64,000 nt of DNA from Arcobacter defluvii (GTDB lineage: Bacteria; Campylobacterota; Campylobacteria; Campylobacterales; Arcobacteraceae), in assembly GCF_013201725.1 (NCBI RefSeq), contig NZ_CP053835.1, positions 2,480,001 through 2,544,000 of the forward strand, written 5' to 3'. How positions within the stretch are numbered: the stretch's first letter is position 1; each line of letters begins with the position of its first letter. Position numbers and translations under genes: made by a program. Below, one piece after another: positions 1 through 64,000 of the stretch. Below the pieces are notes generated by a model, which saw nothing but the letters and a program-made list of their open reading frames with translations, was not told the DNA's origin and ran no database searches.

Positions 1-1494
<1,494 letters not shown>

Positions 1495-1701
1495 TATAGA
1501 GCTTTTGAAACTGACAAATTTTATAACTCTTCAATTACAAAATTATCACTCAAATTTTATAGACAAGCATTTGTTTTACCAAATTTCTTGTTTTTATATT
1601 TTTATTTAACATTTATTCTTATTTTTAATCTAAATAAACATAGATTTTTATAAGAGTCTCATATTCGGTTTATAAAGATTACTTTACAAACGTTTATAAT
1701 T

Positions 1702-1715
1702 ATTTTTAAAGATCA
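1702..1715 (-). promoter_or_regulatory. boxA-like antitermination site in the rRNA leader
   Basis: On the minus strand the leader reads TGATCTTTAAAAAT. This resembles the bacterial boxA element (TGCTCTTTAACA) that loads NusB/S10 for rRNA antitermination. It sits between the promoter at 1784-1812 and the 16S gene, the expected place. The match is imperfect. Confidence 0.5.
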
Positions 1716-1722
1716 TTCCCTC

Positions 1723-1763
1723 TCGATTGAAGCGTATCTCTTCTCACTTTTCGTTTGAAGCGT
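1723..1763 (-). repeat. Two copies of a 13-bp direct repeat in the rRNA leader
   Basis: TCGATTGAAGCGT at 1723-1735 and TCGTTTGAAGCGT at 1751-1763 (plus-strand reading) differ at one base and are 28 bp apart. Both lie just downstream of the rRNA promoter on the minus strand, within the transcribed leader. Their role is unknown; protein binding or leader folding are possible. Confidence 0.6.
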
Positions 1764-1783
1764 TCCAGTCAAATTGGACGGGA

Positions 1784-1812
1784 ATTATAATAGATTTTTA
1801 TTAGCTTGTCAA
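1784..1812 (-). promoter_or_regulatory. Consensus sigma-70 promoter of the rRNA operon
   Basis: On the minus strand there is a perfect -35 TTGACA (1807-1812), a 17-bp spacer and a perfect -10 TATAAT (1784-1789). A C/G-containing discriminator (TCCCGTCC) follows, of the kind associated with stringent control of stable RNA promoters. It points at the 16S gene with a leader of about 280 nt. It is the strongest promoter visible in the window. Confidence 0.9.
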
Positions 1813-1856
1813 TACCTTAACGCTGAAATGTAGCTTAAATTTTTAAATTTATCCTC

Positions 1857-1912
1857 TTTTTATCACTTTTACTTCTTTTTACTATCTTTTTATCGCTTTT
1901 TCTTGGGTTTTT
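1857..1912. promoter_or_regulatory. Phased A/T-tracts upstream of the rRNA promoter
   Basis: Runs of four or five T (A on the minus strand) begin at 1857, 1867, 1876, 1887, 1897 and 1908, a spacing of 9-11 bp. Tracts in helical phase give intrinsic DNA curvature. They lie about 45-100 bp upstream of the -35 box. This fits an UP-element or upstream activating curve, and is inferred from spacing only. Confidence 0.6.
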
Positions 1913-1947
1913 GTAAATTTATTGATGAAAAGTGATTTGGAAGTATT

Positions 1948-1974
1948 ATATAAAAGGTAAAAAACCTTTTATAT
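1948..1974 (-). terminator. Hairpin downstream of the cytochrome c gene
   Basis: An 11-bp perfect stem, ATATAAAAGGT (1948-1958) with ACCTTTTATAT (1964-1974), encloses a 5-nt loop, 23 bp past the stop of the cytochrome gene. No clean U-tract follows on the minus strand, so it may only protect the 3' end. It separates that gene from the rRNA upstream region. Confidence 0.5.
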
Positions 1975-1997
1975 TTACGTTTATTTTAATTTGTAGA

Positions 1998-2699
1998 TTA
2001 TAAATTAGATATAAATGTAGCTAATGCATCAATTTCTGCATCAGTTTTAGAATCAACTTGCCCTTTCATAATATTTTTCATAATTCCACCATAAGTTCCA
2101 TCTTTATACCCATGTAATGCATTTATTATTTTTTCTTTATCCCAGCCAGCAATAATTTGAGATTTACCTAAAGCTTCTTTTTCAGCTTTTTGACCATGGC
2201 ATGAAGCACATGCTTTAAATAATAATTCTCCTTTTGGACCATCATGAACTACTTCTTCATTAGATATTGCTGTTTCTGCATTTGATACAGATTCTTTAAT
2301 TTCATTTTTTGTATCTGTTATTACATTTTTTACATCATTAACTTTTTCATCAGTTATTGCTACAGTATTATTTAATGTCTCTTTTATCTCTGCTGTTCCA
2401 GCTGAAACAATATTTTTTGCAGTTTCAACAGCTTCTGTCGTAGTTTCATTCACTGTATTTGCACTATTTTCTATAACTTTATTAGTAGTTTCTACAACTG
2501 TATTTGAAACTTCATTTGCTGCTGTTGAAACTGTTTGTGCTACATCTTTAAGAGCTTCATTTACTACCTCTTTAGTTGGTGCTTCTTGTTTAGTAGTAAC
2601 TTCAGCTGTAGTAGTTTCTTGAGAAGTACTTTTTTTTTCTTCTCCACATCCTGCTAATAATAGCACAGTTACAGCTGAACCTAATAAAATTTTATTCAT
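1998..2699 (-). CDS. Monoheme c-type cytochrome lipoprotein
   Basis: I place the start at the ATG at 2697-2699 rather than the ATG 45 bp upstream. Only this start opens directly with a lipoprotein signal peptide (LLLAGC, lipid-bearing Cys18), and an AGGA lies just before it. The 233-residue protein has a Thr/Glu/Asn-rich spacer of low-complexity helical repeats (about 20-145). A small cytochrome c domain follows, with one CASCH heme site (Cys164, Cys167, His168) and a Met-rich segment near the C-terminus that could give the second heme ligand. It is likely anchored to a periplasm-facing membrane and carries single electrons. The redox partner is unknown. Confidence 0.85.
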   Translation of the reverse strand: MNKILLGSAVTVLLLAGCGEEKKSTSQETTTAEVTTKQEAPTKEVVNEALKDVAQTVSTAANEVSNTVVETTNKVIENSANTVNETTTEAVETAKNIVSAGTAEIKETLNNTVAITDEKVNDVKNVITDTKNEIKESVSNAETAISNEEVVHDGPKGELLFKACASCHGQKAEKEALGKSQIIAGWDKEKIINALHGYKDGTYGGIMKNIMKGQVDSKTDAEIDALATFISNL

Positions 2700-2783
2700 T
2701 TTAAAATCCTTATCAATATAATTTTCTTTAATCGTTAAAAACAACTTTTTTTATTATAACTAAACTTTTGTATAAAAATTGTG

Positions 2784-5012
2784 TTACAAACTTTCATATA
2801 AAAAAGTAAATTCTTTATCAAAATCAATTTTTACTATTCCACCTTTTTTAAGTTTTCCAAATAATATCTCATCGGTTAAAGGATTTTTTATCTTATCTGA
2901 AATAACTCTATTTAATGGTCTTGCGCCCATTGCTTTATCATAACCTAGTGTTGCTAACTCTTTTTTAGCTTTTGCACTAATTTCAATTTTAATTTTTTTA
3001 TCAACTAATTGTTTTTCTAAATCTTCTATAAATTTACCTGCAACTTTTGCAACGATATCCATACTTAATGAATCAAATGTCACAACTGCATCAAGTCTAT
3101 TTCTAAACTCTGGTGCAAAGAATTTATTTATTGCTTTATTCTCATTTAGTTTTTCATTTTTTGCAAATCCCATTACATTTGCTTCTGTTGCACCTAGATT
3201 TGATGTCATAATTAAAACTACATTTTGAAAATCTGCTTTATTTCCACTATTATCTGTAAGTTCAGCATTATCCATAACTTGAAGTAAAATAGACATCAAA
3301 TCAGGATGAGCTTTTTCAATCTCATCTAATAATAAAACCGTATGAGGATGTTTTCTAATAGCTTCTGTTAAAAGGCCACCTTGTTCAAATCCAACATAAC
3401 CAGCTGGTGCGCCAATAAGTCTTGAAACAGTATGAGCTTCCATATATTCACTCATATCAAATCTTTCAAAATGAATACCTAATTGAGTTGATAACTCTTT
3501 AGCAACTTCTGTTTTTCCAACTCCAGTTGGTCCACTAAATAAGAAACTTCCAATTGGTTTTTTATCAAGTCCAAGACCTGCTTTATTTCTTTTTATTGAT
3601 TGAACAATTGTTGTTATTGCTTTATCTTGACCAAAAACTCTTTTTTGCATATTTTTTTCTAAAGATTTTAAAAGAGTTAAATCTGATTTTGTAGCACTTC
3701 TTTCAGGTATATGTGCCATTTTTGCTATTGTTGTTTCTACATCTTTTGAAGTAATAGTTATATTAGTTTCAGATTTTGTTTTTAAACTTGTTGATAAACT
3801 AATTTTTTTAGAAGCTCCAACCTCATCAATAACATCAATAGCACAATCAGGTAAAAATCTATCTGTAATATATTTTTTACTAAGTTCAACTGCACTTGAA
3901 ATTGCACTTTTTGAATACTTAACTCCATGATACTCTTCATATTTTGATTTTAAACCTTCTAAAATTAAAATAGAATCTTCAATACTTGGTTCATCAACAT
4001 CTACTTTTGCAAATCTTCTACTAAGTGCTTTATCTTTTGCAAAATCATTTCTAAATTCACTAAAAGTTGTTGCACCAATACATCTTAATTTTCCATTTGC
4101 AAGCATTGGTTTTAAAATATTTGAAGCATCCATAGCACTTCCACCAACACTTCCAGCTCCTACAATTGTATGAATTTCATCTATAAATAAAATTGCATTT
4201 TTTATTTTAGATACTTCTTTTAAAAGAGTTTTTAATTTTTTCTCAAAATCTCCTCTATATTTAGTTCCAGCTAACATTGAACCCATATCTAAAGAAAATA
4301 CTTTTGATTTTAATAAAAACTCTGGAACTTTCTCTTGAGCAATTTGCAAAGCTAATCCTTCTGCAATTGCAGTTTTTCCAACTCCAGGTTCTCCAACTAA
4401 AATAGGATTATTTTTCTTTCTTCTACTTAAAATCTCAATTACTCTTGAAACTTCTTTTTCTCTTCCAATAACTGGGTCTATTTCACCTTTTTTTGCTAAG
4501 GCAACAAGTTCAGTAGAATTTTTATCTAAAACTTTATTATCATTATCTGTACTATTTTCTGAACTCTCTTCTTCATCATCATTATCTTTATGTGAAATTT
4601 CTTCTAGAATATCAACTCTTTGTATTCCTAATTTTTTCAATAAATATGTTGCATAAGAGTTTTCATCTTTTAAAATTGCAACAAACATATCTTCAACATT
4701 TGCATTTGTTTTTCCACTACTTTGTGTATGTGAAACCATATATTCAATAGTTGAAGCTAAAGACAATGTTTCCATTGGTTCTTCGTTTATATTTTGTTCA
4801 GTTGGAAATCTAGGTGTATTTTCATCAATATATTTTTTTAATTCATCAAAAAGTTTTGATGTATCTACACCTAAATCAATAAAAAGATTTTCTATTGTTT
4901 GGTCATGTATTAACATCAAAAAAACGTGTTCAACTGTTAAATATTCATGTTTACTACTTTTTGCATAACCTACAGCTTGTGCAAAAATATTTCTTAATTC
5001 TTTACTTATCAT
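2784..5012 (-). CDS. clpA: ATP-dependent Clp protease ATP-binding subunit ClpA
   Basis: This is the AAA+ unfoldase that feeds substrates, including N-degron proteins brought by ClpS, into ClpP. The 742-residue length is normal for ClpA. It has an N-terminal Clp-N repeat domain (1-140) and an acidic linker (142-160). The first AAA module has Walker A GEPGVGKT (207-214) and Walker B LFIDEI (275-280); the second has GPTGVGKT (494-501) and LLLDEIE (560-566). There is no ClpB-type middle coiled coil. The ClpP-docking loop may be the MGF at 614-616 where E. coli has IGL. It starts 3 bp after clpS, so the two are co-transcribed. clpP is not in the window. Confidence 0.96.
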   Translation of the reverse strand: MISKELRNIFAQAVGYAKSSKHEYLTVEHVFLMLIHDQTIENLFIDLGVDTSKLFDELKKYIDENTPRFPTEQNINEEPMETLSLASTIEYMVSHTQSSGKTNANVEDMFVAILKDENSYATYLLKKLGIQRVDILEEISHKDNDDEEESSENSTDNDNKVLDKNSTELVALAKKGEIDPVIGREKEVSRVIEILSRRKKNNPILVGEPGVGKTAIAEGLALQIAQEKVPEFLLKSKVFSLDMGSMLAGTKYRGDFEKKLKTLLKEVSKIKNAILFIDEIHTIVGAGSVGGSAMDASNILKPMLANGKLRCIGATTFSEFRNDFAKDKALSRRFAKVDVDEPSIEDSILILEGLKSKYEEYHGVKYSKSAISSAVELSKKYITDRFLPDCAIDVIDEVGASKKISLSTSLKTKSETNITITSKDVETTIAKMAHIPERSATKSDLTLLKSLEKNMQKRVFGQDKAITTIVQSIKRNKAGLGLDKKPIGSFLFSGPTGVGKTEVAKELSTQLGIHFERFDMSEYMEAHTVSRLIGAPAGYVGFEQGGLLTEAIRKHPHTVLLLDEIEKAHPDLMSILLQVMDNAELTDNSGNKADFQNVVLIMTSNLGATEANVMGFAKNEKLNENKAINKFFAPEFRNRLDAVVTFDSLSMDIVAKVAGKFIEDLEKQLVDKKIKIEISAKAKKELATLGYDKAMGARPLNRVISDKIKNPLTDEILFGKLKKGGIVKIDFDKEFTFLYESL

Positions 5013-5015
5013 TTT

Positions 5016-5315
5016 TTATTCTTCTTCCATAATAGCTTTTAAAGGAAAGCCTTTTTCTCTAGCCATTGTTTTTACTTGTGCAACTTTTGTTGATGCTATT
5101 TCATGAGTATAAGTTCCACATAACTCTTTCCCATTATTGTGAATATTCAACATTATTGTTGAAGCTTCATCTACACTTTTTCTAAATACTTTTACTAATA
5201 CATCAATTACAAAATCCATTGTAGAAAAATCATCATTTAAAAGATACACATTATATTTTTTTGGCTCTTGTAAATCTAAATCATCATTTAATTCTATTTC
5301 TATTTCATTACTCAC
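5016..5315 (-). CDS. clpS: ATP-dependent Clp protease adaptor ClpS
   Basis: A 99-residue adaptor that binds proteins with destabilising N-terminal residues and passes them to ClpA. The family core is clear: YNVYLLNDDFSTMDFV near 22-37 and a C-terminal half including THEIAS. Start is GTG (5313-5315) with AAGG six bases upstream. It lies immediately before clpA in the same transcript. A minus-strand extended -10 (TGTTATAAT, 5365-5373) lies in the divergent gap with bioD. Confidence 0.95.
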   Translation of the reverse strand: MSNEIEIELNDDLDLQEPKKYNVYLLNDDFSTMDFVIDVLVKVFRKSVDEASTIMLNIHNNGKELCGTYTHEIASTKVAQVKTMAREKGFPLKAIMEEE

Positions 5316-5387
5316 ATCAAACCTTTATTTTGATAAAATTTCTTTTTTATTAAAAAAACGAACTATTATAACAAAAAAGAGAGAATA

Positions 5388-6023
5388 ATGAAAAAAGATG
5401 TTAATTATTATTTAAACAAATCTATATTTATAAGTGCTACAAATACTGATGTAGGTAAAACTTATGCCTGTGAAAAATTTTTAAGATTTTTTGCAAATGC
5501 TGGTTTAAAAGTTGGTTATTTTAAACCCTGTGAAACAGGAGTAATTGATAAACCACTTGATGGTTCAAAAATGTTTGAACTAACAAAAGAGTTAAATAAT
5601 GATTTTAAAAATGTTACTTTAAATGATGTTGTTCCATATCAATTCAGACTTCCTGCTGCTCCTTATGTAGCTTCAAAAGATACAATTATTGATATAGAAC
5701 TTTTAAAAGATAAAAAAAAGTATTTACAATCTTTTTGTGATGTGTTAATAATTGAAGGAGCTGGTGGACTTATGGTTCCAGTAAAAGAAAATATATTTAT
5801 GATAGATTTAATAAATATATTTCAAAGTGAGGCTTTTTTGATTACTCCTTCAAAATTAGGTTCTATAAATGACACCCTACTTTCAATTGAAGCTTTAAAA
5901 AATAGAAATATTGATTTTGAATTTTTTATAAATTTATTTCAAGATATTGATACATTTGATGAAGTTTCAAAACCATTTTTACTTGACTATTTTGGAGAGT
6001 TAAATTTTTTACAAAATCTGTAA
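5388..6023 (+). CDS. bioD: Dethiobiotin synthetase
   Basis: It catalyses ATP- and CO2-dependent ring closure of 7,8-diaminopelargonic acid to dethiobiotin in biotin synthesis. The 211-residue protein shows the family P-loop ATNTDVGKT (17-25) and, mid-protein, the EGAGGLMVPV motif of the substrate and ATP site. It is alone here, divergent from clpS and with no other bio gene nearby. It ends in a strong terminator hairpin. Confidence 0.93.
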   Translation: MKKDVNYYLNKSIFISATNTDVGKTYACEKFLRFFANAGLKVGYFKPCETGVIDKPLDGSKMFELTKELNNDFKNVTLNDVVPYQFRLPAAPYVASKDTIIDIELLKDKKKYLQSFCDVLIIEGAGGLMVPVKENIFMIDLINIFQSEAFLITPSKLGSINDTLLSIEALKNRNIDFEFFINLFQDIDTFDEVSKPFLLDYFGELNFLQNL

Positions 6024-6030
6024 AAAATAA

Positions 6031-6060
6031 AAAAATTGGAAAAATTTTCCAATTTTTTTT
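6031..6060 (+). terminator. Rho-independent terminator after bioD
   Basis: A near-perfect A/T-rich hairpin with arms around AAATTGGAAAA and TTTTCCAATTT is centred at 6044/6045. It runs directly into a T tract (6053-6062), eight bases past the bioD stop. Confidence 0.85.
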
Positions 6061-6062
6061 TA

Positions 6063-6330
6063 ATTTACGATTTTTTTACTCTTAATTTTTACTAGCTTTT
6101 TATCAAAATTTGACATTTTTTATACATAAGTTTAAGTTTTCTTTCCCTTATTATAGGCTTTAGAAGCCATTTTTAAATTCTAAACTTAAATTTATTTACT
6201 ATTTCAAAAGACATAAAAACAATTCATTTTAAATGGTGTATAACTTTCCCGTTGGTTTTATGTATAATAATATTTTTACAAACATGAAACAAAATAGTAT
6301 AAAAATCAAATAATGAAAGGTAGATAAAAA
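6063..6330 (+). promoter_or_regulatory. Upstream region of the CoA-lyase operon with nested inverted repeats and a -10 box
   Basis: No gene is seen in this stretch. A 9-bp perfect inverted repeat (TTTAAGTTT 6131-6139 and AAACTTAAA 6182-6190) encloses a small hairpin (GGCTT-TAG-AAGCC, 6156-6168). Downstream, TGTATAAT at 6261-6268 is a plausible -10 box about 65 bp before the first gene. No good -35 is visible, so the promoter may need an activator. The inverted repeat upstream of it is a candidate operator. These are readings by eye. Confidence 0.4.
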
Positions 6331-7461
6331 ATGACTTCTGCAATAGATTTATCTAAATTAACAGCAAATGATGATTTAACACCAATTTTAGGTGGATATT
6401 GGCCTGGTATTCAAATTTATTACCCACCAATAAAATTTAATCCATTAGATGGAACATATGAAAGTATGGAACAAGCAAAATTAAGATTACAAAAACATGC
6501 TTATAAAACAAAAGCTCATACAGTTTTATTTGACTTAGAAGATGGATGTAGACAAAAAGCTATGAGTAGAGAATTATTAATTCAAGAATTACCAAAATTT
6601 CCTGAAAGAAACTTTCAAATAGCTGTAAGAATAAATCCTTTTAGAACTGAAGAGTATGAAGAAGATTTAAAAATGTTAAAACAAATTCATAAATATATCG
6701 ACGTTATTGTTTTAGCAAAAGCAGGAGAAGTTTATGGAAGTGCTGAAATCAGAGATTTATCTTCTTGGTTAATTTCTATTGGAAGTAATTTAACAATTCA
6801 ACCAATTGTTGAACATCCAAAGTCATTACAAATTGCTGATAGATTAATGGATCATTCTACTGTTAAACATATCGTATTTGGTATTCACGATTTTTCAAAA
6901 GCAATGGCTTATAAAATCACACCAAAAGGATGGATTGATGAATTAGAAACTTTCTTTAATATGCTTACAATGGAAGCAAGAATTAAAGGTAAAGGAGTTA
7001 TTGGTGGAGTTGAAGTTATGCTTACACCACATTCATTACCTGATAATTGTGTTGAGAAAAAAGATATTAGAAGATGGTTAGATTTACATGGTGATGAGGC
7101 TTCAAGACATGTTTATTCTCATGCTATTAGAGAAAATGCAATGGGATTAACAGGTAAACAAGTTATTACTCCAAACCATATCAATGTTTGTAAAGTTGCA
7201 TTTACTCCAAGTCCAAATGAAATTGCAAAAGATGTATCTATCTTAAAAGCTGCAATTGAAGCAGATGCACTTTTAAGTGGTGCTATTAGATATGAAGGTG
7301 AAATGTTAGATCCACCAATGTTTGGGAAATCTTTACAAAACATCTTAAGAGCTTATGCGTTAAGAAGTTTATCAAAAGAAGATGAATTATTTGCATTATC
7401 TGTATTAAACAAAATGCCAATTCATACATTTAAAGAAAACTGGCCATACGGTCAACTGTAA
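6331..7461 (+). CDS. CitE/HpcH-family CoA-ester lyase (malyl-CoA/methylmalyl-CoA/citramalyl-CoA lyase type)
   Basis: A 376-residue TIM-barrel protein of the CitE-like family, which cleaves or forms C-C bonds in beta-hydroxyacyl-CoA esters. The active-site set is present: FDLED (67-71), CoA/carboxylate-binding Arg100 in VRIN, and the expected Mg ligands Glu161 (IVEHP) and Asp187 (GIHDF). First gene of a four-gene operon; the next starts 22 bp on with a good AAGGAG. It is longer than classical CitE (about 290), as expected for malyl-CoA-type lyases. No citrate lyase alpha, gamma or assembly genes are nearby, so citrate lyase is unlikely. The exact substrate is inferred from the neighbours. Confidence 0.8.
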   Translation: MTSAIDLSKLTANDDLTPILGGYWPGIQIYYPPIKFNPLDGTYESMEQAKLRLQKHAYKTKAHTVLFDLEDGCRQKAMSRELLIQELPKFPERNFQIAVRINPFRTEEYEEDLKMLKQIHKYIDVIVLAKAGEVYGSAEIRDLSSWLISIGSNLTIQPIVEHPKSLQIADRLMDHSTVKHIVFGIHDFSKAMAYKITPKGWIDELETFFNMLTMEARIKGKGVIGGVEVMLTPHSLPDNCVEKKDIRRWLDLHGDEASRHVYSHAIRENAMGLTGKQVITPNHINVCKVAFTPSPNEIAKDVSILKAAIEADALLSGAIRYEGEMLDPPMFGKSLQNILRAYALRSLSKEDELFALSVLNKMPIHTFKENWPYGQL

Positions 7462-7482
7462 TTTCGTAAGGAGATTTATATT

Positions 7483-10002
7483 ATGAGTAATACAATTAAA
7501 ATAGAAGTACCAGAATTTTTAAATATTGGGGTAGCTTGTACATCAGCACATATTGGAACAGCAAAAGAAAACAATATTGCGATGATTATTGAAGATGATA
7601 AACTAGGAACTGATGAGATAACTTATAAAGAGTTAGCAAAAAAATCTGACCAAGTTTGTAATTTCTTTACAGGAATTGGACTAGAGCCAAGAGATAGAGT
7701 ATTAGTTTGTTTAAAAAACTCTTTAGCATACCCTATTTCATTTTTTGGAACTATGAAAGCTGGAATTATTGCAGTTCCAACTTCAACACTTTTAAGTGGT
7801 AGTGAAGTTAAATATCTTGCTGAAGATTCTCAAGCAAGAGCGATTGTATTAAGTGCTACTATGTATGAAAACTTAGTTCCATATTTAGAAAATTTAGATA
7901 ATTTAAAAACTATAGTTGTTGCAGGAATTGATAGTGTTGAAAATCTTAAAAAACCAAAAGATATTAATGTTTATTCATTAAATGAAATTTTCAAAAATAC
8001 AGATGCAACACCAAATCATTATAATTCAAAATCAGGTGAACCTGCGTATTTAGTATATACATCAGGAACAACTGGTTATCCAAAAGGTGTTTTACATTCA
8101 CATAGATCACTAATTGGAAGAAAACCAGCAACTGATTATTGGTTTGATTTTAAAGAAAATGACAGAATCATGCACTCTGGTAAATTTAACTGGACTTATG
8201 TTTTAGGATCAGCGCTTATGGATCCATTATTTAATGGTCATACAGTTATTGCATATGAAGGTGCAAATGATGCTTCAACTTGGATTAATTTAATTAAAAA
8301 ACACCAATGTACAATTTTTATTGGAGTTCCAACAATTTATAGACAAATTATTCAAAAAACAGATTTTACACTTGATGATTGTCCATCATTAAGATATTGT
8401 ATGTCTGCGGGTGAGCATTTATCAGATGAAATGTTAGGATTATGGAGAGAAAGATTTAAACAAGATATTTATGAAGCAATTGGAATGTCTGAGTGTTCTT
8501 ACTATATTTCTCACTCTAAATATAATCCAATTAGACCAGGAAGTGCAGGTTTCCCTCAACCAGGACATATCGTAAAACTTTTAGACCCTGAAACTTTAGA
8601 AGAAGTTGGAGTTGAAGAAGAAGGTATGATTTGTATTGGTGAAGATGATCCAGGATTATTCTTAGAATATTGGCAATTAGAAGAAGAGACTGCAAAATCA
8701 AGACATGATGGATATTTCTTTACAGGAGATTATGCGAGAAAAGATAAAGATGGATATATCTGGTTTATCGGTAGAAAAGATGATATTATCAATACATTTG
8801 GATTTAGAGTATCTCCACATGAAATCGAAAGAGTTGTAAAAACTCATGATGCAGTTGCAGATTGTGTTGCATTTGGACTTGATATTGGAAAAGATAAAAC
8901 AATAGTTGCAATTGCTGTTATTGGGCATGAAGAATTATCAGCTGAAAAACAAGCAGAAATTTTAGCATTTGCTCAAGCAAATCTTGCAAAATATAAAGCT
9001 CCAAAAGAGATTTTTGCAATGCTTGATTATCCAAGAACAAAAAATGGAAAAGTTTTAAGAAAACAACTTGTAAAACAATTACATGAACAATATCATGCAA
9101 TTGAAACAGGAACAAAAGTTGTTGAATACAAAGCTAGACGTTCTATGTTATTTGTTCCAGCTTACAACAAACACAATGTTGAAAAAGCAAAAACAGTTTT
9201 AGCAGATAGTGTAATTTTTGATTTAGAAGCAATTTTACAAGAACAAAGAGAACCAGCTAGACAAACAATAAGAGAAGTTTATAAAGAAAGTGGTGCAAAA
9301 TTTGGTGAAAGTGAAAGAATTTTAAGAATAAATAATCTTGGAAGTGAAGATGCAACAAAAGATTTAGCATTAGCAAAAGAGATTGAACTTGATGCGTTAT
9401 TATTTTCAAAAATTCAATCTAAAGAGGATGTTTTAGAAGCAGTAAGATTAATTGAAGAAGTAAACCCTAATTTATCTTTAATGATTATGATTGAAACTCC
9501 TTTAGCTGTTTTAAATATACATGAAATTTGTGCAGCAAGCCCTAAAGTTGAAGTTGTTGTTGTTGGTTCAAACAAACTTGCAAATAGACTTCAAATTGAT
9601 ATTAAAAAAGGTTCAAAAGCGATGTTTAATTACTTATCGCAAATTGCACTTGCATCAAAAGCATATGGAAAAACTGTAATTGATGGACCACACTTTGACG
9701 TACATGATGAGTTTGCTTGTGAAGATTCAACAAAAGATGCATTTAATCTAGGATTTGATGGTAAATCACTTATTCATCCAGTTCAAATTGAATATATCAA
9801 TGATATTTTCACTCCAAAACAATCTGAAGTTGAAGATTATGAAGCAATGATTTTAAAATATGAAGAAGCAGCTAAAGAAGGTAAAGAAGTAATTTTACAT
9901 AATGATAAATTAGTTGATTCTTCAAAAATCAAATGGGCTAAAAAAATGATAACATTGTATGAAACATACAAATCATTAGGTCAAAATTTATTTGGTAAAT
10001 AA
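7483..10002 (+). CDS. AMP-forming acyl-CoA ligase fused to a degenerate CitE-like domain
   Basis: This 839-residue protein joins two enzymes. Residues 1-540 form an ANL-superfamily CoA ligase resembling benzoate-CoA ligases, with the AMP-binding loop YTSGTTGYPKG (192-202) and C-terminal catalytic Lys523 (NGK). Residues 552-815 form a CitE-like barrel starting RRSMLFVPA and ending with a GFDGKSLIHPVQI motif. The CitE part keeps Arg615 and Glu671, but the Mg-binding Asp of the usual G-x-x-D-L motif is Lys698 (GSNKL) and DLED reads DLEA (580-583). The lyase half may therefore be inactive or altered. The context suggests the ligase activates a C4/C5 dicarboxylate such as mesaconate, but benzoate-like acids cannot be excluded. 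Confidence 0.82.
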   Translation: MSNTIKIEVPEFLNIGVACTSAHIGTAKENNIAMIIEDDKLGTDEITYKELAKKSDQVCNFFTGIGLEPRDRVLVCLKNSLAYPISFFGTMKAGIIAVPTSTLLSGSEVKYLAEDSQARAIVLSATMYENLVPYLENLDNLKTIVVAGIDSVENLKKPKDINVYSLNEIFKNTDATPNHYNSKSGEPAYLVYTSGTTGYPKGVLHSHRSLIGRKPATDYWFDFKENDRIMHSGKFNWTYVLGSALMDPLFNGHTVIAYEGANDASTWINLIKKHQCTIFIGVPTIYRQIIQKTDFTLDDCPSLRYCMSAGEHLSDEMLGLWRERFKQDIYEAIGMSECSYYISHSKYNPIRPGSAGFPQPGHIVKLLDPETLEEVGVEEEGMICIGEDDPGLFLEYWQLEEETAKSRHDGYFFTGDYARKDKDGYIWFIGRKDDIINTFGFRVSPHEIERVVKTHDAVADCVAFGLDIGKDKTIVAIAVIGHEELSAEKQAEILAFAQANLAKYKAPKEIFAMLDYPRTKNGKVLRKQLVKQLHEQYHAIETGTKVVEYKARRSMLFVPAYNKHNVEKAKTVLADSVIFDLEAILQEQREPARQTIREVYKESGAKFGESERILRINNLGSEDATKDLALAKEIELDALLFSKIQSKEDVLEAVRLIEEVNPNLSLMIMIETPLAVLNIHEICAASPKVEVVVVGSNKLANRLQIDIKKGSKAMFNYLSQIALASKAYGKTVIDGPHFDVHDEFACEDSTKDAFNLGFDGKSLIHPVQIEYINDIFTPKQSEVEDYEAMILKYEEAAKEGKEVILHNDKLVDSSKIKWAKKMITLYETYKSLGQNLFGK

Positions 10003-10006
10003 GGAG
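10001..10006 (+). promoter_or_regulatory. Ribosome binding site fixing a TTG start
   Basis: AAGGAG lies six bases before the TTG at 10013-10015. It overlaps the stop codon of the preceding ligase fusion gene, so translation of the hydratase is probably coupled. The in-frame TTG at 9992 lies upstream of this site and has no comparable site. Confidence 0.7.
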
Positions 10007-10012
10007 TTTAAT

Positions 10013-11071
10013 TTGTCTAAAATCAATATGGGTAACTTTTTTGAAGATTTTTCAATTGGTCAAAAAATTGTTCATCCACTTCCAAGAACAATCAGTGAAG
10101 GAGATGTATCTTTATACATCGCTTTTACTGGCTCTAGATTTGCACTACACTCTTCTGATTTAGTAGCAAAGGAAATGGGTTATGAAAAAAGACCACTTGA
10201 TGATATTTTAATGTTTCACTTAACATTTGGGAAATCTGTTCAAGATATTTCTTTAAATGCTATCGCAAATTTAGGATATGCTGAGATGTCTTTTCCGAAT
10301 CCTGTATATGTTGGAGATACAGTTTCTATGACTTCAACAGTTATTGGATTAAAAGAGAATTCAAATGGTAAAAGTGGAGTTGTTTATGTTCATTCTATTG
10401 GTGTAAATCAAAATGGAGATGAAGTATTAAACTTCAAAAGATGGGTTATGGTTCACAAAAAAGACAAAGAAACTTTAAGTGGAATCAATGAAGTACCAAC
10501 TTTTGCAAAAACAACACCAATTTCGCAAATCAATATTCCAACTATAAAAACTGTTGATACAAATTCAACTGGTGGAAAATATTTCTTTGAAGATTATGAA
10601 ACAGGTGAAAGATTAGACCATCCAGAGGGAATTACAGTTGATAATAGTGACCATACACTTGCAACTAAGTTATACCAAAACAATGCAAAAGTACATTTCA
10701 ATGACCATATGATGAAATCAACTCCTATGGGTCAAAGATTAATGTATGGAGGAATCATTATTTCAATGGCAAGAGCTATTTCATTTAATGGTTTACAGAA
10801 TGCTCAATGGGTATGTGCAATAAACAGTGGAGCTCATGCTAACCCAACGTATGCAGGTGATACTATTTATGCTTATACTGAAATTTTAGAAAAAATTGAA
10901 GTAAATAGAGATGATATTGGATTATTAAGAGTTAGAACTATTGGTTTAAAAAATCAAACTCCTAAAGAGACTCCTAATCCAAAAGGTGAAGATGGTAAAT
11001 ATTTACCAAATGTTGTTTTAGATTTAGATTACACTATTGTAATCCCAAAAAAAATTACAGAAAAAAAATAA
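10013..11071 (+). CDS. mch: Mesaconyl-CoA hydratase-like double-hotdog protein
   Basis: A 352-residue protein with two MaoC-type hotdog domains, the length and layout of mesaconyl-CoA (2-methylfumaryl-CoA) hydratase. That enzyme interconverts mesaconyl-CoA and beta-methylmalyl-CoA. The first half has FTGSRFALH with His46; the second has HTLATKLYQNNAKVHF with His228, which I recognise as typical of this family. Start is the TTG at 10013, chosen for the AAGGAG site. It sits between CoA-lyase genes whose likely product or substrate is the same thioester. A generic enoyl-CoA hydratase is the alternative. Confidence 0.72.
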   Translation: MSKINMGNFFEDFSIGQKIVHPLPRTISEGDVSLYIAFTGSRFALHSSDLVAKEMGYEKRPLDDILMFHLTFGKSVQDISLNAIANLGYAEMSFPNPVYVGDTVSMTSTVIGLKENSNGKSGVVYVHSIGVNQNGDEVLNFKRWVMVHKKDKETLSGINEVPTFAKTTPISQINIPTIKTVDTNSTGGKYFFEDYETGERLDHPEGITVDNSDHTLATKLYQNNAKVHFNDHMMKSTPMGQRLMYGGIIISMARAISFNGLQNAQWVCAINSGAHANPTYAGDTIYAYTEILEKIEVNRDDIGLLRVRTIGLKNQTPKETPNPKGEDGKYLPNVVLDLDYTIVIPKKITEKK

Positions 11072-11100
11072 AAATTTAATTTTAATAAAAAGGAAAAAAT

Positions 11101-12084
11101 ATGACACACCCAAGCGAAGCTTTATTTGAAAATGGTAAATCTTTACCAATTATCCCAACTTGTGAACACTTTGCAGGAAGCGAAAAGCTAATCCTAAAAG
11201 GTTTTGAAATGCAAAAAAAATTAGGTCCAGTTTTTGATATTACTTGTGACTGCGAAGATGGTGCTGAAACTGGTAAAGAAGTTGAACATGCTCAAATGAT
11301 CGTTAGAGTTGTTAATTCTGCTGAAAATCCTTATGCAATGGCTGGAACTAGAATTCATGACCATGGTCACCCAGATTGGAGACAAGATATTGATATTTTA
11401 GTTCCAGGAGCAGGTGAGAAATTAGCATATATTACATTACCAAAATCAACTTGTTATGAAGATGCAAAAACTCAAATTGAGTATATTCAAAAAGTGGCTC
11501 GTGAAGCTGGAATTAGTAGAGAAATTCCAATTCACGTTTTAATTGAAACTCATGGTGCATTACAAGATGTAGAAAAAATTGCTACATTACCTTGGTTACA
11601 AGTTTTAGATTTTGGATTAATGGACTTTGTTTCAGGATACCAAGGAGCAATTCCAGCTATTAATATGAGAAGCCCTGGTCAATTTGATCATAGATTAATT
11701 GGTGCTGCAAAAGCTAGAGTTGCACAAGCTGCTATTCAAAATAAAGTTATTCCTTGTCATAATGTAACTTTAGATTTAAAAAATCCATACCAAACTTATA
11801 AAGATGCTGAAAGAGCAAGAAATGAGTTCGGATTCATGAGAATGTGGTCAATTTACCCAACTCAAGTTCAAGCTATTGTTGATGCTATGAAACCAGATTT
11901 TACTGAGTTAGAAGCTGCACAAAATATCTTAATTAAAGCACAAGATGCTGAGTGGGGACCAATTCAATATGATGGTGAATTACACGACAGAGCAACTTAT
12001 AGATACTTCTGGGAATTAGTTCAAAGAGCTAAATTTTCAGGTGCAAAATTATTTGATGAAACTGAAAAAAGATTCTTCGCTTAA
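11101..12084 (+). CDS. Second CitE/HpcH-family CoA-ester lyase
   Basis: A 327-residue member of the CitE superfamily, of a different subfamily from the one at 6331. Catalytic features are complete: CDCED (49-53), Glu149 in LIETHG and Asp175 in GLMDF, the probable Mg ligands. It resembles an aldolase/citrate-lyase-like protein I recall from betaproteobacteria with no settled function. As last gene of the operon it probably cleaves or forms another beta-hydroxyacyl-CoA, for example citramalyl-CoA to pyruvate and acetyl-CoA, or malyl-CoA. AAGG precedes the ATG and a terminator follows. Confidence 0.78.
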   Translation: MTHPSEALFENGKSLPIIPTCEHFAGSEKLILKGFEMQKKLGPVFDITCDCEDGAETGKEVEHAQMIVRVVNSAENPYAMAGTRIHDHGHPDWRQDIDILVPGAGEKLAYITLPKSTCYEDAKTQIEYIQKVAREAGISREIPIHVLIETHGALQDVEKIATLPWLQVLDFGLMDFVSGYQGAIPAINMRSPGQFDHRLIGAAKARVAQAAIQNKVIPCHNVTLDLKNPYQTYKDAERARNEFGFMRMWSIYPTQVQAIVDAMKPDFTELEAAQNILIKAQDAEWGPIQYDGELHDRATYRYFWELVQRAKFSGAKLFDETEKRFFA

Positions 12085-12097
12085 TATTTTAAACATT

Positions 12098-12120
12098 AGC
12101 CCTTTTGGGCTTTTGTTTCT
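12098..12120 (+). terminator. Terminator of the CoA-lyase operon
   Basis: The hairpin AGCCC-TTTT-GGGCT (12098-12111) is followed by TTTGTTTCTTTTTT, 14 bases after the last stop of the operon. It separates the operon from the fumarase gene. Confidence 0.85.
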
Positions 12121-12230
12121 TTTTTAAACAAACAATTTCTACATAAATTTTTTACTATGTCAAAACTAAACACTTTTTATAAATATTCGCTTTTTCAATG
12201 GATTAAAAAAGAGTATTTTCATAAGTGCAT

Positions 12231-12239
12231 TGGTATAAT
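12231..12239 (+). promoter_or_regulatory. Extended -10 promoter element before the fumarase gene
   Basis: TGGTATAAT matches the extended -10 pattern (TGnTATAAT), 29 bp before the fumarase start. No clear -35 is seen, which is usual for extended -10 promoters. The fumarase therefore probably has its own transcript. Confidence 0.55.
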
Positions 12240-12268
12240 AATTGAATTTCTAAGCAAAAAGGAAAAAA

Positions 12269-13762
12269 ATGAGCAAAAAAATTACAGAACAAGATATTAT
12301 CGACTCAGTTGCTTCTGCCTGTCAATACATTTCGTTTTACCATCCAGAAGATTTCGTAAAAGGAATGGTTGAAGCGTATGAAAAAGAACAATCTGAATCA
12401 GCTAAAAATGCAATCGGACAAATTTTAATTAACTCTAAAATGTGTGCAATGGGTCATAGACCGCTTTGTCAAGATACAGGAAGTGTTAATATTTTTGTAA
12501 GAGTTGGATTAAAAGCCAACTTAGATATTAAAAAAGAATTAGTTGATTTATTAAATGAAGGTGTTGCAAAAGGTTATACAGATCCTGATAACACTTTAAG
12601 ATATTCAGTTGTTGCAGATCCAGCAGGGAAAAGAACAAATACAAAAAACAATACTCCAGCAGTTATTCATGTTACTGTTGATAATTCTGATGAATTAGAT
12701 ATTACAGTTGCAGCTAAAGGTGGAGGTTCTGAAAACAAATCTAAATTTACTGTATTAAATCCATCTGATTCAGTTTACGACTGGGTTATGGATAATGTTA
12801 GACAAATGGGAGCTGGATGGTGTCCTCCAGGAATCTTAGGAATCGGGATTGGTGGAAATCCAGAAAAAGCAATGCTTTTAGCTAAAGAGTCTTTAATGGA
12901 TCATGTTGATATTCATGAACTTCAAGCAAGAGGTCCTCAAAATGCTTTAGAAGAATTAAGATTAAAACTTTATGAAGATATTAATAAAGTTGGAATTGGT
13001 GCACAAGGTTTAGGAGGATTAACAACTGTTTTAGATGTTAAAATCTTAGATTATCCTTGTCATGCTGCTTCATTACCAGTAGCTATGATTCCAAACTGTG
13101 CAGCAACAAGACATATTCACTTTAAATTAAAAGGTGATGGACCAGCTGTATTCAAAAAACCTTCATTAGATTTATGGCCAGATATTAAACTTCCAATGGA
13201 TACTATTAAAAGAGTTAACATTGCTGATTTAACAAAAGAAAAATTATCTCAATTTAAATCAGGTGATACTTTATTATTATCTGGAAAAATTTTAACTGCA
13301 CGTGATGCTGCTCATAAAAAAATCGTTGAGTACAAAAATGCGGGAAAACCACTTCCAAATGGTGTTGACTTAAAAGACAGATTCATCTATTATGTAGGAC
13401 CAGTTGATCCAGTTAGAGATGAAGTAGTAGGACCTGCAGGACCAACAACATCTACAAGAATGGATAAATTTACTAAAGATATGATGGAAATCGGTATCAT
13501 GGGTATGATTGGTAAAGCTGAAAGAAAACAACCAACAATTGATTTAATTAAAGAATACAAATCTATTTATTTAATTGCAACTGGTGGAGCAGCTTACTTA
13601 ATTTCTCAATCAATCAAAGGTGCAAAAACTTTAGCATTTGAAGAACTTGGTATGGAAGCAATTTATGAATTTGAAGTTGAAGATATGCCAGTTACTGTTG
13701 CTGTTGATACAGAAGGAAATTCTATTCATACAACAGGTCCAGCTAAATGGAGAACTATCTAA
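12269..13762 (+). CDS. fumA: Class I (4Fe-4S) fumarate hydratase, possibly with mesaconase activity
   Basis: A 497-residue single-chain class I fumarase joining the alpha and beta parts. It hydrates fumarate to malate in the TCA cycle using an oxygen-sensitive 4Fe-4S cluster. Likely cluster cysteines are in PLCQDTG (near 66), GWCPPG (near 187) and NCAATRHIH (near 275). The C-terminal part has LLLSGKILTARDAAHKK, GPAGPTTSTRMD and a GGAAYL segment. Some class I fumarases also hydrate mesaconate to citramalate, which would join this enzyme to the operon just upstream. That link is inferred from position only. Confidence 0.93.
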   Translation: MSKKITEQDIIDSVASACQYISFYHPEDFVKGMVEAYEKEQSESAKNAIGQILINSKMCAMGHRPLCQDTGSVNIFVRVGLKANLDIKKELVDLLNEGVAKGYTDPDNTLRYSVVADPAGKRTNTKNNTPAVIHVTVDNSDELDITVAAKGGGSENKSKFTVLNPSDSVYDWVMDNVRQMGAGWCPPGILGIGIGGNPEKAMLLAKESLMDHVDIHELQARGPQNALEELRLKLYEDINKVGIGAQGLGGLTTVLDVKILDYPCHAASLPVAMIPNCAATRHIHFKLKGDGPAVFKKPSLDLWPDIKLPMDTIKRVNIADLTKEKLSQFKSGDTLLLSGKILTARDAAHKKIVEYKNAGKPLPNGVDLKDRFIYYVGPVDPVRDEVVGPAGPTTSTRMDKFTKDMMEIGIMGMIGKAERKQPTIDLIKEYKSIYLIATGGAAYLISQSIKGAKTLAFEELGMEAIYEFEVEDMPVTVAVDTEGNSIHTTGPAKWRTI

Positions 13763-13763
13763 T

Positions 13764-13788
13764 TTACAAAAGGCTTTGCCTTTTGTAA
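13764..13788 (+). terminator. Hairpin after the fumarase gene
   Basis: A perfect 11-bp stem TTACAAAAGGC / GCCTTTTGTAA with a TTT loop begins directly after the stop codon. Only a weak T-rich stretch follows, so termination may be partial. Confidence 0.7.
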
Positions 13789-13833
13789 CACTTTCCTAAA
13801 ATAATCCTTAGGCTACTAAACTATATTTCTTTT

Positions 13834-13861
13834 TTGACTTTTTCAAGACAATTTTTATGCT
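13834..13861 (+). promoter_or_regulatory. Sigma-70-type promoter for the DUF5718-like gene
   Basis: TTGACT (13834-13839), a 16-bp spacer and TATGCT (13856-13861) lie 36 bp before the ATG at 13898. Confidence 0.5.
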
Positions 13862-13897
13862 ATTGTTCCAACCAAAGAAAATATTATAGGAAATAAT

Positions 13898-14734
13898 ATG
13901 AATTTATTAGAAGATTTAAAAGACTATTTAGGCTTTGCAGTTGCAGGTAACTTTGCAAATCACTTAGGTGAAGCGGGAGAAGCCGATGAATTTTCTGTAA
14001 TTGAGACTAAAGAAAAAGATGCACCAAAAGGAATATTCCCTTTTTATATCAAAGGACATAATAGCTTTTTAGGGAATTATCCAATTTGTGATGAAATAAT
14101 TTTAACTCATGGAAGAGAAAATGATAATTTACAAGTTGAAGCAGAAGTAGCTTTAATATGTGATTTTGTATATGGAAATGATAAAGTAATTGACATTATT
14201 CCAAAATATTTTAGTGCTTTTAATGACTGTTCAATAAGAATACAAGATGGAAATAAACTAAGCACTAAAAAAAATTGGGGAACAAATACAAAAGGTATTT
14301 CTCAAGATATTATAGCAATTGATAATTTTACAGAAAAAGGAATTTTGAGTAAATATCATATCTCTTCATTTATTAAAAGAGATGGAATTGTTTATGATTA
14401 TGGAACAACAAGTGCTGTTAAATCATATAGTTATTTTTTCACTCAACTAAAAGATTGGATGATTGAAAAACTAAATACACAAGAAGATTGTGGTCCACTT
14501 GAAGAATTGACTCAATTTATGAAAAATGCAAAAGAAGCAAAAGGTATGCTAATTGCGGCAGGAGCTACGGCATATACAGAATTTGGAAAACATAATTTTT
14601 TAAAAAAAGGTGATGAAATATTTGTTTATGTTTACAATGCACACGCACATAGTTTTAATGATATTATGAATGATATGTGTGGAATGGATACTTATTTAGG
14701 TCAATGTTCAAAACTTCATCAAATAGTTCAATAA
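13898..14734 (+). CDS. DUF5718-like protein, fumarylacetoacetase-fold relative
   Basis: A 278-residue soluble protein without signal or membrane segments. Its centre resembles the fumarylacetoacetate hydrolase fold: VEAEVALICDF (near 84), then an FNDCSIR segment, an NWGTNTKG segment and YGTTSAVKSYSYF. I recognise it as the DUF5718 type frequent in Campylobacterota; no activity is established to my knowledge. It lies convergent to the chemoreceptor gene and is transcribed alone. A metal-dependent hydrolase, decarboxylase or isomerase role is only a fold-based guess. Confidence 0.6.
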   Translation: MNLLEDLKDYLGFAVAGNFANHLGEAGEADEFSVIETKEKDAPKGIFPFYIKGHNSFLGNYPICDEIILTHGRENDNLQVEAEVALICDFVYGNDKVIDIIPKYFSAFNDCSIRIQDGNKLSTKKNWGTNTKGISQDIIAIDNFTEKGILSKYHISSFIKRDGIVYDYGTTSAVKSYSYFFTQLKDWMIEKLNTQEDCGPLEELTQFMKNAKEAKGMLIAAGATAYTEFGKHNFLKKGDEIFVYVYNAHAHSFNDIMNDMCGMDTYLGQCSKLHQIVQ

Positions 14735-14757
14735 AAGATAGATTTTCTATCTTTTAT
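14731..14757. terminator. Bidirectional terminator between two convergent genes
   Basis: A perfect 12-bp stem ATAAAAGATAGA / TCTATCTTTTAT with a TTT loop overlaps the stop codons of both converging genes (13898-14734 and 14747-17662). T-rich sequence lies on each side. Confidence 0.85.
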
Positions 14758-17662
14758 TTTTTGATTCCACATACAAAATATCATTTAAACTATCAAAAAC
14801 TTTTACAGTAACCTCTTCGATTTCACTGGCTGTTTTTCTTAGAAGCTGATTCTGTGTTTTTTTAGCATTTTCATTTACATATTGTTGGATTTTTTTATAA
14901 ACATCCTCATGATTTTGTTTTAAAGTTTTCCATTCATTTGATTTAATAAATGCTTTATTTTCTACTTCACAAAAACTTATCCATTTTCCCATATTTGAAG
15001 TTTTAGGATCAACCACTTCACAATTCTCAAATTTATCTAAAATTTTATAATATCTTTTTTTCAAATTTATATGGTCATTTTTATATTTAGAAAACTCTTT
15101 TATCAAAGTTATATTTTCTACCATATCATAATATTTCTCATCAATTTTAGATTGAGATGTAATTTCTAACAATCTACTTGAAAGTTTTGAAACTTCATTT
15201 GATAAAATATCTATATTAGATGCTGTTGTAACATTTTTTTGTGTTGCAGTATCTAATCTTGAAATGGTGTCATTTATTTGAATAATACCTCTTTCTTGTT
15301 CTTTACTAAATTGTGTAACATTATCTATAATCTCTTTTGTTTGAGAAATTTTTGATGTAAGATTTTCATAACCTTTTATCATATCATCAGCTATAACTTT
15401 TCCCTCATTTGATTTTAAACTTGCACTTTCAACTAAGTTTTTTATCTCTCTTGCAGCATCTGCACTTCTGCTTGCTAAGTTTCTTACCTCAGCTGCAACA
15501 ACAGCAAACCCTTTTCCAGCTTCTCCAGCAGTTGCAGCTTCAACAGCAGCATTTAAAGATAGAATGTTTGTTTGAAATGCTATTTGATCAATAACTGTTA
15601 TAGCTTCATTTATAGCTTTTACTTTTTCATTTATTTCATCCATTGATAAAGAAGTCTCTTTTGCAGCTTTACTTCCAATACTTGAAGCTTCATTTAATTC
15701 ATCTGCAATTTGAGACATTTTATTCATATTTTCATTATTGTTTTTTATATTTGCTGTTATTTCTTCAAGTGCTGCAGAACTTTGTTCTAAAGAACTTGCT
15801 TGTTCAGTTGATGAGATTGCTAATTCATTTGAAGAATTTGTCAAAATTTTTGTATTTTTTTCTAAATTAATTCCAGCATTTGTAATCATAGCAATAAGTT
15901 CAGATGAAGATTGTCCTAAAAGAATAGTTGAAGAGCATAATGTTCCGAAATCACCATACATTCCTTTTGTATGAACTTCATCAAGTCTAAATTTATAATC
16001 TCCATTGCTATAACTATTTAATAAAAGATTTAAACTACTAATTTTTAGTTTAGTTCTATCTAACATTTTATTTATTATTTCAACTAAAGACTCCAATTCT
16101 TTTGTTGAAGCTTTTGTTTTTATTGAATATTCAAAGAAACCATTATTAACTTTTTCTATAATATCAGTTATTTCAAGAACAACTTTTTTATCATTTTCTA
16201 TGATTTTTTCAATCTTTTCAATTTGAATATTCATATTTTGAGTCATTAAAGCAAACTCATCTTTTCCTTTTATCTCATTTAAAACAATTTCATCTTTTTC
16301 TCTCATTGAATAAGAGAAAAATTCATCTAAATTATCTTGGAATTTATTAATCGATTTTGAGATTTTATTAGTCATAAAAGTAATTACAACAAACAAAATG
16401 ATAATAATTAGAATTAAAAAAGAGACAAATAAAATCACTTGATTATCCAAATTTGAAACATTTGTATTAATATCATAAATAATATCTTCTACAATTTTAT
16501 CTTTTATTTTTTCTAAAGATTCTAATCTTTTAGAAGATGCTTCTTCCCATTTTAAACTGTCTGAACCATAAATATTTTTTGATAAAGTCTCTATTGCTTT
16601 TAATGTTTTTAAATCTATTTCTTTTGTTTCATTTAATTCATTATTATCATAAGCTTTTGACATATATGTATCAATCGCAGATTGTATAATATTTAGTAAA
16701 TCACCCTCTTCCTTATTTACTTCTAATCTTTTATAATCTTTTATAGCTCTTAAAATTTTTGTATGACTTTTTTGAATTTTATTTAGATAGTTTTCTTCTT
16801 GATTTATCATATAATCTTTATAAAAATGTATTAAACCTCCATAACCAAAGCCTTCTTTTATTGAAGATATTAAAGTTTCTTTCTCTATTTTTAAACTTAT
16901 AATCTTTCTAAAATTATCAACTTCTTTAAAACTATTTGTTTCTATCTCTTTTTTATAAAATTCACTTTGTTGTCTTGATAAATTTTTTGTAAATACTTCT
17001 AAATATGAGTTTTCAGAAGCAACTAAAGATATAAAATCTTTATATTCACTATTTGAGATATAGCTTCTTTCAAAAATATTTTTTACAATATTTTTTTCAC
17101 TATATGCTTTTTCTATTACATTTATTAAAGAGACATAAGCTTGTGAACTTTTTGATAATTCTTTACTATTTGAATACATCAATAAATCATCGAAAAATGA
17201 TATTAAATTTGAACAATTTTTATTATAATAAGTTAACAAATCTTTTGTATCAATTTTTAAATCTAAAGCTTTTTTCCTAATCTCATTTATATTTTTTATA
17301 TCTTTTTTATATAAATCAATTTTTTCTAATAAATTATTATCATCTTTTATAAGTTTAAAATTTTCTATAAAATCATTTAAAATTTTTAAATTTATATCAC
17401 TATTTTTTATTTGAACTTCTAATTCATTTTTATTAATTTTTCCATAACTATTTAGATATAAAATTGATAATTCTCTCTCCTTTTGAAGATTTGTCAGTAA
17501 GGCTGATAACTTCACTGTAAAATTTACATAACTTGAAGTTCTTGTCATACTATTTTCTTTTTCAATTTTTCCAAAAATCAAAATCGAAGATAAAATAAAT
17601 ATTGCAATTAAGGGTAAAACCAATATCAAAAATATCTTATTTTTCAGCTTTAAGTTATTCAT
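14747..17662 (-). CDS. Methyl-accepting chemotaxis protein with NIT sensor and C-terminal CZB-like domain
   Basis: A 971-residue transmembrane chemoreceptor. Order: TM1 (about 8-30), a large periplasmic domain with the NIT-type motif [14 protein letters not shown] near 55, TM2 (roughly 405-430), HAMP, then the conserved signalling hairpin ([22 protein letters not shown], around 690-730). A zinc-binding CZB-like end follows from about 863: His864, Cys881, MGKW and His918. In CZB domains a second His normally sits four residues after this one; here it is Tyr922, so one metal ligand may be missing. NIT domains often sense nitrate or nitrite, but the ligand here is unknown. It is monocistronic. 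Confidence 0.9.
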
Positions 17663-17857
17663 TTTTACTCCAGAATAATGTTTTATGTAATATATTCTTT
17701 CTTATTTAAATAAGAGTTTATATGATTATTTCTTGTAACCAAGCTGTAATATTCACGTTATTTTGAAATTATTTTTTATAAAAAAATCATATTAATTTTG
17801 ATTTTATTATTTACAAAGTTCTTTTTTATATAATTCGAAAAAACAAAAAGGAATACC
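17663..17857. promoter_or_regulatory. Divergent intergenic region of the chemoreceptor and mscL
   Basis: These 195 bp contain no gene. On the plus strand TATAAT at 17829-17834 lies 23 bp before the mscL start and is a good -10; no -35 stands out. The region must also contain the chemoreceptor promoter on the other strand, but I could not single it out. Confidence 0.45.
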
Positions 17858-18289
17858 ATGCTAAAAGAATTTAGAGATTTTCTTATAAAAGGAAATGTAG
17901 TTGATATGGCAGTTGGTTTTATTTTTGGAGCTGCATTTGCTACATTAATAAAATCACTTGTTACAAATGTGATTATGCCTCCAATTGGATTATTATTAGG
18001 AAGAGTTGATTTTTCTCAACTATTTATCTCTTTAGATGGAAATTCATATGCGACACTTGCAGATTTAGAAAAAGCTGGAGCTCCTGCAATAAAATTTGGT
18101 CTGTTTTTAAATGATACAATTTCTTTTGTTATTTTAGGTTTTGTGATGTTTATGTTTATAAAATCATATAATAAATTAAAAAAAGAAGAAGTAAAACCAG
18201 CACCTACGACTAAAGTTTGTAGTGAATGTGCAATGGAAATTCCAGTTGCTGCAAAAAAATGCGGACACTGTGGAAATACAGCAGTATAA
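17858..18289 (+). CDS. mscL: Large-conductance mechanosensitive channel MscL with a C-terminal zinc ribbon
   Basis: An inner-membrane pore that opens under membrane tension to release solutes on osmotic downshock. The 143-residue protein begins with the family signature MLKEFRDFLIKGNVVDMAVGFI and has two membrane helices (about 15-45 and 80-102). The cytoplasmic end carries two CxxC pairs (Cys121/124 and Cys135/138) of a zinc ribbon, in place of the usual MscL helical bundle. It is a single-gene unit convergent with the flavin reductase gene. Confidence 0.94.
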   Translation: MLKEFRDFLIKGNVVDMAVGFIFGAAFATLIKSLVTNVIMPPIGLLLGRVDFSQLFISLDGNSYATLADLEKAGAPAIKFGLFLNDTISFVILGFVMFMFIKSYNKLKKEEVKPAPTTKVCSECAMEIPVAAKKCGHCGNTAV

Positions 18290-18298
18290 AAAACTAGA

Positions 18299-18324
18299 AA
18301 TTAAAAGGCAAAAGCCTTTTAATT
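18299..18324. terminator. Bidirectional terminator between mscL and the end of the long minus-strand array
   Basis: The 11-bp stem AATTAAAAGGC / GCCTTTTAATT has an AAAA loop. It serves mscL on the plus strand, and on the minus strand it overlaps the last stop codon of the long gene array. Confidence 0.8.
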
Positions 18325-18886
18325 ATAAATCTACTAAAGCCTTAAATGTCACTCCACATCTTCCAATGTTTTCTACATTTATATGATTTCTTTCATTAAT
18401 TCTATCATCTTCAATGAATTGATATTTTAATTCTAAAACAACAGGTGTAGTATCTCCTGGGATTTTATAAGTATCATAATATTCACAAAACAGTGCACTT
18501 TGTGAAGAGGCAATCATTGGAGGAAAATCTTCCATCACATTTTTAACATCAATTTCAAACTCTTTGATTTCGCTTACTTCTTTTCCAAGTGGTGTTGCAC
18601 ATTTTTGAACTTTATCAACATTATCTTTATTTACAAAACAAATAGTTGCTTTTTTTGTTTTTAAAATATTTGCAAGGGAATCTTTTGGAGTTCCATCATC
18701 TTTTTTTCCAATTGATACAATCAATAAAGCAGGATTTGAAGAAATAGGAATAAAATATGAAAATGGTGCGGCATTTAATACACCTTCATCTTCTGTAACA
18801 ATCCAAGCAATAGGTCTTGGAATTACTGTTCCTGACATTATTTTATATCTATTTAAGTCATCAATATTTTTATAATCTAAAATCAT
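18323..18886 (-). CDS. Flavin reductase-like FMN-binding split-barrel protein
   Basis: A 187-residue cytoplasmic protein of the flavin reductase-like family. The typical N-terminus is visible (RPIAWIVTEDEGVLNAAPFSYF, near 24-45), as is an NPALLIVSIG strand that usually contacts FMN. Such proteins bind FMN and act as NAD(P)H:flavin reductases or oxidoreductase partners; the substrate here is unknown. It is the last gene of the minus-strand array, 10 bp after a small hypothetical gene, and may supply reduced flavin to a neighbour. Confidence 0.78.
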   Translation of the reverse strand: MILDYKNIDDLNRYKIMSGTVIPRPIAWIVTEDEGVLNAAPFSYFIPISSNPALLIVSIGKKDDGTPKDSLANILKTKKATICFVNKDNVDKVQKCATPLGKEVSEIKEFEIDVKNVMEDFPPMIASSQSALFCEYYDTYKIPGDTTPVVLELKYQFIEDDRINERNHINVENIGRCGVTFKALVDL

Positions 18887-18896
18887 TTTTTCCCTT

Positions 18897-19121
18897 TTAT
18901 ATTTTAAATTCTTGTTCTACATTTTTTGCTATTAACTCACCTTTTAAAGTCAAAAATGAATCACTAACAAACTCTTCAGTTTTTAGTTTTTTCAATAATT
19001 TTTTACCCTCTTTTAAAGTGAATAATCCTGTATTTTCTAATTTTAAAACTACATCATTCAAAGATTCATTTGACTCTTTTTTCAAAATTGCTAGTAGTAA
19101 AATTTTTTCATTTATATCCAT
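18897..19121 (-). CDS. Small hypothetical protein (74 residues)
   Basis: I do not recognise a family. The protein is charged and mostly helical, with leucine-rich heptad-like spacing (EKILLLAILKKESNESLNDV) and a C-terminal stretch that could form a small winged helix. Its start overlaps the end of the MFS transporter gene by 10 bp, which supports real translation coupled to the transporter. It could be a small regulator or partner. Confidence 0.55.
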   Translation of the reverse strand: MDINEKILLLAILKKESNESLNDVVLKLENTGLFTLKEGKKLLKKLKTEEFVSDSFLTLKGELIAKNVEQEFKI

Positions 19122-20293
19122 TTTAAAATCCTTGTGTAATAAAAAGCAAAGGCTAAAAAACCAATTCCTAAAAGTATAGTAATTATATCAGTTGAAATTA
19201 AACTTGCCATTAATCCAATAAATAAAGTAGTAACTACACATGAAAGCATAAAAAACATATCATTATATGAAATCACACGTCCTATATATTTTTCATCACA
19301 ATTATTTTGTAATAAAGCATAAGTAAATGACCATAAAGTCGTTGTACTAAGCCCAACAATAAATAAAGAGATTAATGAAATATAAAAACTACTTTGTGTT
19401 AAACTCCATAAAATTATCGATAATCCTTGAAAAACTAATAAATAGTGTAAGTTCTCTTTTGTAACATATTTTGAGATAAACATAGGTCCAAACATAAGAG
19501 CAACTGCTCTTACTGCATTTGAAAGTCCAATAGCAAGTGGAACAGAAATAATATATTTATACTCATTTTTTGCCAAAATAGTTATTAGTGCATCAAAAGA
19601 TGTAAGTCCAACACTTGAATGTAAAAATATTAGATGAAGTATCAATTTATGATTTTTTATGTAAATAAATCCATCTTTTATTAGTTGAAATATTTTATCT
19701 GTTGTTTGACTAGCTTTTACAACAAAATCAATTCTAATAAAAACAAATAAAGCAATTGCAAAAATTACAGCATCTATAATAAAAGCTGTTTTATGTCCAA
19801 AAGAGTTTACAACAAATCCACTAACAGCCATACCAACAGCATAAGTAAATGACCAAATAATAGAGTGAATTTCATTTGCCATTTGAAGTGGTTTTCCATT
19901 TAAAAGTTTTGCTAAAAGTGACATTTCAGTTGAAAAAAACATAGAAGCTGCACTCATTCTAATAAATATCAAAATCATCAAAAACCAAATTTGTTCTTTA
20001 TTATCAATGGTTAAAAATAAAATTGTCATCAATAACTCTGTTGACAATAAAAAAATCATTAAAGGTTTGATTTTTACTCTATCTATAATTGCCCCTGAAA
20101 GTGGAGCAATTAATATTGCAGGAATAAAATGCATAGCTGTTACAACTGAAATTGCCATTTCAGTTGAACCAAAATCAACAAGCATTGTATAAATTGCTAC
20201 ATTTGAAAACCAAGCACCAAAATATGCTATAAATTGAACTAAAGATAAATCTCTTATTATCTTATGTTCACGAAATAATTTACGATAATTCAA
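19112..20293 (-). CDS. MFS transporter
   Basis: A 393-residue membrane protein with about 11-12 hydrophobic helices. It is of the MFS_3/EntS-like type with the loop motif GAIIDRVKIKPLM near 68-80 (the GxxxDRxxRR-like loop). Such carriers usually export small molecules by proton antiport; the substrate is unknown. Start is TTG (20291-20293), overlapping the upstream molybdopterin gene by 14 bp. It is one of the run-on genes beyond flhA. Confidence 0.8.
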   Translation of the reverse strand: MNYRKLFREHKIIRDLSLVQFIAYFGAWFSNVAIYTMLVDFGSTEMAISVVTAMHFIPAILIAPLSGAIIDRVKIKPLMIFLLSTELLMTILFLTIDNKEQIWFLMILIFIRMSAASMFFSTEMSLLAKLLNGKPLQMANEIHSIIWSFTYAVGMAVSGFVVNSFGHKTAFIIDAVIFAIALFVFIRIDFVVKASQTTDKIFQLIKDGFIYIKNHKLILHLIFLHSSVGLTSFDALITILAKNEYKYIISVPLAIGLSNAVRAVALMFGPMFISKYVTKENLHYLLVFQGLSIILWSLTQSSFYISLISLFIVGLSTTTLWSFTYALLQNNCDEKYIGRVISYNDMFFMLSCVVTTLFIGLMASLISTDIITILLGIGFLAFAFYYTRILKWI

Positions 20294-21986
20294 TTTCTAC
20301 TAAGACCTCTTGATACATTGCAGAAAATGAACTTTCATCTTCATTTGCAGGTGTTAAATAGTTTGCATTTTTATTTCCTGCAAAAAAGAATGCACAATTT
20401 TCTTTTATATCATCATCTATTTTTACTTCAAATTTTGCATTTCCATATTTTGAAGAGATATTTACAATATCACCATTTTTAAACTTTGTAGAAGAATTTA
20501 AATAAACAAAATCATCTTTAGCAAATTGAGAATTTAATGAATTTTTATTTTTTGCAGTTATAAAATAAAAGTTATTTTGCGTCTTTTCTTTATAAAGTGG
20601 TTCAATATCTAATTCGTCTAAAAATTCAAATGTTTCAAACTCTTCTAATTTTGGTTTATGATTTTCAAAATAAGAGATTATTTCATCTTCACTTTGAAGT
20701 TTTTCAAAATTAAATTTTTCTAATAAAAAGTTTGTTAGTTCATATTCACTCAAACTATCTTGAGTTTTCTCTTTTACGATTTGGGAAATTGATTTTAATT
20801 CATGACCATAAGATAATCTAACATCTCTTTTGCTTAAAAATGAAGTTGAAGGAATAATCAAATTTGCATATTCACAAGTATCATTTAAAGTTGTTCCAAA
20901 ATATACTACAAAACTGTTCTTTAAACCCTCTATCACTTTTTTTGTATTAGGATGAGAAACAACTGGATTTGCTCCTTGAATAAATACTAAATCAAAAGAG
21001 CTAAAATCGACTTTAGGAATTGAAACTTTTTTATTGTTTCCTTTCATTTCAAAAGGTTTTTTATATCCAAAAGCAGAATCACTCAAATACCAAACTCCAC
21101 CTGCTTCTTTTTTATGATATCCCATATAAGCAGCAAAAGAATCAATACATCTTGTGATTTGAGCTCCTTCAAAATATTTTTGAACACCAAGTCCTAACAT
21201 TATTGCTACACTTTTATTTTCTATTAAATCAAAAAAATCATTCACTTGTGAAAGAGGAACTCCTGTTGTTGCTTCATAAGATACAACTGGTCTTCCCCTT
21301 GAAATATCAAAAAATTCATCAGCATTATTTGTAAATTCTTCAATAAACTCTTTATCTTCCAAATCTTGCATATATGCAAATCTAGTTAAGAGTAATGCTA
21401 ATTCATAGTCTGTTTTTGGGTTTATTTGCATATGAATTTTAGATTTTTTTGCAATTTCTGTACAAACTGGGTCAATGGTTACAAAAATTTTATCTTTAAC
21501 TAAATTATACATATGAGATGAAGTAACACTAAAATTTCTTCCCCAAACAACTATTACATCAGCATTAATAAGTTTTTCTAAAGGAGGATTTATAACATTT
21601 GTACGCCCTGCTTCAATTCCAGCACCACCTCCACCATCACATAAACTTCCTTTTGTTAAAGTTGAGCCATATAAAGTAAAAAAATTTTTAGTTACACTTT
21701 GCATAACTCCAATATTTCCACTTCCTTTGTAAAATAGTGTTTTAGCTGGAGTTGTTTGTTTTAATTTATCAACTAAAATATTTAAAGACTCTTCCAAAGA
21801 AATTTCACTATTTTCATAAATAGCTTTTTCTAAAGTTTTTTCTTTTAACAAATTTGCAAAATTAACACAGAGTTTTCCATTTGTAGTTTTATGTTCTTTT
21901 GAACCTTTTATTTTATCTTCAATTATTTGTCCTTGACATGCATCATAACAATCTAAAGGACAAGCTACTTTATTATTTGAATTCAA
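20280..21986 (-). CDS. Molybdopterin-dependent oxidoreductase, short form
   Basis: A 568-residue member of the DMSO-reductase superfamily. The N-terminus has four cysteines for a 4Fe-4S cluster (Cys9, Cys13, Cys17, Cys40). A GSLCDGGGGAG segment at about 133-143 lies where the molybdenum ligand is expected, and the C-terminal dinucleotide-binding domain is present. There is no Tat or Sec signal, so it should be cytoplasmic. It is shorter than most catalytic subunits (about 700-1000) and has no electron-transfer subunit beside it. The start is TTG (21984-21986). The substrate is unknown; formate dehydrogenase is not supported by neighbours. Confidence 0.8.
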   Translation of the reverse strand: MNSNNKVACPLDCYDACQGQIIEDKIKGSKEHKTTNGKLCVNFANLLKEKTLEKAIYENSEISLEESLNILVDKLKQTTPAKTLFYKGSGNIGVMQSVTKNFFTLYGSTLTKGSLCDGGGGAGIEAGRTNVINPPLEKLINADVIVVWGRNFSVTSSHMYNLVKDKIFVTIDPVCTEIAKKSKIHMQINPKTDYELALLLTRFAYMQDLEDKEFIEEFTNNADEFFDISRGRPVVSYEATTGVPLSQVNDFFDLIENKSVAIMLGLGVQKYFEGAQITRCIDSFAAYMGYHKKEAGGVWYLSDSAFGYKKPFEMKGNNKKVSIPKVDFSSFDLVFIQGANPVVSHPNTKKVIEGLKNSFVVYFGTTLNDTCEYANLIIPSTSFLSKRDVRLSYGHELKSISQIVKEKTQDSLSEYELTNFLLEKFNFEKLQSEDEIISYFENHKPKLEEFETFEFLDELDIEPLYKEKTQNNFYFITAKNKNSLNSQFAKDDFVYLNSSTKFKNGDIVNISSKYGNAKFEVKIDDDIKENCAFFFAGNKNANYLTPANEDESSFSAMYQEVLVEIELS

Positions 21987-22680
21987 TTTTTACCAACCTT
22001 GAAAAATTTTGAACATTTGATACAACCAACTCAACTTTATAAGCTGAAATATTTGTACTATCTGCCACATCATAAATTTTTGATATTTTTATATCACTTT
22101 TTATTCCATCTAAATATATATCTTTATTTTTTAAATCTTCAATTTCTAAAATAGGAACAAAAATTTCTAATTTACCTTTTGATAAATCTTTTGATTCATA
22201 AAGCAGTGTTCCTAAAGTTACATAATCTCCCTCTTTTACTGCTACATTGAAAATATAATTTGATTTCTCAACCAATTTTTTATTTGAAATAGTATCTTTC
22301 AAACTCTCTATTTTAATAATCATATCAGCTTTTGATGTTTCAAGATTTATTACTTTTAACTTTTGAGTATCTTTTTCAAAAGCTGATTTTGAACTAACTT
22401 GATTCAATCTATCATAATTATTTTGTTCTATTTTTATCATTTCATTAATAAATTTCAATTTATTTTTTGATTGTTCTAACTCTACTTTATCAACATTTGA
22501 ATCTAACTCTATAATTGTTGTATTATTTGCTTGTAAGCCTTCTATCTTAGAATTTGAGAATATCACTTTTCCAGATGTAGCAGCTTTTACTTGATAACTC
22601 TCTATTGGTTCAATTTTTGCATAATATTCATTCGCGAAAGTTGATGTAATCATAATAACTACAAATAAAAATACTCTCAT
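21973..22680 (-). CDS. Periplasmic adaptor (membrane-fusion-protein-like)
   Basis: A 235-residue exported protein: signal peptide to about residue 16, then the barrel-sandwich start seen in HlyD/RND adaptors (IEPIESYQVKAATSGKV). A coiled-coil hairpin (about 65-130) and a second lipoyl-like half (VKEGDYVTLGTLLYES) follow. It could link an inner-membrane transporter to the periplasm or outer membrane, but no RND or ABC transporter gene adjoins it. It is short for an adaptor and overlaps the next gene by 14 bp. The function is uncertain. Confidence 0.6.
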   Translation of the reverse strand: MRVFLFVVIMITSTFANEYYAKIEPIESYQVKAATSGKVIFSNSKIEGLQANNTTIIELDSNVDKVELEQSKNKLKFINEMIKIEQNNYDRLNQVSSKSAFEKDTQKLKVINLETSKADMIIKIESLKDTISNKKLVEKSNYIFNVAVKEGDYVTLGTLLYESKDLSKGKLEIFVPILEIEDLKNKDIYLDGIKSDIKISKIYDVADSTNISAYKVELVVSNVQNFSRLVKIEFK

Positions 22681-22688
22681 CTTTTTCC

Positions 22689-24143
22689 TTATAATTTTAA
22701 TTCTTTTAAGATTTTTAGAATATGTTTTTTTATTATATTAACATCTTCTACTTTTTCAAGTTGATAAATTAACTCATCTAATCTTGAATCTATTTTCATA
22801 TAAACTGCCAAAATTTTAATTAATTCAGTTTTTGTTTTTGTTTCTTTTACTTTTTTACTTAAAGGTTTAAGTTCTTCTTTTTTTATATTTTTATATCTAT
22901 TTATATAAAAATATATAGAAAAAACTAAAACTGTAAAAAGCACTCCAAAAATAAAAAACATTACCCTATCTTTAAAAGATATTTTTTCAACAATTATCTC
23001 TTTAGACTCTAAAACTTTATTTTCATCTTTTGCTTTTTCTAAAACAACTTCTTCCCTTTTTTCAGCATCTTCAACTTCTATATCATAACTTTTTGTTGTT
23101 TTAGAGATAACTTTTTGTTGTTCTTTATCAAAAAATTCAAAATTTATACTAGGTATTGTAAATGATTTATTTGGAATAATTGAATAAACTTTTTCATAAG
23201 TTCCTTCATATTTATCATTTGATATATATGTTTTTATTTCAGGTTTATTTTCATAAATTGTTACATCTTTTATTGGAAGTTTTATATCAGGAATATCATC
23301 AATATTTCCAGTTCCTTTAATTTTAAGTTTATAAGATATTGCTTCACCATGTTTTACTTTTTGTTTATCTATAGTTGTTTCAATTTCAAAATCACCAACA
23401 AGTTTTATATTTGAAGGTAAAGCTTTTACATCAAAATTCAATTCATTTGAATAAATATTTACATCTTTTGTTGTTGAAAAAAAGCTTCTAAAACTATCAT
23501 CCATAACCTGAGCTTGTAGTAACATAGGATTTATAGTTAAATTACCCTCTTTTAAAGGTGTCATTAAAAACTTTAATTCTATAACACTAAAATCATTCTC
23601 TTCATATCTTTTTGTATCATCTATTTGTTTATACCAAAAATTCTCAAAATTTGGTTTTCCTAATGCTAATCCAACTATTTGTAAATCTTTTTTATGTTTG
23701 AAAACTATTTTAAGTATAAAATTTTCTCCTACATAAAACTCTTTTTTATCAGTTTTTATACTTAAATCAAAAATATCAGATTTTGTTTTTGAAGCTTTTT
23801 CAAGAATAATATTTTTTTCATCTGTATGATATTTTTTTCCATCTATTTCAAACTCTAATGAAGGAAAAATAAAATCTTTTGTTGGAATAAAAGAATAACT
23901 CTTTTTTATAACTTTTGTAATTTCAGAATTTATTACATTTGTTGAAATAGAACTTGAAATTTCTTGAACACTATTTCCTTCAATCAATGACAAATCAGGA
24001 AATTTTATTTCATTTCCAGAAATTTCAAGAGTAAAAACTAAAGGCTCACCTTTTACTACTTTATCTTTAATATATAAATTTACATCTGCAAAAAGAGTTA
24101 TGATAAAAAATTGAAAGAAAATAAAAATTTTAACTAATTTCAT
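22689..24143 (-). CDS. batD: BatD-family protein
   Basis: A 484-residue protein with a signal peptide (1-19), a long periplasmic beta-rich region and one membrane helix (about 397-417) before a basic cytoplasmic tail. Repeated segments such as KVVKGEPLVFTLEISG and KKEFYVGENFILKIVF are the Ig-like repeats of BatD ("oxygen tolerance") proteins. In other bacteria BatD works with BatA/BatB von Willebrand proteins and a MoxR ATPase, none of which is here. It lies 2 bp after flhA. A role in envelope or flagellar assembly is possible but only inferred from position. Confidence 0.68.
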   Translation of the reverse strand: MKLVKIFIFFQFFIITLFADVNLYIKDKVVKGEPLVFTLEISGNEIKFPDLSLIEGNSVQEISSSISTNVINSEITKVIKKSYSFIPTKDFIFPSLEFEIDGKKYHTDEKNIILEKASKTKSDIFDLSIKTDKKEFYVGENFILKIVFKHKKDLQIVGLALGKPNFENFWYKQIDDTKRYEENDFSVIELKFLMTPLKEGNLTINPMLLQAQVMDDSFRSFFSTTKDVNIYSNELNFDVKALPSNIKLVGDFEIETTIDKQKVKHGEAISYKLKIKGTGNIDDIPDIKLPIKDVTIYENKPEIKTYISNDKYEGTYEKVYSIIPNKSFTIPSINFEFFDKEQQKVISKTTKSYDIEVEDAEKREEVVLEKAKDENKVLESKEIIVEKISFKDRVMFFIFGVLFTVLVFSIYFYINRYKNIKKEELKPLSKKVKETKTKTELIKILAVYMKIDSRLDELIYQLEKVEDVNIIKKHILKILKELKL

Positions 24144-24145
24144 TT

Positions 24146-26257
24146 TTAAAACTCTAAAGTTCCCTCTATTGCAAAATTTGCTTTAGAGTCTAGTTCAGCA
24201 TGAGATAAAACTGAAACTTGAAGGCCAAATTTTTCATAAATTTCAGAAATTCTTTTTCTTAATACTGGATCCACAACCATACAAATTTTTGAGAAACCTT
24301 TTGCTTCTACATTATCTAAAAGTTGTTTTGTTTTTGTAACTAAATTATTAATTTCAGCAATTGAAAGCATTAATTGTGAAACTCCATGATGTTCTTGAAG
24401 TTTTCCAATAAACTGTTGTTCAAGTTCTGGTTTAATAGTAATAATATGTAAAATATTATCCGTATCTTTAAATTTCTGAGTGATTAATCTATAAAGTTTA
24501 GCACGTACATGCTCAAGTAATATTTCAGGCGCTTTGGTAAACTCTGCTATATCTGCAATTGCTTCGATTATTGTAAGCATATCAACGATTGGTATTTTCT
24601 CATGTAATAAATCTTTACAAACTTTCAATAATGCTCCATAAGAAGTAACTTTCATCGCTTCATCAATAACTATTGGGAAATCTTTTTTCAATCTATCTAC
24701 AATATCAACAATATCTTGTCTTGTTATAATATCTTCAGCATGTCTTTTAATAATCTCAGAAATATGCGTTGAAATGATTGTTGGAGCATCAACAACTGTA
24801 AAACCTTTCATCAATGCTTCTTCTTTTAAATCAGGATTTATCCACGTTGCATCAAGATTAAATACAGGTTCTTTCACATGTAAACCACTTAATTTTTCAT
24901 TACTTAAACCACCCATAGCAAGATATTTATCTACTTCTATTCTTCCTTTTGCTAATGGGATTCTTTTTAAGTACAATTGATATTCATTTGGTCCAAGATT
25001 TGCATCATCAGAAATTCTTATTTGAGGGATAACAAAACCTAATTCACTAGCAATTGTTTTTCTAATAGCTTTTATTTTATCTAATAATTCAGAATTTCCT
25101 TGAACTAATTGCAAAAGTCTAATTCCAAGTTTTAACTCTAAAACTTCAAGTTTCATAATGTTTTCAATTGTTTGATTTTCATCAGGAACTGCCATACTTT
25201 TTTTCTTTTCTTTTAAAGAAGATACATTTTCATCAATTTTAGGTTTAAGAGGTTGTGTTTTAAAGAATCTTGTTATTGCATTATCTTGTTCTTTTTCAAT
25301 CATGCTTATTACATATCCTATAAACATCATTAATAATCCCATTACCATTAAAATACCAGTTGGGAAACCAGGAACAAAACCAAATAAAACCATTCCAGCA
25401 CCAACCAAAATTAATGATTTACTATCTTTAATTAATTGATTAACTGACTGACTAGCAAATTTATCTTCATCCATATTTGAACGAGTAATAATAATAGCAG
25501 TTGCAGTTGATAAAATAAGTGCTGGAATTTGAGCTACTAATCCATCACCAATTGTCAAAATTGTATAAATTTCTCCTGATTGTGCAACTGTCATATCATG
25601 TTGAAAAAGTCCTATTAAAAGACCTCCAACTAGATTTACCATAGTTATTATAATACCTGCAACAGCATCACCTTTTACGAACTTTGAAGATCCATCCATT
25701 GCTCCATAAAAATTTGCTTCTGATATTAGAGATTTTCTTCGTTCTTGTGCTTGTTTATCATCAATAAATCCAGCATTTAAATCAGCATCAATTGCCATTT
25801 GTTTACCAGGCATTGAGTCAAGCGTAAATCTTGCTGTTACTTCTGCAACTCTTGTTGCACCTTTTGTTACAACCATAAAATTAATTAATACAAGAATAAT
25901 AAAAACTATTACTCCAATAACCATATTTCCGCCAACAACAAACTCGCCAAAAGCAGATATTATTGAACTTACAGCATCTGGTCCATTATGACCTTCACTT
26001 AAAATGGATCTTGTTGTTGCAATATTTAATGATAATCTAAATAATGCTAAAACTAAAATAAGCGTTGGGAATGTTGTTAAATCTGATGGTTTTTGAATAT
26101 ACAAAGAAATTAATAAAATCAATAAAGATAAGGATAAAGATATTACCAAAAAGAAGTCTAAGACTGCTTTTGGTAATGGAACAATTATAATTGCAAGTAT
26201 AGAGACAAAAAGCGCAACTACAATTAAATCTTTCGAAAATAAATTTTTTATATTCAT
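24146..26257 (-). CDS. flhA: Flagellar export gate protein FlhA
   Basis: A 703-residue FlhA, normal length: an N-terminal membrane half with eight helices (about 10-310), including the FHIPEP-type region ALDFFL...PTLILVLALFRLSLNIATTR. The linker and the cytoplasmic ring domain (about 355-703) dock chaperone-substrate complexes. It forms the nonameric export gate with FlhB, FliR and the absent FliP/FliQ. It lies in the minus-strand array after flgL. Confidence 0.97.
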   Translation of the reverse strand: MNIKNLFSKDLIVVALFVSILAIIIVPLPKAVLDFFLVISLSLSLLILLISLYIQKPSDLTTFPTLILVLALFRLSLNIATTRSILSEGHNGPDAVSSIISAFGEFVVGGNMVIGVIVFIILVLINFMVVTKGATRVAEVTARFTLDSMPGKQMAIDADLNAGFIDDKQAQERRKSLISEANFYGAMDGSSKFVKGDAVAGIIITMVNLVGGLLIGLFQHDMTVAQSGEIYTILTIGDGLVAQIPALILSTATAIIITRSNMDEDKFASQSVNQLIKDSKSLILVGAGMVLFGFVPGFPTGILMVMGLLMMFIGYVISMIEKEQDNAITRFFKTQPLKPKIDENVSSLKEKKKSMAVPDENQTIENIMKLEVLELKLGIRLLQLVQGNSELLDKIKAIRKTIASELGFVIPQIRISDDANLGPNEYQLYLKRIPLAKGRIEVDKYLAMGGLSNEKLSGLHVKEPVFNLDATWINPDLKEEALMKGFTVVDAPTIISTHISEIIKRHAEDIITRQDIVDIVDRLKKDFPIVIDEAMKVTSYGALLKVCKDLLHEKIPIVDMLTIIEAIADIAEFTKAPEILLEHVRAKLYRLITQKFKDTDNILHIITIKPELEQQFIGKLQEHHGVSQLMLSIAEINNLVTKTKQLLDNVEAKGFSKICMVVDPVLRKRISEIYEKFGLQVSVLSHAELDSKANFAIEGTLEF

Positions 26258-26276
26258 ATACTAATTTATATTTTTA

Positions 26277-27422
26277 TTAGTTATTCAAAAAATTAACTAA
26301 TGACAGTTGATTTGTTTTATTTATTGTTGAATAAAGTGCTGTATAAGTCAACTCTAAAGCTTTTGCTTTTAATGCAATTTCCGTATAATCAGAAGCACTT
26401 AATTCTTGTGACAAAACATTATATTGAGTTATTTTAGATGTTAAATTTTCTAAAGAAACTTCAAATATTTTATTCTTACTTCCAAGGTCTGCATGAGCAA
26501 TATTTACTCCATCATAAGCTTTCATTATCTCTTCAGCACCTTTTGAAATTAAATCTTTTGCTTCTGAGATTGAAATTGGATTACCACTAGAATCTACTTT
26601 ATTTAAACTATTAACAACATTATCAATTAGAGTAAAAATAGAAGTTTTTGCTTCAAATTTTGTACCATTAGCTGTAAAGATAGGTGTTTCATAAGTATTT
26701 GTAGTTGGATCAAAAGTTACTGGCATCGTATCAGTTGTTTGATTTCCATCTACATCATATTTAACCAAAATAGGATTTACAGGATCAGTTGTATTATCTA
26801 AAACCCATTCATTTCCATCTTGATCAAGAACTCTATCACTTTCATTAAAAGTTAAAGATTCATTTTTATATGCCGTTGCTGAAGAATACATCATAACATC
26901 AAAACCGTTGATTCCTCTTTCTCGATATGAACCTTCTTCAACTGTAACTCTTCTTAATTTATTATCTCCATTATAAGAGATTGAACCATCTGCATTTACT
27001 TCAAATGGTTTAATAGAAGAATCAGAACCTGCAAATACATATTCTCCTTCAACTTGAGTATTAGCTAAATCAAGAAGATTTTCTTTCATACCAGAAAGAT
27101 TCGTAGCAATTGCTTTTAAACCATCTTCACTTGTTGTATCTGTGTTTGCTTTAATCAATTCAGCATTAATAGATTCTAAGATTTTTTTAATTGCAGCCAT
27201 ACTTGAATCTGATGTTTTATTTTGTACTGTTGTTCTTTCTACTTGAGTTTTTATTCCCTCATAAACTCTAACTTTATCATCAACTGAAATTATTCTAGAA
27301 TATAAAACTGAATCATCACTTCCATATTCAAGTTTTTTACCTGCATATTGATAATTTAATTTTTGTTGTAAGGTATCTAGATTATTTAATCTATACATCA
27401 TTTGGTCTGTTTGATTAATCAT
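26277..27422 (-). CDS. flgL: Flagellar hook-associated protein FlgL (HAP3)
   Basis: A 381-residue junction protein between hook and filament. It has the flagellin-like coiled N-terminus (QMMYRLNNLDTLQQKLNYQYAGKKLEYGSDD) and C-terminus (SYTALYSTINKTNQLSLVNFLNN-like end). FlgL was also chosen over flagellin because it lacks the flagellin core and sits with structural genes. It overlaps fliI by 4 bp (ATGA), so they are translationally coupled. flgK is not in the window. Confidence 0.85.
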   Translation of the reverse strand: MINQTDQMMYRLNNLDTLQQKLNYQYAGKKLEYGSDDSVLYSRIISVDDKVRVYEGIKTQVERTTVQNKTSDSSMAAIKKILESINAELIKANTDTTSEDGLKAIATNLSGMKENLLDLANTQVEGEYVFAGSDSSIKPFEVNADGSISYNGDNKLRRVTVEEGSYRERGINGFDVMMYSSATAYKNESLTFNESDRVLDQDGNEWVLDNTTDPVNPILVKYDVDGNQTTDTMPVTFDPTTNTYETPIFTANGTKFEAKTSIFTLIDNVVNSLNKVDSSGNPISISEAKDLISKGAEEIMKAYDGVNIAHADLGSKNKIFEVSLENLTSKITQYNVLSQELSASDYTEIALKAKALELTYTALYSTINKTNQLSLVNFLNN

Positions 27423-28723
27423 TGTAAAACCTTTCTAAAAATTGCAACTGTTTCATCAAAATTAAAATTTTTTTGAGTATCTTGAGTCAAGAACTCTCTT
27501 ATTTTTTCTTTTTTTGCCATTGCATTATCAAGTTCCGGATCCATACCTGTTTTGTATGCACCAACTCTTACTAAAACTTCATTCTCTTTTATCAAAGATA
27601 ATACTCTTTTTAACTTTAAAAAATCATTATAATGTTCTTTTGTAACTACTTTATCCATTACTCTTGAAGCTGATTTTAGAAGATTAATTGGTGGATAAAA
27701 TCCCTGTTCAGTTAACTCTCTTGTTAATACAATATGTCCATCAAGAATTGATCTACTTTGATCAGCAATTGGATCATTCATATCATCTCCATCAACTAAA
27801 ACCGTAAAAAATGCTGTAATTGAACCTTTTTGATTATTTCCTGCTCTTTCCATTAATTGAGGTAAAAGAGCAAAAACAGAAGGTGGATAACCACGACTTA
27901 CAGGTGGTTCTCCCGTACTTAATCCAATTTCTCTTTGAGCCATTGCAAATCTTGTAACAGAATCCATCATCAATAAAACATCATGACCTTTATCTCTAAA
28001 AAATTCTGCAATGCTCATTGCTGTAAAAGCACCATATTTTCGCATTAATGCTGATTCATCAGATGTTGCGGCTATTATTACTGTATTATCCAAATTATTA
28101 TCTAAATTATAATGGATAAATTCAGGTATTTCTCTACCTCTTTCTCCAATTAATGCTACAACTTTTATTTGGGCTTCACAACCTTTTACAATCATTCCCA
28201 TTAGAGTTGATTTTCCAACTCCTGAACCTGCAAAGATACCAACTTTTTGTCCTTTTCCACAAGTAAGCATTGAATCAATTGCTTTTACACCCGTTGAAAA
28301 CTTTTTATCAATAATTCCTCTTTCAAGCGCAGGCATAGAAATCTTATTTATTGAAGCATTTTCTTCTAAATTAACAATCTTTCCTTTACTATCTATTGGA
28401 TCACCCAATGCATTTATAACTCTTCCTAATAAACCATAACCACATTTTACACTTAATCCATCTTTTTGTAAAAAAACTTTATCATGTATTCTAAAACCAT
28501 CAATAAAAGAAAAAGGAACTATTGTAAAAGAAATATCATTTATTGAAGCTACCATTCCCAAAACAGAAGAGTGATGATGAACTGATTCAATTTTTACAAT
28601 ATCTCCTACAGCAACTTCAAGACCTGTTGCTGTTAAAGTTGTTGTTGAAATGTTTGTAATTCTTCCAAAGGCAATAGATAAATTTGTTGGGTCAATTTTA
28701 TTTAATAAATCTTCTATATTCAT
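27419..28723 (-). CDS. fliI: Flagellum-specific ATPase FliI
   Basis: A 434-residue F1-beta-like ATPase that energises unfolding and entry of export substrates. The P-loop AGSGVGKS is at 165-172, followed by the Walker B region (VLLMMDSVTRFAMAQREIGL) and the GEPP...RGYPPSVFALLPQLMERAG segment typical of FliI/YscN. The start overlaps the upstream TPR gene (TAATG) and the end overlaps flgL (ATGA). FliH, its regulator, is at 48823. Confidence 0.97.
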   Translation of the reverse strand: MNIEDLLNKIDPTNLSIAFGRITNISTTTLTATGLEVAVGDIVKIESVHHHSSVLGMVASINDISFTIVPFSFIDGFRIHDKVFLQKDGLSVKCGYGLLGRVINALGDPIDSKGKIVNLEENASINKISMPALERGIIDKKFSTGVKAIDSMLTCGKGQKVGIFAGSGVGKSTLMGMIVKGCEAQIKVVALIGERGREIPEFIHYNLDNNLDNTVIIAATSDESALMRKYGAFTAMSIAEFFRDKGHDVLLMMDSVTRFAMAQREIGLSTGEPPVSRGYPPSVFALLPQLMERAGNNQKGSITAFFTVLVDGDDMNDPIADQSRSILDGHIVLTRELTEQGFYPPINLLKSASRVMDKVVTKEHYNDFLKLKRVLSLIKENEVLVRVGAYKTGMDPELDNAMAKKEKIREFLTQDTQKNFNFDETVAIFRKVLQ

Positions 28724-30717
28724 TACATTTCATCACACATTTTTTTATAAAGACTATCTGTCGTATCTTTTACTTCTTTACATTTCAAAATATATTCAGC
28801 TTTTTTATCTTTATTTCCTAAATTATCATATAAATTTAAAATATCATAATATATTTTAACTTCATCATTAGGTTTAATTTTTCTTGTATTTGGTATTGAT
28901 TCAAGTAAATAATCAACAGCTTGCTGATAATTATCTTTCTCTTTTTCTAATCTTGATAATTCAGTTTCAACAAATGGAGAATAAATAAATGCTTTTAAAT
29001 CTTTTTGTTTATTATAAAGTTTCACTAATATATCATCAGCTTGTTTTTTTTCTTCATTTTTTATTAAATATAGATAATAATCATGGTAAAAATCTATTAT
29101 TACAGGATTTGATTCATTTAATTTAATATATTCTGGGTTTTCAGAAGCATATATAAAAAACTTTTCCATCGCTGTTGCATCATCTTTTGTTTTATTTATT
29201 TGGTATCTATAAATAAACTCTTTTGCTAAAACATTTTTATCATCAACCATTTCAACTTTAGATGAAAAATCTAATGCTTCATTTATCAAACCTAAGGAAA
29301 AAGCCATTCTTTCAAGGTATAAGTATATATTTGCATCTCTTGTTTTATTAAAAGTTTCTTTGATTTGAAGATAAGCTCTTTCATATGGAACTTCAACTAA
29401 ACATTCAAAAAAATTAAATTTTACAGTTTCATCTTGAATCAATTTCTCCAAAGTTTCACTTCTTGAAGTTTTTAAAATATCATTCAACTCAAAACATTTT
29501 CCTTGAGCTAAATAATCTTTAATCAAATCCATATTAACTTCATCAAAAATTTCATCGATATTGTTATATCCAAATCGTTTTACAATCTCATTTGAAACTT
29601 TTCTATAAACTCTTTCAGCTTTTAGTATCATTTCAAATTTTTTATCATTTTTATCATTCATAAGCTCTTGTAAAAGTGCTTTTTGTTGCATTGCTTCTAC
29701 ATCTGGATACTTTGCTGCAACTGAACTTGGGGTTAAAAATCCTTGTCGCATCAAGATTTCATCAATAAACATTTTTGCATTTTTTGCATGAATACCTTGT
29801 GGATAATCATTTATTATATCTTTATATAAATCTTTTGCTTTTTCTAAATAATAATTTGTTTTATCATACATTAACATATATGTATTTGCTAATTTATATT
29901 TAAAATCTTCAATTGACTCATCTTTTGTTGTTCTTTTTAATAATTCTCTTAAAATTTCTGCAGCGTGTTCTGGCATTCCTGCTTTTATTAAACGATTAAT
30001 TTTTTTATTTGCTAAATATGAATCATTTGCATAAAACTCTATATTTGTTTTTAATACTTGAGTTATCAATTCATTTGCTTTATCAAGTTTTCCATCTAAA
30101 ACATATACATCAAATAATTCATCTGCAACTAATGTAGCTACATTTTTATCTTTTGTTACTGTTAAAATTTCATAAAGATATTTAATAGCTTTTGTATAAT
30201 CTTTTTGATATTTATAAACTTTTGCCATTGAAATTTTTCCGTAAGTTTTTGTTAATTCATCATCAAAATTATCAATTATAACTTGCGAAAAATATTTTGC
30301 ATCTTCTATTTTATTTATTTCTAATTTTAATTCAACTAACAGCATATAAGCTTTTGATAAATCATTTTGATTAATAAGGGATGAATTTATTGCACTTTCA
30401 AGTTCTGTTGAAGCTTCTAAAATTAATCTCTTTGTCTGTTTTTTTAGTGCTAATTCAGCATATAAAATCATAATATCTGAAGTTAAAACTTTTATTTTAT
30501 TTTTTTCTTTAAAATCTTTCACTAAAGAGTATGCTTCATCTATTTTATCATCTCGAGCTAAATTTCTTGCATTTTGTAAAATATCGAAACCATCAGTAAT
30601 TGATTGTTTTCTTTGCTCTGAAATTTGTTCTCCTGAAGAATCTATAAAACTATAATAAAAATCCTTTTTAGCATTTAAAATATTTACTAATAAAAACAGA
30701 GTTAATATTAATTTCAA
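28723..30717 (-). CDS. Periplasmic TPR-like protein in the flagellar array, candidate motor scaffold
   Basis: A 664-residue exported protein: signal peptide MKLILTLFLLVNILNA, then helical hairpin repeats of TPR type throughout. It starts with TTG (30715-30717). It lies between flhB and fliI with one-base overlaps, so it belongs to the flagellar transcript. In Campylobacter the periplasmic TPR proteins PflA and PflB build the disk that holds the wide stator ring. The size, export signal and context suit a similar role, but I cannot show orthology from sequence reading. Confidence 0.65.
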   Translation of the reverse strand: MKLILTLFLLVNILNAKKDFYYSFIDSSGEQISEQRKQSITDGFDILQNARNLARDDKIDEAYSLVKDFKEKNKIKVLTSDIMILYAELALKKQTKRLILEASTELESAINSSLINQNDLSKAYMLLVELKLEINKIEDAKYFSQVIIDNFDDELTKTYGKISMAKVYKYQKDYTKAIKYLYEILTVTKDKNVATLVADELFDVYVLDGKLDKANELITQVLKTNIEFYANDSYLANKKINRLIKAGMPEHAAEILRELLKRTTKDESIEDFKYKLANTYMLMYDKTNYYLEKAKDLYKDIINDYPQGIHAKNAKMFIDEILMRQGFLTPSSVAAKYPDVEAMQQKALLQELMNDKNDKKFEMILKAERVYRKVSNEIVKRFGYNNIDEIFDEVNMDLIKDYLAQGKCFELNDILKTSRSETLEKLIQDETVKFNFFECLVEVPYERAYLQIKETFNKTRDANIYLYLERMAFSLGLINEALDFSSKVEMVDDKNVLAKEFIYRYQINKTKDDATAMEKFFIYASENPEYIKLNESNPVIIDFYHDYYLYLIKNEEKKQADDILVKLYNKQKDLKAFIYSPFVETELSRLEKEKDNYQQAVDYLLESIPNTRKIKPNDEVKIYYDILNLYDNLGNKDKKAEYILKCKEVKDTTDSLYKKMCDEM

Positions 30718-30720
30718 AGT

Positions 30721-31770
30721 TTACCTTTTTCTTTTTAATTCATAAACATAAGAGAAAATTTCTGCCATTGCTTTATAAAATTCACTTGGTATTTCTTTGT
30801 CAATATCAATTTGATCATACAAAGACCTAGCTAAAGCTGGATTTTCAATTATTGGTATTTTATTTTCTCTTGCAATATCTTTGATTTTTAATGCAAGGAA
30901 ATCAACACCTTTTCCAACAACTATCGGAGCAGAATTAACTTTATTATCATATTTTAAAGCAATTGCATAATGTGTTGGATTTGTAATAACAACATCTGCA
31001 TTTGGTACATTACTCATCATTCTTTTTTGTGCCATTTGCATTTGAATTCTTCTAATTCTACCTTTTACTTGAGGATCTCCCTCCATATTTTTAAATTCAT
31101 CTTTAATCTCTTGTTTACTCATTCTTAAAGATTTCATATAATAGTGTCTAGAAAAATAAAAATCTATTATAGCAAAAATAATGATAATAAGAAGAATTGC
31201 TAAAATAAAATAGACTGATAGCTGAAACATTGTAGATATTGTGGATGATGTTTCTTGACTCATCATCATTAAAAACTCTTTATTTGTTAACAAAAAAAGA
31301 ATACACATAACAACCATAATAATGATTAATTTTAAAGTTAATTTGAAAGCTTCTATCAATTTTTTTAAACCAAAAATATTTTTCATTCCTTTAATTGGAT
31401 CTAATTTTTGCAAATCAAATTTTAAAGGGATTGTAACAAATCCAAATTGCATCCAATTTGTTGCTAATGCCAAAATTATAATCAATAAGAATAAAGGAGC
31501 TAATGCTTTTAATAAAGTAATTACAACGCTATACGTAATAGCAAAAAAAATAGTACTATCAAGTTCTTGACCGATAAATCCATAAGAAAACATCATAAGT
31601 TTTTTTATTTCCAATAAAGAAAAAGATGAAAAAAACAGTAAGTACATAGAACCAAAAAATAAAATCGTGGCGCCTGTTACTTCCATTGATTTATTTACAT
31701 TTCCCTCTTTTTTTGCATCTTCGATTTTTTTGGATGTGGGTTCTTCGGTTTTTTCTTCTTCATCAGCCAT
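30721..31770 (-). CDS. flhB: Flagellar export switch protein FlhB
   Basis: A 349-residue protein that controls the switch from rod/hook to filament export. It has the N-terminal EKTEEPTSKKIEDAKKEG, four membrane helices (about 33-54, 75-105, 145-165, 180-205) and the self-cleavage site NPTH at 264-267 in the cytoplasmic domain. Length is typical. It lies between fliR and the TPR gene. Confidence 0.97.
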   Translation of the reverse strand: MADEEEKTEEPTSKKIEDAKKEGNVNKSMEVTGATILFFGSMYLLFFSSFSLLEIKKLMMFSYGFIGQELDSTIFFAITYSVVITLLKALAPLFLLIIILALATNWMQFGFVTIPLKFDLQKLDPIKGMKNIFGLKKLIEAFKLTLKLIIIMVVMCILFLLTNKEFLMMMSQETSSTISTMFQLSVYFILAILLIIIIFAIIDFYFSRHYYMKSLRMSKQEIKDEFKNMEGDPQVKGRIRRIQMQMAQKRMMSNVPNADVVITNPTHYAIALKYDNKVNSAPIVVGKGVDFLALKIKDIARENKIPIIENPALARSLYDQIDIDKEIPSEFYKAMAEIFSYVYELKRKR

Positions 31771-31788
31771 TTTATATTAACCTTTGAT

Positions 31789-32538
31789 TTATTGAAATTT
31801 ATCTATAAAATATTGAGTAAATGCTTCTGAGAAAATTTCCATTCCTAATATTAAGAATACAAATATTAAAGCAAATTTCAATTGAAACGTTATTACAAAC
31901 GGTGAAAAAGATGGCATTGATTTAGTTCCATATCCATAATAAATATCCAGTATAAAACCTATAAAAAATAAAGGAAGTGCAAATGCAAATGCAAACGCAA
32001 ACATTCTTTTTATTTCATCTATTGCCAGTTGAATTCCGTTATATGAGAATATATCAAAGCTTCCTAAATGTATCATAGAAAAACTTTTAACTAAAATTAC
32101 TAAAGTCATCTCATACATTCCTGTTTGAAAAAAAAGCATTAATGCAATCCAATAAAGTAACTTTGCAATTAACCCTTCTTGAGAACCTGTTGTAGGATCA
32201 AACATAGCAGCCATTGATAAAGCTGTCGAATATTCAACAAATTCTCCAATAATTTTTACAGCAGAAAAAATTATATTTATAAGCATCGAAGCAACTAGTC
32301 CTAAAGTCAACTCAGATATTAAACTTACAATAAAGTTATCTTGATTTACATTTGTTGCTACATTCACTAAAGGAAAAATAAAAACACTTATATAAAATGC
32401 AAAAGCAATTCTAATAGTTGGACTAATTGCAGCATGACCAAAAACTGGCATAAAAGCAACGAAAGCAACTATTCTAGCAAATAAAAGAAGGAATTGAAAT
32501 AAAACTTCTTCATTTAATAAAGATAAAAAAGCTTCCAT
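31789..32538 (-). CDS. fliR: Flagellar export gate protein FliR
   Basis: A 249-residue integral membrane protein with about six helices and the family pattern RIVAFVAFMPVFGHAAISPTIRIAFAF near 22-48. It completes the export gate core with FliP and FliQ, which are encoded outside this window. It follows fliK directly and precedes flhB by 18 bp. Confidence 0.93.
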   Translation of the reverse strand: MEAFLSLLNEEVLFQFLLLFARIVAFVAFMPVFGHAAISPTIRIAFAFYISVFIFPLVNVATNVNQDNFIVSLISELTLGLVASMLINIIFSAVKIIGEFVEYSTALSMAAMFDPTTGSQEGLIAKLLYWIALMLFFQTGMYEMTLVILVKSFSMIHLGSFDIFSYNGIQLAIDEIKRMFAFAFAFALPLFFIGFILDIYYGYGTKSMPSFSPFVITFQLKFALIFVFLILGMEIFSEAFTQYFIDKFQ

Positions 32539-34677
32539 TTACATATAATCTAATTTTTCTTCTCTATCTTTATTCTCTTCTGTTAATTGTAAAACAGATT
32601 GTGTATCCATCTGTTTTTCAAATCTTCGTTCTTGATATTGACTATTTTGATTGTTTTGATTGTTTGAAGATTGATTATTATTTTGATTTGAAGAGCTAAA
32701 ATCAAGATTGAATTTTGTATTTTCATCAAATGTTTTATTTAATGAATTTCTTAACACATTTTGATTATCGACTAATGCATCTAAAGTTGTGTTATTTGAT
32801 ACATTCATACTAATTGTTAAAGCATTATTTTTATCATTTTTCATCATAATTGCAATACTTCCCAATTCTAATGGATTTAGATTTATTCTAAAAACTGTAA
32901 CTGGGGGCTTATAATTTTCATACATTTGTCTTGCAATATCTGACATCATTGTCGCCATTTGCTGTTTTGCACCAATAATTTTTGAGTGAATATTATATGC
33001 TATTGGAGAATTAACATTTACAACAGTATCATCACTTACATTTAAACTATTATCAAGTAAAGCACTACTTGCTTCAACTGATTTTGTAATTAAATTTTTG
33101 ATATCATCACTTCTAATATTTTTTTCATTTAATAAACTATCTAAAATATTTTTTTTATTCGATAAATCAAAATCTTGTCTTTTAACAATTCCTAAATTTT
33201 CAAGTTCAACATTTTGTTCAATATCAATATTATCTAAGCCTAATTCTAATATATTTGCACTTTTTTCTATATCTTTTAGAGATGCTCCATCTTTCAATAA
33301 ACTTAATGCTTCATTTTTATTAAATAAAAACTGATTATTAAGCAAATTTTTTTGCTCACTTAAATACATATTTGATATAAAATCTTTTGATACAAGTTCA
33401 TTTTTAACTAAATTATCACCTTCATTTAAAACTTTTAAACCTGCATTTTGCATATTTTTTTCAATCAAAAGATCCATTAATGTTTTCTTTTTTTGAGGTG
33501 TTTTTTCAGCCTCAATTAAAGTTTTTATATCCACTTCTTCTGATAAATTTGTAGATGATAAATTTTCTGGATTTTTATCTGCAATATTCGCTAATAAATT
33601 TTCTGTTGCTGATTCTGTATTATTTTCTTCTAAATTAATAGTTAAATTATTATTTATATCTTCTTTCGTAACTTTAACATCAGTTGATTCAATAATTGAT
33701 TTATCACTTGTTTTTATTTCTATTGTTGATTTCTCTATTATTAAATTTTCATTATTTGTTTTTAAAACTTTACTTTCTTTTTTTGATTCTTTTTTATCAA
33801 TTACTTGCTCATCAATGGCATTATTAATTGTCTTAGCATTATTCTTATTATCTGAAATTAATTCATCCTCAATTGATTTTTCTTTTTTAATATCTGTTTT
33901 ATTGTTCTGATTACTTAATAATTCTTCTTTTATTGAAGTGTCAACTACTACTTCTTTTATATTTTTATCTTTTGATTCTGTTGTTAAAGAAGTATCTTTT
34001 TTTTCACTATTTAATAATTCTTCTTTTATTGAAGTATCAACTACTACTTCTTTTATATTTTTATCTTTTGATTCTGTTGTTAAAGAAGTATCTTTTTTAT
34101 CACTATTTAATAATTCTTCTTTTATTGAAGTATCAACTACTACTTCTTTTATATTTTTATCTTTTGATTCTGTTGTTAAAGTAATATCTTTTTTATCATC
34201 TAAATTATCTGAAACTATTACAGATTCTTTTTTTGTCGATTCATTTATAGGTTTATTTTCTTGTATTAATTCGTCTAAAGAAATTTTTGTTTGAGTATTT
34301 TGTGAAGTTATTTCTTTAGTAGGTAAAGAAGAAATATTTTTTGTTTCAACATTTTCTTTAACTTCATTTTTAGCTTCGAAAATCAATCTATCTATCAATG
34401 AAGTTGTATTCTTTGCTTCAGCTTTTTCTTCATTATTATCAGCATTATCAGCAACTTTTTTAACATTAAGTTTTTCATTTTTATTTAATTCTTTCTCTTT
34501 TTTATCAACAACTTTTGGTTCTACTTTTTCTTCGCTTTTTTTTTCACTTTCAACATTATTTTGAAGTAAAGAATCAAATAAAGAAGGTTTTTCTTTTATA
34601 CTCTCTTTATCAGATTTTGTTGAAATTTCCGTAGAAGTAGTTTTAGCTTGAGGAAGAATATCTATTATATTTGCCAT
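32539..34677 (-). CDS. fliK: Flagellar hook-length control protein FliK, with internal tandem repeats
   Basis: A 712-residue, highly charged, mostly disordered protein with a compact C-terminal Flg_hook domain (about 585-670; FRINLNPLELGSIAIMMK). FliK acts as the ruler and signals FlhB when the hook is complete. The N-terminal half holds three tandem copies of a 32-residue unit (about 158-254) centred on TTESKDKNIKEVVVDTSIKE. It lies directly before fliR-flhB, which supports the call. The ruler region is expected to diverge. Confidence 0.87.
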   Translation of the reverse strand: MANIIDILPQAKTTSTEISTKSDKESIKEKPSLFDSLLQNNVESEKKSEEKVEPKVVDKKEKELNKNEKLNVKKVADNADNNEEKAEAKNTTSLIDRLIFEAKNEVKENVETKNISSLPTKEITSQNTQTKISLDELIQENKPINESTKKESVIVSDNLDDKKDITLTTESKDKNIKEVVVDTSIKEELLNSDKKDTSLTTESKDKNIKEVVVDTSIKEELLNSEKKDTSLTTESKDKNIKEVVVDTSIKEELLSNQNNKTDIKKEKSIEDELISDNKNNAKTINNAIDEQVIDKKESKKESKVLKTNNENLIIEKSTIEIKTSDKSIIESTDVKVTKEDINNNLTINLEENNTESATENLLANIADKNPENLSSTNLSEEVDIKTLIEAEKTPQKKKTLMDLLIEKNMQNAGLKVLNEGDNLVKNELVSKDFISNMYLSEQKNLLNNQFLFNKNEALSLLKDGASLKDIEKSANILELGLDNIDIEQNVELENLGIVKRQDFDLSNKKNILDSLLNEKNIRSDDIKNLITKSVEASSALLDNSLNVSDDTVVNVNSPIAYNIHSKIIGAKQQMATMMSDIARQMYENYKPPVTVFRINLNPLELGSIAIMMKNDKNNALTISMNVSNNTTLDALVDNQNVLRNSLNKTFDENTKFNLDFSSSNQNNNQSSNNQNNQNSQYQERRFEKQMDTQSVLQLTEENKDREEKLDYM
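33915..34202. repeat. Three tandem 96-bp repeats inside fliK
   Basis: A 96-bp unit (32 codons) is present three times in direct tandem with only a few base differences. It encodes the repeated segment of FliK. The near-identity at DNA level implies recent duplication or gene conversion. Because 96 is a multiple of three, copy-number changes would keep the frame. Confidence 0.9.
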
Positions 34678-34685
34678 AATTTTTC

Positions 34686-35150
34686 TTACATATTTAATAT
34701 ATCTAAAGTTTTAGAATCAATATTTTTATGAGTATTAAATGAAGTAACATTTGCTTCATAAGATCTCATAGCTTCTATTAAATCTACCATTTCAACTACA
34801 GGATTAATATCTGGATAAGCAACATATCCATCTTCATTTGCATCTGGATGAGACGGTTCATATCTCATTACTGGTTTTGCATCAGATTGAACAATTGATT
34901 TTACACCAACTCCTCTTAATGCTATATCTGAATTTACATTATTTGTTGTTTCTATATCATTAGAATTAGTTTTTTTATTTGTATTAGCAAGCAAAACATC
35001 TTCAAAAACAACTTCTTGTTTTTTATAAGGTCCACCTTCTGCTGTGTGAGTTGTTTTTGCATTTGCAATATTTGCACTTACAACATTAATTCGAGTTCTT
35101 TGTGCACTCATTCCTGAAGTTGCAACATTATATCCATCAAAAAAACCCAT
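34686..35150 (-). CDS. flgC: Flagellar proximal rod protein FlgC
   Basis: A 154-residue rod subunit with the N-terminal rod motif SGMSAQRTRINVVSANIANA and the C-terminal AMRSYEANVTSFN helix. It polymerises on FliE and FlgB above the MS-ring. It lies 14 bp after fliE. Its usual partner flgB is 17 kb upstream. Confidence 0.95.
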   Translation of the reverse strand: MGFFDGYNVATSGMSAQRTRINVVSANIANAKTTHTAEGGPYKKQEVVFEDVLLANTNKKTNSNDIETTNNVNSDIALRGVGVKSIVQSDAKPVMRYEPSHPDANEDGYVAYPDINPVVEMVDLIEAMRSYEANVTSFNTHKNIDSKTLDILNM

Positions 35151-35164
35151 AACGAATCCTTATT

Positions 35165-35461
35165 CTATATTTGCATTCTCATTATTTCTTTATATGCACT
35201 AACTGCTTTATTTTTAACTTCTAAAGCTAATTTCATTGATAATTCAGCTTCTTCTATTCTTTGAACAGCTTCTTGTAAGTTTGTAACTTTTCCTGTTGCT
35301 ATTCCTTCCATTGAATCATAACCTTTTATCTGTTGGTCATTAACATCTGAAATTGCATCATTCAACATATTTTGGAATGATTTATCAGCACTAATATCTG
35401 CTGTTTTATCATTATTTATTCCTAAAGTATTTAGAGAATTTGTTATAGATGATATATTCAA
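35165..35461 (-). CDS. fliE: Flagellar hook-basal body adaptor FliE
   Basis: A 98-residue protein linking the MS-ring/export gate to the rod. The typical C-terminus is clear (AELSMKLALEVKNKAVSAYKEIMRMQI; last 27 residues). Start is TTG (35459-35461) with AAGGAG six bases upstream. It is co-transcribed with flgC. Confidence 0.93.
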   Translation of the reverse strand: MNISSITNSLNTLGINNDKTADISADKSFQNMLNDAISDVNDQQIKGYDSMEGIATGKVTNLQEAVQRIEEAELSMKLALEVKNKAVSAYKEIMRMQI

Positions 35462-35471
35462 AATCTACTCC

Positions 35472-35804
35472 TTAGTTAGCTTTTTTCAAATTTTTATTAG
35501 TCTCAATTACATCTTGCACAGCCAATTCATTAAGCATAACTTGTATTTTTTCTTCATTATATTTAAAATCAAATTCATTTCTTTTATTATCAAGACTAAA
35601 TAAACTAATTATTAAAGAGAGCATCATATTACTTATGCCTTTTAAAATTATCGTTACTAAAATTATACCTAATATCATCTCTGTTGGAGTAAATAAATCA
35701 GCATTAATTGTAAAAAATATTAAAGTTGCAAAAAAACCTATAGCTATATATAGTTTAAATATGCCACTATTTATTACTGTTTGTGAGAATCGTTCTATTA
35801 TCAT
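35472..35804 (-). CDS. Hypothetical two-helix membrane protein in the flagellar array
   Basis: A 110-residue protein I do not recognise. Two hydrophobic helices (about 17-35 and 42-68) are followed by a charged cytoplasmic-type tail (about 70-110). It lies 64 bp after flhG and 10 bp before fliE. It is probably a lineage-specific membrane component or accessory of the flagellar operon. Confidence 0.6.
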   Translation of the reverse strand: MIIERFSQTVINSGIFKLYIAIGFFATLIFFTINADLFTPTEMILGIILVTIILKGISNMMLSLIISLFSLDNKRNEFDFKYNEEKIQVMLNELAVQDVIETNKNLKKAN

Positions 35805-35868
35805 ATTATTTCTTTAACAATAAAAATAAAAATAATTGAACCTAAATTTAGCACTTTAGAACAAACCT

Positions 35869-36687
35869 TTAATGTATATTTATTAATATTTTATCGATAA
35901 TAATCTGCAATTGTTTCGTTATTTCATCTGTAGAAAATTCGTTAGTAAACAACTTTCTCAAACGTCCAGTAGTTGAAATATTTGCAGAAGTTGAAATGTT
36001 TCCTATATATTCTACCATAAAATCTTCTTTTAGCCTATTTTTTTTTCCTAAATTTACTAAAGAATTCGCGATCGTCTCTCCAATTTGATGATTTCTTGTA
36101 TGATTAAAACATAACATTAATTTATTTTTATCTAAAGATAACATTTTCATTAAAGAATATACATCCGTCAAGGCGCTTGGATCTGTAGTAGTAACTGCTA
36201 AGATATTATCAGAAACTGATAAAAATTCTCTTACATAATCATTTAGTCCTGCACCCGTATCAATAAGCAAAATATCATACTTATTTAAAGAAATAATATC
36301 TTTTACAATTCGAGAGAATATAAAACTATTTTTATTTGAAGTATATTGATACCCACTTTTCCCCGCTATTAAAGAGATATTATCATAAGAAGTTTTTGTG
36401 ATAACTTCATCTAAAGTTTTAATTCCATTTATATATTCGAAAAGTGTATTTTGCGGTTTAATATCAAACAAAACTTGCATATTTGCAAGTCCAATATCAG
36501 CATCTAATACAGCTACATTAAATCCTCTACGAGCAAGTAAAAATGCCATGTTCGCTGTAATTGTTGATTTACCAACTCCACCTTTTCCAGAAGTAATTGT
36601 TAAAAGTTTTGTTTTAGAGTAGTTTTTTTTTACTCCGCTTGTAAGTTTTACTAATTTACTAGCCTGAGAAGAGATAGTATCAAACAC
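35869..36687 (-). CDS. flhG: MinD-like ATPase FlhG (FleN/YlxH)
   Basis: A 272-residue ParA/MinD-type ATPase that limits flagellar number and works with FlhF. The deviant Walker A SGKGGVGKS is at 33-41 and AVLDADIGLANMQ near 58-70. Start is GTG (36685-36687) with AGGAG upstream, directly after flhF. A C-terminal amphipathic membrane-binding stretch is likely. Confidence 0.94.
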   Translation of the reverse strand: MFDTISSQASKLVKLTSGVKKNYSKTKLLTITSGKGGVGKSTITANMAFLLARRGFNVAVLDADIGLANMQVLFDIKPQNTLFEYINGIKTLDEVITKTSYDNISLIAGKSGYQYTSNKNSFIFSRIVKDIISLNKYDILLIDTGAGLNDYVREFLSVSDNILAVTTTDPSALTDVYSLMKMLSLDKNKLMLCFNHTRNHQIGETIANSLVNLGKKNRLKEDFMVEYIGNISTSANISTTGRLRKLFTNEFSTDEITKQLQIIIDKILINIH

Positions 36688-36689
36688 TG

Positions 36690-37841
36690 TTATCTCCTAA
36701 CACACTGATTATTCATAAAACAATCAATCAAAAAAGAAGAATCTGAAACTATTAAATCATCTGGAACATTTTGACCTATTGAAAAATATGTAATAGATTT
36801 TTTTGTTTTATGTGCAAAAGATATTAAATTTCCAAAACTTTTCGTTTCATCTAACTTTGTAAATGTTAAATAATCTATTGATAATCTTGAATAGTTTTTA
36901 TATATCTCCAATAAATCACTATGTTTTACATTTGCAGGTAATACTAAAATCTTTTCAATTGGTAATTCTTCAACTCTTTTTTGATACTCATTTATTAGTT
37001 CAATTTTATCAATATCATATTGACTTGAACCTGCTGTATCTATAAAAATATAATTACAATCTTTTAATCTTAAAAGTGCTTCAGACAAGCCTTCAGGTTT
37101 TTTTACTATTTCTAAGGGTAATCTCATAATATTTGTATATGCTTGTAGTTGCTCAATTGCTCCAACTCTAAAAGAATCTAAAGTTACAATCCCTACTTTA
37201 TAATTTTGTCCTAATTTATAAGCATATCTTGCAGCAAGTTTTGAAATAGTCGTTGTTTTTCCAACACCTGTTGGTCCTACCATCATAATAATTTTTCTTT
37301 GATGTTTTCTTAATGGAACTTCATGTTTAATTGGTATTACTCTTCGCAAAATCAATTTAAAAAAATCATTCACTTTTTTTGGATTTGACTTTAAAGCAAT
37401 TGGTAATTGTTTTATAGTTTTTTTCATAATTGTATAAGTCATTTCTTGATCAAATTCATTTTGTTCAAAAATATTATACATTGAAGCAAATTCAGGAGGA
37501 ATAGTCAAATCATAAAGCTGACTTTTTGGATTCCAAATAGATTTCTGAACTTGTTCTAAAACTCCTTGCATTTTTAGAATTTCTTCTCTAAAATCATATA
37601 CATGTGTTTTTATAGGTGTTGAATTTTCACTTACTTTACTAATAGCTGATTTTGTATAAATTAAATTCTTTTTTTTATCCTCATCTTCAACAGCCACAAC
37701 TACTTCATACATATCTTTTGTTGTGCCTTTTGCATTAGATATTTTTTTTGTTGAAATTACTATTGCTTCTTCACCACACTCTTCTTGGGCTAATCTTAAT
37801 GCTATAGTAGGTGTTTCCCCTAAAAAAGAGAGCATATTCAT
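36690..37841 (-). CDS. flhF: Flagellar placement GTPase FlhF
   Basis: A 383-residue SRP-family GTPase that marks the cell pole for flagellar assembly. It has a variable N-terminal region (1-110), a helical domain and the NG domain with P-loop GPTGVGKT (189-196). DSFRVGAIEQLQ, DTAGS and TKLDE motifs follow. Its start overlaps the stop of the upstream SAF-like gene (ATGA), showing coupling. Confidence 0.96.
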   Translation of the reverse strand: MNMLSFLGETPTIALRLAQEECGEEAIVISTKKISNAKGTTKDMYEVVVAVEDEDKKKNLIYTKSAISKVSENSTPIKTHVYDFREEILKMQGVLEQVQKSIWNPKSQLYDLTIPPEFASMYNIFEQNEFDQEMTYTIMKKTIKQLPIALKSNPKKVNDFFKLILRRVIPIKHEVPLRKHQRKIIMMVGPTGVGKTTTISKLAARYAYKLGQNYKVGIVTLDSFRVGAIEQLQAYTNIMRLPLEIVKKPEGLSEALLRLKDCNYIFIDTAGSSQYDIDKIELINEYQKRVEELPIEKILVLPANVKHSDLLEIYKNYSRLSIDYLTFTKLDETKSFGNLISFAHKTKKSITYFSIGQNVPDDLIVSDSSFLIDCFMNNQCVRR

Positions 37842-38233
37842 TTAATTCTTCCATCTTTATATATTTGTTCTATTGAACCATCTAAATTTTTAATTCTAAT
37901 AAAATCACTATTTTCATAAATAATTTTACCTCTTTTCTCTATTTTAACGCCGCCAAAATTGAATATTACAGTTTCATTTTCATACTTTTTTACATCTTTT
38001 ATACAAATAATTGTATTTTTATTTATATAATGAGTTGATATATATTCTTCATTTTGTAATTGAGATAATTTTAAAGGAATACAAGACTTTCCTATTTCAG
38101 ATACATTTTTTATTTGCACTTTTTTACTATCAATTTTTTCTTCAAAATTAATAGCTTCTTTTGCAACCAATACACTTATTGCAAATAAATTAATACTTAA
38201 TACTAAAGATAAAAAACTAAGCTTTAATATCAA
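37838..38233 (-). CDS. Exported SAF/FlgA-like small protein
   Basis: I place the start at TTG 38231-38233, with GGAGG (38242-38246) eight bases upstream. This gives a clean signal peptide (MILKLSFLSLVLSINLFA). An ATG 15 bp upstream would lie in front of the Shine-Dalgarno. The mature part resembles FlgA, the P-ring chaperone: a VLVAKEAINFEEKI strand like a SAF domain, and an end that reads IRIKNLDGSIEQIYKDGRIK. At 131 residues it is shorter than FlgA. It overlaps the FlgN-like gene and flhF. Confidence 0.5.
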   Translation of the reverse strand: MILKLSFLSLVLSINLFAISVLVAKEAINFEEKIDSKKVQIKNVSEIGKSCIPLKLSQLQNEEYISTHYINKNTIICIKDVKKYENETVIFNFGGVKIEKRGKIIYENSDFIRIKNLDGSIEQIYKDGRIK

Positions 38234-38594
38234 AAATTCTTCCTCCATTAGCTGTACTTATTTCAGAAACTAAGTCTTTATACATCTGTTGAACAGGTAA
38301 AACAATTGATGCTAACTTTCTATTTAATTCATATAATTCTTTTAATTGAATTTCAAGTAAATCTACACTATTTCTATAGATATTTACATCAACTCCTTCT
38401 TGAATTTTTTTTATTAATTCTTGATTTAACTGAGCTTTTAAATTTGTAATTTCATCAATCATAATATGCTTTTTATCATTTCTTTTTAAAAGTTCTTCAT
38501 GTTTTGCTAGTTTTATATCTTTTATATCTTGAGTTATTGATTCTTTTAAATCATTAACTAAAGAAGACATTTCTTTTATAATATTCTCTATCAT
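38217..38594 (-). CDS. FlgN-like flagellar export chaperone
   Basis: A 125-residue all-helical protein with no signal. Pattern (LVNDLKESITQDIKDIKLAKHEELLKRNDKKHIMIDEITNLKAQLN) suggests FlgN, the chaperone for hook-associated proteins FlgK and FlgL. It lies between the FlgJ-like gene and the SAF-like gene. FlgN is poorly conserved, so the call rests on helix pattern and context. Confidence 0.6.
   Translation of the reverse strand: MIENIIKEMSSLVNDLKESITQDIKDIKLAKHEELLKRNDKKHIMIDEITNLKAQLNQELIKKIQEGVDVNIYRNSVDLLEIQLKELYELNRKLASIVLPVQQMYKDLVSEISTANGGRIFDIKA
38242..38246 (-). promoter_or_regulatory. Ribosome binding site for the SAF/FlgA-like gene
   Basis: GGAGG on the minus strand lies eight bases before TTG 38233. 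It is located inside the reading frame opened by the upstream ATG at 38248, which argues against that ATG. Confidence 0.6.
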
Positions 38595-38604
38595 GATTAA
38601 GCCT

Positions 38605-38904
38605 TTATTTATTATTCTTACTTAAAAAGTCAAATAGCATATCACTTATGCCTAAAGAGCCACTTGAACTATCTGCAATAGACTGAATATACATACTTTT
38701 AATTATATCAGAACCTGCACCTTCTCCTGCTATATTTGTAGAACGCAATGAAATATCCATTATTTGATTTAAAAAAAATGATTCAAAATCATTACTAACT
38801 TTTCTAAGTTCTTCTGTATCTTTTATATCTTCAGGTTTAACATTATCAAGTTTTTTTGTTTGTAAAATATCTGTATTAATTAAATTGTTACTATTTATTT
38901 CCAT
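38605..38904 (-). CDS. flgJ: FlgJ-like rod-binding protein (rod domain only)
   Basis: A 99-residue protein with the FlgJ N-terminal rod-capping motif (NDFESFFLNQIMDISLRSTNI, near 38-58; then SDIIKSMYIQSIAD). It lacks the peptidoglycan hydrolase domain found in the FlgJ of gammaproteobacteria, so a separate hydrolase must open the wall. It overlaps motB by one base (TAATG). Confidence 0.8.
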   Translation of the reverse strand: MEINSNNLINTDILQTKKLDNVKPEDIKDTEELRKVSNDFESFFLNQIMDISLRSTNIAGEGAGSDIIKSMYIQSIADSSSGSLGISDMLFDFLSKNNK

Positions 38905-39683
38905 TATTCCAACCTATCAAAGAAATTTTCTTCATTTAAAATATCTTGCTGATTATCTTGAGAATAAAATCTCATTTCAACTCTTCTATTATCAGCTGCA
39001 ACATCACTTTTAGGATGATATGAACCAAATGCTGAAACCTTTAAAATTCCTGGGTCAATTTTATTTTTTATTAATTCTTTTACAACTGAGATTGATCTTA
39101 ATGCTGAAATATCCCAAGCATCTCTTGGTATTTTATCACTAATTACTCTATTTGTATCTGTATGTCCAATAATTTCTATATTAAATGTCTGTGGCATAGT
39201 TCTTATAACTCTTGCTATTTTAGAAATAAAAATTTTTGCACTTTGATTTGTTAATTCATACTGACCATCTTCAAACATTATAGTAGATGGAATATCTAAA
39301 GTAAATTCATTTTTACCTTTTTCTATACTAATTTCTTGGCTCTCTATATTTTGATTTGAATTTAATTCTTGTACAATTTGAGAAACTTCTTGTGCTGTAT
39401 TATCAAATGAACTCTCTGTAGAGGAGTCACTACTATCTTGTGAATCCGAACTACTATCTTTTGTAGAATATGCATCTGTTTGAGTTTCAACATCAGTTGA
39501 AGCATCAATGAAGCCCATTGCCTTTTTCATAATATCAAAATATTCTTCTACTTTCTTTTTATCCATTACTGCCATTGATAATAAAAGAATAAAAAAAGTA
39601 AGTAACAAAGACATTAAATCTCCAAATTGCACTAACCAACCGGGTAAACACTTTGGACATTCAGGACATTTATTTTTAGCCAT
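38904..39683 (-). CDS. motB: Flagellar stator protein MotB
   Basis: A 259-residue protein with one membrane helix containing the proton-binding Asp22 (GWLVQFGDLMSLLLTFFILLLSM). A serine-rich linker (78-115) and a C-terminal OmpA-like peptidoglycan-binding domain (IEIIGHTDTNRV near 170) follow. The N-terminus carries three cysteines, CPECPKC (6-12). It lies 9 bp after motA. Confidence 0.95.
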   Translation of the reverse strand: MAKNKCPECPKCLPGWLVQFGDLMSLLLTFFILLLSMAVMDKKKVEEYFDIMKKAMGFIDASTDVETQTDAYSTKDSSSDSQDSSDSSTESSFDNTAQEVSQIVQELNSNQNIESQEISIEKGKNEFTLDIPSTIMFEDGQYELTNQSAKIFISKIARVIRTMPQTFNIEIIGHTDTNRVISDKIPRDAWDISALRSISVVKELIKNKIDPGILKVSAFGSYHPKSDVAADNRRVEMRFYSQDNQQDILNEENFFDRLE

Positions 39684-39692
39684 CTTAATTCT

Positions 39693-40448
39693 TTATTCTA
39701 CAACTTCAACTAAAATCGAATTTAATTGCATTTTTATATTACCGATTGATTCTTCCGCTGCAATCATTGTTGCTCCATGAATAATAACTTCGCAAGCTGT
39801 TACTTCAACATTATGTTTTTGAGAAAGTTTACTTTCAACTAAACCTGCAAAAAGAGTTCCTAATAATGCACCATACATTGTAGTAAGTAAAGCAACTGCC
39901 ATTGCAGGACCAACAGATGCAGGATCAGATAAATTTGCAAGCATTGCAACTAATCCAACTAAAGTTCCGATCATTCCCATTGAACCAGCTGTTCCACCAA
40001 TATTTCCAAAAATACTAATCATTGTTGAATGTCTTTTTTCAATATGCTCTAATTTTAACTCCATTAAAGGTTGTAAAACATCTGGCTTAGTTCCATCAAC
40101 TAACAATTGGAAAGCTTCTCTAAAAAAAGGATTAGTCTCCTGCAAAACTTTTTGTTCAATTTGCATAACACCATGTTTTTTGATTTCTGTGGCATAAAAA
40201 ATTATTTTTTCTACCAATTCGGGTAAAGGTTCCGATTTTACTTCATTCATTGCAACTTTAAATGCTGGCATAATTCTTTTTAAATCTTTTCCTTCAAATT
40301 GTCCTGCAGTAACAGCCATCGTACCACCAAATACTATTACAACAGAAGGAATATCAATATATGGACCAAAACCTACTCCACCTAAAATAATAGCAAGAGC
40401 AACAAGTGCCCAACCTGCGCCTAATCCTCCTACGGTACTCTTATCCAT
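39693..40448 (-). CDS. motA: Flagellar stator protein MotA
   Basis: A 251-residue membrane protein with four helices (about 8-28, 32-50, 150-172, 182-203) and a large cytoplasmic loop (60-145) that contacts FliG. It pairs with MotB as the proton-driven torque unit. It lies 3 bp after the FliY-like gene. Confidence 0.95.
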   Translation of the reverse strand: MDKSTVGGLGAGWALVALAIILGGVGFGPYIDIPSVVIVFGGTMAVTAGQFEGKDLKRIMPAFKVAMNEVKSEPLPELVEKIIFYATEIKKHGVMQIEQKVLQETNPFFREAFQLLVDGTKPDVLQPLMELKLEHIEKRHSTMISIFGNIGGTAGSMGMIGTLVGLVAMLANLSDPASVGPAMAVALLTTMYGALLGTLFAGLVESKLSQKHNVEVTACEVIIHGATMIAAEESIGNIKMQLNSILVEVVE

Positions 40449-40451
40449 GAA

Positions 40452-41333
40452 TTATAATCCTACTAATTGATTTAATCTTAAATCTTCATTTCCAATTTTT
40501 TTTATTTTTAATCCAAATTTTCCTTCAACTATCACTGCTTCGCCTTCACCTATTCTCACACCATTTACTAAAATTTCTAAAGGTTCATTAACCATCTGCT
40601 CAAGTTCAATAATTTCACCAACATCCCATCTTAATATATCTTTTAATAAAACTACTTTTGTTCCTAATCTAACGCTCAATTTCAATTTCACATTATATAA
40701 AAGTTCAAGATTTTTTGATGTATGTACTGAAGATGAAGAAGTTGTATTTACATTAGTTGGTATACTTACAGAAGGGATGATTTTATCTTTAACTTCAGTT
40801 TCATCTGAAGCTATTACTCCTGTAATTGAAGAAAAAAAGGGTAAAATTAATTCATCAAAACTAATAATTATTGGTAATTTTTCATTTCCTAATGAAATAA
40901 TAAATTCATACGCATTCTTTTTTGAAGACAAACTTGAACCTTCGACTATAGAAGAACTTTTTATCTCCGATTTAATTGCTCCAATATCTGGAAGTCCTTG
41001 TGCATTTACAGAAGTACAAAAACTTCCACAAATATTTGAAATAATTTCATTTACTGCATCTGTAATTTCATCATCAATATGTTCCTTTAAATCTCCCATT
41101 CCACCTAACATTAAATATTCAAATTTAGTTGCACTAAGAGTTGGAATGTAAAAATTTACTTCAGAAGATACACCTTTAAGATCAAACCTTGCACTACACT
41201 CTACTAATTGTGTAGAATCAAAATTTTCACTTACCAATTTTGTAACAGCATCTATTTGTGAATTTTTAGATAATAACTGTTCTAGTGTATTTGAAAGTTC
41301 ATCTTTAAATATATTTGATAAATCTGATGCCAA
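40452..41333 (-). CDS. fliY: FliY/FliN-type flagellar switch protein with CheC-like domain
   Basis: A 293-residue protein: an N-terminal CheC/CheX-like domain (about 1-185; DEITDAVNEIISNICGSF) and a C-terminal SpoA/FliN domain (about 210-290; LKLSVRLGTKVVLLKDILRWDVGEIIEL). It is likely part of the C-ring and may dephosphorylate CheY. The N-terminal CheY-docking peptide of FliY/FliM (EIDALL type) is absent. Start is TTG (41331-41333). A separate short FliN is at 48460. Confidence 0.85.
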   Translation of the reverse strand: MASDLSNIFKDELSNTLEQLLSKNSQIDAVTKLVSENFDSTQLVECSARFDLKGVSSEVNFYIPTLSATKFEYLMLGGMGDLKEHIDDEITDAVNEIISNICGSFCTSVNAQGLPDIGAIKSEIKSSSIVEGSSLSSKKNAYEFIISLGNEKLPIIISFDELILPFFSSITGVIASDETEVKDKIIPSVSIPTNVNTTSSSSVHTSKNLELLYNVKLKLSVRLGTKVVLLKDILRWDVGEIIELEQMVNEPLEILVNGVRIGEGEAVIVEGKFGLKIKKIGNEDLRLNQLVGL

Positions 41334-41343
41334 TTAAATTACC

Positions 41344-41658
41344 TTATGCTTTATTATTTTGTTCTAATTCTTGTAAAATGTAAGCTTTTACTTTCATCAT
41401 ATCCTCTGTTGGATACTTATATTCAGCATCACCTCTTGTAACTTTTACAAAAAAATCTTTTGAATTTTTGTTATAGCCAAATTTTACATTATCTAAGATT
41501 ACTTCATTTTTTTCAGAAGATGAAATATTACCTAAACTTTTTTTATATTCATCTTCTTGTATTACTTCTTTTTTTTCATCAACATTACTCACTTTTTGAG
41601 CTTTTTCAATGTTATTAATTTTTGAATTATCAATTTCAGCAACTCTTCCAATTTCCAT
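41344..41658 (-). CDS. FlaG-like protein
   Basis: A 104-residue cytoplasmic protein with a charged, variable first half and a conserved-looking second half (VKFGYNKNSKDFFVKVTRGDAEYKYPTEDMMKVK) that resembles FlaG. FlaG affects filament length in some Campylobacter. The sequence is short and the match is moderate. An optimal Shine-Dalgarno suggests high expression. Confidence 0.55.
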   Translation of the reverse strand: MEIGRVAEIDNSKINNIEKAQKVSNVDEKKEVIQEDEYKKSLGNISSSEKNEVILDNVKFGYNKNSKDFFVKVTRGDAEYKYPTEDMMKVKAYILQELEQNNKA

Positions 41659-41663
41659 AGTGT

Positions 41664-41669
41664 CCTCCT
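41664..41669 (-). promoter_or_regulatory. Unusually strong ribosome binding site of the FlaG-like gene
   Basis: AGGAGG on the minus strand lies five bases before the ATG at 41658. It is a full consensus match, stronger than those of most neighbours. Confidence 0.65.
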
Positions 41670-41690
41670 GAAAAATAACAAATATAGATT

Positions 41691-41699
41691 ATTATAGCA
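41691..41699 (-). promoter_or_regulatory. Internal extended -10 before the FlaG-like gene
   Basis: TGCTATAAT on the minus strand matches an extended -10 box, about 33 bp before the FlaG-like start, in a 77-bp gap. No clear -35 is seen. It may give an internal start for the FlaG-like to flhF segment. Confidence 0.45.
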
Positions 41700-41735
41700 G
41701 AAAAAAATTAAATTATTTAAGATTTTATGGATAAA

Positions 41736-43727
41736 CTATAGAGATTCTAGATACTCATCAAAACCAACAAGTTTAAAATCAATTAAAGAATCCCAATAAG
41801 GTTGATTTAAAAATTGTTTTGCACTTGATATTTTTAGCTCTTGAATAAGCTGAATTGCAGTTAAAAAATCTGCATCTGGATCATTTAAGATTGCTTTGAT
41901 TAAAGATATTTGAATAGAAGCATCATTATATCTTCCAGCTTCAAGTAAAGCTGCAACCATTAAATACATTGTATATTTATCTTCTAATTTATATTCACTT
42001 TGTAAATATTCTAAAGTTTTAATTGTTTCATCGGGTAAATTAAAATGTAAATCTCTTAATGCTTTTGTTCTAAGATAAGATGGTGTATTTTTACCTGTAA
42101 TTTTTAAATCAGCTTTATAAAAAATCCCTAAAGCTTTTAAAATATCAATATAATAACGTGTAATAATAAGTGGACCTTCTAAAAAATTGTTATTCAATGT
42201 TAAAGGTATAGAATCTTGTAATCTTGCATAATATGCATAATCATTTTCATTATCTCTTCTTTGAACCAATCTAATTAAAAATGTAAGTGGATCTTTAATA
42301 TATTCATCTAATAACATATGATTTAGCAGTGGTTTATTTTCATTCATTGTTTTTAAAAAATCTAATGCTTTATAAAAAATTGTATTTTGATAAGTCAAAG
42401 GTTGATCAGCTGATGTAAACTGAGGATTTAAAAAAAGTTTATAAATCTCTTTTCCAAAATAATTATACAATCCATTACTTGTTTTTATAGTTGTTTCAAT
42501 GTATTCTTTATCTTTTATTTTTACATTTATTCTATTTGCTGTTATCAAAAACATTGTTGAATAAAGTTTATTTCCAGGATTTAATTTATAAGCTTTTTCA
42601 AAATATTTAAATGCATTATGAAAGTCATTTATTTGTGCACATGAAAGTGCTAGATTATAATAAATATATGATTTAGTATCTTTAGTTAACATTTTTTTCA
42701 ATTCTGTAACTCTAATAATTGGATCTTCTTTTACAATTTTAAGAAATTTTGAATTGTAATCTACCATCTCTTCTAAATTTAATATATTTTCTTTTTGATT
42801 ATAAATAAAACCTTTTACAGTATCATAAATTATTTCTTGAGAATCCGAAAATATAAAAGGAGCAAAGTAAAAAATAAAATCGATTTTTCTTGATTCATCA
42901 AATTTTAAAACAGAATCCAAATATTGTTTTGAAGTATATTTATTTTGATTAAAATATATTTCAAGAGGAAGCTCAAGATTTGCTTTAAAAGTGTTTCTTC
43001 TTTCATTTATTAAATCTAATGTTTCTTTTAGTTGATCCAATTTATTTGATTTCAAATCTGTAAAACTTAATATCCATAATATTTTATCTAATGTATTTGG
43101 ATTTACATTTTGTTCTTTTGCTTTTCTAAGTAACAAAGCAGCTTTTTCATAATCTTTTAATTTTATATAAATAAGAGCTTTTTTCAAATCCATAGTATAA
43201 TCCATAGAGTTTAAAACTTCCAAAGCATTTTCGTACTCTTTTAGAATAATATAAGTATCAGCTAACATTCTTTTTGTATGCTCAGAAAGATTTTTATATT
43301 TTTTAGAAACTTTTACAATAGTATCAAGATATTTATTGTCTTTTGAAATCTGATATAAATAAAAACAAGCAGACATATAAGAGAAAGTATTATTCTTTAT
43401 ATTTGAATCTTTTTCATAAATCTTATTTAAATATACAATTGCATTATCAATTGAACCCAATTTATAATAAGCAATTCCCATATTTAAATAAGATGGCACT
43501 TCAAGTACTGATGATGTTTTTTTAAAAAGTTCTATAGCTTCTTCGTATTCATTTTTACTTAAATGTAAAACAGCTTTATTAAAATCTATTTGTAATGCTA
43601 AATTTTCTTGAGATTTTTGAAGTTTTTCAAATTGAAAAATTATCTCGGGTTGAGATTCAATCAAATCATTTGCATAAGTAACAGATAATATAGAAATAAA
43701 AAAAAATACTTTATTTAAAATTTTCAT
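41736..43727 (-). CDS. Periplasmic TPR protein in the flagellar array, candidate motor scaffold
   Basis: A 663-residue exported protein: signal peptide MKILNKVFFFISILSVTYA, then TPR repeats over most of its length. Clear units include YEEAIELFKKTSS (near 56), GIAYYKLGSIDNAIVYLNKIY (near 83) and HNAFKYFEKAYKLNPGN (near 365). Its position between a coiled-coil gene and the FlaG-like/fliY/motAB genes suggests a stator-ring or basal-disk scaffold analogous to PflA/PflB of Campylobacter. This is inference from architecture and location. Confidence 0.65.
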   Translation of the reverse strand: MKILNKVFFFISILSVTYANDLIESQPEIIFQFEKLQKSQENLALQIDFNKAVLHLSKNEYEEAIELFKKTSSVLEVPSYLNMGIAYYKLGSIDNAIVYLNKIYEKDSNIKNNTFSYMSACFYLYQISKDNKYLDTIVKVSKKYKNLSEHTKRMLADTYIILKEYENALEVLNSMDYTMDLKKALIYIKLKDYEKAALLLRKAKEQNVNPNTLDKILWILSFTDLKSNKLDQLKETLDLINERRNTFKANLELPLEIYFNQNKYTSKQYLDSVLKFDESRKIDFIFYFAPFIFSDSQEIIYDTVKGFIYNQKENILNLEEMVDYNSKFLKIVKEDPIIRVTELKKMLTKDTKSYIYYNLALSCAQINDFHNAFKYFEKAYKLNPGNKLYSTMFLITANRINVKIKDKEYIETTIKTSNGLYNYFGKEIYKLFLNPQFTSADQPLTYQNTIFYKALDFLKTMNENKPLLNHMLLDEYIKDPLTFLIRLVQRRDNENDYAYYARLQDSIPLTLNNNFLEGPLIITRYYIDILKALGIFYKADLKITGKNTPSYLRTKALRDLHFNLPDETIKTLEYLQSEYKLEDKYTMYLMVAALLEAGRYNDASIQISLIKAILNDPDADFLTAIQLIQELKISSAKQFLNQPYWDSLIDFKLVGFDEYLESL

Positions 43728-43739
43728 ACAAATTTATGC

Positions 43740-44069
43740 CTAAACCATTGCGTTAACTTGAGCATATAACTCTTCATTTCTTTTTTCTAAATCATCAACT
43801 CTACTTTTTAAATTCATATTTTCAAGTCTTAATTCTTGTAAATCATCTCTTGCAACTTGTAAATTTCCTTGATTTGTTTTTAACGTATTTGAGCTAATTT
43901 TTACTTGTTTTTCATATCTGTCTATTAGACTTTCTAATTTCGCCATATCTTCTTGTATAAGATTTTTTTCTTCATTAACTTTTTTATACAAAGATTTATA
44001 AACATTTGCACTAGAAAAGAAATAAAGTACTAATACTCCAAGTACTGCTATTAATAAAAAATTTTCCAA
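43740..44069 (-). CDS. Membrane-anchored coiled-coil protein
   Basis: A 109-residue protein: an N-terminal membrane helix (3-20) then an unbroken coiled coil (about 24-107) rich in Lys/Glu/Leu heptads. The family is not recognised. Start is TTG (44067-44069) with AGGG upstream. It lies between the flgE terminator hairpin and the TPR gene, which suggests an assembly or motor accessory. Confidence 0.6.
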   Translation of the reverse strand: MENFLLIAVLGVLVLYFFSSANVYKSLYKKVNEEKNLIQEDMAKLESLIDRYEKQVKISSNTLKTNQGNLQVARDDLQELRLENMNLKSRVDDLEKRNEELYAQVNAMV

Positions 44070-44085
44070 ATTTACCCTACTAAAA

Positions 44086-44115
44086 ATAAATAGAGTAAAA
44101 AATTACTCTATTTAT
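44086..44115 (-). terminator. Strong intra-array terminator after flgE
   Basis: A perfect 13-bp stem ATAAATAGAGTAA (44086-44098) / TTACTCTATTTAT (44103-44115) has a 4-nt loop. On the minus strand it begins 5 bases past the flgE stop and runs into TTTTA. It is well placed to reduce transcription into the downstream genes. Confidence 0.75.
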
Positions 44116-44119
44116 GAAA

Positions 44120-46222
44120 TTATCTTTTTAAATTGATTAAAGTATTTAATAACTCATCAGATGTTGTTATTGATTTTGCATTTGCCTCAAATGCTCTTTG
44201 AAATACCATCAAATTTACTAAGCTTTCACTTAAATCTGCTTTACTTAATTCTAATGTTTTTCCTCTTACTTCTGCCATCTTATTATTATTTAAATTATAC
44301 TCTGGATCCCCTGATTCATTTGTTTTTGCTAATAGGTTATTCCCTACTGATTCTAATCCTTGATTATTATTAAATCTTGCTATTGCAATTTGTCCTATTG
44401 CAAACTCTACACCATCTTGTTTCATTGTTATTAATCCTGTACTATCTACAGAAAATGAACCAAATGCTGAATCAGTTAATCCCAATGTGTCAAGTCTTAA
44501 TTGTAAACTTCCCTTTGATGCTGTCTGGTCTACTTTATTTATAATTTCTATAAACTCTGCTCCAGCTCCTTCTCTTCCAGAATAATTTGCATTTACATCT
44601 ATTGGTGTTAAAGTACCTGCATTATCATATTTCATTATACTTGTAAATTCAACATCATAATTAGAATCAAGCGTTTGTATTACTAAATTTCCATTTACAT
44701 TTCTTGCTTCTACATATTTTGATAAATTTGGATCAGAATTTATTCCAGTAATAATATCATCAATAGTAGCTACACCTGTAAAGTTTATTGGAAGAGATTG
44801 AGGAGGAGTTGCACCATCATTAGGAATAGGTATATTTTGCCCTATTTCTTTATCATAAATAGTTATTCCATATGTAAAATCTGTTGCTGTTCCTATTTTC
44901 AAATCTTGAGGAGTATAAACATCTTGTTGTTTTCCTGTTATCAATCTTGATAATGCATCTTTTGATGTTTCTAATCCTGCTATACCTGAACCTTTTTTTG
45001 CTAATCCTGTTGATTGAAAATTACCTTGTATAGTTGTCTCTCCTGATTGTTCTCCTATTTCTGTTATTTTAAATTCTTCTCCAGGTATCAACGATTTTAT
45101 TTGAATTATCCCTTTTAACATATCTGCTAAATTTGTAGAATCAGTATATGTCTCTGTCGTATTAAACACATCAGCATGTCCAGAATCTATTGCCATTGTT
45201 GCTACTAATCCTGGCTCTTTATTCGAAATTTCATCTGCTAATGCTTTATATGTTGCTATTTTCCCTGCTGCTTTATCATATGCTGCTATTGCTGCTTCAT
45301 ATGCTGGTGTTGTTGGAGATGGTGCAGGAATTAATGTTGTGGGATCAGTTAATCCTTCTGCTGTTCTATCTGCTGCACTCATTGAATTCCATAAATCTTC
45401 TCTAAATGCTTGTGTTGAATTTGTTTGTATAAAATTTTGTGACCATTTATTACCATTTATTACTACATATACTTGGTCACTCTCTTTTCCAATTATAGAA
45501 TCTGTTCCTGATTTAAAGTTTACCTGTGAAACTTGTGCTGTAGATGCAGAAGAAAAAGCATCTGGTTCTTCTTTTAATTTTTGTAACCAACTTGTATAAT
45601 CTTTTATTGCTGCTTCAATATCTGATAATTTTGATGATTTTGTTTTTGCTCCATCTCCACTAAATACTGTTGTTGAGTCTGATTTTGCTGTCAAATCATA
45701 ATCTGTTGATTTTGCAGTTATTGTCTCTATATACGTTCCATGTCTTATGATTTTTGTTCCCAATAATTTTGTATAATCATTTGTGAATAAACTAACATTT
45801 GGATTTGTGCTTGTTACATCATTTTGGCTATCTATTGGACTCATCATCCAACCTTGTACTTCATATCCACCAGAATCTTGTAAGGTTCCATTATCCCCCA
45901 TTCTAAAGTTTCCTGCTCTTGTGTAGAAGGTTTCTGCTGTTCCTAGCGTATTTTTATTTATTACTGTAAAAAATCCATCACCTTCTAACATCATATCATA
46001 GTCTACGCCTGTTGTTTTTGTCCCACCTTGCACATACAATTTTTCTGCATCTAGTACGATTGATCCCTTACCTATCTTATTTTGATACATTTGATCTGCA
46101 AATGATATTCTTGAGGCTTTATATCCTATTGTATTTACATTTGCTATGTTATTTGCTTCATTATCTAGTGCTTGTTGGTGTGACGATAATCCTGAGATTC
46201 CTGTCCATAATGCGCCTATCAT
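44120..46222 (-). CDS. flgE: Flagellar hook protein FlgE
   Basis: A 700-residue hook subunit, long like other campylobacterotal FlgE. It has the N-terminal D0 motif (SSHQQALDNEANNIANVNTIGYKASRISF), the LEGDGFF segment near 83 and the C-terminal helix FQRAFEANAKSITTSDELLN. The extra length is in the middle, surface-exposed domains. The downstream hairpin at 44086 and the 74-bp gap before it suggest its own expression control. Confidence 0.93.
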   Translation of the reverse strand: MIGALWTGISGLSSHQQALDNEANNIANVNTIGYKASRISFADQMYQNKIGKGSIVLDAEKLYVQGGTKTTGVDYDMMLEGDGFFTVINKNTLGTAETFYTRAGNFRMGDNGTLQDSGGYEVQGWMMSPIDSQNDVTSTNPNVSLFTNDYTKLLGTKIIRHGTYIETITAKSTDYDLTAKSDSTTVFSGDGAKTKSSKLSDIEAAIKDYTSWLQKLKEEPDAFSSASTAQVSQVNFKSGTDSIIGKESDQVYVVINGNKWSQNFIQTNSTQAFREDLWNSMSAADRTAEGLTDPTTLIPAPSPTTPAYEAAIAAYDKAAGKIATYKALADEISNKEPGLVATMAIDSGHADVFNTTETYTDSTNLADMLKGIIQIKSLIPGEEFKITEIGEQSGETTIQGNFQSTGLAKKGSGIAGLETSKDALSRLITGKQQDVYTPQDLKIGTATDFTYGITIYDKEIGQNIPIPNDGATPPQSLPINFTGVATIDDIITGINSDPNLSKYVEARNVNGNLVIQTLDSNYDVEFTSIMKYDNAGTLTPIDVNANYSGREGAGAEFIEIINKVDQTASKGSLQLRLDTLGLTDSAFGSFSVDSTGLITMKQDGVEFAIGQIAIARFNNNQGLESVGNNLLAKTNESGDPEYNLNNNKMAEVRGKTLELSKADLSESLVNLMVFQRAFEANAKSITTSDELLNTLINLKR

Positions 46223-46245
46223 ATCTTATCCTTTTTTAAGGTTTA

Positions 46246-46290
46246 ATGAACTTATGTTCATATATTAATACTAGTAATAGTACTAATATA
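46246..46290 (-). promoter_or_regulatory. Paired inverted repeats between the two hook genes
   Basis: A perfect 6-4-6 palindrome, ATGAAC-TTAT-GTTCAT, lies at 46246-46261. Next to it is a longer imperfect one, TATATTAATAC...GTACTAATATA (46261-46290), with one mismatch. They lie 24-68 bp before the flgE start. They could form an operator, hairpin or attenuator. No sigma-28 or sigma-54 pattern is seen here. Confidence 0.5.
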
Positions 46291-46296
46291 AAAACA

Positions 46297-47760
46297 CTAC
46301 TTTATCATATCAATAGCAGTTTTTATAAAATCATCAGAAGTTGTTATTGATTTAGAATTAGCTTCAAATGCTTTTTGATAGATTAACAAAGTACTTAATG
46401 TATTACCAAAATTAACATTTGCATTTTCTAAAGAATTAGGTATAACTTTATTTAAATCATTTGCATTAAAAGCAACTCCTGATTCTTTTGTCACACTATA
46501 ATTATTACCGCCAGCAGCACTAAGTCCTTGAACATTTTTGAAACCAGCTGTATCTATTTTCCCTACTAAAAAATCATTATTATTATTCGATACATAGACA
46601 AATCCGTCATCAGAAATTGAAATATCTCCTTTTACATCTTGAACTAATCCTAATGCATTTAATCTAAGATTAATTTCATTACTACCTATTACAGAATTAT
46701 CTCCATAAGCTAAAATATTAGAAATTTCTAAAAATTTTGCTCCTGCATTTTCAATTGCCGTTTTTAATGCATTTCTTGAACTTTCAACCATTGATAATCC
46801 AGATCCTAAAATTGCATTTTGAACTTTTGTTACATTGACAAATTCATTATTAACTGTTGCATCTACTAAATTAAATTCTTTACCTGGAACTATTCCTTGT
46901 ATATTTAAAACTCCTGAATTAAAATCAACATTTGAAGTTAATCCCTGTATATTAGATATTTTATCTGATAACTTTTTTAATGTTGTTTCAATATCAGTAT
47001 CAAAATTTTGTCTTATTAGACTATTATTTATTGTTACAGATAAATAATCATTTTCATCTACTAATTGAGTTAATTGTGAAGAAAAATTTACTTGTGAAGA
47101 TTGTGTAGTTGAAGATAAAGACTGAGCATCTGGATTAGATTGAAAAAGTTTTAATTTTTCTACATAATCACTTATCATCATTTCAACATCATTTATTTTT
47201 GAACTTGCTGTTTTATAATTATTACCATTTTCAGTATCATCAACTGCTGAAGTATAATAATCTGTTGCACGAGCATTTATATTATAAACTGTTTTATTTG
47301 AATTAACATCAATTGATGCTAAATTTTTTGAAAATTCATTAGAAAATATATTATCAGCTACATCAGAAGAAATTACTGTTCTATTTTGTGGAGTTAATCC
47401 TAAAACTTTCATATGATCTTGAGTTTCAAGTAAACCATCTTCCGCTTGTTGGAAATCTCCAGCTCTTGTATAAAAGATATCTCCATTTGTTCTTTGCGAA
47501 ACTACAAAAAAACCATCTCCTTCTATAGCAACATCTAAGTTAACATTAGTTGGTTTAATATTCCCTTGTGTAAATTGCTTATCAATACTTTGAGTTCCAA
47601 CACCTTTTCCATATCCTGATTTATATAACATATCTTCAAATGTTATATTGTCTAATTTATGACCTACAGTATTAACATTAGATACATTATTTGATTCAAC
47701 AGATATTGCTTTGTCATAAGTTGAAATACCTGACATACCATTCCATAATGCACCTATCAT
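46297..47760 (-). CDS. Second FlgE-type hook protein (hook cap-proximal paralog)
   Basis: A 487-residue hook-like protein with rod/hook signatures at both ends (N-terminal SVESNNVSNVNTVGHKLDNITFEDM; C-terminal LLIYQKAFEANSKSITTSDDF) and IEGDGFFV near 82. It is shorter than FlgE at 44120. A second hook-like protein beside flgD is also known in Helicobacter and Campylobacter. It follows flgD and probably forms a distinct part of the hook or is needed for its growth. Confidence 0.82.
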   Translation of the reverse strand: MIGALWNGMSGISTYDKAISVESNNVSNVNTVGHKLDNITFEDMLYKSGYGKGVGTQSIDKQFTQGNIKPTNVNLDVAIEGDGFFVVSQRTNGDIFYTRAGDFQQAEDGLLETQDHMKVLGLTPQNRTVISSDVADNIFSNEFSKNLASIDVNSNKTVYNINARATDYYTSAVDDTENGNNYKTASSKINDVEMMISDYVEKLKLFQSNPDAQSLSSTTQSSQVNFSSQLTQLVDENDYLSVTINNSLIRQNFDTDIETTLKKLSDKISNIQGLTSNVDFNSGVLNIQGIVPGKEFNLVDATVNNEFVNVTKVQNAILGSGLSMVESSRNALKTAIENAGAKFLEISNILAYGDNSVIGSNEINLRLNALGLVQDVKGDISISDDGFVYVSNNNNDFLVGKIDTAGFKNVQGLSAAGGNNYSVTKESGVAFNANDLNKVIPNSLENANVNFGNTLSTLLIYQKAFEANSKSITTSDDFIKTAIDMIK

Positions 47761-47769
47761 TTAAAATCC

Positions 47770-48450
47770 TTAAAATATTTTTGTTATTGATGAAAAAGGT
47801 AAACTTGTTAATTCATCCGAATAAACTGCTGTAGAAACTCCAGCTAATGCATAGTTATGTTCAGCTATTATTTCATTATTTTCATCAAGTAGTGTTAATT
47901 TTCCATCACTAACTAAAGGTGTTCCGGGAGCAGTTAAAACTATTTTATTCCCTGTTTTTGCTCCATTTTCATCTAATATTTCACCATTTATATTATAATT
48001 TACTACTTCATTTTTTGAAGAATCAGCTGGATCTTGTAAAATAACTTTATCTTCTAGATATAAAATTTGTTGAGCTTTTACTTGTATTTCCCCATCTACA
48101 TTTTCAATTGATCTTACAGTATATGCTTTAGTTACACCGTCTTCTCCGATATTGCCATCTTCTATATTTTTACCTATAATTCCTGTAGCATTTGATAATG
48201 CAGTTTGAGAATATGCAGTTTGCATCTCTTGCATTGCTTTTATCATTTCTTGATTCGTATTCAATGTTGACATTTGCATTTGAGTAGATAACATCTGTGA
48301 TGAATCCATAGGTTTTGTAGGATCTTGTAATTTTAATTCTTGTATCATTAATTTTAAAAAATCATTACTTGTCAACTGATCATTACTAACTGAAGTTGTA
48401 TAAGAATTACCATCAACTCCAACTGCCGAACTAACTGAAACTTCTGCCAT
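47770..48450 (-). CDS. flgD: Flagellar hook capping protein FlgD
   Basis: A 226-residue protein that caps the growing hook and places FlgE subunits. The typical N-terminal stretch is present (LTSNDFLKLMIQELKLQDPTKPMDSSQML). Its C-terminal half carries Ig-like/FlgD domains. It lies 10 bp before the hook-like gene at 46297 and 9 bp after fliN. Confidence 0.93.
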   Translation of the reverse strand: MAEVSVSSAVGVDGNSYTTSVSNDQLTSNDFLKLMIQELKLQDPTKPMDSSQMLSTQMQMSTLNTNQEMIKAMQEMQTAYSQTALSNATGIIGKNIEDGNIGEDGVTKAYTVRSIENVDGEIQVKAQQILYLEDKVILQDPADSSKNEVVNYNINGEILDENGAKTGNKIVLTAPGTPLVSDGKLTLLDENNEIIAEHNYALAGVSTAVYSDELTSLPFSSITKIF

Positions 48451-48459
48451 TTTATTCTC

Positions 48460-48747
48460 CTATATCATATGTTCTTCAAAGAAATATCTAACAACATTAT
48501 CTGAATCCATAGAATCTTGAACTCTAACAGCTAATTTATCATCAATTACTATTATATCACCTGTACCTATGATTCTTGAATTTACATATATTTCTCCACC
48601 AGAACCTGCTGGTTTATGCAAAGAAATTATATCTCCATCAGTCAATTTAAGAAATTCTGAAATAGTTATATTCGTATTGCCTAACATCACATCGACAACT
48701 ATCTCAGTATCTACTAATAAATCATAATCTCTTTCACTAATTTCCAT
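48460..48747 (-). CDS. fliN: Flagellar switch protein FliN
   Basis: A 95-residue SpoA-domain protein (VVDVMLGNTNITISEFLKLTDGDIISL ... VNSRIIGTGDIIVIDDKLAVRV), the base ring of the C-ring. It has no N-terminal extension. The window thus encodes two SpoA proteins, this and the larger one at 40452. fliM was not found in the window. Confidence 0.9.
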   Translation of the reverse strand: MEISERDYDLLVDTEIVVDVMLGNTNITISEFLKLTDGDIISLHKPAGSGGEIYVNSRIIGTGDIIVIDDKLAVRVQDSMDSDNVVRYFFEEHMI

Positions 48748-48776
48748 TTAAATACTTTACCAAATTATTTTACTAA

Positions 48777-48785
48777 ATTATATCA
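48777..48785 (-). promoter_or_regulatory. Extended -10 before fliN
   Basis: TGATATAAT on the minus strand matches an extended -10 and lies about 30 bp before the fliN ATG, in a 75-bp gap after fliH. It may start a fliN-flgD-flgE transcript. The -35 region is poor. Confidence 0.45.
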
Positions 48786-48822
48786 TAAAGTTGTACTATT
48801 TTTATTAATCAAACAATTTTAA

Positions 48823-49482
48823 TTATATAACTAAATCTAAGGACTCTAACATTGAAGCGACTTTTGATTCAATATTCCCATCAAAATTTCCTAAATCACT
48901 TGCAATTACTACTCCACCTGCTATAACATTTGGATCTTGATGTAGCTCAATAAAAGGTTCTAAATTTAATTGTGATTTTAATATTTCATAATCTTTTGGG
49001 TTTAGATGTATTTGTACTTTTGATGCAGTTTTTATTTTATCAAGTAAATGATTTATTGTTTGTTTTGCAATTTTTGCTGAATTTTCTCCAACTTCTATGT
49101 TTATAATTTTTTGTGCAATAGAAATAGAAGTTTTCAATAATTTAGTTTCCATTTGAAAAGTTGCTTGTTCGAAAAATGCAGCATAATTTTTTAGATCTTT
49201 TATTGCTTGAACAACTTGTGCATCAATATCTTTGCCCTTAATTCCATCATTTTCTATATTTGTAACTTTTGCTGATATTTCATTTAATTTTGCACTTAAA
49301 TTTCTAACTTCAATTAATAAAGGATCCACTTTACCATTTATTTCTCTATCATCCAAAATTGCATTAGAATTACCTACTGTATTAGTTTCAATATTATTGT
49401 TAATAAAATTTCCCAATTCATATTTTTGAACATCATCATTTTTACTTATTATTCTTGCACTTGAGTATACATTATCAGCCAT
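48823..49482 (-). CDS. fliH: Flagellar export regulator FliH
   Basis: A 219-residue protein that binds FliI and docks it on the C-ring. It has a variable charged N-terminus, a coiled-coil centre (about 75-135) and the C-terminal V-ATPase E-like domain (KTSISIAQKIINIEVGEN ... HLNPKDYEILKSQL). It follows fliG with a one-base overlap. Confidence 0.9.
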   Translation of the reverse strand: MADNVYSSARIISKNDDVQKYELGNFINNNIETNTVGNSNAILDDREINGKVDPLLIEVRNLSAKLNEISAKVTNIENDGIKGKDIDAQVVQAIKDLKNYAAFFEQATFQMETKLLKTSISIAQKIINIEVGENSAKIAKQTINHLLDKIKTASKVQIHLNPKDYEILKSQLNLEPFIELHQDPNVIAGGVVIASDLGNFDGNIESKVASMLESLDLVI

Positions 49483-50486
49483 TAGTTATTCTCTCTATCA
49501 ATTAATCCGTCTTCAATCATTTTTTGAGCAACATCTAACATTTTTCTTTGTGCGGCTTCAATATCTTTGATTTTAACTTTATTTGACATTTCAAACTCTT
49601 CTTTAAATCTATCTCTAGCCCGTTGAGACATAGAATTTGTAACTTTTTCCATTTCATCTTCAGTTGCATTCTTCATTGCAATTACAACATCTGCTGTTTC
49701 TACATTTTGTAAAATTTTCATAATATATTCTGTATCTAAATTTAATAAGTCTTCAAATACAAACATGTTTTCTTTAATTTTTGTTGCAAGTGAAGTATCT
49801 ATACCATTTATATTTTTAAGTATATCCTGAGCTTTTGGTCCCAATTTATTTAACATATCAGCCACAACTTTTACTCCACCTACATCAATAATTGATGATA
49901 ATAAAGATTCAAGTTTTTTCTCTAAGACTAAAGAAATTGTTCTTACAACATCAGGAGATACATCTTTTATAGTTGCAATCTGGATAGTTACTTTTACTCT
50001 TATTTCTTCATCAAGTTGCATTAGAACTTCAGCTGATTTTGAAGGTTCCATATGTGATAAAATTACTGCTATTGTATGAGGAGATTCATCTTTAATGAAA
50101 TCACTTAATTGTTTTGGATTTATACCATCAAGATATGAAAATGCTTGTGAAGCTAGCTTCATTCTTGAAAGTTTTGCTAAAACTTCATCTGCTTCAGCTT
50201 TCCCTAAAGATTTATATAAAATATCTCTTGCAAAATCATAACCACCTGAACTTATAAAACTTTTAGTTCTTGCATATAAATGAAATTCCTCTAATATTGC
50301 TAAAGAAATATCTTTATTTATTGATGATATTTGAGTAATTGATGTAGAAATATTTTCTACCATTTCTTTTGGTAAATGTTGAAAAATTTTAACAGTTGAA
50401 TCTTCACCAATTAAGACAAAGAATCTTGCAACTTTTTCTATCATAGACATTCCTCTTAGAATATCATTTTCTTTTGTCTCTGCCAT
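49482..50486 (-). CDS. fliG: Flagellar motor switch protein FliG
   Basis: A 334-residue torque-generating ring protein of normal length. It has the N-terminal FliF-binding domain, a middle domain with the EHPQTIA-like segment (DESPHTIAVILSHME, near 130-145) and a C-terminal charged helix (MSQRARDRFKEEFEM near 285) that contacts MotA. It lies 10 bp after fliF. Confidence 0.97.
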   Translation of the reverse strand: MAETKENDILRGMSMIEKVARFFVLIGEDSTVKIFQHLPKEMVENISTSITQISSINKDISLAILEEFHLYARTKSFISSGGYDFARDILYKSLGKAEADEVLAKLSRMKLASQAFSYLDGINPKQLSDFIKDESPHTIAVILSHMEPSKSAEVLMQLDEEIRVKVTIQIATIKDVSPDVVRTISLVLEKKLESLLSSIIDVGGVKVVADMLNKLGPKAQDILKNINGIDTSLATKIKENMFVFEDLLNLDTEYIMKILQNVETADVVIAMKNATEDEMEKVTNSMSQRARDRFKEEFEMSNKVKIKDIEAAQRKMLDVAQKMIEDGLIDRENN

Positions 50487-50496
50487 TCTTTAGCCT

Positions 50497-52215
50497 TTAT
50501 TTAAAATTACTATTACCCTCATTCAACAATAACTCAATCATTCTTGCAACTTCTGCAGGATTATTATTTATCTCTTTATCTAATTCTTCAATAAATACTT
50601 CATATCTTGCAGCTGATTCTTCATCTAAACCTTCAATATTATTTAATATTTGGCTTTTTACTTTTGATTTTAATCGTCCTTGTGCAGTACTTGAATCAAA
50701 TTCATTTTCATAATCAGTTAACATATCTTTAACTAAATTTTCATCATCACCATCAACTTTTTGTCTTGTTCCATCACCTAAAATTACAATATCATTTGAA
50801 GCAATAAATTTCTTATAAAATATAAATAATAATATTGCAGCAATTAAATATTGTATATATTCACTAAAATCTTTCAGAATAGACTTTATCATAGAAATTG
50901 TATCTACTGATTCATTATCAATTACCACTGCATTACCATTTGCATCTACTGTTTGAGCAACTTGATCCAATGGTTTAACACCAATAAATTTAAAGTTTTT
51001 AACAGTAATTTTGTCTCCTCTTACTTTATCATAACCTATCGTATCTTGAACAACAGATTCTAAAGAAGTTATAAATTCATCTTTATTTGGAATATCTTTT
51101 AAAACTGATGAATCAAATGTAACAGCTGCAGTTATTCTTTTTATATTTGTATAGTTATTATCTTTTTGACTAATAACTTTTTTAGAGATTTCATAATTAG
51201 TAACAGTATTTGTTCCTTCGTTATTTGAAGCTATATTTGTGTTACCAGTACCAGTTGTAGGTGTTTGAATATTATTATCTACACCTGCAACACCTCCAGT
51301 ATTTGATGGCATTCCTTGAGAATTAGATGTATTTTCTATCACTTGTTGTGAACGAATACTTCCCTCTGGATTATATATCTCTTCTTCAACATCTTTTTTT
51401 ACAAAATCTAAGGATACAGTAACTTTAGCTACAACTCTACCAACTCCTACAAATGGTTCTAAAAGAGCAACTATTTTCTTTGCATAATCTTCTTCTAAAT
51501 TCTCTTTGTATTTATTTTGTGTAGTAGATTTTTGATTATTTATATCATCAGCTGACATTTCAAGTAAACTTCCATCTTGATCAATTAATTGAATATTTTC
51601 ATGTTTCAAATCTGGAACAGCTGATGCAATGAAATTTTTAATTCCATCTATTTGCTTTTGAGTTAAAAAAACGCCAGGTTTTAATGATAACATAGCTGAA
51701 GCTGTCGTGTCACCTTTTTTTTCAGTAAAAATTGTATCTTTTGGAATAGCTATTTTTACACTAGCTCGTAAAACACCTGTTAACGATTCTAAAGAACGAG
51801 ACAATTCACCTTCAAGTGCTCTTAGATACTTTACTTTATTCTCAAAATTTGTTGTACCTAAAGATGATTTTTCAAATATTTCCCAACCAACATGTTTACT
51901 TGTTGCCGCTTCACTTGTAACTAATTTAATTTTTGCAATATTTATAAACTCTTTTGAAGTTTTTAACGTTAGATTATTTCCTGATCCAACAACAGCAAAT
52001 TGAATTCCTGAAGCTTCAAGTTCATCGCTAGCAAGCATAACCTGCGATTTTGTTAAGTTTGATGCAATCGTGTAATTTAATTTCTTATCTTCTGCTTTTA
52101 CACTAGAATAAATTAATAATCCAACCAATAAAATAAATAATAGAGAAAACCCTCCTATTATTACAGCTCTTTGTGCTGCATTTAAATTATTTATAAACTT
52201 TAAAAGTTGATCCAT
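50497..52215 (-). CDS. fliF: Flagellar MS-ring protein FliF
   Basis: A 572-residue protein with two membrane helices (about 17-37 and 440-460). The periplasmic ring-building motifs lie between them, including RALEGELSRSLESL near 125 and KPGVFLTQKQIDGIKNFIASAVP near 180. The C-terminal FliG-binding tail closes it. It is the founding structure of the basal body and lies 16 bp after flgB. Confidence 0.97.
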   Translation of the reverse strand: MDQLLKFINNLNAAQRAVIIGGFSLLFILLVGLLIYSSVKAEDKKLNYTIASNLTKSQVMLASDELEASGIQFAVVGSGNNLTLKTSKEFINIAKIKLVTSEAATSKHVGWEIFEKSSLGTTNFENKVKYLRALEGELSRSLESLTGVLRASVKIAIPKDTIFTEKKGDTTASAMLSLKPGVFLTQKQIDGIKNFIASAVPDLKHENIQLIDQDGSLLEMSADDINNQKSTTQNKYKENLEEDYAKKIVALLEPFVGVGRVVAKVTVSLDFVKKDVEEEIYNPEGSIRSQQVIENTSNSQGMPSNTGGVAGVDNNIQTPTTGTGNTNIASNNEGTNTVTNYEISKKVISQKDNNYTNIKRITAAVTFDSSVLKDIPNKDEFITSLESVVQDTIGYDKVRGDKITVKNFKFIGVKPLDQVAQTVDANGNAVVIDNESVDTISMIKSILKDFSEYIQYLIAAILLFIFYKKFIASNDIVILGDGTRQKVDGDDENLVKDMLTDYENEFDSSTAQGRLKSKVKSQILNNIEGLDEESAARYEVFIEELDKEINNNPAEVARMIELLLNEGNSNFK

Positions 52216-52231
52216 TAAATACTTATCCTAA

Positions 52232-52639
52232 TTAATTTTTTGCAGAAGATTCAACCACTGATCTAAATAATCTTGAATCTCTTTTTATTGATGATTGAAT
52301 TGCATCGAATATAATTTTATTTTTGGCTTGTTCACTCATTTGGCTATCTAAATTTACATTATTTCCATCATTTTGTTCTTCTAATCCCTGAACATTTACC
52401 AATTTAGGATTTGTATTATTTGATAAAGGATCTACTGTTGACAAATGTTTTGAGTTTGTTTGTTTTAACTGTAAACTATTATTAAATAAAGCATTATTTA
52501 ATTCATCTTGAAATACTAAATCTTTAGTTTTATAATTTGGAGTATTTATATTAGCAATATTACTTGAAATAACTTTCTGTCTTTCTCCTCTAAAATTTAA
52601 CTGATTAAAAAGTGTGCTAGATATACTACTTGCTTCCAT
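52232..52639 (-). CDS. flgB: Flagellar proximal rod protein FlgB
   Basis: A 135-residue rod subunit with the characteristic NLNFRGERQKVISSNIANINTPNYKTKDLVFQDEL-type N-terminus. Only the upstream neighbour (FlgF-like) is another rod gene; flgC and fliE lie about 17 kb downstream. Start overlaps the upstream stop (TAATG). Confidence 0.92.
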   Translation of the reverse strand: MEASSISSTLFNQLNFRGERQKVISSNIANINTPNYKTKDLVFQDELNNALFNNSLQLKQTNSKHLSTVDPLSNNTNPKLVNVQGLEEQNDGNNVNLDSQMSEQAKNKIIFDAIQSSIKRDSRLFRSVVESSAKN

Positions 52640-53358
52640 TATTTAGTATTGCTCCCAATTTTTTCTATTAAGCCTGCATTTAATTCATCAATTGATTTTA
52701 TTGCTTTTTGAGATTGTTCAAATCTTCTATGTGCATCAATTAATTCTACCATTGCACTAACTGAATTTACATTTGATTGTTCTATTGCACCTTGAACAAC
52801 CATATTATCATTATTTTCAAAGACTTCCATATCATTTTGATCTTTTATCTTATAAGTATTATCTCCTAATTTTTCTAAATTAGTATATGGGATTTTTACA
52901 ACTCCAACTTGTGATTCAAAGCCATTTTCAATAACAATAGGTTCATTATCTGCATTTAACACATTATTTCCATTTGAATCAACTAAAAAGTTATCCAAAT
53001 TCTTAAATGCACCATCTCTTGTATAAACTATATCTCCATTTGAATTTTGAATTTTGAAAAATGTATCAGATGCATTTAAAGCAAAATCTAAAGTATTCCC
53101 AGTCATAACAATAGGCCCCATTTCTGAATTAATATATTTTGAATCAATTTTAGGAATGTTATTTGTTACTTCATTTATTTTAGTAGGTGCTTTATTTTCA
53201 GCTTGCATTCTTTCTAAATAATAATTAAAAGTTGTCTCTGTTGTACCTTCTTGTTTAAATCCATAAGTATTTACATTTGCTAAATTATTACTAATTTGAT
53301 CTAAACGATTAATTTGATTAATCATCGATGCAGCAAGAGGATAAACACCTTGATTCAT
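52639..53358 (-). CDS. flgF: Flagellar proximal rod protein FlgF
   Basis: A 239-residue protein of the FlgF/FlgG family with SMINQINRLDQISNNLANVNTYGFKQEG at the N-terminus and the C-terminal AHRRFEQSQKAIKSIDEL helix. It is shorter and more divergent than the FlgG at 54873, hence FlgF. Confidence 0.82.
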   Translation of the reverse strand: MNQGVYPLAASMINQINRLDQISNNLANVNTYGFKQEGTTETTFNYYLERMQAENKAPTKINEVTNNIPKIDSKYINSEMGPIVMTGNTLDFALNASDTFFKIQNSNGDIVYTRDGAFKNLDNFLVDSNGNNVLNADNEPIVIENGFESQVGVVKIPYTNLEKLGDNTYKIKDQNDMEVFENNDNMVVQGAIEQSNVNSVSAMVELIDAHRRFEQSQKAIKSIDELNAGLIEKIGSNTK

Positions 53359-53376
53359 ACTATATTCTCCCTTTTA

Positions 53377-54324
53377 TTATTTATTGTTTGAAAATTCAGC
53401 TATCAATTTATCTAAATCATCACCTATTAAATCATCTGTGTCATCTCCATGAATATGTTTGGCAACAGCAATATCCTTAGAGTTACCATCATCTTCAAAT
53501 AAATTGTTTAGATATAAAGATAATTTTCTAATAACAGACATTACTCTTTCGATTTTTTGTCTATTTATATCATTAAATTGCATTAATTCCATTGCTTGAA
53601 AAATTTTATTATCTTCTTCATTTAATAAATTTTTTAAGTTAACTAATGAACTGTTCATTATATTTGCATTATGTAAATACCCATCAAAAACTTTTATGTT
53701 TGGAAATTTATTATTTAAAGAAGTTAATAAATTTATTTGAGAATTTATAAAATTTTCATATTCTTTAAAACTTTTTCTAATTTCATTATTGTTATCTAAA
53801 GTTAAACTTAAAACATCAAATATCTGAGAAACTTTTTCTTCAGAATCATTAGCAACTTGGGTAAGCTGATTAACAACTTTTGTATCTTTCTCAGCAGGCA
53901 AAGGAAAAACTCCTTCATTTATTTTTGTTGAAGTCCAATCTTTCACAATATCATCTTCTGATCTTTCAATTTTTTTTGTTTCTAAAGGTTCAGTTTTTAC
54001 TTCATCTTCAATAGGTAATATCTCTTCAACTGCTTCTTCTTTCGAAGGGCTTGATTCAATATCATTTAGTAAATCTTCTAACTCACTATTTTTTATAAAA
54101 CTATCAATTTCATTTTCATTAGTATTATTTTCATCAATTTTTGAAACAGATATTTCTTCTTCTGTATTTATATCTTCTTTTAAATCTTCCGTTTGAGATA
54201 ATAATTCTTCAATTTCTTTAGTATTCACTTTTGCTGTTTCAGTTACATCTTCAGATTCACTATTATCATCTGCAATGTCCAAACCATTCATTAAAGCTTC
54301 TATCTCTTCTTGACTCATACTCAT
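53377..54324 (-). CDS. cheZ: CheZ-like CheY phosphatase with FliM-like CheY-docking motifs
   Basis: A 315-residue cytoplasmic protein. The last third matches CheZ: AMELMQFNDINRQKIERVMSVIRKL (244-268), in which Asp252 and Gln256 match the catalytic D-x3-Q of CheZ. The end DDLDKLIAEF (302-311) resembles CheZ's CheY-binding tail. Unusually the N-terminus starts SQEEIEALMNGL (4-15), like the FliM peptide that binds CheY-P. Related motifs follow: TKEIEELLSQ (35-44) and NEIDSFI/SELEDLLNDI (71-89). The rest of 1-130 is acidic and probably disordered. It lies 14 bp after cheY. The likely role is dephosphorylating CheY-P at or near the motor. Confidence 0.75.
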   Translation of the reverse strand: MSMSQEEIEALMNGLDIADDNSESEDVTETAKVNTKEIEELLSQTEDLKEDINTEEEISVSKIDENNTNENEIDSFIKNSELEDLLNDIESSPSKEEAVEEILPIEDEVKTEPLETKKIERSEDDIVKDWTSTKINEGVFPLPAEKDTKVVNQLTQVANDSEEKVSQIFDVLSLTLDNNNEIRKSFKEYENFINSQINLLTSLNNKFPNIKVFDGYLHNANIMNSSLVNLKNLLNEEDNKIFQAMELMQFNDINRQKIERVMSVIRKLSLYLNNLFEDDGNSKDIAVAKHIHGDDTDDLIGDDLDKLIAEFSNNK

Positions 54325-54338
54325 GATAAGACCTTATA

Positions 54339-54710
54339 TTATTTTTTCAATACTCCATCAAGTTTTTCTTTCAAAACTTCTGCATTAAATGGCTTAACGA
54401 TATAATTATTAACTCCTGCTTTTAAAGCAGCAATAACCTCACCTTTTCCACCTTCTGTTGTAATCATTATTATTGGCGTTTTCTGATGTGTTCCCTCAGA
54501 TCTAACTTTTTTTACTAATTCTAAACCGTTCATATTTGGCATATTCCAGTCTGTTAGTATAACATCATAATGAGCTTCACTAAGTAATTTCCAAGCTTTT
54601 AATCCATCTTCAGCTTCTTCGAAATTTTCTCTAGCGAATCCTAATTGCATAACTACATTTCCAATGATTCTTCTCATTGTAGAGCTATCATCAACTATTA
54701 GAATCTTCAT
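54339..54710 (-). CDS. cheY: Chemotaxis response regulator CheY
   Basis: A 123-residue single receiver domain. Acidic pocket DD (7-8), phosphorylated Asp54 in ILTDWNMP, switch Thr84-Thr85 and Lys106 in VKPF are all present. I use the ATG at 54708-54710 rather than the adjacent TTG, because a GGGA lies at the right distance. It is the first gene of the long minus-strand array and is next to the CheZ-like gene. No CheA or CheW gene is in the window. Confidence 0.95.
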   Translation of the reverse strand: MKILIVDDSSTMRRIIGNVVMQLGFARENFEEAEDGLKAWKLLSEAHYDVILTDWNMPNMNGLELVKKVRSEGTHQKTPIIMITTEGGKGEVIAALKAGVNNYIVKPFNAEVLKEKLDGVLKK

Positions 54711-54713
54711 CAA

Positions 54714-54872
54714 CTATCCCTTATAATTAAATAAATCTTTTCAGTAAATATGCATTATATATAATTTGTTTTAAATTTACACTTAATATTTATAAAAATA
54801 ATTTATACAATTTATCTAAATTTAATTATTCTTAAAATATAATTAAAGATAAGTAAAACTAAAGGATTTTCT
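54714..54872. promoter_or_regulatory. Divergent promoter region of cheY and flgG
   Basis: This A/T-rich 159-bp gap contains no gene. A minus-strand -10 (TATAAT, 54754-54759) lies 43 bp before cheY, and a plus-strand -10 (TATAAT, 54838-54843) lies 29 bp before flgG. Neither has a convincing -35. It is the only obvious major start point for the 36-kb flagellar array. Confidence 0.5.
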
Positions 54873-55661
54873 ATGATTAGAGGACTTTATACAGCAGCTA
54901 CAGGAATGAATTCAATGCAACATCAAATTGATGTTACATCTAACAATATTGCAAATGTTAATACTACTGGATTTAAGCAAGATAGAGCCGAATTTCAAGA
55001 TTTAATGTATGAAACATTAAATTATACCGCTGGACAAACAACTCAAACAACAATAAATCCTACAGGTATTGATGTTGGACTTGGAGTTAGAATCTCTAAC
55101 ATACAAAAAAACTTTACAGAAGGTGATTTAAAACCTACAGCAGGTGATCTTGATTTAGCTATACAGGGAAAAGGTTTCTTCCAAATAACATTACCTAGTG
55201 GAGAAACTGCCTATACAAGAAATGGTAATTTTAAATTAAATGAAGAGGGTTCAATAGTAAATGGAAATGGCTATTTACTATCTCCTGAAATTGTAATTCC
55301 TGATAATGTTACTGATGTAACAATTGCTAAGGATGGAACAGTTACAGCAAAAGATGCACAAACAAATGATACTGTTGATTTAGGACAAATAACTCTTGCT
55401 GATTTTATAAATCCAGCCGGATTAGTTCCTCTTGGTGAATCTTTATATATGCAAAGTGCCGCATCAGGAGATGTGCTTGAAGGTAATCCAACAACTGATC
55501 AATTTGGAAGTGTACAACAAGGTATGATTGAAACTTCTAATGTAAAATTAGTAAATGAAATGGTTGATTTAATTACAGCACAACGTGCTTATGAAGCAAA
55601 TTCTAAAGCAATTACTACAGCAGATAGTATGCTTGATACGGTAAATAGATTAAAAAATTAA
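54873..55661 (+). CDS. flgG: Flagellar distal rod protein FlgG
   Basis: A 262-residue distal rod subunit of standard length. N-terminal ATGMNSMQHQIDVTSNNIANVNTTGFKQDRAEFQD and C-terminal LITAQRAYEANSKAITTADSMLDTVNRLKN are textbook FlgG. It is the only core flagellar structural gene here on the plus strand, divergent from cheY. Confidence 0.97.
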   Translation: MIRGLYTAATGMNSMQHQIDVTSNNIANVNTTGFKQDRAEFQDLMYETLNYTAGQTTQTTINPTGIDVGLGVRISNIQKNFTEGDLKPTAGDLDLAIQGKGFFQITLPSGETAYTRNGNFKLNEEGSIVNGNGYLLSPEIVIPDNVTDVTIAKDGTVTAKDAQTNDTVDLGQITLADFINPAGLVPLGESLYMQSAASGDVLEGNPTTDQFGSVQQGMIETSNVKLVNEMVDLITAQRAYEANSKAITTADSMLDTVNRLKN

Positions 55662-55683
55662 TTTAGTTAGTTTGTATTAATAT

Positions 55684-56064
55684 ATGACCTTAGAAGAATT
55701 AAAAAAACTTAGAAAAGAAAATTTTTTAGCTCATAAAAAGAAAAAAAAAGCGTATTACTTAAAAAGTAAAATTGCTAAAAAAGAGATAGATTATGAAGCT
55801 GAACTTAATAATTTAAATTTTTTTTCTAAAATAAAAGAAATTGCCCATGAGCAAAAAAAATATATTGATGATAGAAAAGAATCAATAATATCTAAATTAA
55901 AAGAATATAAAAATTTAAAAAAAGAATATTATGAGCAAAATAAAGAAAAAATACTTGAATACAATAAAGAATATAGAGAAAGAAAAAAAGAAGAACTAAA
56001 AGCTTATAGAATAGAGTATTATAAAAGATTAAAAGAAAAACAAAATAAACTTGATAAAGAGTAA
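55684..56064 (+). CDS. Highly charged helical protein after flgG
   Basis: A 126-residue protein made mostly of Lys, Glu, Tyr and Asn, predicted to be one long helix or coiled coil. I do not recognise a family. It lies 22 bp after flgG and 5 bp before the next gene, so it is likely co-transcribed with both. The start (ATG 55684) has only a weak ribosome site. It could be an export chaperone-like or assembly protein, but this is speculation. Confidence 0.5.
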   Translation: MTLEELKKLRKENFLAHKKKKKAYYLKSKIAKKEIDYEAELNNLNFFSKIKEIAHEQKKYIDDRKESIISKLKEYKNLKKEYYEQNKEKILEYNKEYRERKKEELKAYRIEYYKRLKEKQNKLDKE

Positions 56065-56069
56065 AAGAG

Positions 56070-57071
56070 ATGCCTGAAGATAATAAAGTTATAGAAAATG
56101 ACAGTTCAGAAACAACTTCAAATGATAGTTCTTTTGATACAAATGAATCTCAAATAAATATTCCTCTAAATGATGAAGAATCACCGAATAATAACATAAA
56201 AGAGATACAAGAAGAATTTATTAAAAAAGAGAAAAAGAATCCATTAAAAAAGATTTTATTAGGTGTTATAATTCTTTTAATCTTATTAATTATTGTGGGA
56301 GCAATTCTATATTTTATGGGCTTTTTTAAACCAAAAGAAAAAGAGATTCAGCAAAACAACAATACTTCTGTTTCTGAGCAGATGCCTAAGGAAGAAGAAT
56401 ATAAATTTGATTTTAAAGATATTAATTCAAAAAAACTTAATGAACAGCTATCTTATTTAACAAATAAGAATCTTAATCAAGAAAAAACAGAAGAACAAGA
56501 AAAAATTGAAAATGAAAAAAAATTAATTGAAGAACAGAAAAAGAAAGAGGAAGAAGCATTAAAAATACAAGAAGAAGCATTATTAAAAGAAAAAGATGCT
56601 TTAGAAAAGAAAAAAATTGAGCTTGAAAATGAAAAAGCCGAATTAGAAGCTTTAAAACAAGAAGCTTTAAAAGTAAAAGAAGAATTATTAATAAAACAAA
56701 ACCAAAATACAGATGAAATACCTAAAAGTCAAGAGCAAATTGATAATCCAAATATTGAATTTAAAACAGAAGAAAACAAAAGTATAAGTTCAAATACAGA
56801 AACTACAAATGAAGATGTTTTTTTGAAATTCATAAATGTAGCAAAAATAAAAGGTGTTTTATATAAAAAATATTTAGATAAAGTATCTTCAATTAATCCA
56901 AACATTATCTTATGTAGAGATGACAAAAATAGAATAGAATTATATTATGGACCATTTAAAAGTGAATCAGAGAGAAAAGATTTATTGGATAAATTAATTG
57001 ATAATAATTTTGAACAAGCTTATGAATTAGAATTTACTAAAGAGGAATTTGATAGAAGATGTAACTATTAA
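56070..57071 (+). CDS. Single-pass membrane protein with coiled coil and SPOR-like end
   Basis: A 333-residue protein: acidic N-terminal cytoplasmic tail (1-60), one membrane helix (about 63-86), a Lys/Glu-rich coiled coil (about 130-210) and a compact C-terminal domain (about 255-333). That last domain (NIILCRDDKNRIELYYGPFKSESERKDLLDKL) resembles SPOR domains, which bind denuded peptidoglycan. Topology puts the C-terminus in the periplasm. Linkage to flgG suggests a flagellar role near the rod or wall, for example anchoring or positioning. Confidence 0.58.
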   Translation: MPEDNKVIENDSSETTSNDSSFDTNESQINIPLNDEESPNNNIKEIQEEFIKKEKKNPLKKILLGVIILLILLIIVGAILYFMGFFKPKEKEIQQNNNTSVSEQMPKEEEYKFDFKDINSKKLNEQLSYLTNKNLNQEKTEEQEKIENEKKLIEEQKKKEEEALKIQEEALLKEKDALEKKKIELENEKAELEALKQEALKVKEELLIKQNQNTDEIPKSQEQIDNPNIEFKTEENKSISSNTETTNEDVFLKFINVAKIKGVLYKKYLDKVSSINPNIILCRDDKNRIELYYGPFKSESERKDLLDKLIDNNFEQAYELEFTKEEFDRRCNY

Positions 57072-57077
57072 ATAATC

Positions 57078-57614
57078 TTAAGAATTTTCTAAAATATCAA
57101 ATGAATTATTTACTCTAATTATTTTGTTTTCTATATCAATATTTAATATAAATTTATCAAATATATGAGGTATTAAAAAAACTTTTGGAAAGCCTTTATT
57201 AACAAGTTCAATATCTGTAATTATTTCCAAATAATCATTTAATGGATATCTATGTACCTCTTTAACTGTACCTAATTTAATATCATTTTCAAAAACATTG
57301 CATGAGATTAAATCAAACCAAAAAAATTCATTTTTTGCTAATTTACAATTTTCTTTTGTTTGTTCAATAGTTGAATAAAGTTCTTGATTTGTGAGTTTTT
57401 TTGCACTATCAATATCCTCATAATTTTCAAATTTTACAAGTTCTCTTGAAGCGTTATATTCCAATATTTTTAATTGAAGATTTCTATTTGTACTAAACAC
57501 AGCACCTTTTTTAAATTGCTCTGGGAAATCAGAATCTATAAAAAGCCTTAAATGACCTTGTAATCCTACTGCTTTCCCAAGTTTAGCAACATATATATTA
57601 TTACTATTATTCAT
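57078..57614 (-). CDS. rimM: 16S rRNA processing protein RimM
   Basis: A 178-residue 30S maturation factor with an N-terminal RimM barrel (YVAKLGKAVGLQGHLRLFI) and a C-terminal PRC barrel (NDYLEIIT ... FLIPHIFDKFI). It belongs to the rpsP-KH-rimM operon but is followed directly by a convergent gene; trmD and rplS, its usual partners, are missing here. Confidence 0.93.
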   Translation of the reverse strand: MNNSNNIYVAKLGKAVGLQGHLRLFIDSDFPEQFKKGAVFSTNRNLQLKILEYNASRELVKFENYEDIDSAKKLTNQELYSTIEQTKENCKLAKNEFFWFDLISCNVFENDIKLGTVKEVHRYPLNDYLEIITDIELVNKGFPKVFLIPHIFDKFILNIDIENKIIRVNNSFDILENS

Positions 57615-57618
57615 AGAT

Positions 57619-57858
57619 TTATTTTACTACTACTTGTATTTTATATGATATACCATCTTTTGCTTTACAACCATTTGCCATAGTTTTTAAAGCATTAATC
57701 ATATTACCATTTTTTCCAATAAGTTTACCAATATCAACACTATTTACAGTGATTGTAATTTCAGCAAAATTTTCATCAATTAACTCTTTTGTTACAGTAA
57801 CATCTTCAGGCACACCAACAATTAGTTTTGCATAATTTTCTATAAATTTAGTAATCAT
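57619..57858 (-). CDS. khpA: KH-domain RNA-binding protein
   Basis: A 79-residue protein of the KhpA/YlqC family with the KH motif IGKNGNMINAL. It lies between rpsP and rimM, where such genes normally sit. It binds RNA, probably with a role in ribosome or small-RNA function. Confidence 0.9.
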   Translation of the reverse strand: MITKFIENYAKLIVGVPEDVTVTKELIDENFAEITITVNSVDIGKLIGKNGNMINALKTMANGCKAKDGISYKIQVVVK

Positions 57859-57876
57859 TTTATTTTCTATTTAAAA

Positions 57877-58104
57877 TTATTTAGAAGCTAATTTTTTAAC
57901 TTTTTCAGATGGTTTAGCACCAACACTTAACCAATAGTTATATCTTTCTTCATCAATTTTTAATACTTTTGGTTCAACAACTGGGTTAAAATAACCAATT
58001 GATTCAATCCATCCTGAATCTCTTCTTTTTCTTGAATCTGTTACAACGATTCTATAAAATGGTTTTTTGTTTCTTCCCATTCTTGTTAATCTAATTACTG
58101 TCAT
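57877..58104 (-). CDS. rpsP: 30S ribosomal protein S16
   Basis: A 75-residue protein starting [21 protein letters not shown], typical of S16, with the IGYFNP segment. It is the first gene of the short rpsP-khpA-rimM operon and lies after a structured leader at 58127-58183. Confidence 0.98.
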
Positions 58105-58126
58105 ATTTTCTTTCCTTTTTTAAGTT

Positions 58127-58183
58127 ATAGTATTGAATTCTAAACTCCTTCTTTAAAAAGATAAGTTCACAGCTCAATACTAT
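58127..58183 (-). promoter_or_regulatory. Inverted-repeat leader between ffh and rpsP
   Basis: A perfect 10-bp inverted repeat, ATAGTATTGA (58127-58136) and TCAATACTAT (58174-58183), flanks a 37-nt interior. The interior can itself fold (AACT...AGTT with TTCTTT/AAGA pieces). It lies 23 bp upstream of rpsP and 9 bp past ffh. It may be a processing site, attenuator or autoregulatory ribosomal-protein leader. No U-tract follows. Confidence 0.5.
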
Positions 58184-58191
58184 TTATATTT

Positions 58192-59544
58192 TTATCTTGG
58201 AATTTTAGGCATTCCACCAGGTCCCATTTGAGACAACATATTTTGTAAACCTTTCATTCCACCTTTAGTAGAAAGTTGTTTTGCCATTTTTGAAGCATTT
58301 TTAAATTGTTTTAGAATTTTATTAATTTGAATTTCAGATACCCCTGAACCAATAGCTATTCTTCTTTTTCTACTAGGATTCATCAAATCTGGATTTTCTC
58401 TTTCTTTAGGAGTCATTGAACCAATTAATGCTTTAATTCTTTTTATTTCAGCTGAATTCTCAAAATCCATATCTTTCAATGGCCCAGCCATAGCAGAAAG
58501 TCCAGGAATCATACCAATAATAGATTTCATTGAACCTAATTTACTCATCATTGAAAGTTGATCTAAAAAGTCATTAAAATTAAATTGACCTTTTTTTATT
58601 TTTTTACTAACTTCTTTAGCTTTTTTCTCATCAATAATTGCAGATGTTTTTTCAGCAAGTCCTTCAATATCACCAAGCCCTAATAATCTTGAAACAATTC
58701 TATCTGGAATAAATACTTCCAAATCTGGCATTTTTTCACCAATACCAATAAATCTTAATGGCACTTCTACTTGATGTGCAATTGATAAAGCTACTCCACC
58801 TTTTGTATCACCATCATACTTTGATAAAATAACACCATCTATTCCAATTTTTTCTTTAAAAGTTGTTGCAGTTTTTGTTGCATCATGTCCTGTTAAAGCA
58901 TCTGCTACATAAAAAATTTCATTTGGATTTATTGCATTTTTAATCTCTTTTAATTGAAGCATTAATTCTTCGTCAATTGCAAGTCGTCCAGCTGTATCAA
59001 CCAAAAGAACATCATAATGTTCTTTTATAGCTTTCTCTTTTGCTGCTAGTGCAATTTTAATTGGATCAGTTTGATTATCATCAAAATAGATATCAACATC
59101 AATTTGAGCTGCAATTTGTTTTAATTGCTCAACCGCTGCTAATCTTTGTAAATCACAAGCTGCTACTAAAACTTTTTTCTTTCTAGTTTTCAAATAATTT
59201 GCTAATTTACCTGTTGTTGTAGTTTTACCCGAACCTTGAAGTCCAGTCATTAAAACTATTGTTGGAGGAGTAGAAGAAAAAACAAAACCTTGATTTCCAG
59301 AAGTAGTTAATAAGTTTGTTAATTCACTTTTTAGAGATCTTAAAAAAGAATCTTGCCCTATACCTGCATTTTTTGTTTGTAATTCAATTGCAGTTATAAG
59401 TTCTTTTGTAGTTTTATGATGAACATCAGCTTTTAATAAAGCTTTTTTTAACTCTGATGTTGCTTTAGTTAAAGCTGCAACATCATCTTGATGTCTTATT
59501 TTATTTACTGCGTTTCGTATTGAACCTGTTATTGAATCAAACAA
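58192..59544 (-). CDS. ffh: Signal recognition particle protein Ffh
   Basis: A 450-residue GTPase that targets membrane proteins to FtsY and the translocon. The P-loop GLQGSGKT is at 101-108, and the DTAGR and TKYDGD-like motifs follow (SKYDGDTKGG). The M domain is C-terminal and methionine-rich (SKMAKQLSTKGGMKGLQNML). Start is TTG (59542-59544) with GGAG upstream. No ffs RNA gene was seen in the window. Confidence 0.97.
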   Translation of the reverse strand: MFDSITGSIRNAVNKIRHQDDVAALTKATSELKKALLKADVHHKTTKELITAIELQTKNAGIGQDSFLRSLKSELTNLLTTSGNQGFVFSSTPPTIVLMTGLQGSGKTTTTGKLANYLKTRKKKVLVAACDLQRLAAVEQLKQIAAQIDVDIYFDDNQTDPIKIALAAKEKAIKEHYDVLLVDTAGRLAIDEELMLQLKEIKNAINPNEIFYVADALTGHDATKTATTFKEKIGIDGVILSKYDGDTKGGVALSIAHQVEVPLRFIGIGEKMPDLEVFIPDRIVSRLLGLGDIEGLAEKTSAIIDEKKAKEVSKKIKKGQFNFNDFLDQLSMMSKLGSMKSIIGMIPGLSAMAGPLKDMDFENSAEIKRIKALIGSMTPKERENPDLMNPSRKRRIAIGSGVSEIQINKILKQFKNASKMAKQLSTKGGMKGLQNMLSQMGPGGMPKIPR

Positions 59545-59654
59545 AATATTTTCTCCACATTTATTTAAAGTTTGAGATAATACAAAAGTTTTACTTTAAT
59601 TTAGTTTAAACGATACAGTTATTTAAGTTTTTTTTTAGTTTTTTATTTTCGAGA

Positions 59655-59683
59655 AGCCCCTTAAAATAGGGACTTTTTATTTT
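59655..59683 (+). terminator. Terminator-like hairpin in the gap between ffh and rluA-like gene
   Basis: AGCCCC...GGGACT (59655-59674) pairs with one G-U, and T-rich sequence (59674-59683) follows on the plus strand. The polarity fits the plus strand, but no plus-strand gene lies upstream. On the minus strand, where the rluA-like gene ends at 59698, the T-tract is upstream, so it is at best a weak bidirectional element. Confidence 0.4.
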
Positions 59684-59697
59684 ACAAAGCTTAATAT

Positions 59698-60453
59698 TTA
59701 ATTAAAATCATACACTTTAAATTCTTTTGGTTCTTTTGATTCAAAAACATAATCAAATATTTTAGTAATTTTAGAATGTAGTAAAACTCTATTTACATTA
59801 GATGAAGTTCGTCCATAAATTGCATCACCAATTATTGGTAAACCAACTGAATTTAAATGAACTCTAATTTGATGTGTTCTTCCTGATTCAATAACAATTT
59901 TTATTTTTGATTTATTACCTTCGACTAAAAGTGGATAAACTGTACTTTTTGCAGGTTTTCCTCTTTTTGTATCTATTTTAGATTTAGCCATTCCTCTATC
60001 TTTTGTTGTTAAAATTGGTTTATCAATTTCAATTTCCTCAACAACTTTTCCTTCAACAATAGCTACATACTCTTTATATACTCTATTTGCTTGGAATTCT
60101 TTTATAGCTTTTTTTTGAAATTCTTCATTTTTTGCAAACATCATAACACCACTTGTTTCTTTATCAAGTCTATTTAATAATATTGCACCTTCATATTTTT
60201 TAGCAACATCATCAGCTGTTAAAAATGCAGGTTTATCAACAACTAAAATATCATTATCTTCAAATATTACTTTTATTTTATTTATTTCTTTTATCGAAAA
60301 TTTAGTGTCACTTCTAATTTCTCCCCTAGCAATTAAAACTTTTTTGTCACCAACTTTAACGACACCCATATCTATCAATTCTTTTGCTTTTGAATTTGAT
60401 ATCTTTTCTTGTAAGGCTAAAAGTTTATAAGCTTTTTCATATGTTACAGCCAC
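59698..60453 (-). CDS. RluA-family RNA pseudouridine synthase
   Basis: A 251-residue enzyme with a small N-terminal S4-like region and the RluA catalytic domain. The signature NRLDKETSG (94-102) includes catalytic Asp97; HQIRVHLNSVGLPIIGD follows. It isomerises uridine in rRNA or tRNA, but the exact site cannot be read. Start is GTG (60451-60453), overlapping waaA by 10 bp. Confidence 0.9.
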   Translation of the reverse strand: MAVTYEKAYKLLALQEKISNSKAKELIDMGVVKVGDKKVLIARGEIRSDTKFSIKEINKIKVIFEDNDILVVDKPAFLTADDVAKKYEGAILLNRLDKETSGVMMFAKNEEFQKKAIKEFQANRVYKEYVAIVEGKVVEEIEIDKPILTTKDRGMAKSKIDTKRGKPAKSTVYPLLVEGNKSKIKIVIESGRTHQIRVHLNSVGLPIIGDAIYGRTSSNVNRVLLHSKITKIFDYVFESKEPKEFKVYDFN

Positions 60454-61592
60454 TTATTTATCTCCTTTATAATAGGTTCTATTGAACCTGCTTTTGTTAG
60501 AATTGGTTTTTCTAACACATCAATTTTTTCTAAATAATCACTTATTTCATTTTTCTCAATTAAGTAATAATTTTTAATACACTCAAAAAGAGATTTTTGG
60601 TTAAATATATTTTTCCCACTAATTAACTTACAATTAAAATAAGCAGGTTCAATAGGATTATGTCCACCTATTTTTTCAAATGCTCCACCTAAAATAACCA
60701 CATCAGATATTGCATAAATATCATTTAATATACCCATTTTGTCAACCAATATTATATCAGAATCAAAATTCTCTTTTTTACTATATCGGTGATATGAAAG
60801 ATTTTTATTTTTTCTAAACTCTTCAATTAGTAAATTAACTTTTTCAAATCTTTCTGGATGGCGAGGAACTATCAATAACTTTCCAAACTTTTTATCATAA
60901 GAATCAAGTATTAATTTTTCTTCATTTTCATGAGTACTTGCTGCTGTGATTACTATACTTTTAGGCTTTTCAAAATTAAATCTTTTTTGAGGTAATTGGG
61001 CAAGTTTGATATTTCCAATTACTTCTATATTTTTTGCACCTAATTCTTCTAATCTCTTTTTATCTTCAACACTTTGTGCAAAAACTTTATCAATATTATC
61101 AAATATTTTTTTATAAAAAAAACTAAATCTTTTATATGATTTATATGATTTATCAGAAATTCTTGCATTTATTAAAAAAGTTTTTGCACCTCTTTTTTTT
61201 GCAAATAAAAATAACATATACCAAAGTTCGGCTTCCATTACAACTAAAACTTTTTGTTTATTAATCCAAAAAGGTAAAAAAATTTCAAAGGGAAGATACC
61301 TTACATTTGAAGTGATTGTTTTTGCCTCTGCATATCCAGTATTAGTTATTACAGAGATATTAGCATTTTCTTTATAGTTTTCAATTAAAGGTTTAATAGC
61401 TTTAGTTTCACCCATAGAACAAGAGTGAAACCAAATTCCATTTTCTTTGAATCTACTATTTTCTATTAAAAAAAATTTTGCAGGAATTGCTTTTTTGTAT
61501 TTAGTATTTCTTGATTTAAATATTAAATAAGGAATTGCAAGTATATAAATAATACTTAGTAATAAGTAATAAAATATACTAAAAAGGCTCAA
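60444..61592 (-). CDS. waaA: 3-deoxy-D-manno-octulosonic acid (Kdo) transferase
   Basis: A 382-residue glycosyltransferase that adds Kdo to lipid A in LPS assembly. N-terminal membrane anchor (about 5-25), then the GT-B fold with WFHSCSMGETKA near 52-63 and the acceptor-side segment GAFEKIGGHNPIEPA near 313-327 typical of WaaA/KdtA. Start is TTG (61590-61592) with GAGG upstream. It overlaps the rluA-like gene. Confidence 0.94.
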   Translation of the reverse strand: MSLFSIFYYLLLSIIYILAIPYLIFKSRNTKYKKAIPAKFFLIENSRFKENGIWFHSCSMGETKAIKPLIENYKENANISVITNTGYAEAKTITSNVRYLPFEIFLPFWINKQKVLVVMEAELWYMLFLFAKKRGAKTFLINARISDKSYKSYKRFSFFYKKIFDNIDKVFAQSVEDKKRLEELGAKNIEVIGNIKLAQLPQKRFNFEKPKSIVITAASTHENEEKLILDSYDKKFGKLLIVPRHPERFEKVNLLIEEFRKNKNLSYHRYSKKENFDSDIILVDKMGILNDIYAISDVVILGGAFEKIGGHNPIEPAYFNCKLISGKNIFNQKSLFECIKNYYLIEKNEISDYLEKIDVLEKPILTKAGSIEPIIKEINKWL

Positions 61593-61594
61593 AA

Positions 61595-62314
61595 TTAAGC
61601 CTCTTGTTCTTCATCTTCTTTATAAAGAATTCTTCCACAATGTGGACAATTAACAATTTCTTCTGCTTTAATAACTTCAGCATAAGTTTTATCATTAATT
61701 TTCATAAAACATCCATAACATGCTTGTTTTTTTACAGGAACAACAGCAGAATCTTTTGCCCATCTTTTAATTTTTTCATAGAAAGTTAAAATTTTATTAT
61801 CAAATTGTTCTAATAATTCACTTCTTTGTTGATAAACAACATTTCTATCTTTATTAATTTCTTCAATTGTATTATCAACTGCAACTTGAATTTCTTTTAT
61901 ATCATTCTCTTCAGCTGCTAATTTTTCTTGTAATTCTTTTAAGTTTTCTTCTTTTGAAACTGCTAGATTATCAAGTCTTTCAATCTCTTCATTTGCAAAT
62001 GATATTTGTTCTTTTGCAATTTCTTCTTCTAACTGTAAAGCTTTTAACTCTTTTTCATTATGAACATCTTTATTTTTTTTTGCAATGTTCTCAAGTTTAG
62101 TTTTTAATTCACCTAAATGAATATTGTTTTTTGTTCTTTTTGATTTTACATCATCAATTTCTAAATAAATCGAGTTAATTGATGCCTTAATTGATGCTGC
62201 TGTTTCAACAAAAGTTGCTAATTTTGCCTTTTCATTCTCAATTTTTGGTTCAAACATACTAATTGCTGTATCAAATTTTGATAATTTGATTAAATCCTGT
62301 AAATACTTATTCAA
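61595..62314 (-). CDS. Coiled-coil protein with C4 zinc ribbon
   Basis: A 239-residue protein: a long coiled coil (about 30-175) then a zinc ribbon with paired cysteines, ACYGC and NCPHC, near 200-226. This is the zf-RING_7 family, conserved in Campylobacterota but of unknown function, possibly nucleic-acid-linked. It starts with TTG (62312-62314), overlapping the Nif3-like gene by 8 bp. Confidence 0.8.
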   Translation of the reverse strand: MNKYLQDLIKLSKFDTAISMFEPKIENEKAKLATFVETAASIKASINSIYLEIDDVKSKRTKNNIHLGELKTKLENIAKKNKDVHNEKELKALQLEEEIAKEQISFANEEIERLDNLAVSKEENLKELQEKLAAEENDIKEIQVAVDNTIEEINKDRNVVYQQRSELLEQFDNKILTFYEKIKRWAKDSAVVPVKKQACYGCFMKINDKTYAEVIKAEEIVNCPHCGRILYKEDEEQEA

Positions 62315-63062
62315 CCGTTTCTCCTTCTATAAAAAACTCAAATGGATTTTTTGAAGCTGTTATTATAGCTTTTAATTTATTTTTTTTCAAATATTCTGAA
62401 AGAAGTCCCTCAAGTAAAACATTGAAATACTTTTCACTTTCATAATGTCTTATATCTATTAAAGAGATATTTCTTGCTTTTGCTTCCATTGCATCATGAT
62501 ATTTTATATCTCCTGTTAAAAAACAATCAGCATCAACTTCATCAAGTAAAGACATAGCTGAACCCGTTACTATCGCTATCTTTTCTATAAAATCTTTACA
62601 TTTTACTGCTTTTGTAATTTTCAAACCTAATTTATACGATACAATTTTTATTAACTCATCAAAATTCATATTTACATCACAATAAGATATAAACTCTAAT
62701 GAATTTTTTATTTTAAATCCTAAAATATGTTCTACAACATATTTATTTAAATGTGTTTTATCTATATTTGTATGCATAGATATTAAAGAAATATCTTTTT
62801 TTATAAGTTCTCTTAAAATTTTTGTACTATAAGTATCATAATTTACTCTTTTTATTCCAGAAAATATCAACGGATGGTGAGTAATAACTAAAGATTTTTC
62901 TTTTATATTAGATACTAATTCTTCATCTAAATCTATACTTATATAAATATTTTCAATTTCATCATCTTTTGAACCAACAAGTAAACCTGAGTTATCCCAT
63001 TTTTCTTGTAATTCAAAAGGAGAAATTTCATTTAATACATCATATATTTCTTTAAGTTTCAT
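62307..63062 (-). CDS. Nif3-like dinuclear metal center protein
   Basis: A 251-residue member of the Nif3/YbgI family with the metal-binding pattern ITHHPLIFSG (near 60-69), MHTNIDK (near 96-102) and a C-terminal HYESEKYFNVLLEGLL segment. Often annotated as a GTP cyclohydrolase I type 2 homolog, but activity is uncertain. It follows glyQ directly. Confidence 0.9.
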   Translation of the reverse strand: MKLKEIYDVLNEISPFELQEKWDNSGLLVGSKDDEIENIYISIDLDEELVSNIKEKSLVITHHPLIFSGIKRVNYDTYSTKILRELIKKDISLISMHTNIDKTHLNKYVVEHILGFKIKNSLEFISYCDVNMNFDELIKIVSYKLGLKITKAVKCKDFIEKIAIVTGSAMSLLDEVDADCFLTGDIKYHDAMEAKARNISLIDIRHYESEKYFNVLLEGLLSEYLKKNKLKAIITASKNPFEFFIEGETVE

Positions 63063-64000
63063 TTATACAAATAACTCTGGATTAGTTTTTTCTAAATTTT
63101 CTAAAGCTTTTTTAGCTGCAATACTATTAACTTTTTTTAATCTTTGAACTTCTTGTTCTTTATATAAAACTGCACACCCTTGAGCTAATTCTCGCACCTT
63201 TAAAATATAATTTTGTCTTTCAGTTACAGAAATTGCTTTTCTTGCATCAAGTGTATTAAATGCATGTGAAGCAATCATACACTGGTCATAAGCAGGAAGT
63301 GGCAATTCTGCACTTAAACAAGCTTTACATTCATTAAATGCATCATCAAAATGTCTGAATAACATTTCTGTATTTGCTACTTCAAAATTATATTTTGAAA
63401 ACTCATACTCACCCTCTTTATGAACATCAGCATAAGTTGTTTTTCCATATTCATTTTCATTCCATACTATATCAAATACAGAATCAACACCTTGTAAATA
63501 CATAGCAAGTCTTTCTGTTCCATATGTAATTTCAACTGCAACAGGATCACATGCTAATCCTCCAACTTGTTGAAAATATGTAAATTGAGTTACTTCCATA
63601 CCATCAAGCCAAACTTCCCATCCAAGTCCCCAAGCTCCAAGTGTTGGAGATTCCCAGTTATCTTCCACAAATCTTATATCGTGTCTTGAAACATCTAAAC
63701 CTAAAAATTCCAAAGACTGTAAATATAAATCTTGAATATTATCTGGACTTGGTTTTATTAAAACTTGAAATTGATAATAAGCACCTAATCTATTTGGATT
63801 TTCTCCATATCTTCCATCAGTTGGTCTTCTACTTGGTGCTACATATGCTGTACTCCAAGGTGTTGAATCTAAACTTCTTAAAAGTGTAGCTGGATGAAAA
63901 GTTCCAGCTCCCGCAGGAATATCATAAGGCTGAACAATATTACAACCTTGTTTTGCCCAAAACTCTTGTAATTTTAATAGCATTTGTGAAAATGTAATCA
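63063..64000 (-). CDS. glyQ: Glycyl-tRNA synthetase alpha subunit, start codon cut by window edge
   Basis: The alpha subunit of the two-subunit bacterial glycyl-tRNA synthetase, charging tRNA-Gly together with GlyS (not in window). [22 protein letters not shown] is internal: the frame reads on upstream as I-T-F-S-Q-M-L-L-K. The last codon touched has its first base at 64001, with TG at 63999-64000, so it is an NTG start. The protein is therefore probably 312 residues, starting MITFSQ. Downstream are nif3, a zinc ribbon gene, waaA and the rluA-like gene. Confidence 0.96.

Follow-up and report, generated by a model that had tools for sequence, protein, structure and literature searches.

A FliM-like N-terminus and a candidate docking arm in a remote CheZ of Arcobacteraceae

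We found that a protein encoded in a 64,000-nucleotide stretch of the Arcobacter defluvii genome (the whole stretch is called the window below) is a CheZ, remote from that of E. coli, and that its N-terminal region most resembles the CheY-binding peptide of the flagellar motor. The likeness is near-invariant in our sample of the phylum and yields a testable docking hypothesis. We lean towards the reading, drawn from sequence comparison, that the protein is a Campylobacterota motor CheZ whose disordered N-terminal tail would serve as a docking arm for CheY-P. Papers are cited by PMC number, from those parts of each that were accessible.

A remote CheZ among flagellar genes

The cheZ gene sits within a flagellar gene cluster of a genome that forms a single contig of 3.02 Mb. 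By our reading of the translations, fliG-, fliF-, flgB- and flgF-like open reading frames (ORFs) lie to one side of it and a flgG-like ORF lies to the opposite side. Most named relatives of the protein, at 60-68% identity, come from Aliarcobacter and Arcobacter, which makes the genome Aliarcobacter-like. The earlier note had placed cheZ next to cheY, and indeed cheY comes first and ends 14 bases ahead of it (Table 1). The solved structure closest to the cheY product, 3gwg, is presumably that of H. pylori CheY. Judged by eye, the window CheY has W58, K119 and Y106 (E. coli numbering), FliM-binding residues named in PMC9321776; at the K91 position both it and 3gwg read Gly-Gly-Lys, so that the presence of this residue depends on the alignment.

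We also note several other reading frames. A 126-residue Lys/Glu-rich ORF at 55684-56064 (plus strand), with just one sub-threshold Pfam match, is flanked by the flgG-like gene and by an ORF with a predicted-looking membrane segment. A FliY-like ORF at 40452-41333 (minus strand) matches CheX weakly (21 bits, under the cut-off), and its N-terminus lacks a FliM-like peptide. Finally, a 213-residue open frame (L221; G000:C1:1353211-1353438, minus strand) has CheX and CheC matches above the cut-offs and may be a second CheY-P phosphatase in the same cell.

The family models find the window protein at a distance. It scores 124 bits with NF041271, whose cut-off is 350; this model matches all 45 members of our alignment (A1) at E up to 0.001, its cut-off is passed in just 23 of 298 genomes of the class, and that cut-off seems tuned to one genus. 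The Pfam CheZ model recognises E. coli CheZ (E 6.3e-77); it gave no match to the window protein at E up to 1 and matched 14 of the 45 relatives weakly (E up to 0.01); nor was there a Pfam match to CheC or SPOA domains in the window protein at E up to 1. When the PDB was searched with the window sequence alone, nothing was found up to E 10, and a search with the 45-sequence profile returned four rows, in which E. coli CheZ came third (E 0.62) after two SLD5 chains.

The earlier note had named Asp252 and Gln256 as CheZ catalytic residues, and both are present. In an hhalign comparison the window segment FNDINRQ was paired with E. coli FQDLTGQ (E 0.003, Prob only 10), and Asp252 and Gln256 are therefore the counterparts of the E. 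coli catalytic pair, which we take to be Asp143 and Gln147. The pair is found in 137 of 142 distinct CheZ sequences; the exceptions are L076, which lost the region at a contig end, L168 (D/K), L169 (Q/A), L170 (K/Q) and L171 (R/K). The H. pylori CheZ described by NF041271, presumably locus HP0170, is an ortholog of the window protein. Its catalytic pair is given as D189/Q193, and it is stated to dephosphorylate CheY-P (PMC11237671, accessible part).

The AlphaFold2 model built from the 45 sequences (mean pLDDT 69.4, pTM 0.40) has helices at 5-12, 35-50, 79-90, 123-136, 146-206 and 211-277 (the hairpin) and 301-312, with a low-confidence linker between them. The four motif sites described below are isolated predicted helices of moderate confidence (pLDDT blocks 62-77), and the helix at 123-136 contains no core. 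Foldseek with this model placed E. coli CheZ (1kmi_Z) fifth (E 0.99) among other long-helix proteins; the Foldseek and VIA-align lists, dominated by unrelated long-helix proteins, were set aside as evidence of function.

Table 1. Positions in the window of cheZ, cheY and the regions of CheZ discussed in the text
Feature	Position	Strand	Basis
cheZ, remote CheZ phosphatase, 315 aa, ATG start, stop codon 53377-53379	53377..54324	-	match of residues 70-312 to NF041271 Phos_CheZ at E 5.3e-36, short of the cut-off
cheY, likely CheZ substrate	54339..54713	-	closest solved structure 3gwg, E 8.5e-45
Residues 1-14, FliM-like peptide MSMSQEEIEALMNG	54283..54324	-	62/62 Arcobacteraceae; strict form in 71/80 other Campylobacterota; pN/pS 0.05 (2-14); predicted helix 5-12
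Residues 35-46, second docking-like helix, core EIEELL at 37-42	54187..54222	-	core in 34/45 aligned orthologs; pN/pS 0.16 (flanks 0.62 and 1.06); predicted helix 35-50
Residues 72-74, EID counted in the earlier note	54103..54111	-	commonest residue in 0.18-0.24 of 45 sequences (E72 0.24; I73 and D74 0.18)
Residues 79-90, third docking-like helix, core ELEDLL at 81-86	54055..54090	-	core in 37/45; pN/pS 0.38 (78-90); predicted helix 79-90
Residues 146-277, predicted long hairpin of two helices, half of a CheZ bundle	53494..53889	-	AlphaFold2 helices 146-206 and 211-277; 10-residue blocks 161 to 270 at mean pLDDT 89-97
Residues 252-256, DINRQ, catalytic Asp252 and Gln256	53557..53571	-	invariant in A1 (45 sequences); hhalign pairing with E. 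coli
Residues 301-312, C-terminal helix of the CheZ type, putatively CheY-binding, with core DLDKLI at 303-308	53389..53424	-	core in 44/45; pN/pS 0.15 (299-312); predicted helix 301-312

The FliM-like N-terminus and the sites in the linker

The likeness of the CheZ N-terminus, MSMSQEEIEALMNG, to E. coli FliM LSQAEIDALLNG, proposed in the earlier note, was upheld. The peptide matches E. coli FliM SILSQAEIDALLNG (its N-terminus: MGDSILSQAEIDALLNGDS) as well as the FliM of its own genome, AEFLSQDEIDALLD, and residues 4-12 follow the sequence SQ-x-E-I-D/E-A-L-L/M. The BLOSUM62 score of CheZ SQEEIEALM against E. coli FliM SQAEIDALL is 29, which the best-scoring segment reaches in 1 of 3000 protein shuffles, and the score against the same genome's FliM is 32, reached in 0 of 3000 shuffles. 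We searched the 3.02 Mb genome with a degenerate DNA pattern of the peptide, allowing up to two mismatches, and obtained 15 matches, four with one mismatch and nine with two; only FliM and cheZ matched without mismatch, and the remaining matches, where readable, lie inside unrelated-looking ORFs. The reversed pattern gave no match in the whole genome.

The peptide opens all 62 distinct Arcobacteraceae CheZ that were examined, and its strict form opens 71 of the 80 distinct CheZ sampled from the rest of the Campylobacterota; the nine that differ have near variants (such as MNQEELDALL, MTQEELETLM and MPQEEFDTLM), save the degenerate L171, and the core is kept in 78 of the 80. These counts retain L076 (at a contig end, without the catalytic region) and L171 (degenerate, with an internal stop in the match), and they are to be read with the way the sequences were collected: the 46 loci of the pattern search were found with six peptide patterns including MSMSQEEI, which favours the N-terminal peptide, and the NF041271 model used in collecting CheZ from other Campylobacterota also starts at the N-terminus. 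Among 97 Arcobacteraceae genomes with a match, L002-L030 scored best. The 80 others comprise L077-L106, the best-scoring 30 of 246 matching genomes, L122-L141, hand-picked for genus spread, and L142-L171, from 30 genomes chosen mostly for missing genera or weak scorers. Of the 45 members of alignment A1, one is the window protein and 44 come from the 46 loci, of which L035 (a near copy of L032) and L076 were omitted. No match was found with NF041271 at E 1e-10 in 52 of the 298 genomes of the class, nor with the CheZ search at E 0.001 in 7 of 104 Arcobacteraceae genomes. The FliM N-termini read SQ[DE]EID in all 31 loci, one of them from the window's own genome and the rest from the 30 best scorers among 58 genomes with a match; the FliM ORFs had been chosen by a looser form of this motif.

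The earlier note had called the protein a fusion. Since the peptide is present across the sampled Campylobacterota CheZ, we consider it most likely ancestral to Campylobacterota CheZ rather than a local fusion; a lineage-specific fusion was rejected on account of its spread over the phylum sample. We found no mention of a FliM-like peptide in CheZ in those parts of the open literature that we read, and it may have been noticed earlier elsewhere.

For the remaining sites we used a core expression, drawn up after the sequences had been seen: an acidic residue or Asn/Gln, Ile/Leu/Val/Met, an acidic residue or Asn, any residue, Leu/Ile/Met and Leu/Ile/Val/Met. Across the 45 aligned sequences the core occurs at residue 7 in 45, at residue 37 in 34, at residue 81 in 37 and at residue 303 in 44. 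Among 27 distinct genes of the same genus, pN/pS in the N-terminal half was 0.05 (residues 2-14), 0.62 (15-34), 0.16 (35-46), 1.06 (47-74), 0.38 (78-90) and 0.92 (91-128), and in the C-terminal half 0.15 (129-170), 0.51 (171-235), 0.14 (236-280, the catalytic region), 0.42 (281-298) and 0.15 (299-312). By these ratios, the linker, which is predicted to be disordered, is loosely constrained, and the internal sites (37-42 and 81-86) stand out in it as islands of constraint. The earlier note had counted recurring EIE/EID motifs at 35-44 and 71-89 and had looked to orthologs for their conservation: two of the three places, EIEELL and ELEDLL, are kept, and the third, EID at 72-74, is unconserved in the 45 sequences and was ruled out as a docking site.

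We counted cores in the linkers of all 142 distinct sequences (62 Arcobacteraceae and 80 others), with boundaries defined by the alignment. The 62 Arcobacteraceae linkers contain 119 cores, compared to a shuffle mean of 9.7 and a highest value of 20 in 500 shuffles; at least one core is found in 59 of the 62 and at least two in 45 (range 0 to 5), and three linkers have none. Among 18 Arcobacteraceae representatives of clusters at 60% identity, 15 have at least one core and 11 at least two. In contrast, no internal core was found in the 80 linkers of other Campylobacterota (1.1 expected), which have a median length of 37 residues compared to 114 in Arcobacteraceae. In the linkers of the 45 aligned sequences, the forward core occurs 87 times (shuffle mean 7.0) and a reversed-core control 30 times (shuffle mean 7.2, highest 16 of 1000 shuffles), with 23 of these 30 at most 7 residues from a forward site. 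Some of the excess is thus what any amphipathic helix would give, although the excess of the forward core is the larger one. The internal sites have no Ser-Gln start and share the core alone with FliM, and in the single window sequence their likeness to FliM does not exceed chance expectation (P 0.24 to 0.77); they are credible because they are conserved in orthologs, not through their score in one sequence.

Repeat-like units were noted in the linkers of L070, L071 and L075; that of L070 contains the unit (N)VDDILAGI twice, and that of L075 has five cores. The array in the linker may grow and shrink by repetition.

Some Arcobacteraceae also encode a second CheZ-like protein, a short one with open frames of 92-165 residues (ten were fetched, L210-L219). 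L210-L213 start with MTQEELDA, as does Helicobacter-type CheZ; L214, L216, L218 and L219 start with MKYEE or MNYEE, with no FliM-like peptide, and keep a C-terminal helix; L215 and L217 have neither pattern. Several of these genes lie near ORFs that read like chemoreceptors.

A proposed docking arm and its rivals

The earlier note had suggested that CheY-P could be captured by several sites, and this remains plausible. Each of the four helices would hold one CheY-P, on the face used by FliM and by the CheZ C-terminus, giving up to four docking sites per chain and up to eight per CheZ dimer. Docked CheY-P would be kept close to the two active sites of the hairpins, raising its local concentration for the phosphatase, and would be partly pulled off FliM, which binds the same face, so that CheZ would compete with FliM. 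In favour of a docking arm, predicted helices fall on all four candidate sites, with a low-confidence linker between, and the window CheY aligns well with 3gwg; the spread of the N-terminal peptide, the FliM N-termini, the constraint at the sites and the excess of cores speak for it as well.

In this scheme, ancestral Campylobacterota CheZ would have had its second docking site in the N-terminal peptide, and the internal copies would have been gained in Arcobacteraceae, a lineage argued to have swapped its F3 array for an F7 array. Specifically, Arcobacter is argued to have lost the F3 array and gained a lateral F7 array, keeping cheY and cheZ of F3 origin in its largest flagellar locus (PMC9321776, accessible part); in the window, cheY and cheZ are likewise among flagellar genes. 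The link between the internal copies and the F3-to-F7 change is a correlation in one lineage (n = 1).

The catalytic pair has been lost in two open genes of the genus g39 (family f2), L169 in genome G367 (Q/A) and L170 in genome G165 (K/Q). In both, the N-terminal peptide remains as a near variant and the C-terminal helix in variant forms (DEIQAIITSFG and NEIQAIITSFG) that the core expression does not match; cheY is present in the genomes with a broken-pair CheZ. One would expect the peptides to be retained in this way if docking served a purpose apart from catalysis. Within the same genus a third gene, L171 (G170), is degenerate, L165 and L167 keep the catalytic pair, and genome G162 gave no CheZ match.

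More tentatively, and with the balance somewhat against it, Arcobacteraceae CheZ may be a multivalent trap for CheY-P that takes hold of the face used by FliM, with four helices per chain here and up to seven in L075 (five in its linker). Besides hydrolysing CheY-P, such a protein would compete with the motor for it, and the switch-off would become steep or buffered. The docking helices would date from the takeover of the old F3 motor by a foreign F7 kinase array, and docking could outlive catalysis, as in the two g39 genomes.

A result from H. pylori counts against a strong role of the N-terminal peptide: CheZ without residues 1-39 is reported to be unaffected in phosphatase function and biofilm formation (PMC11237671, accessible part). 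The peptide is therefore dispensable for catalysis, and roles in speed, competition or place remain. As for place, the earlier note had thought that the peptide might bring the phosphatase near the switch, and this is not supported, for in FliM the motif is the CheY-binding site, not a rotor-binding one (PMC6946799), and the partner of the FliM N-terminus seen that could place a protein is FlhG (PMC12826062). We considered FlhG, a polar MinD-like ATPase, as the best rival partner to CheY-P: the peptide would mimic FliM to bind FlhG, CheZ would be positioned or regulated at the pole, and the C-terminal helix would handle CheY. We regard this as unlikely, and one reason is that the polar localisation of H. 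pylori CheZ is reported, in work of 2015 by Lertsethtakarn, to map to the central domain. Furthermore, this localisation needs ChePep (PMC11237671, PMC7750401), the accessible parts of the open literature searched hold no CheZ-FlhG interaction, and FlhG binding leaves the extra copies, which have only the core in common with FliM, unexplained. Nevertheless, FlhG does bind FliM through the FliM N-terminus in monotrichous bacteria, and FliY in Bacillus (PMC12826062), the independence of phosphatase function from residues 1-39 fits such a partner (PMC11237671), and a positioning role also fits the near-invariance of the peptide.

It is quite unlikely, in our view, that the tail helices instead associate with one another or have as partner a chemotaxis protein specific to Campylobacterota, such as ChePep or CheO, with the likeness to FliM arising by convergence on an acidic amphipathic helix. 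The C. jejuni CheO pulls down CheZ and FliM, not CheY (PMC9665402, accessible part), the sampled Campylobacterota CheZ and FliM both have such a peptide, and the enrichment of the reversed core points the same way; however, CheO also binds CheA and FliY (PMC9665402), the FliY-like ORF of the window has no such N-terminal peptide, and the full N-terminal match of Ser-Gln-Glu-Glu-Ile-Glu-Ala-Leu exceeds a generic helix. That the sites have no function, and reflect acidic linker composition and constraint at the translation start, we consider highly improbable. The linker is rich in Asp/Glu, the internal sites are not significant in the single sequence, and synonymous change is somewhat lower in codons 2-14 (pS 0.39 compared to 0.49-0.64), but the low pN/pS at the three sites compared to 0.62-1.06 between them, together with the excess of cores over shuffles, stands against this explanation, and the N-terminal result does so strongly. 

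Comparison with known systems

The E. coli CheZ, with which the window protein aligns at the catalytic Asp/Gln pair, has a C-terminal CheY-binding helix (QVDDLLDSLGF) and has neither a FliM-like N-terminus nor an acidic tail. Helicobacter-type CheZ above the NF041271 cut-off combine an N-terminal MTQEELDAL with a C-terminal helix DDIEALIASFG or near variants; the function of the N-terminal region of H. pylori CheZ was called unknown in 2024 (PMC11237671, accessible part). If the multi-site array acts as suggested here, multivalent capture of a substrate in chemotaxis switch-off would have a natural example in Arcobacteraceae, which would also show an old CheY-CheZ pair retuned for a foreign kinase.

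The N-terminal peptide of E. coli FliM has SQxEI(D/E)AL(L/M)NG in common with the window CheZ, on the rotor in FliM and on the phosphatase here. In Bacillus, FliY is a phosphatase that carries an EIDAL peptide. The B. subtilis protein, a CheY-P phosphatase with an EIDAL-type domain (PMC6946799, PMC12826062, accessible parts), is thus a parallel to the window CheZ, but it is a CheC-type phosphatase with a SPOA domain, built into the rotor, whereas the window CheZ has no CheC or SPOA match; the FliY of Campylobacter and Helicobacter are described as having no phosphatase active sites (PMC6946799, accessible part). The CheZ described here adds a case in which phosphatase and motor appear to use one docking code.
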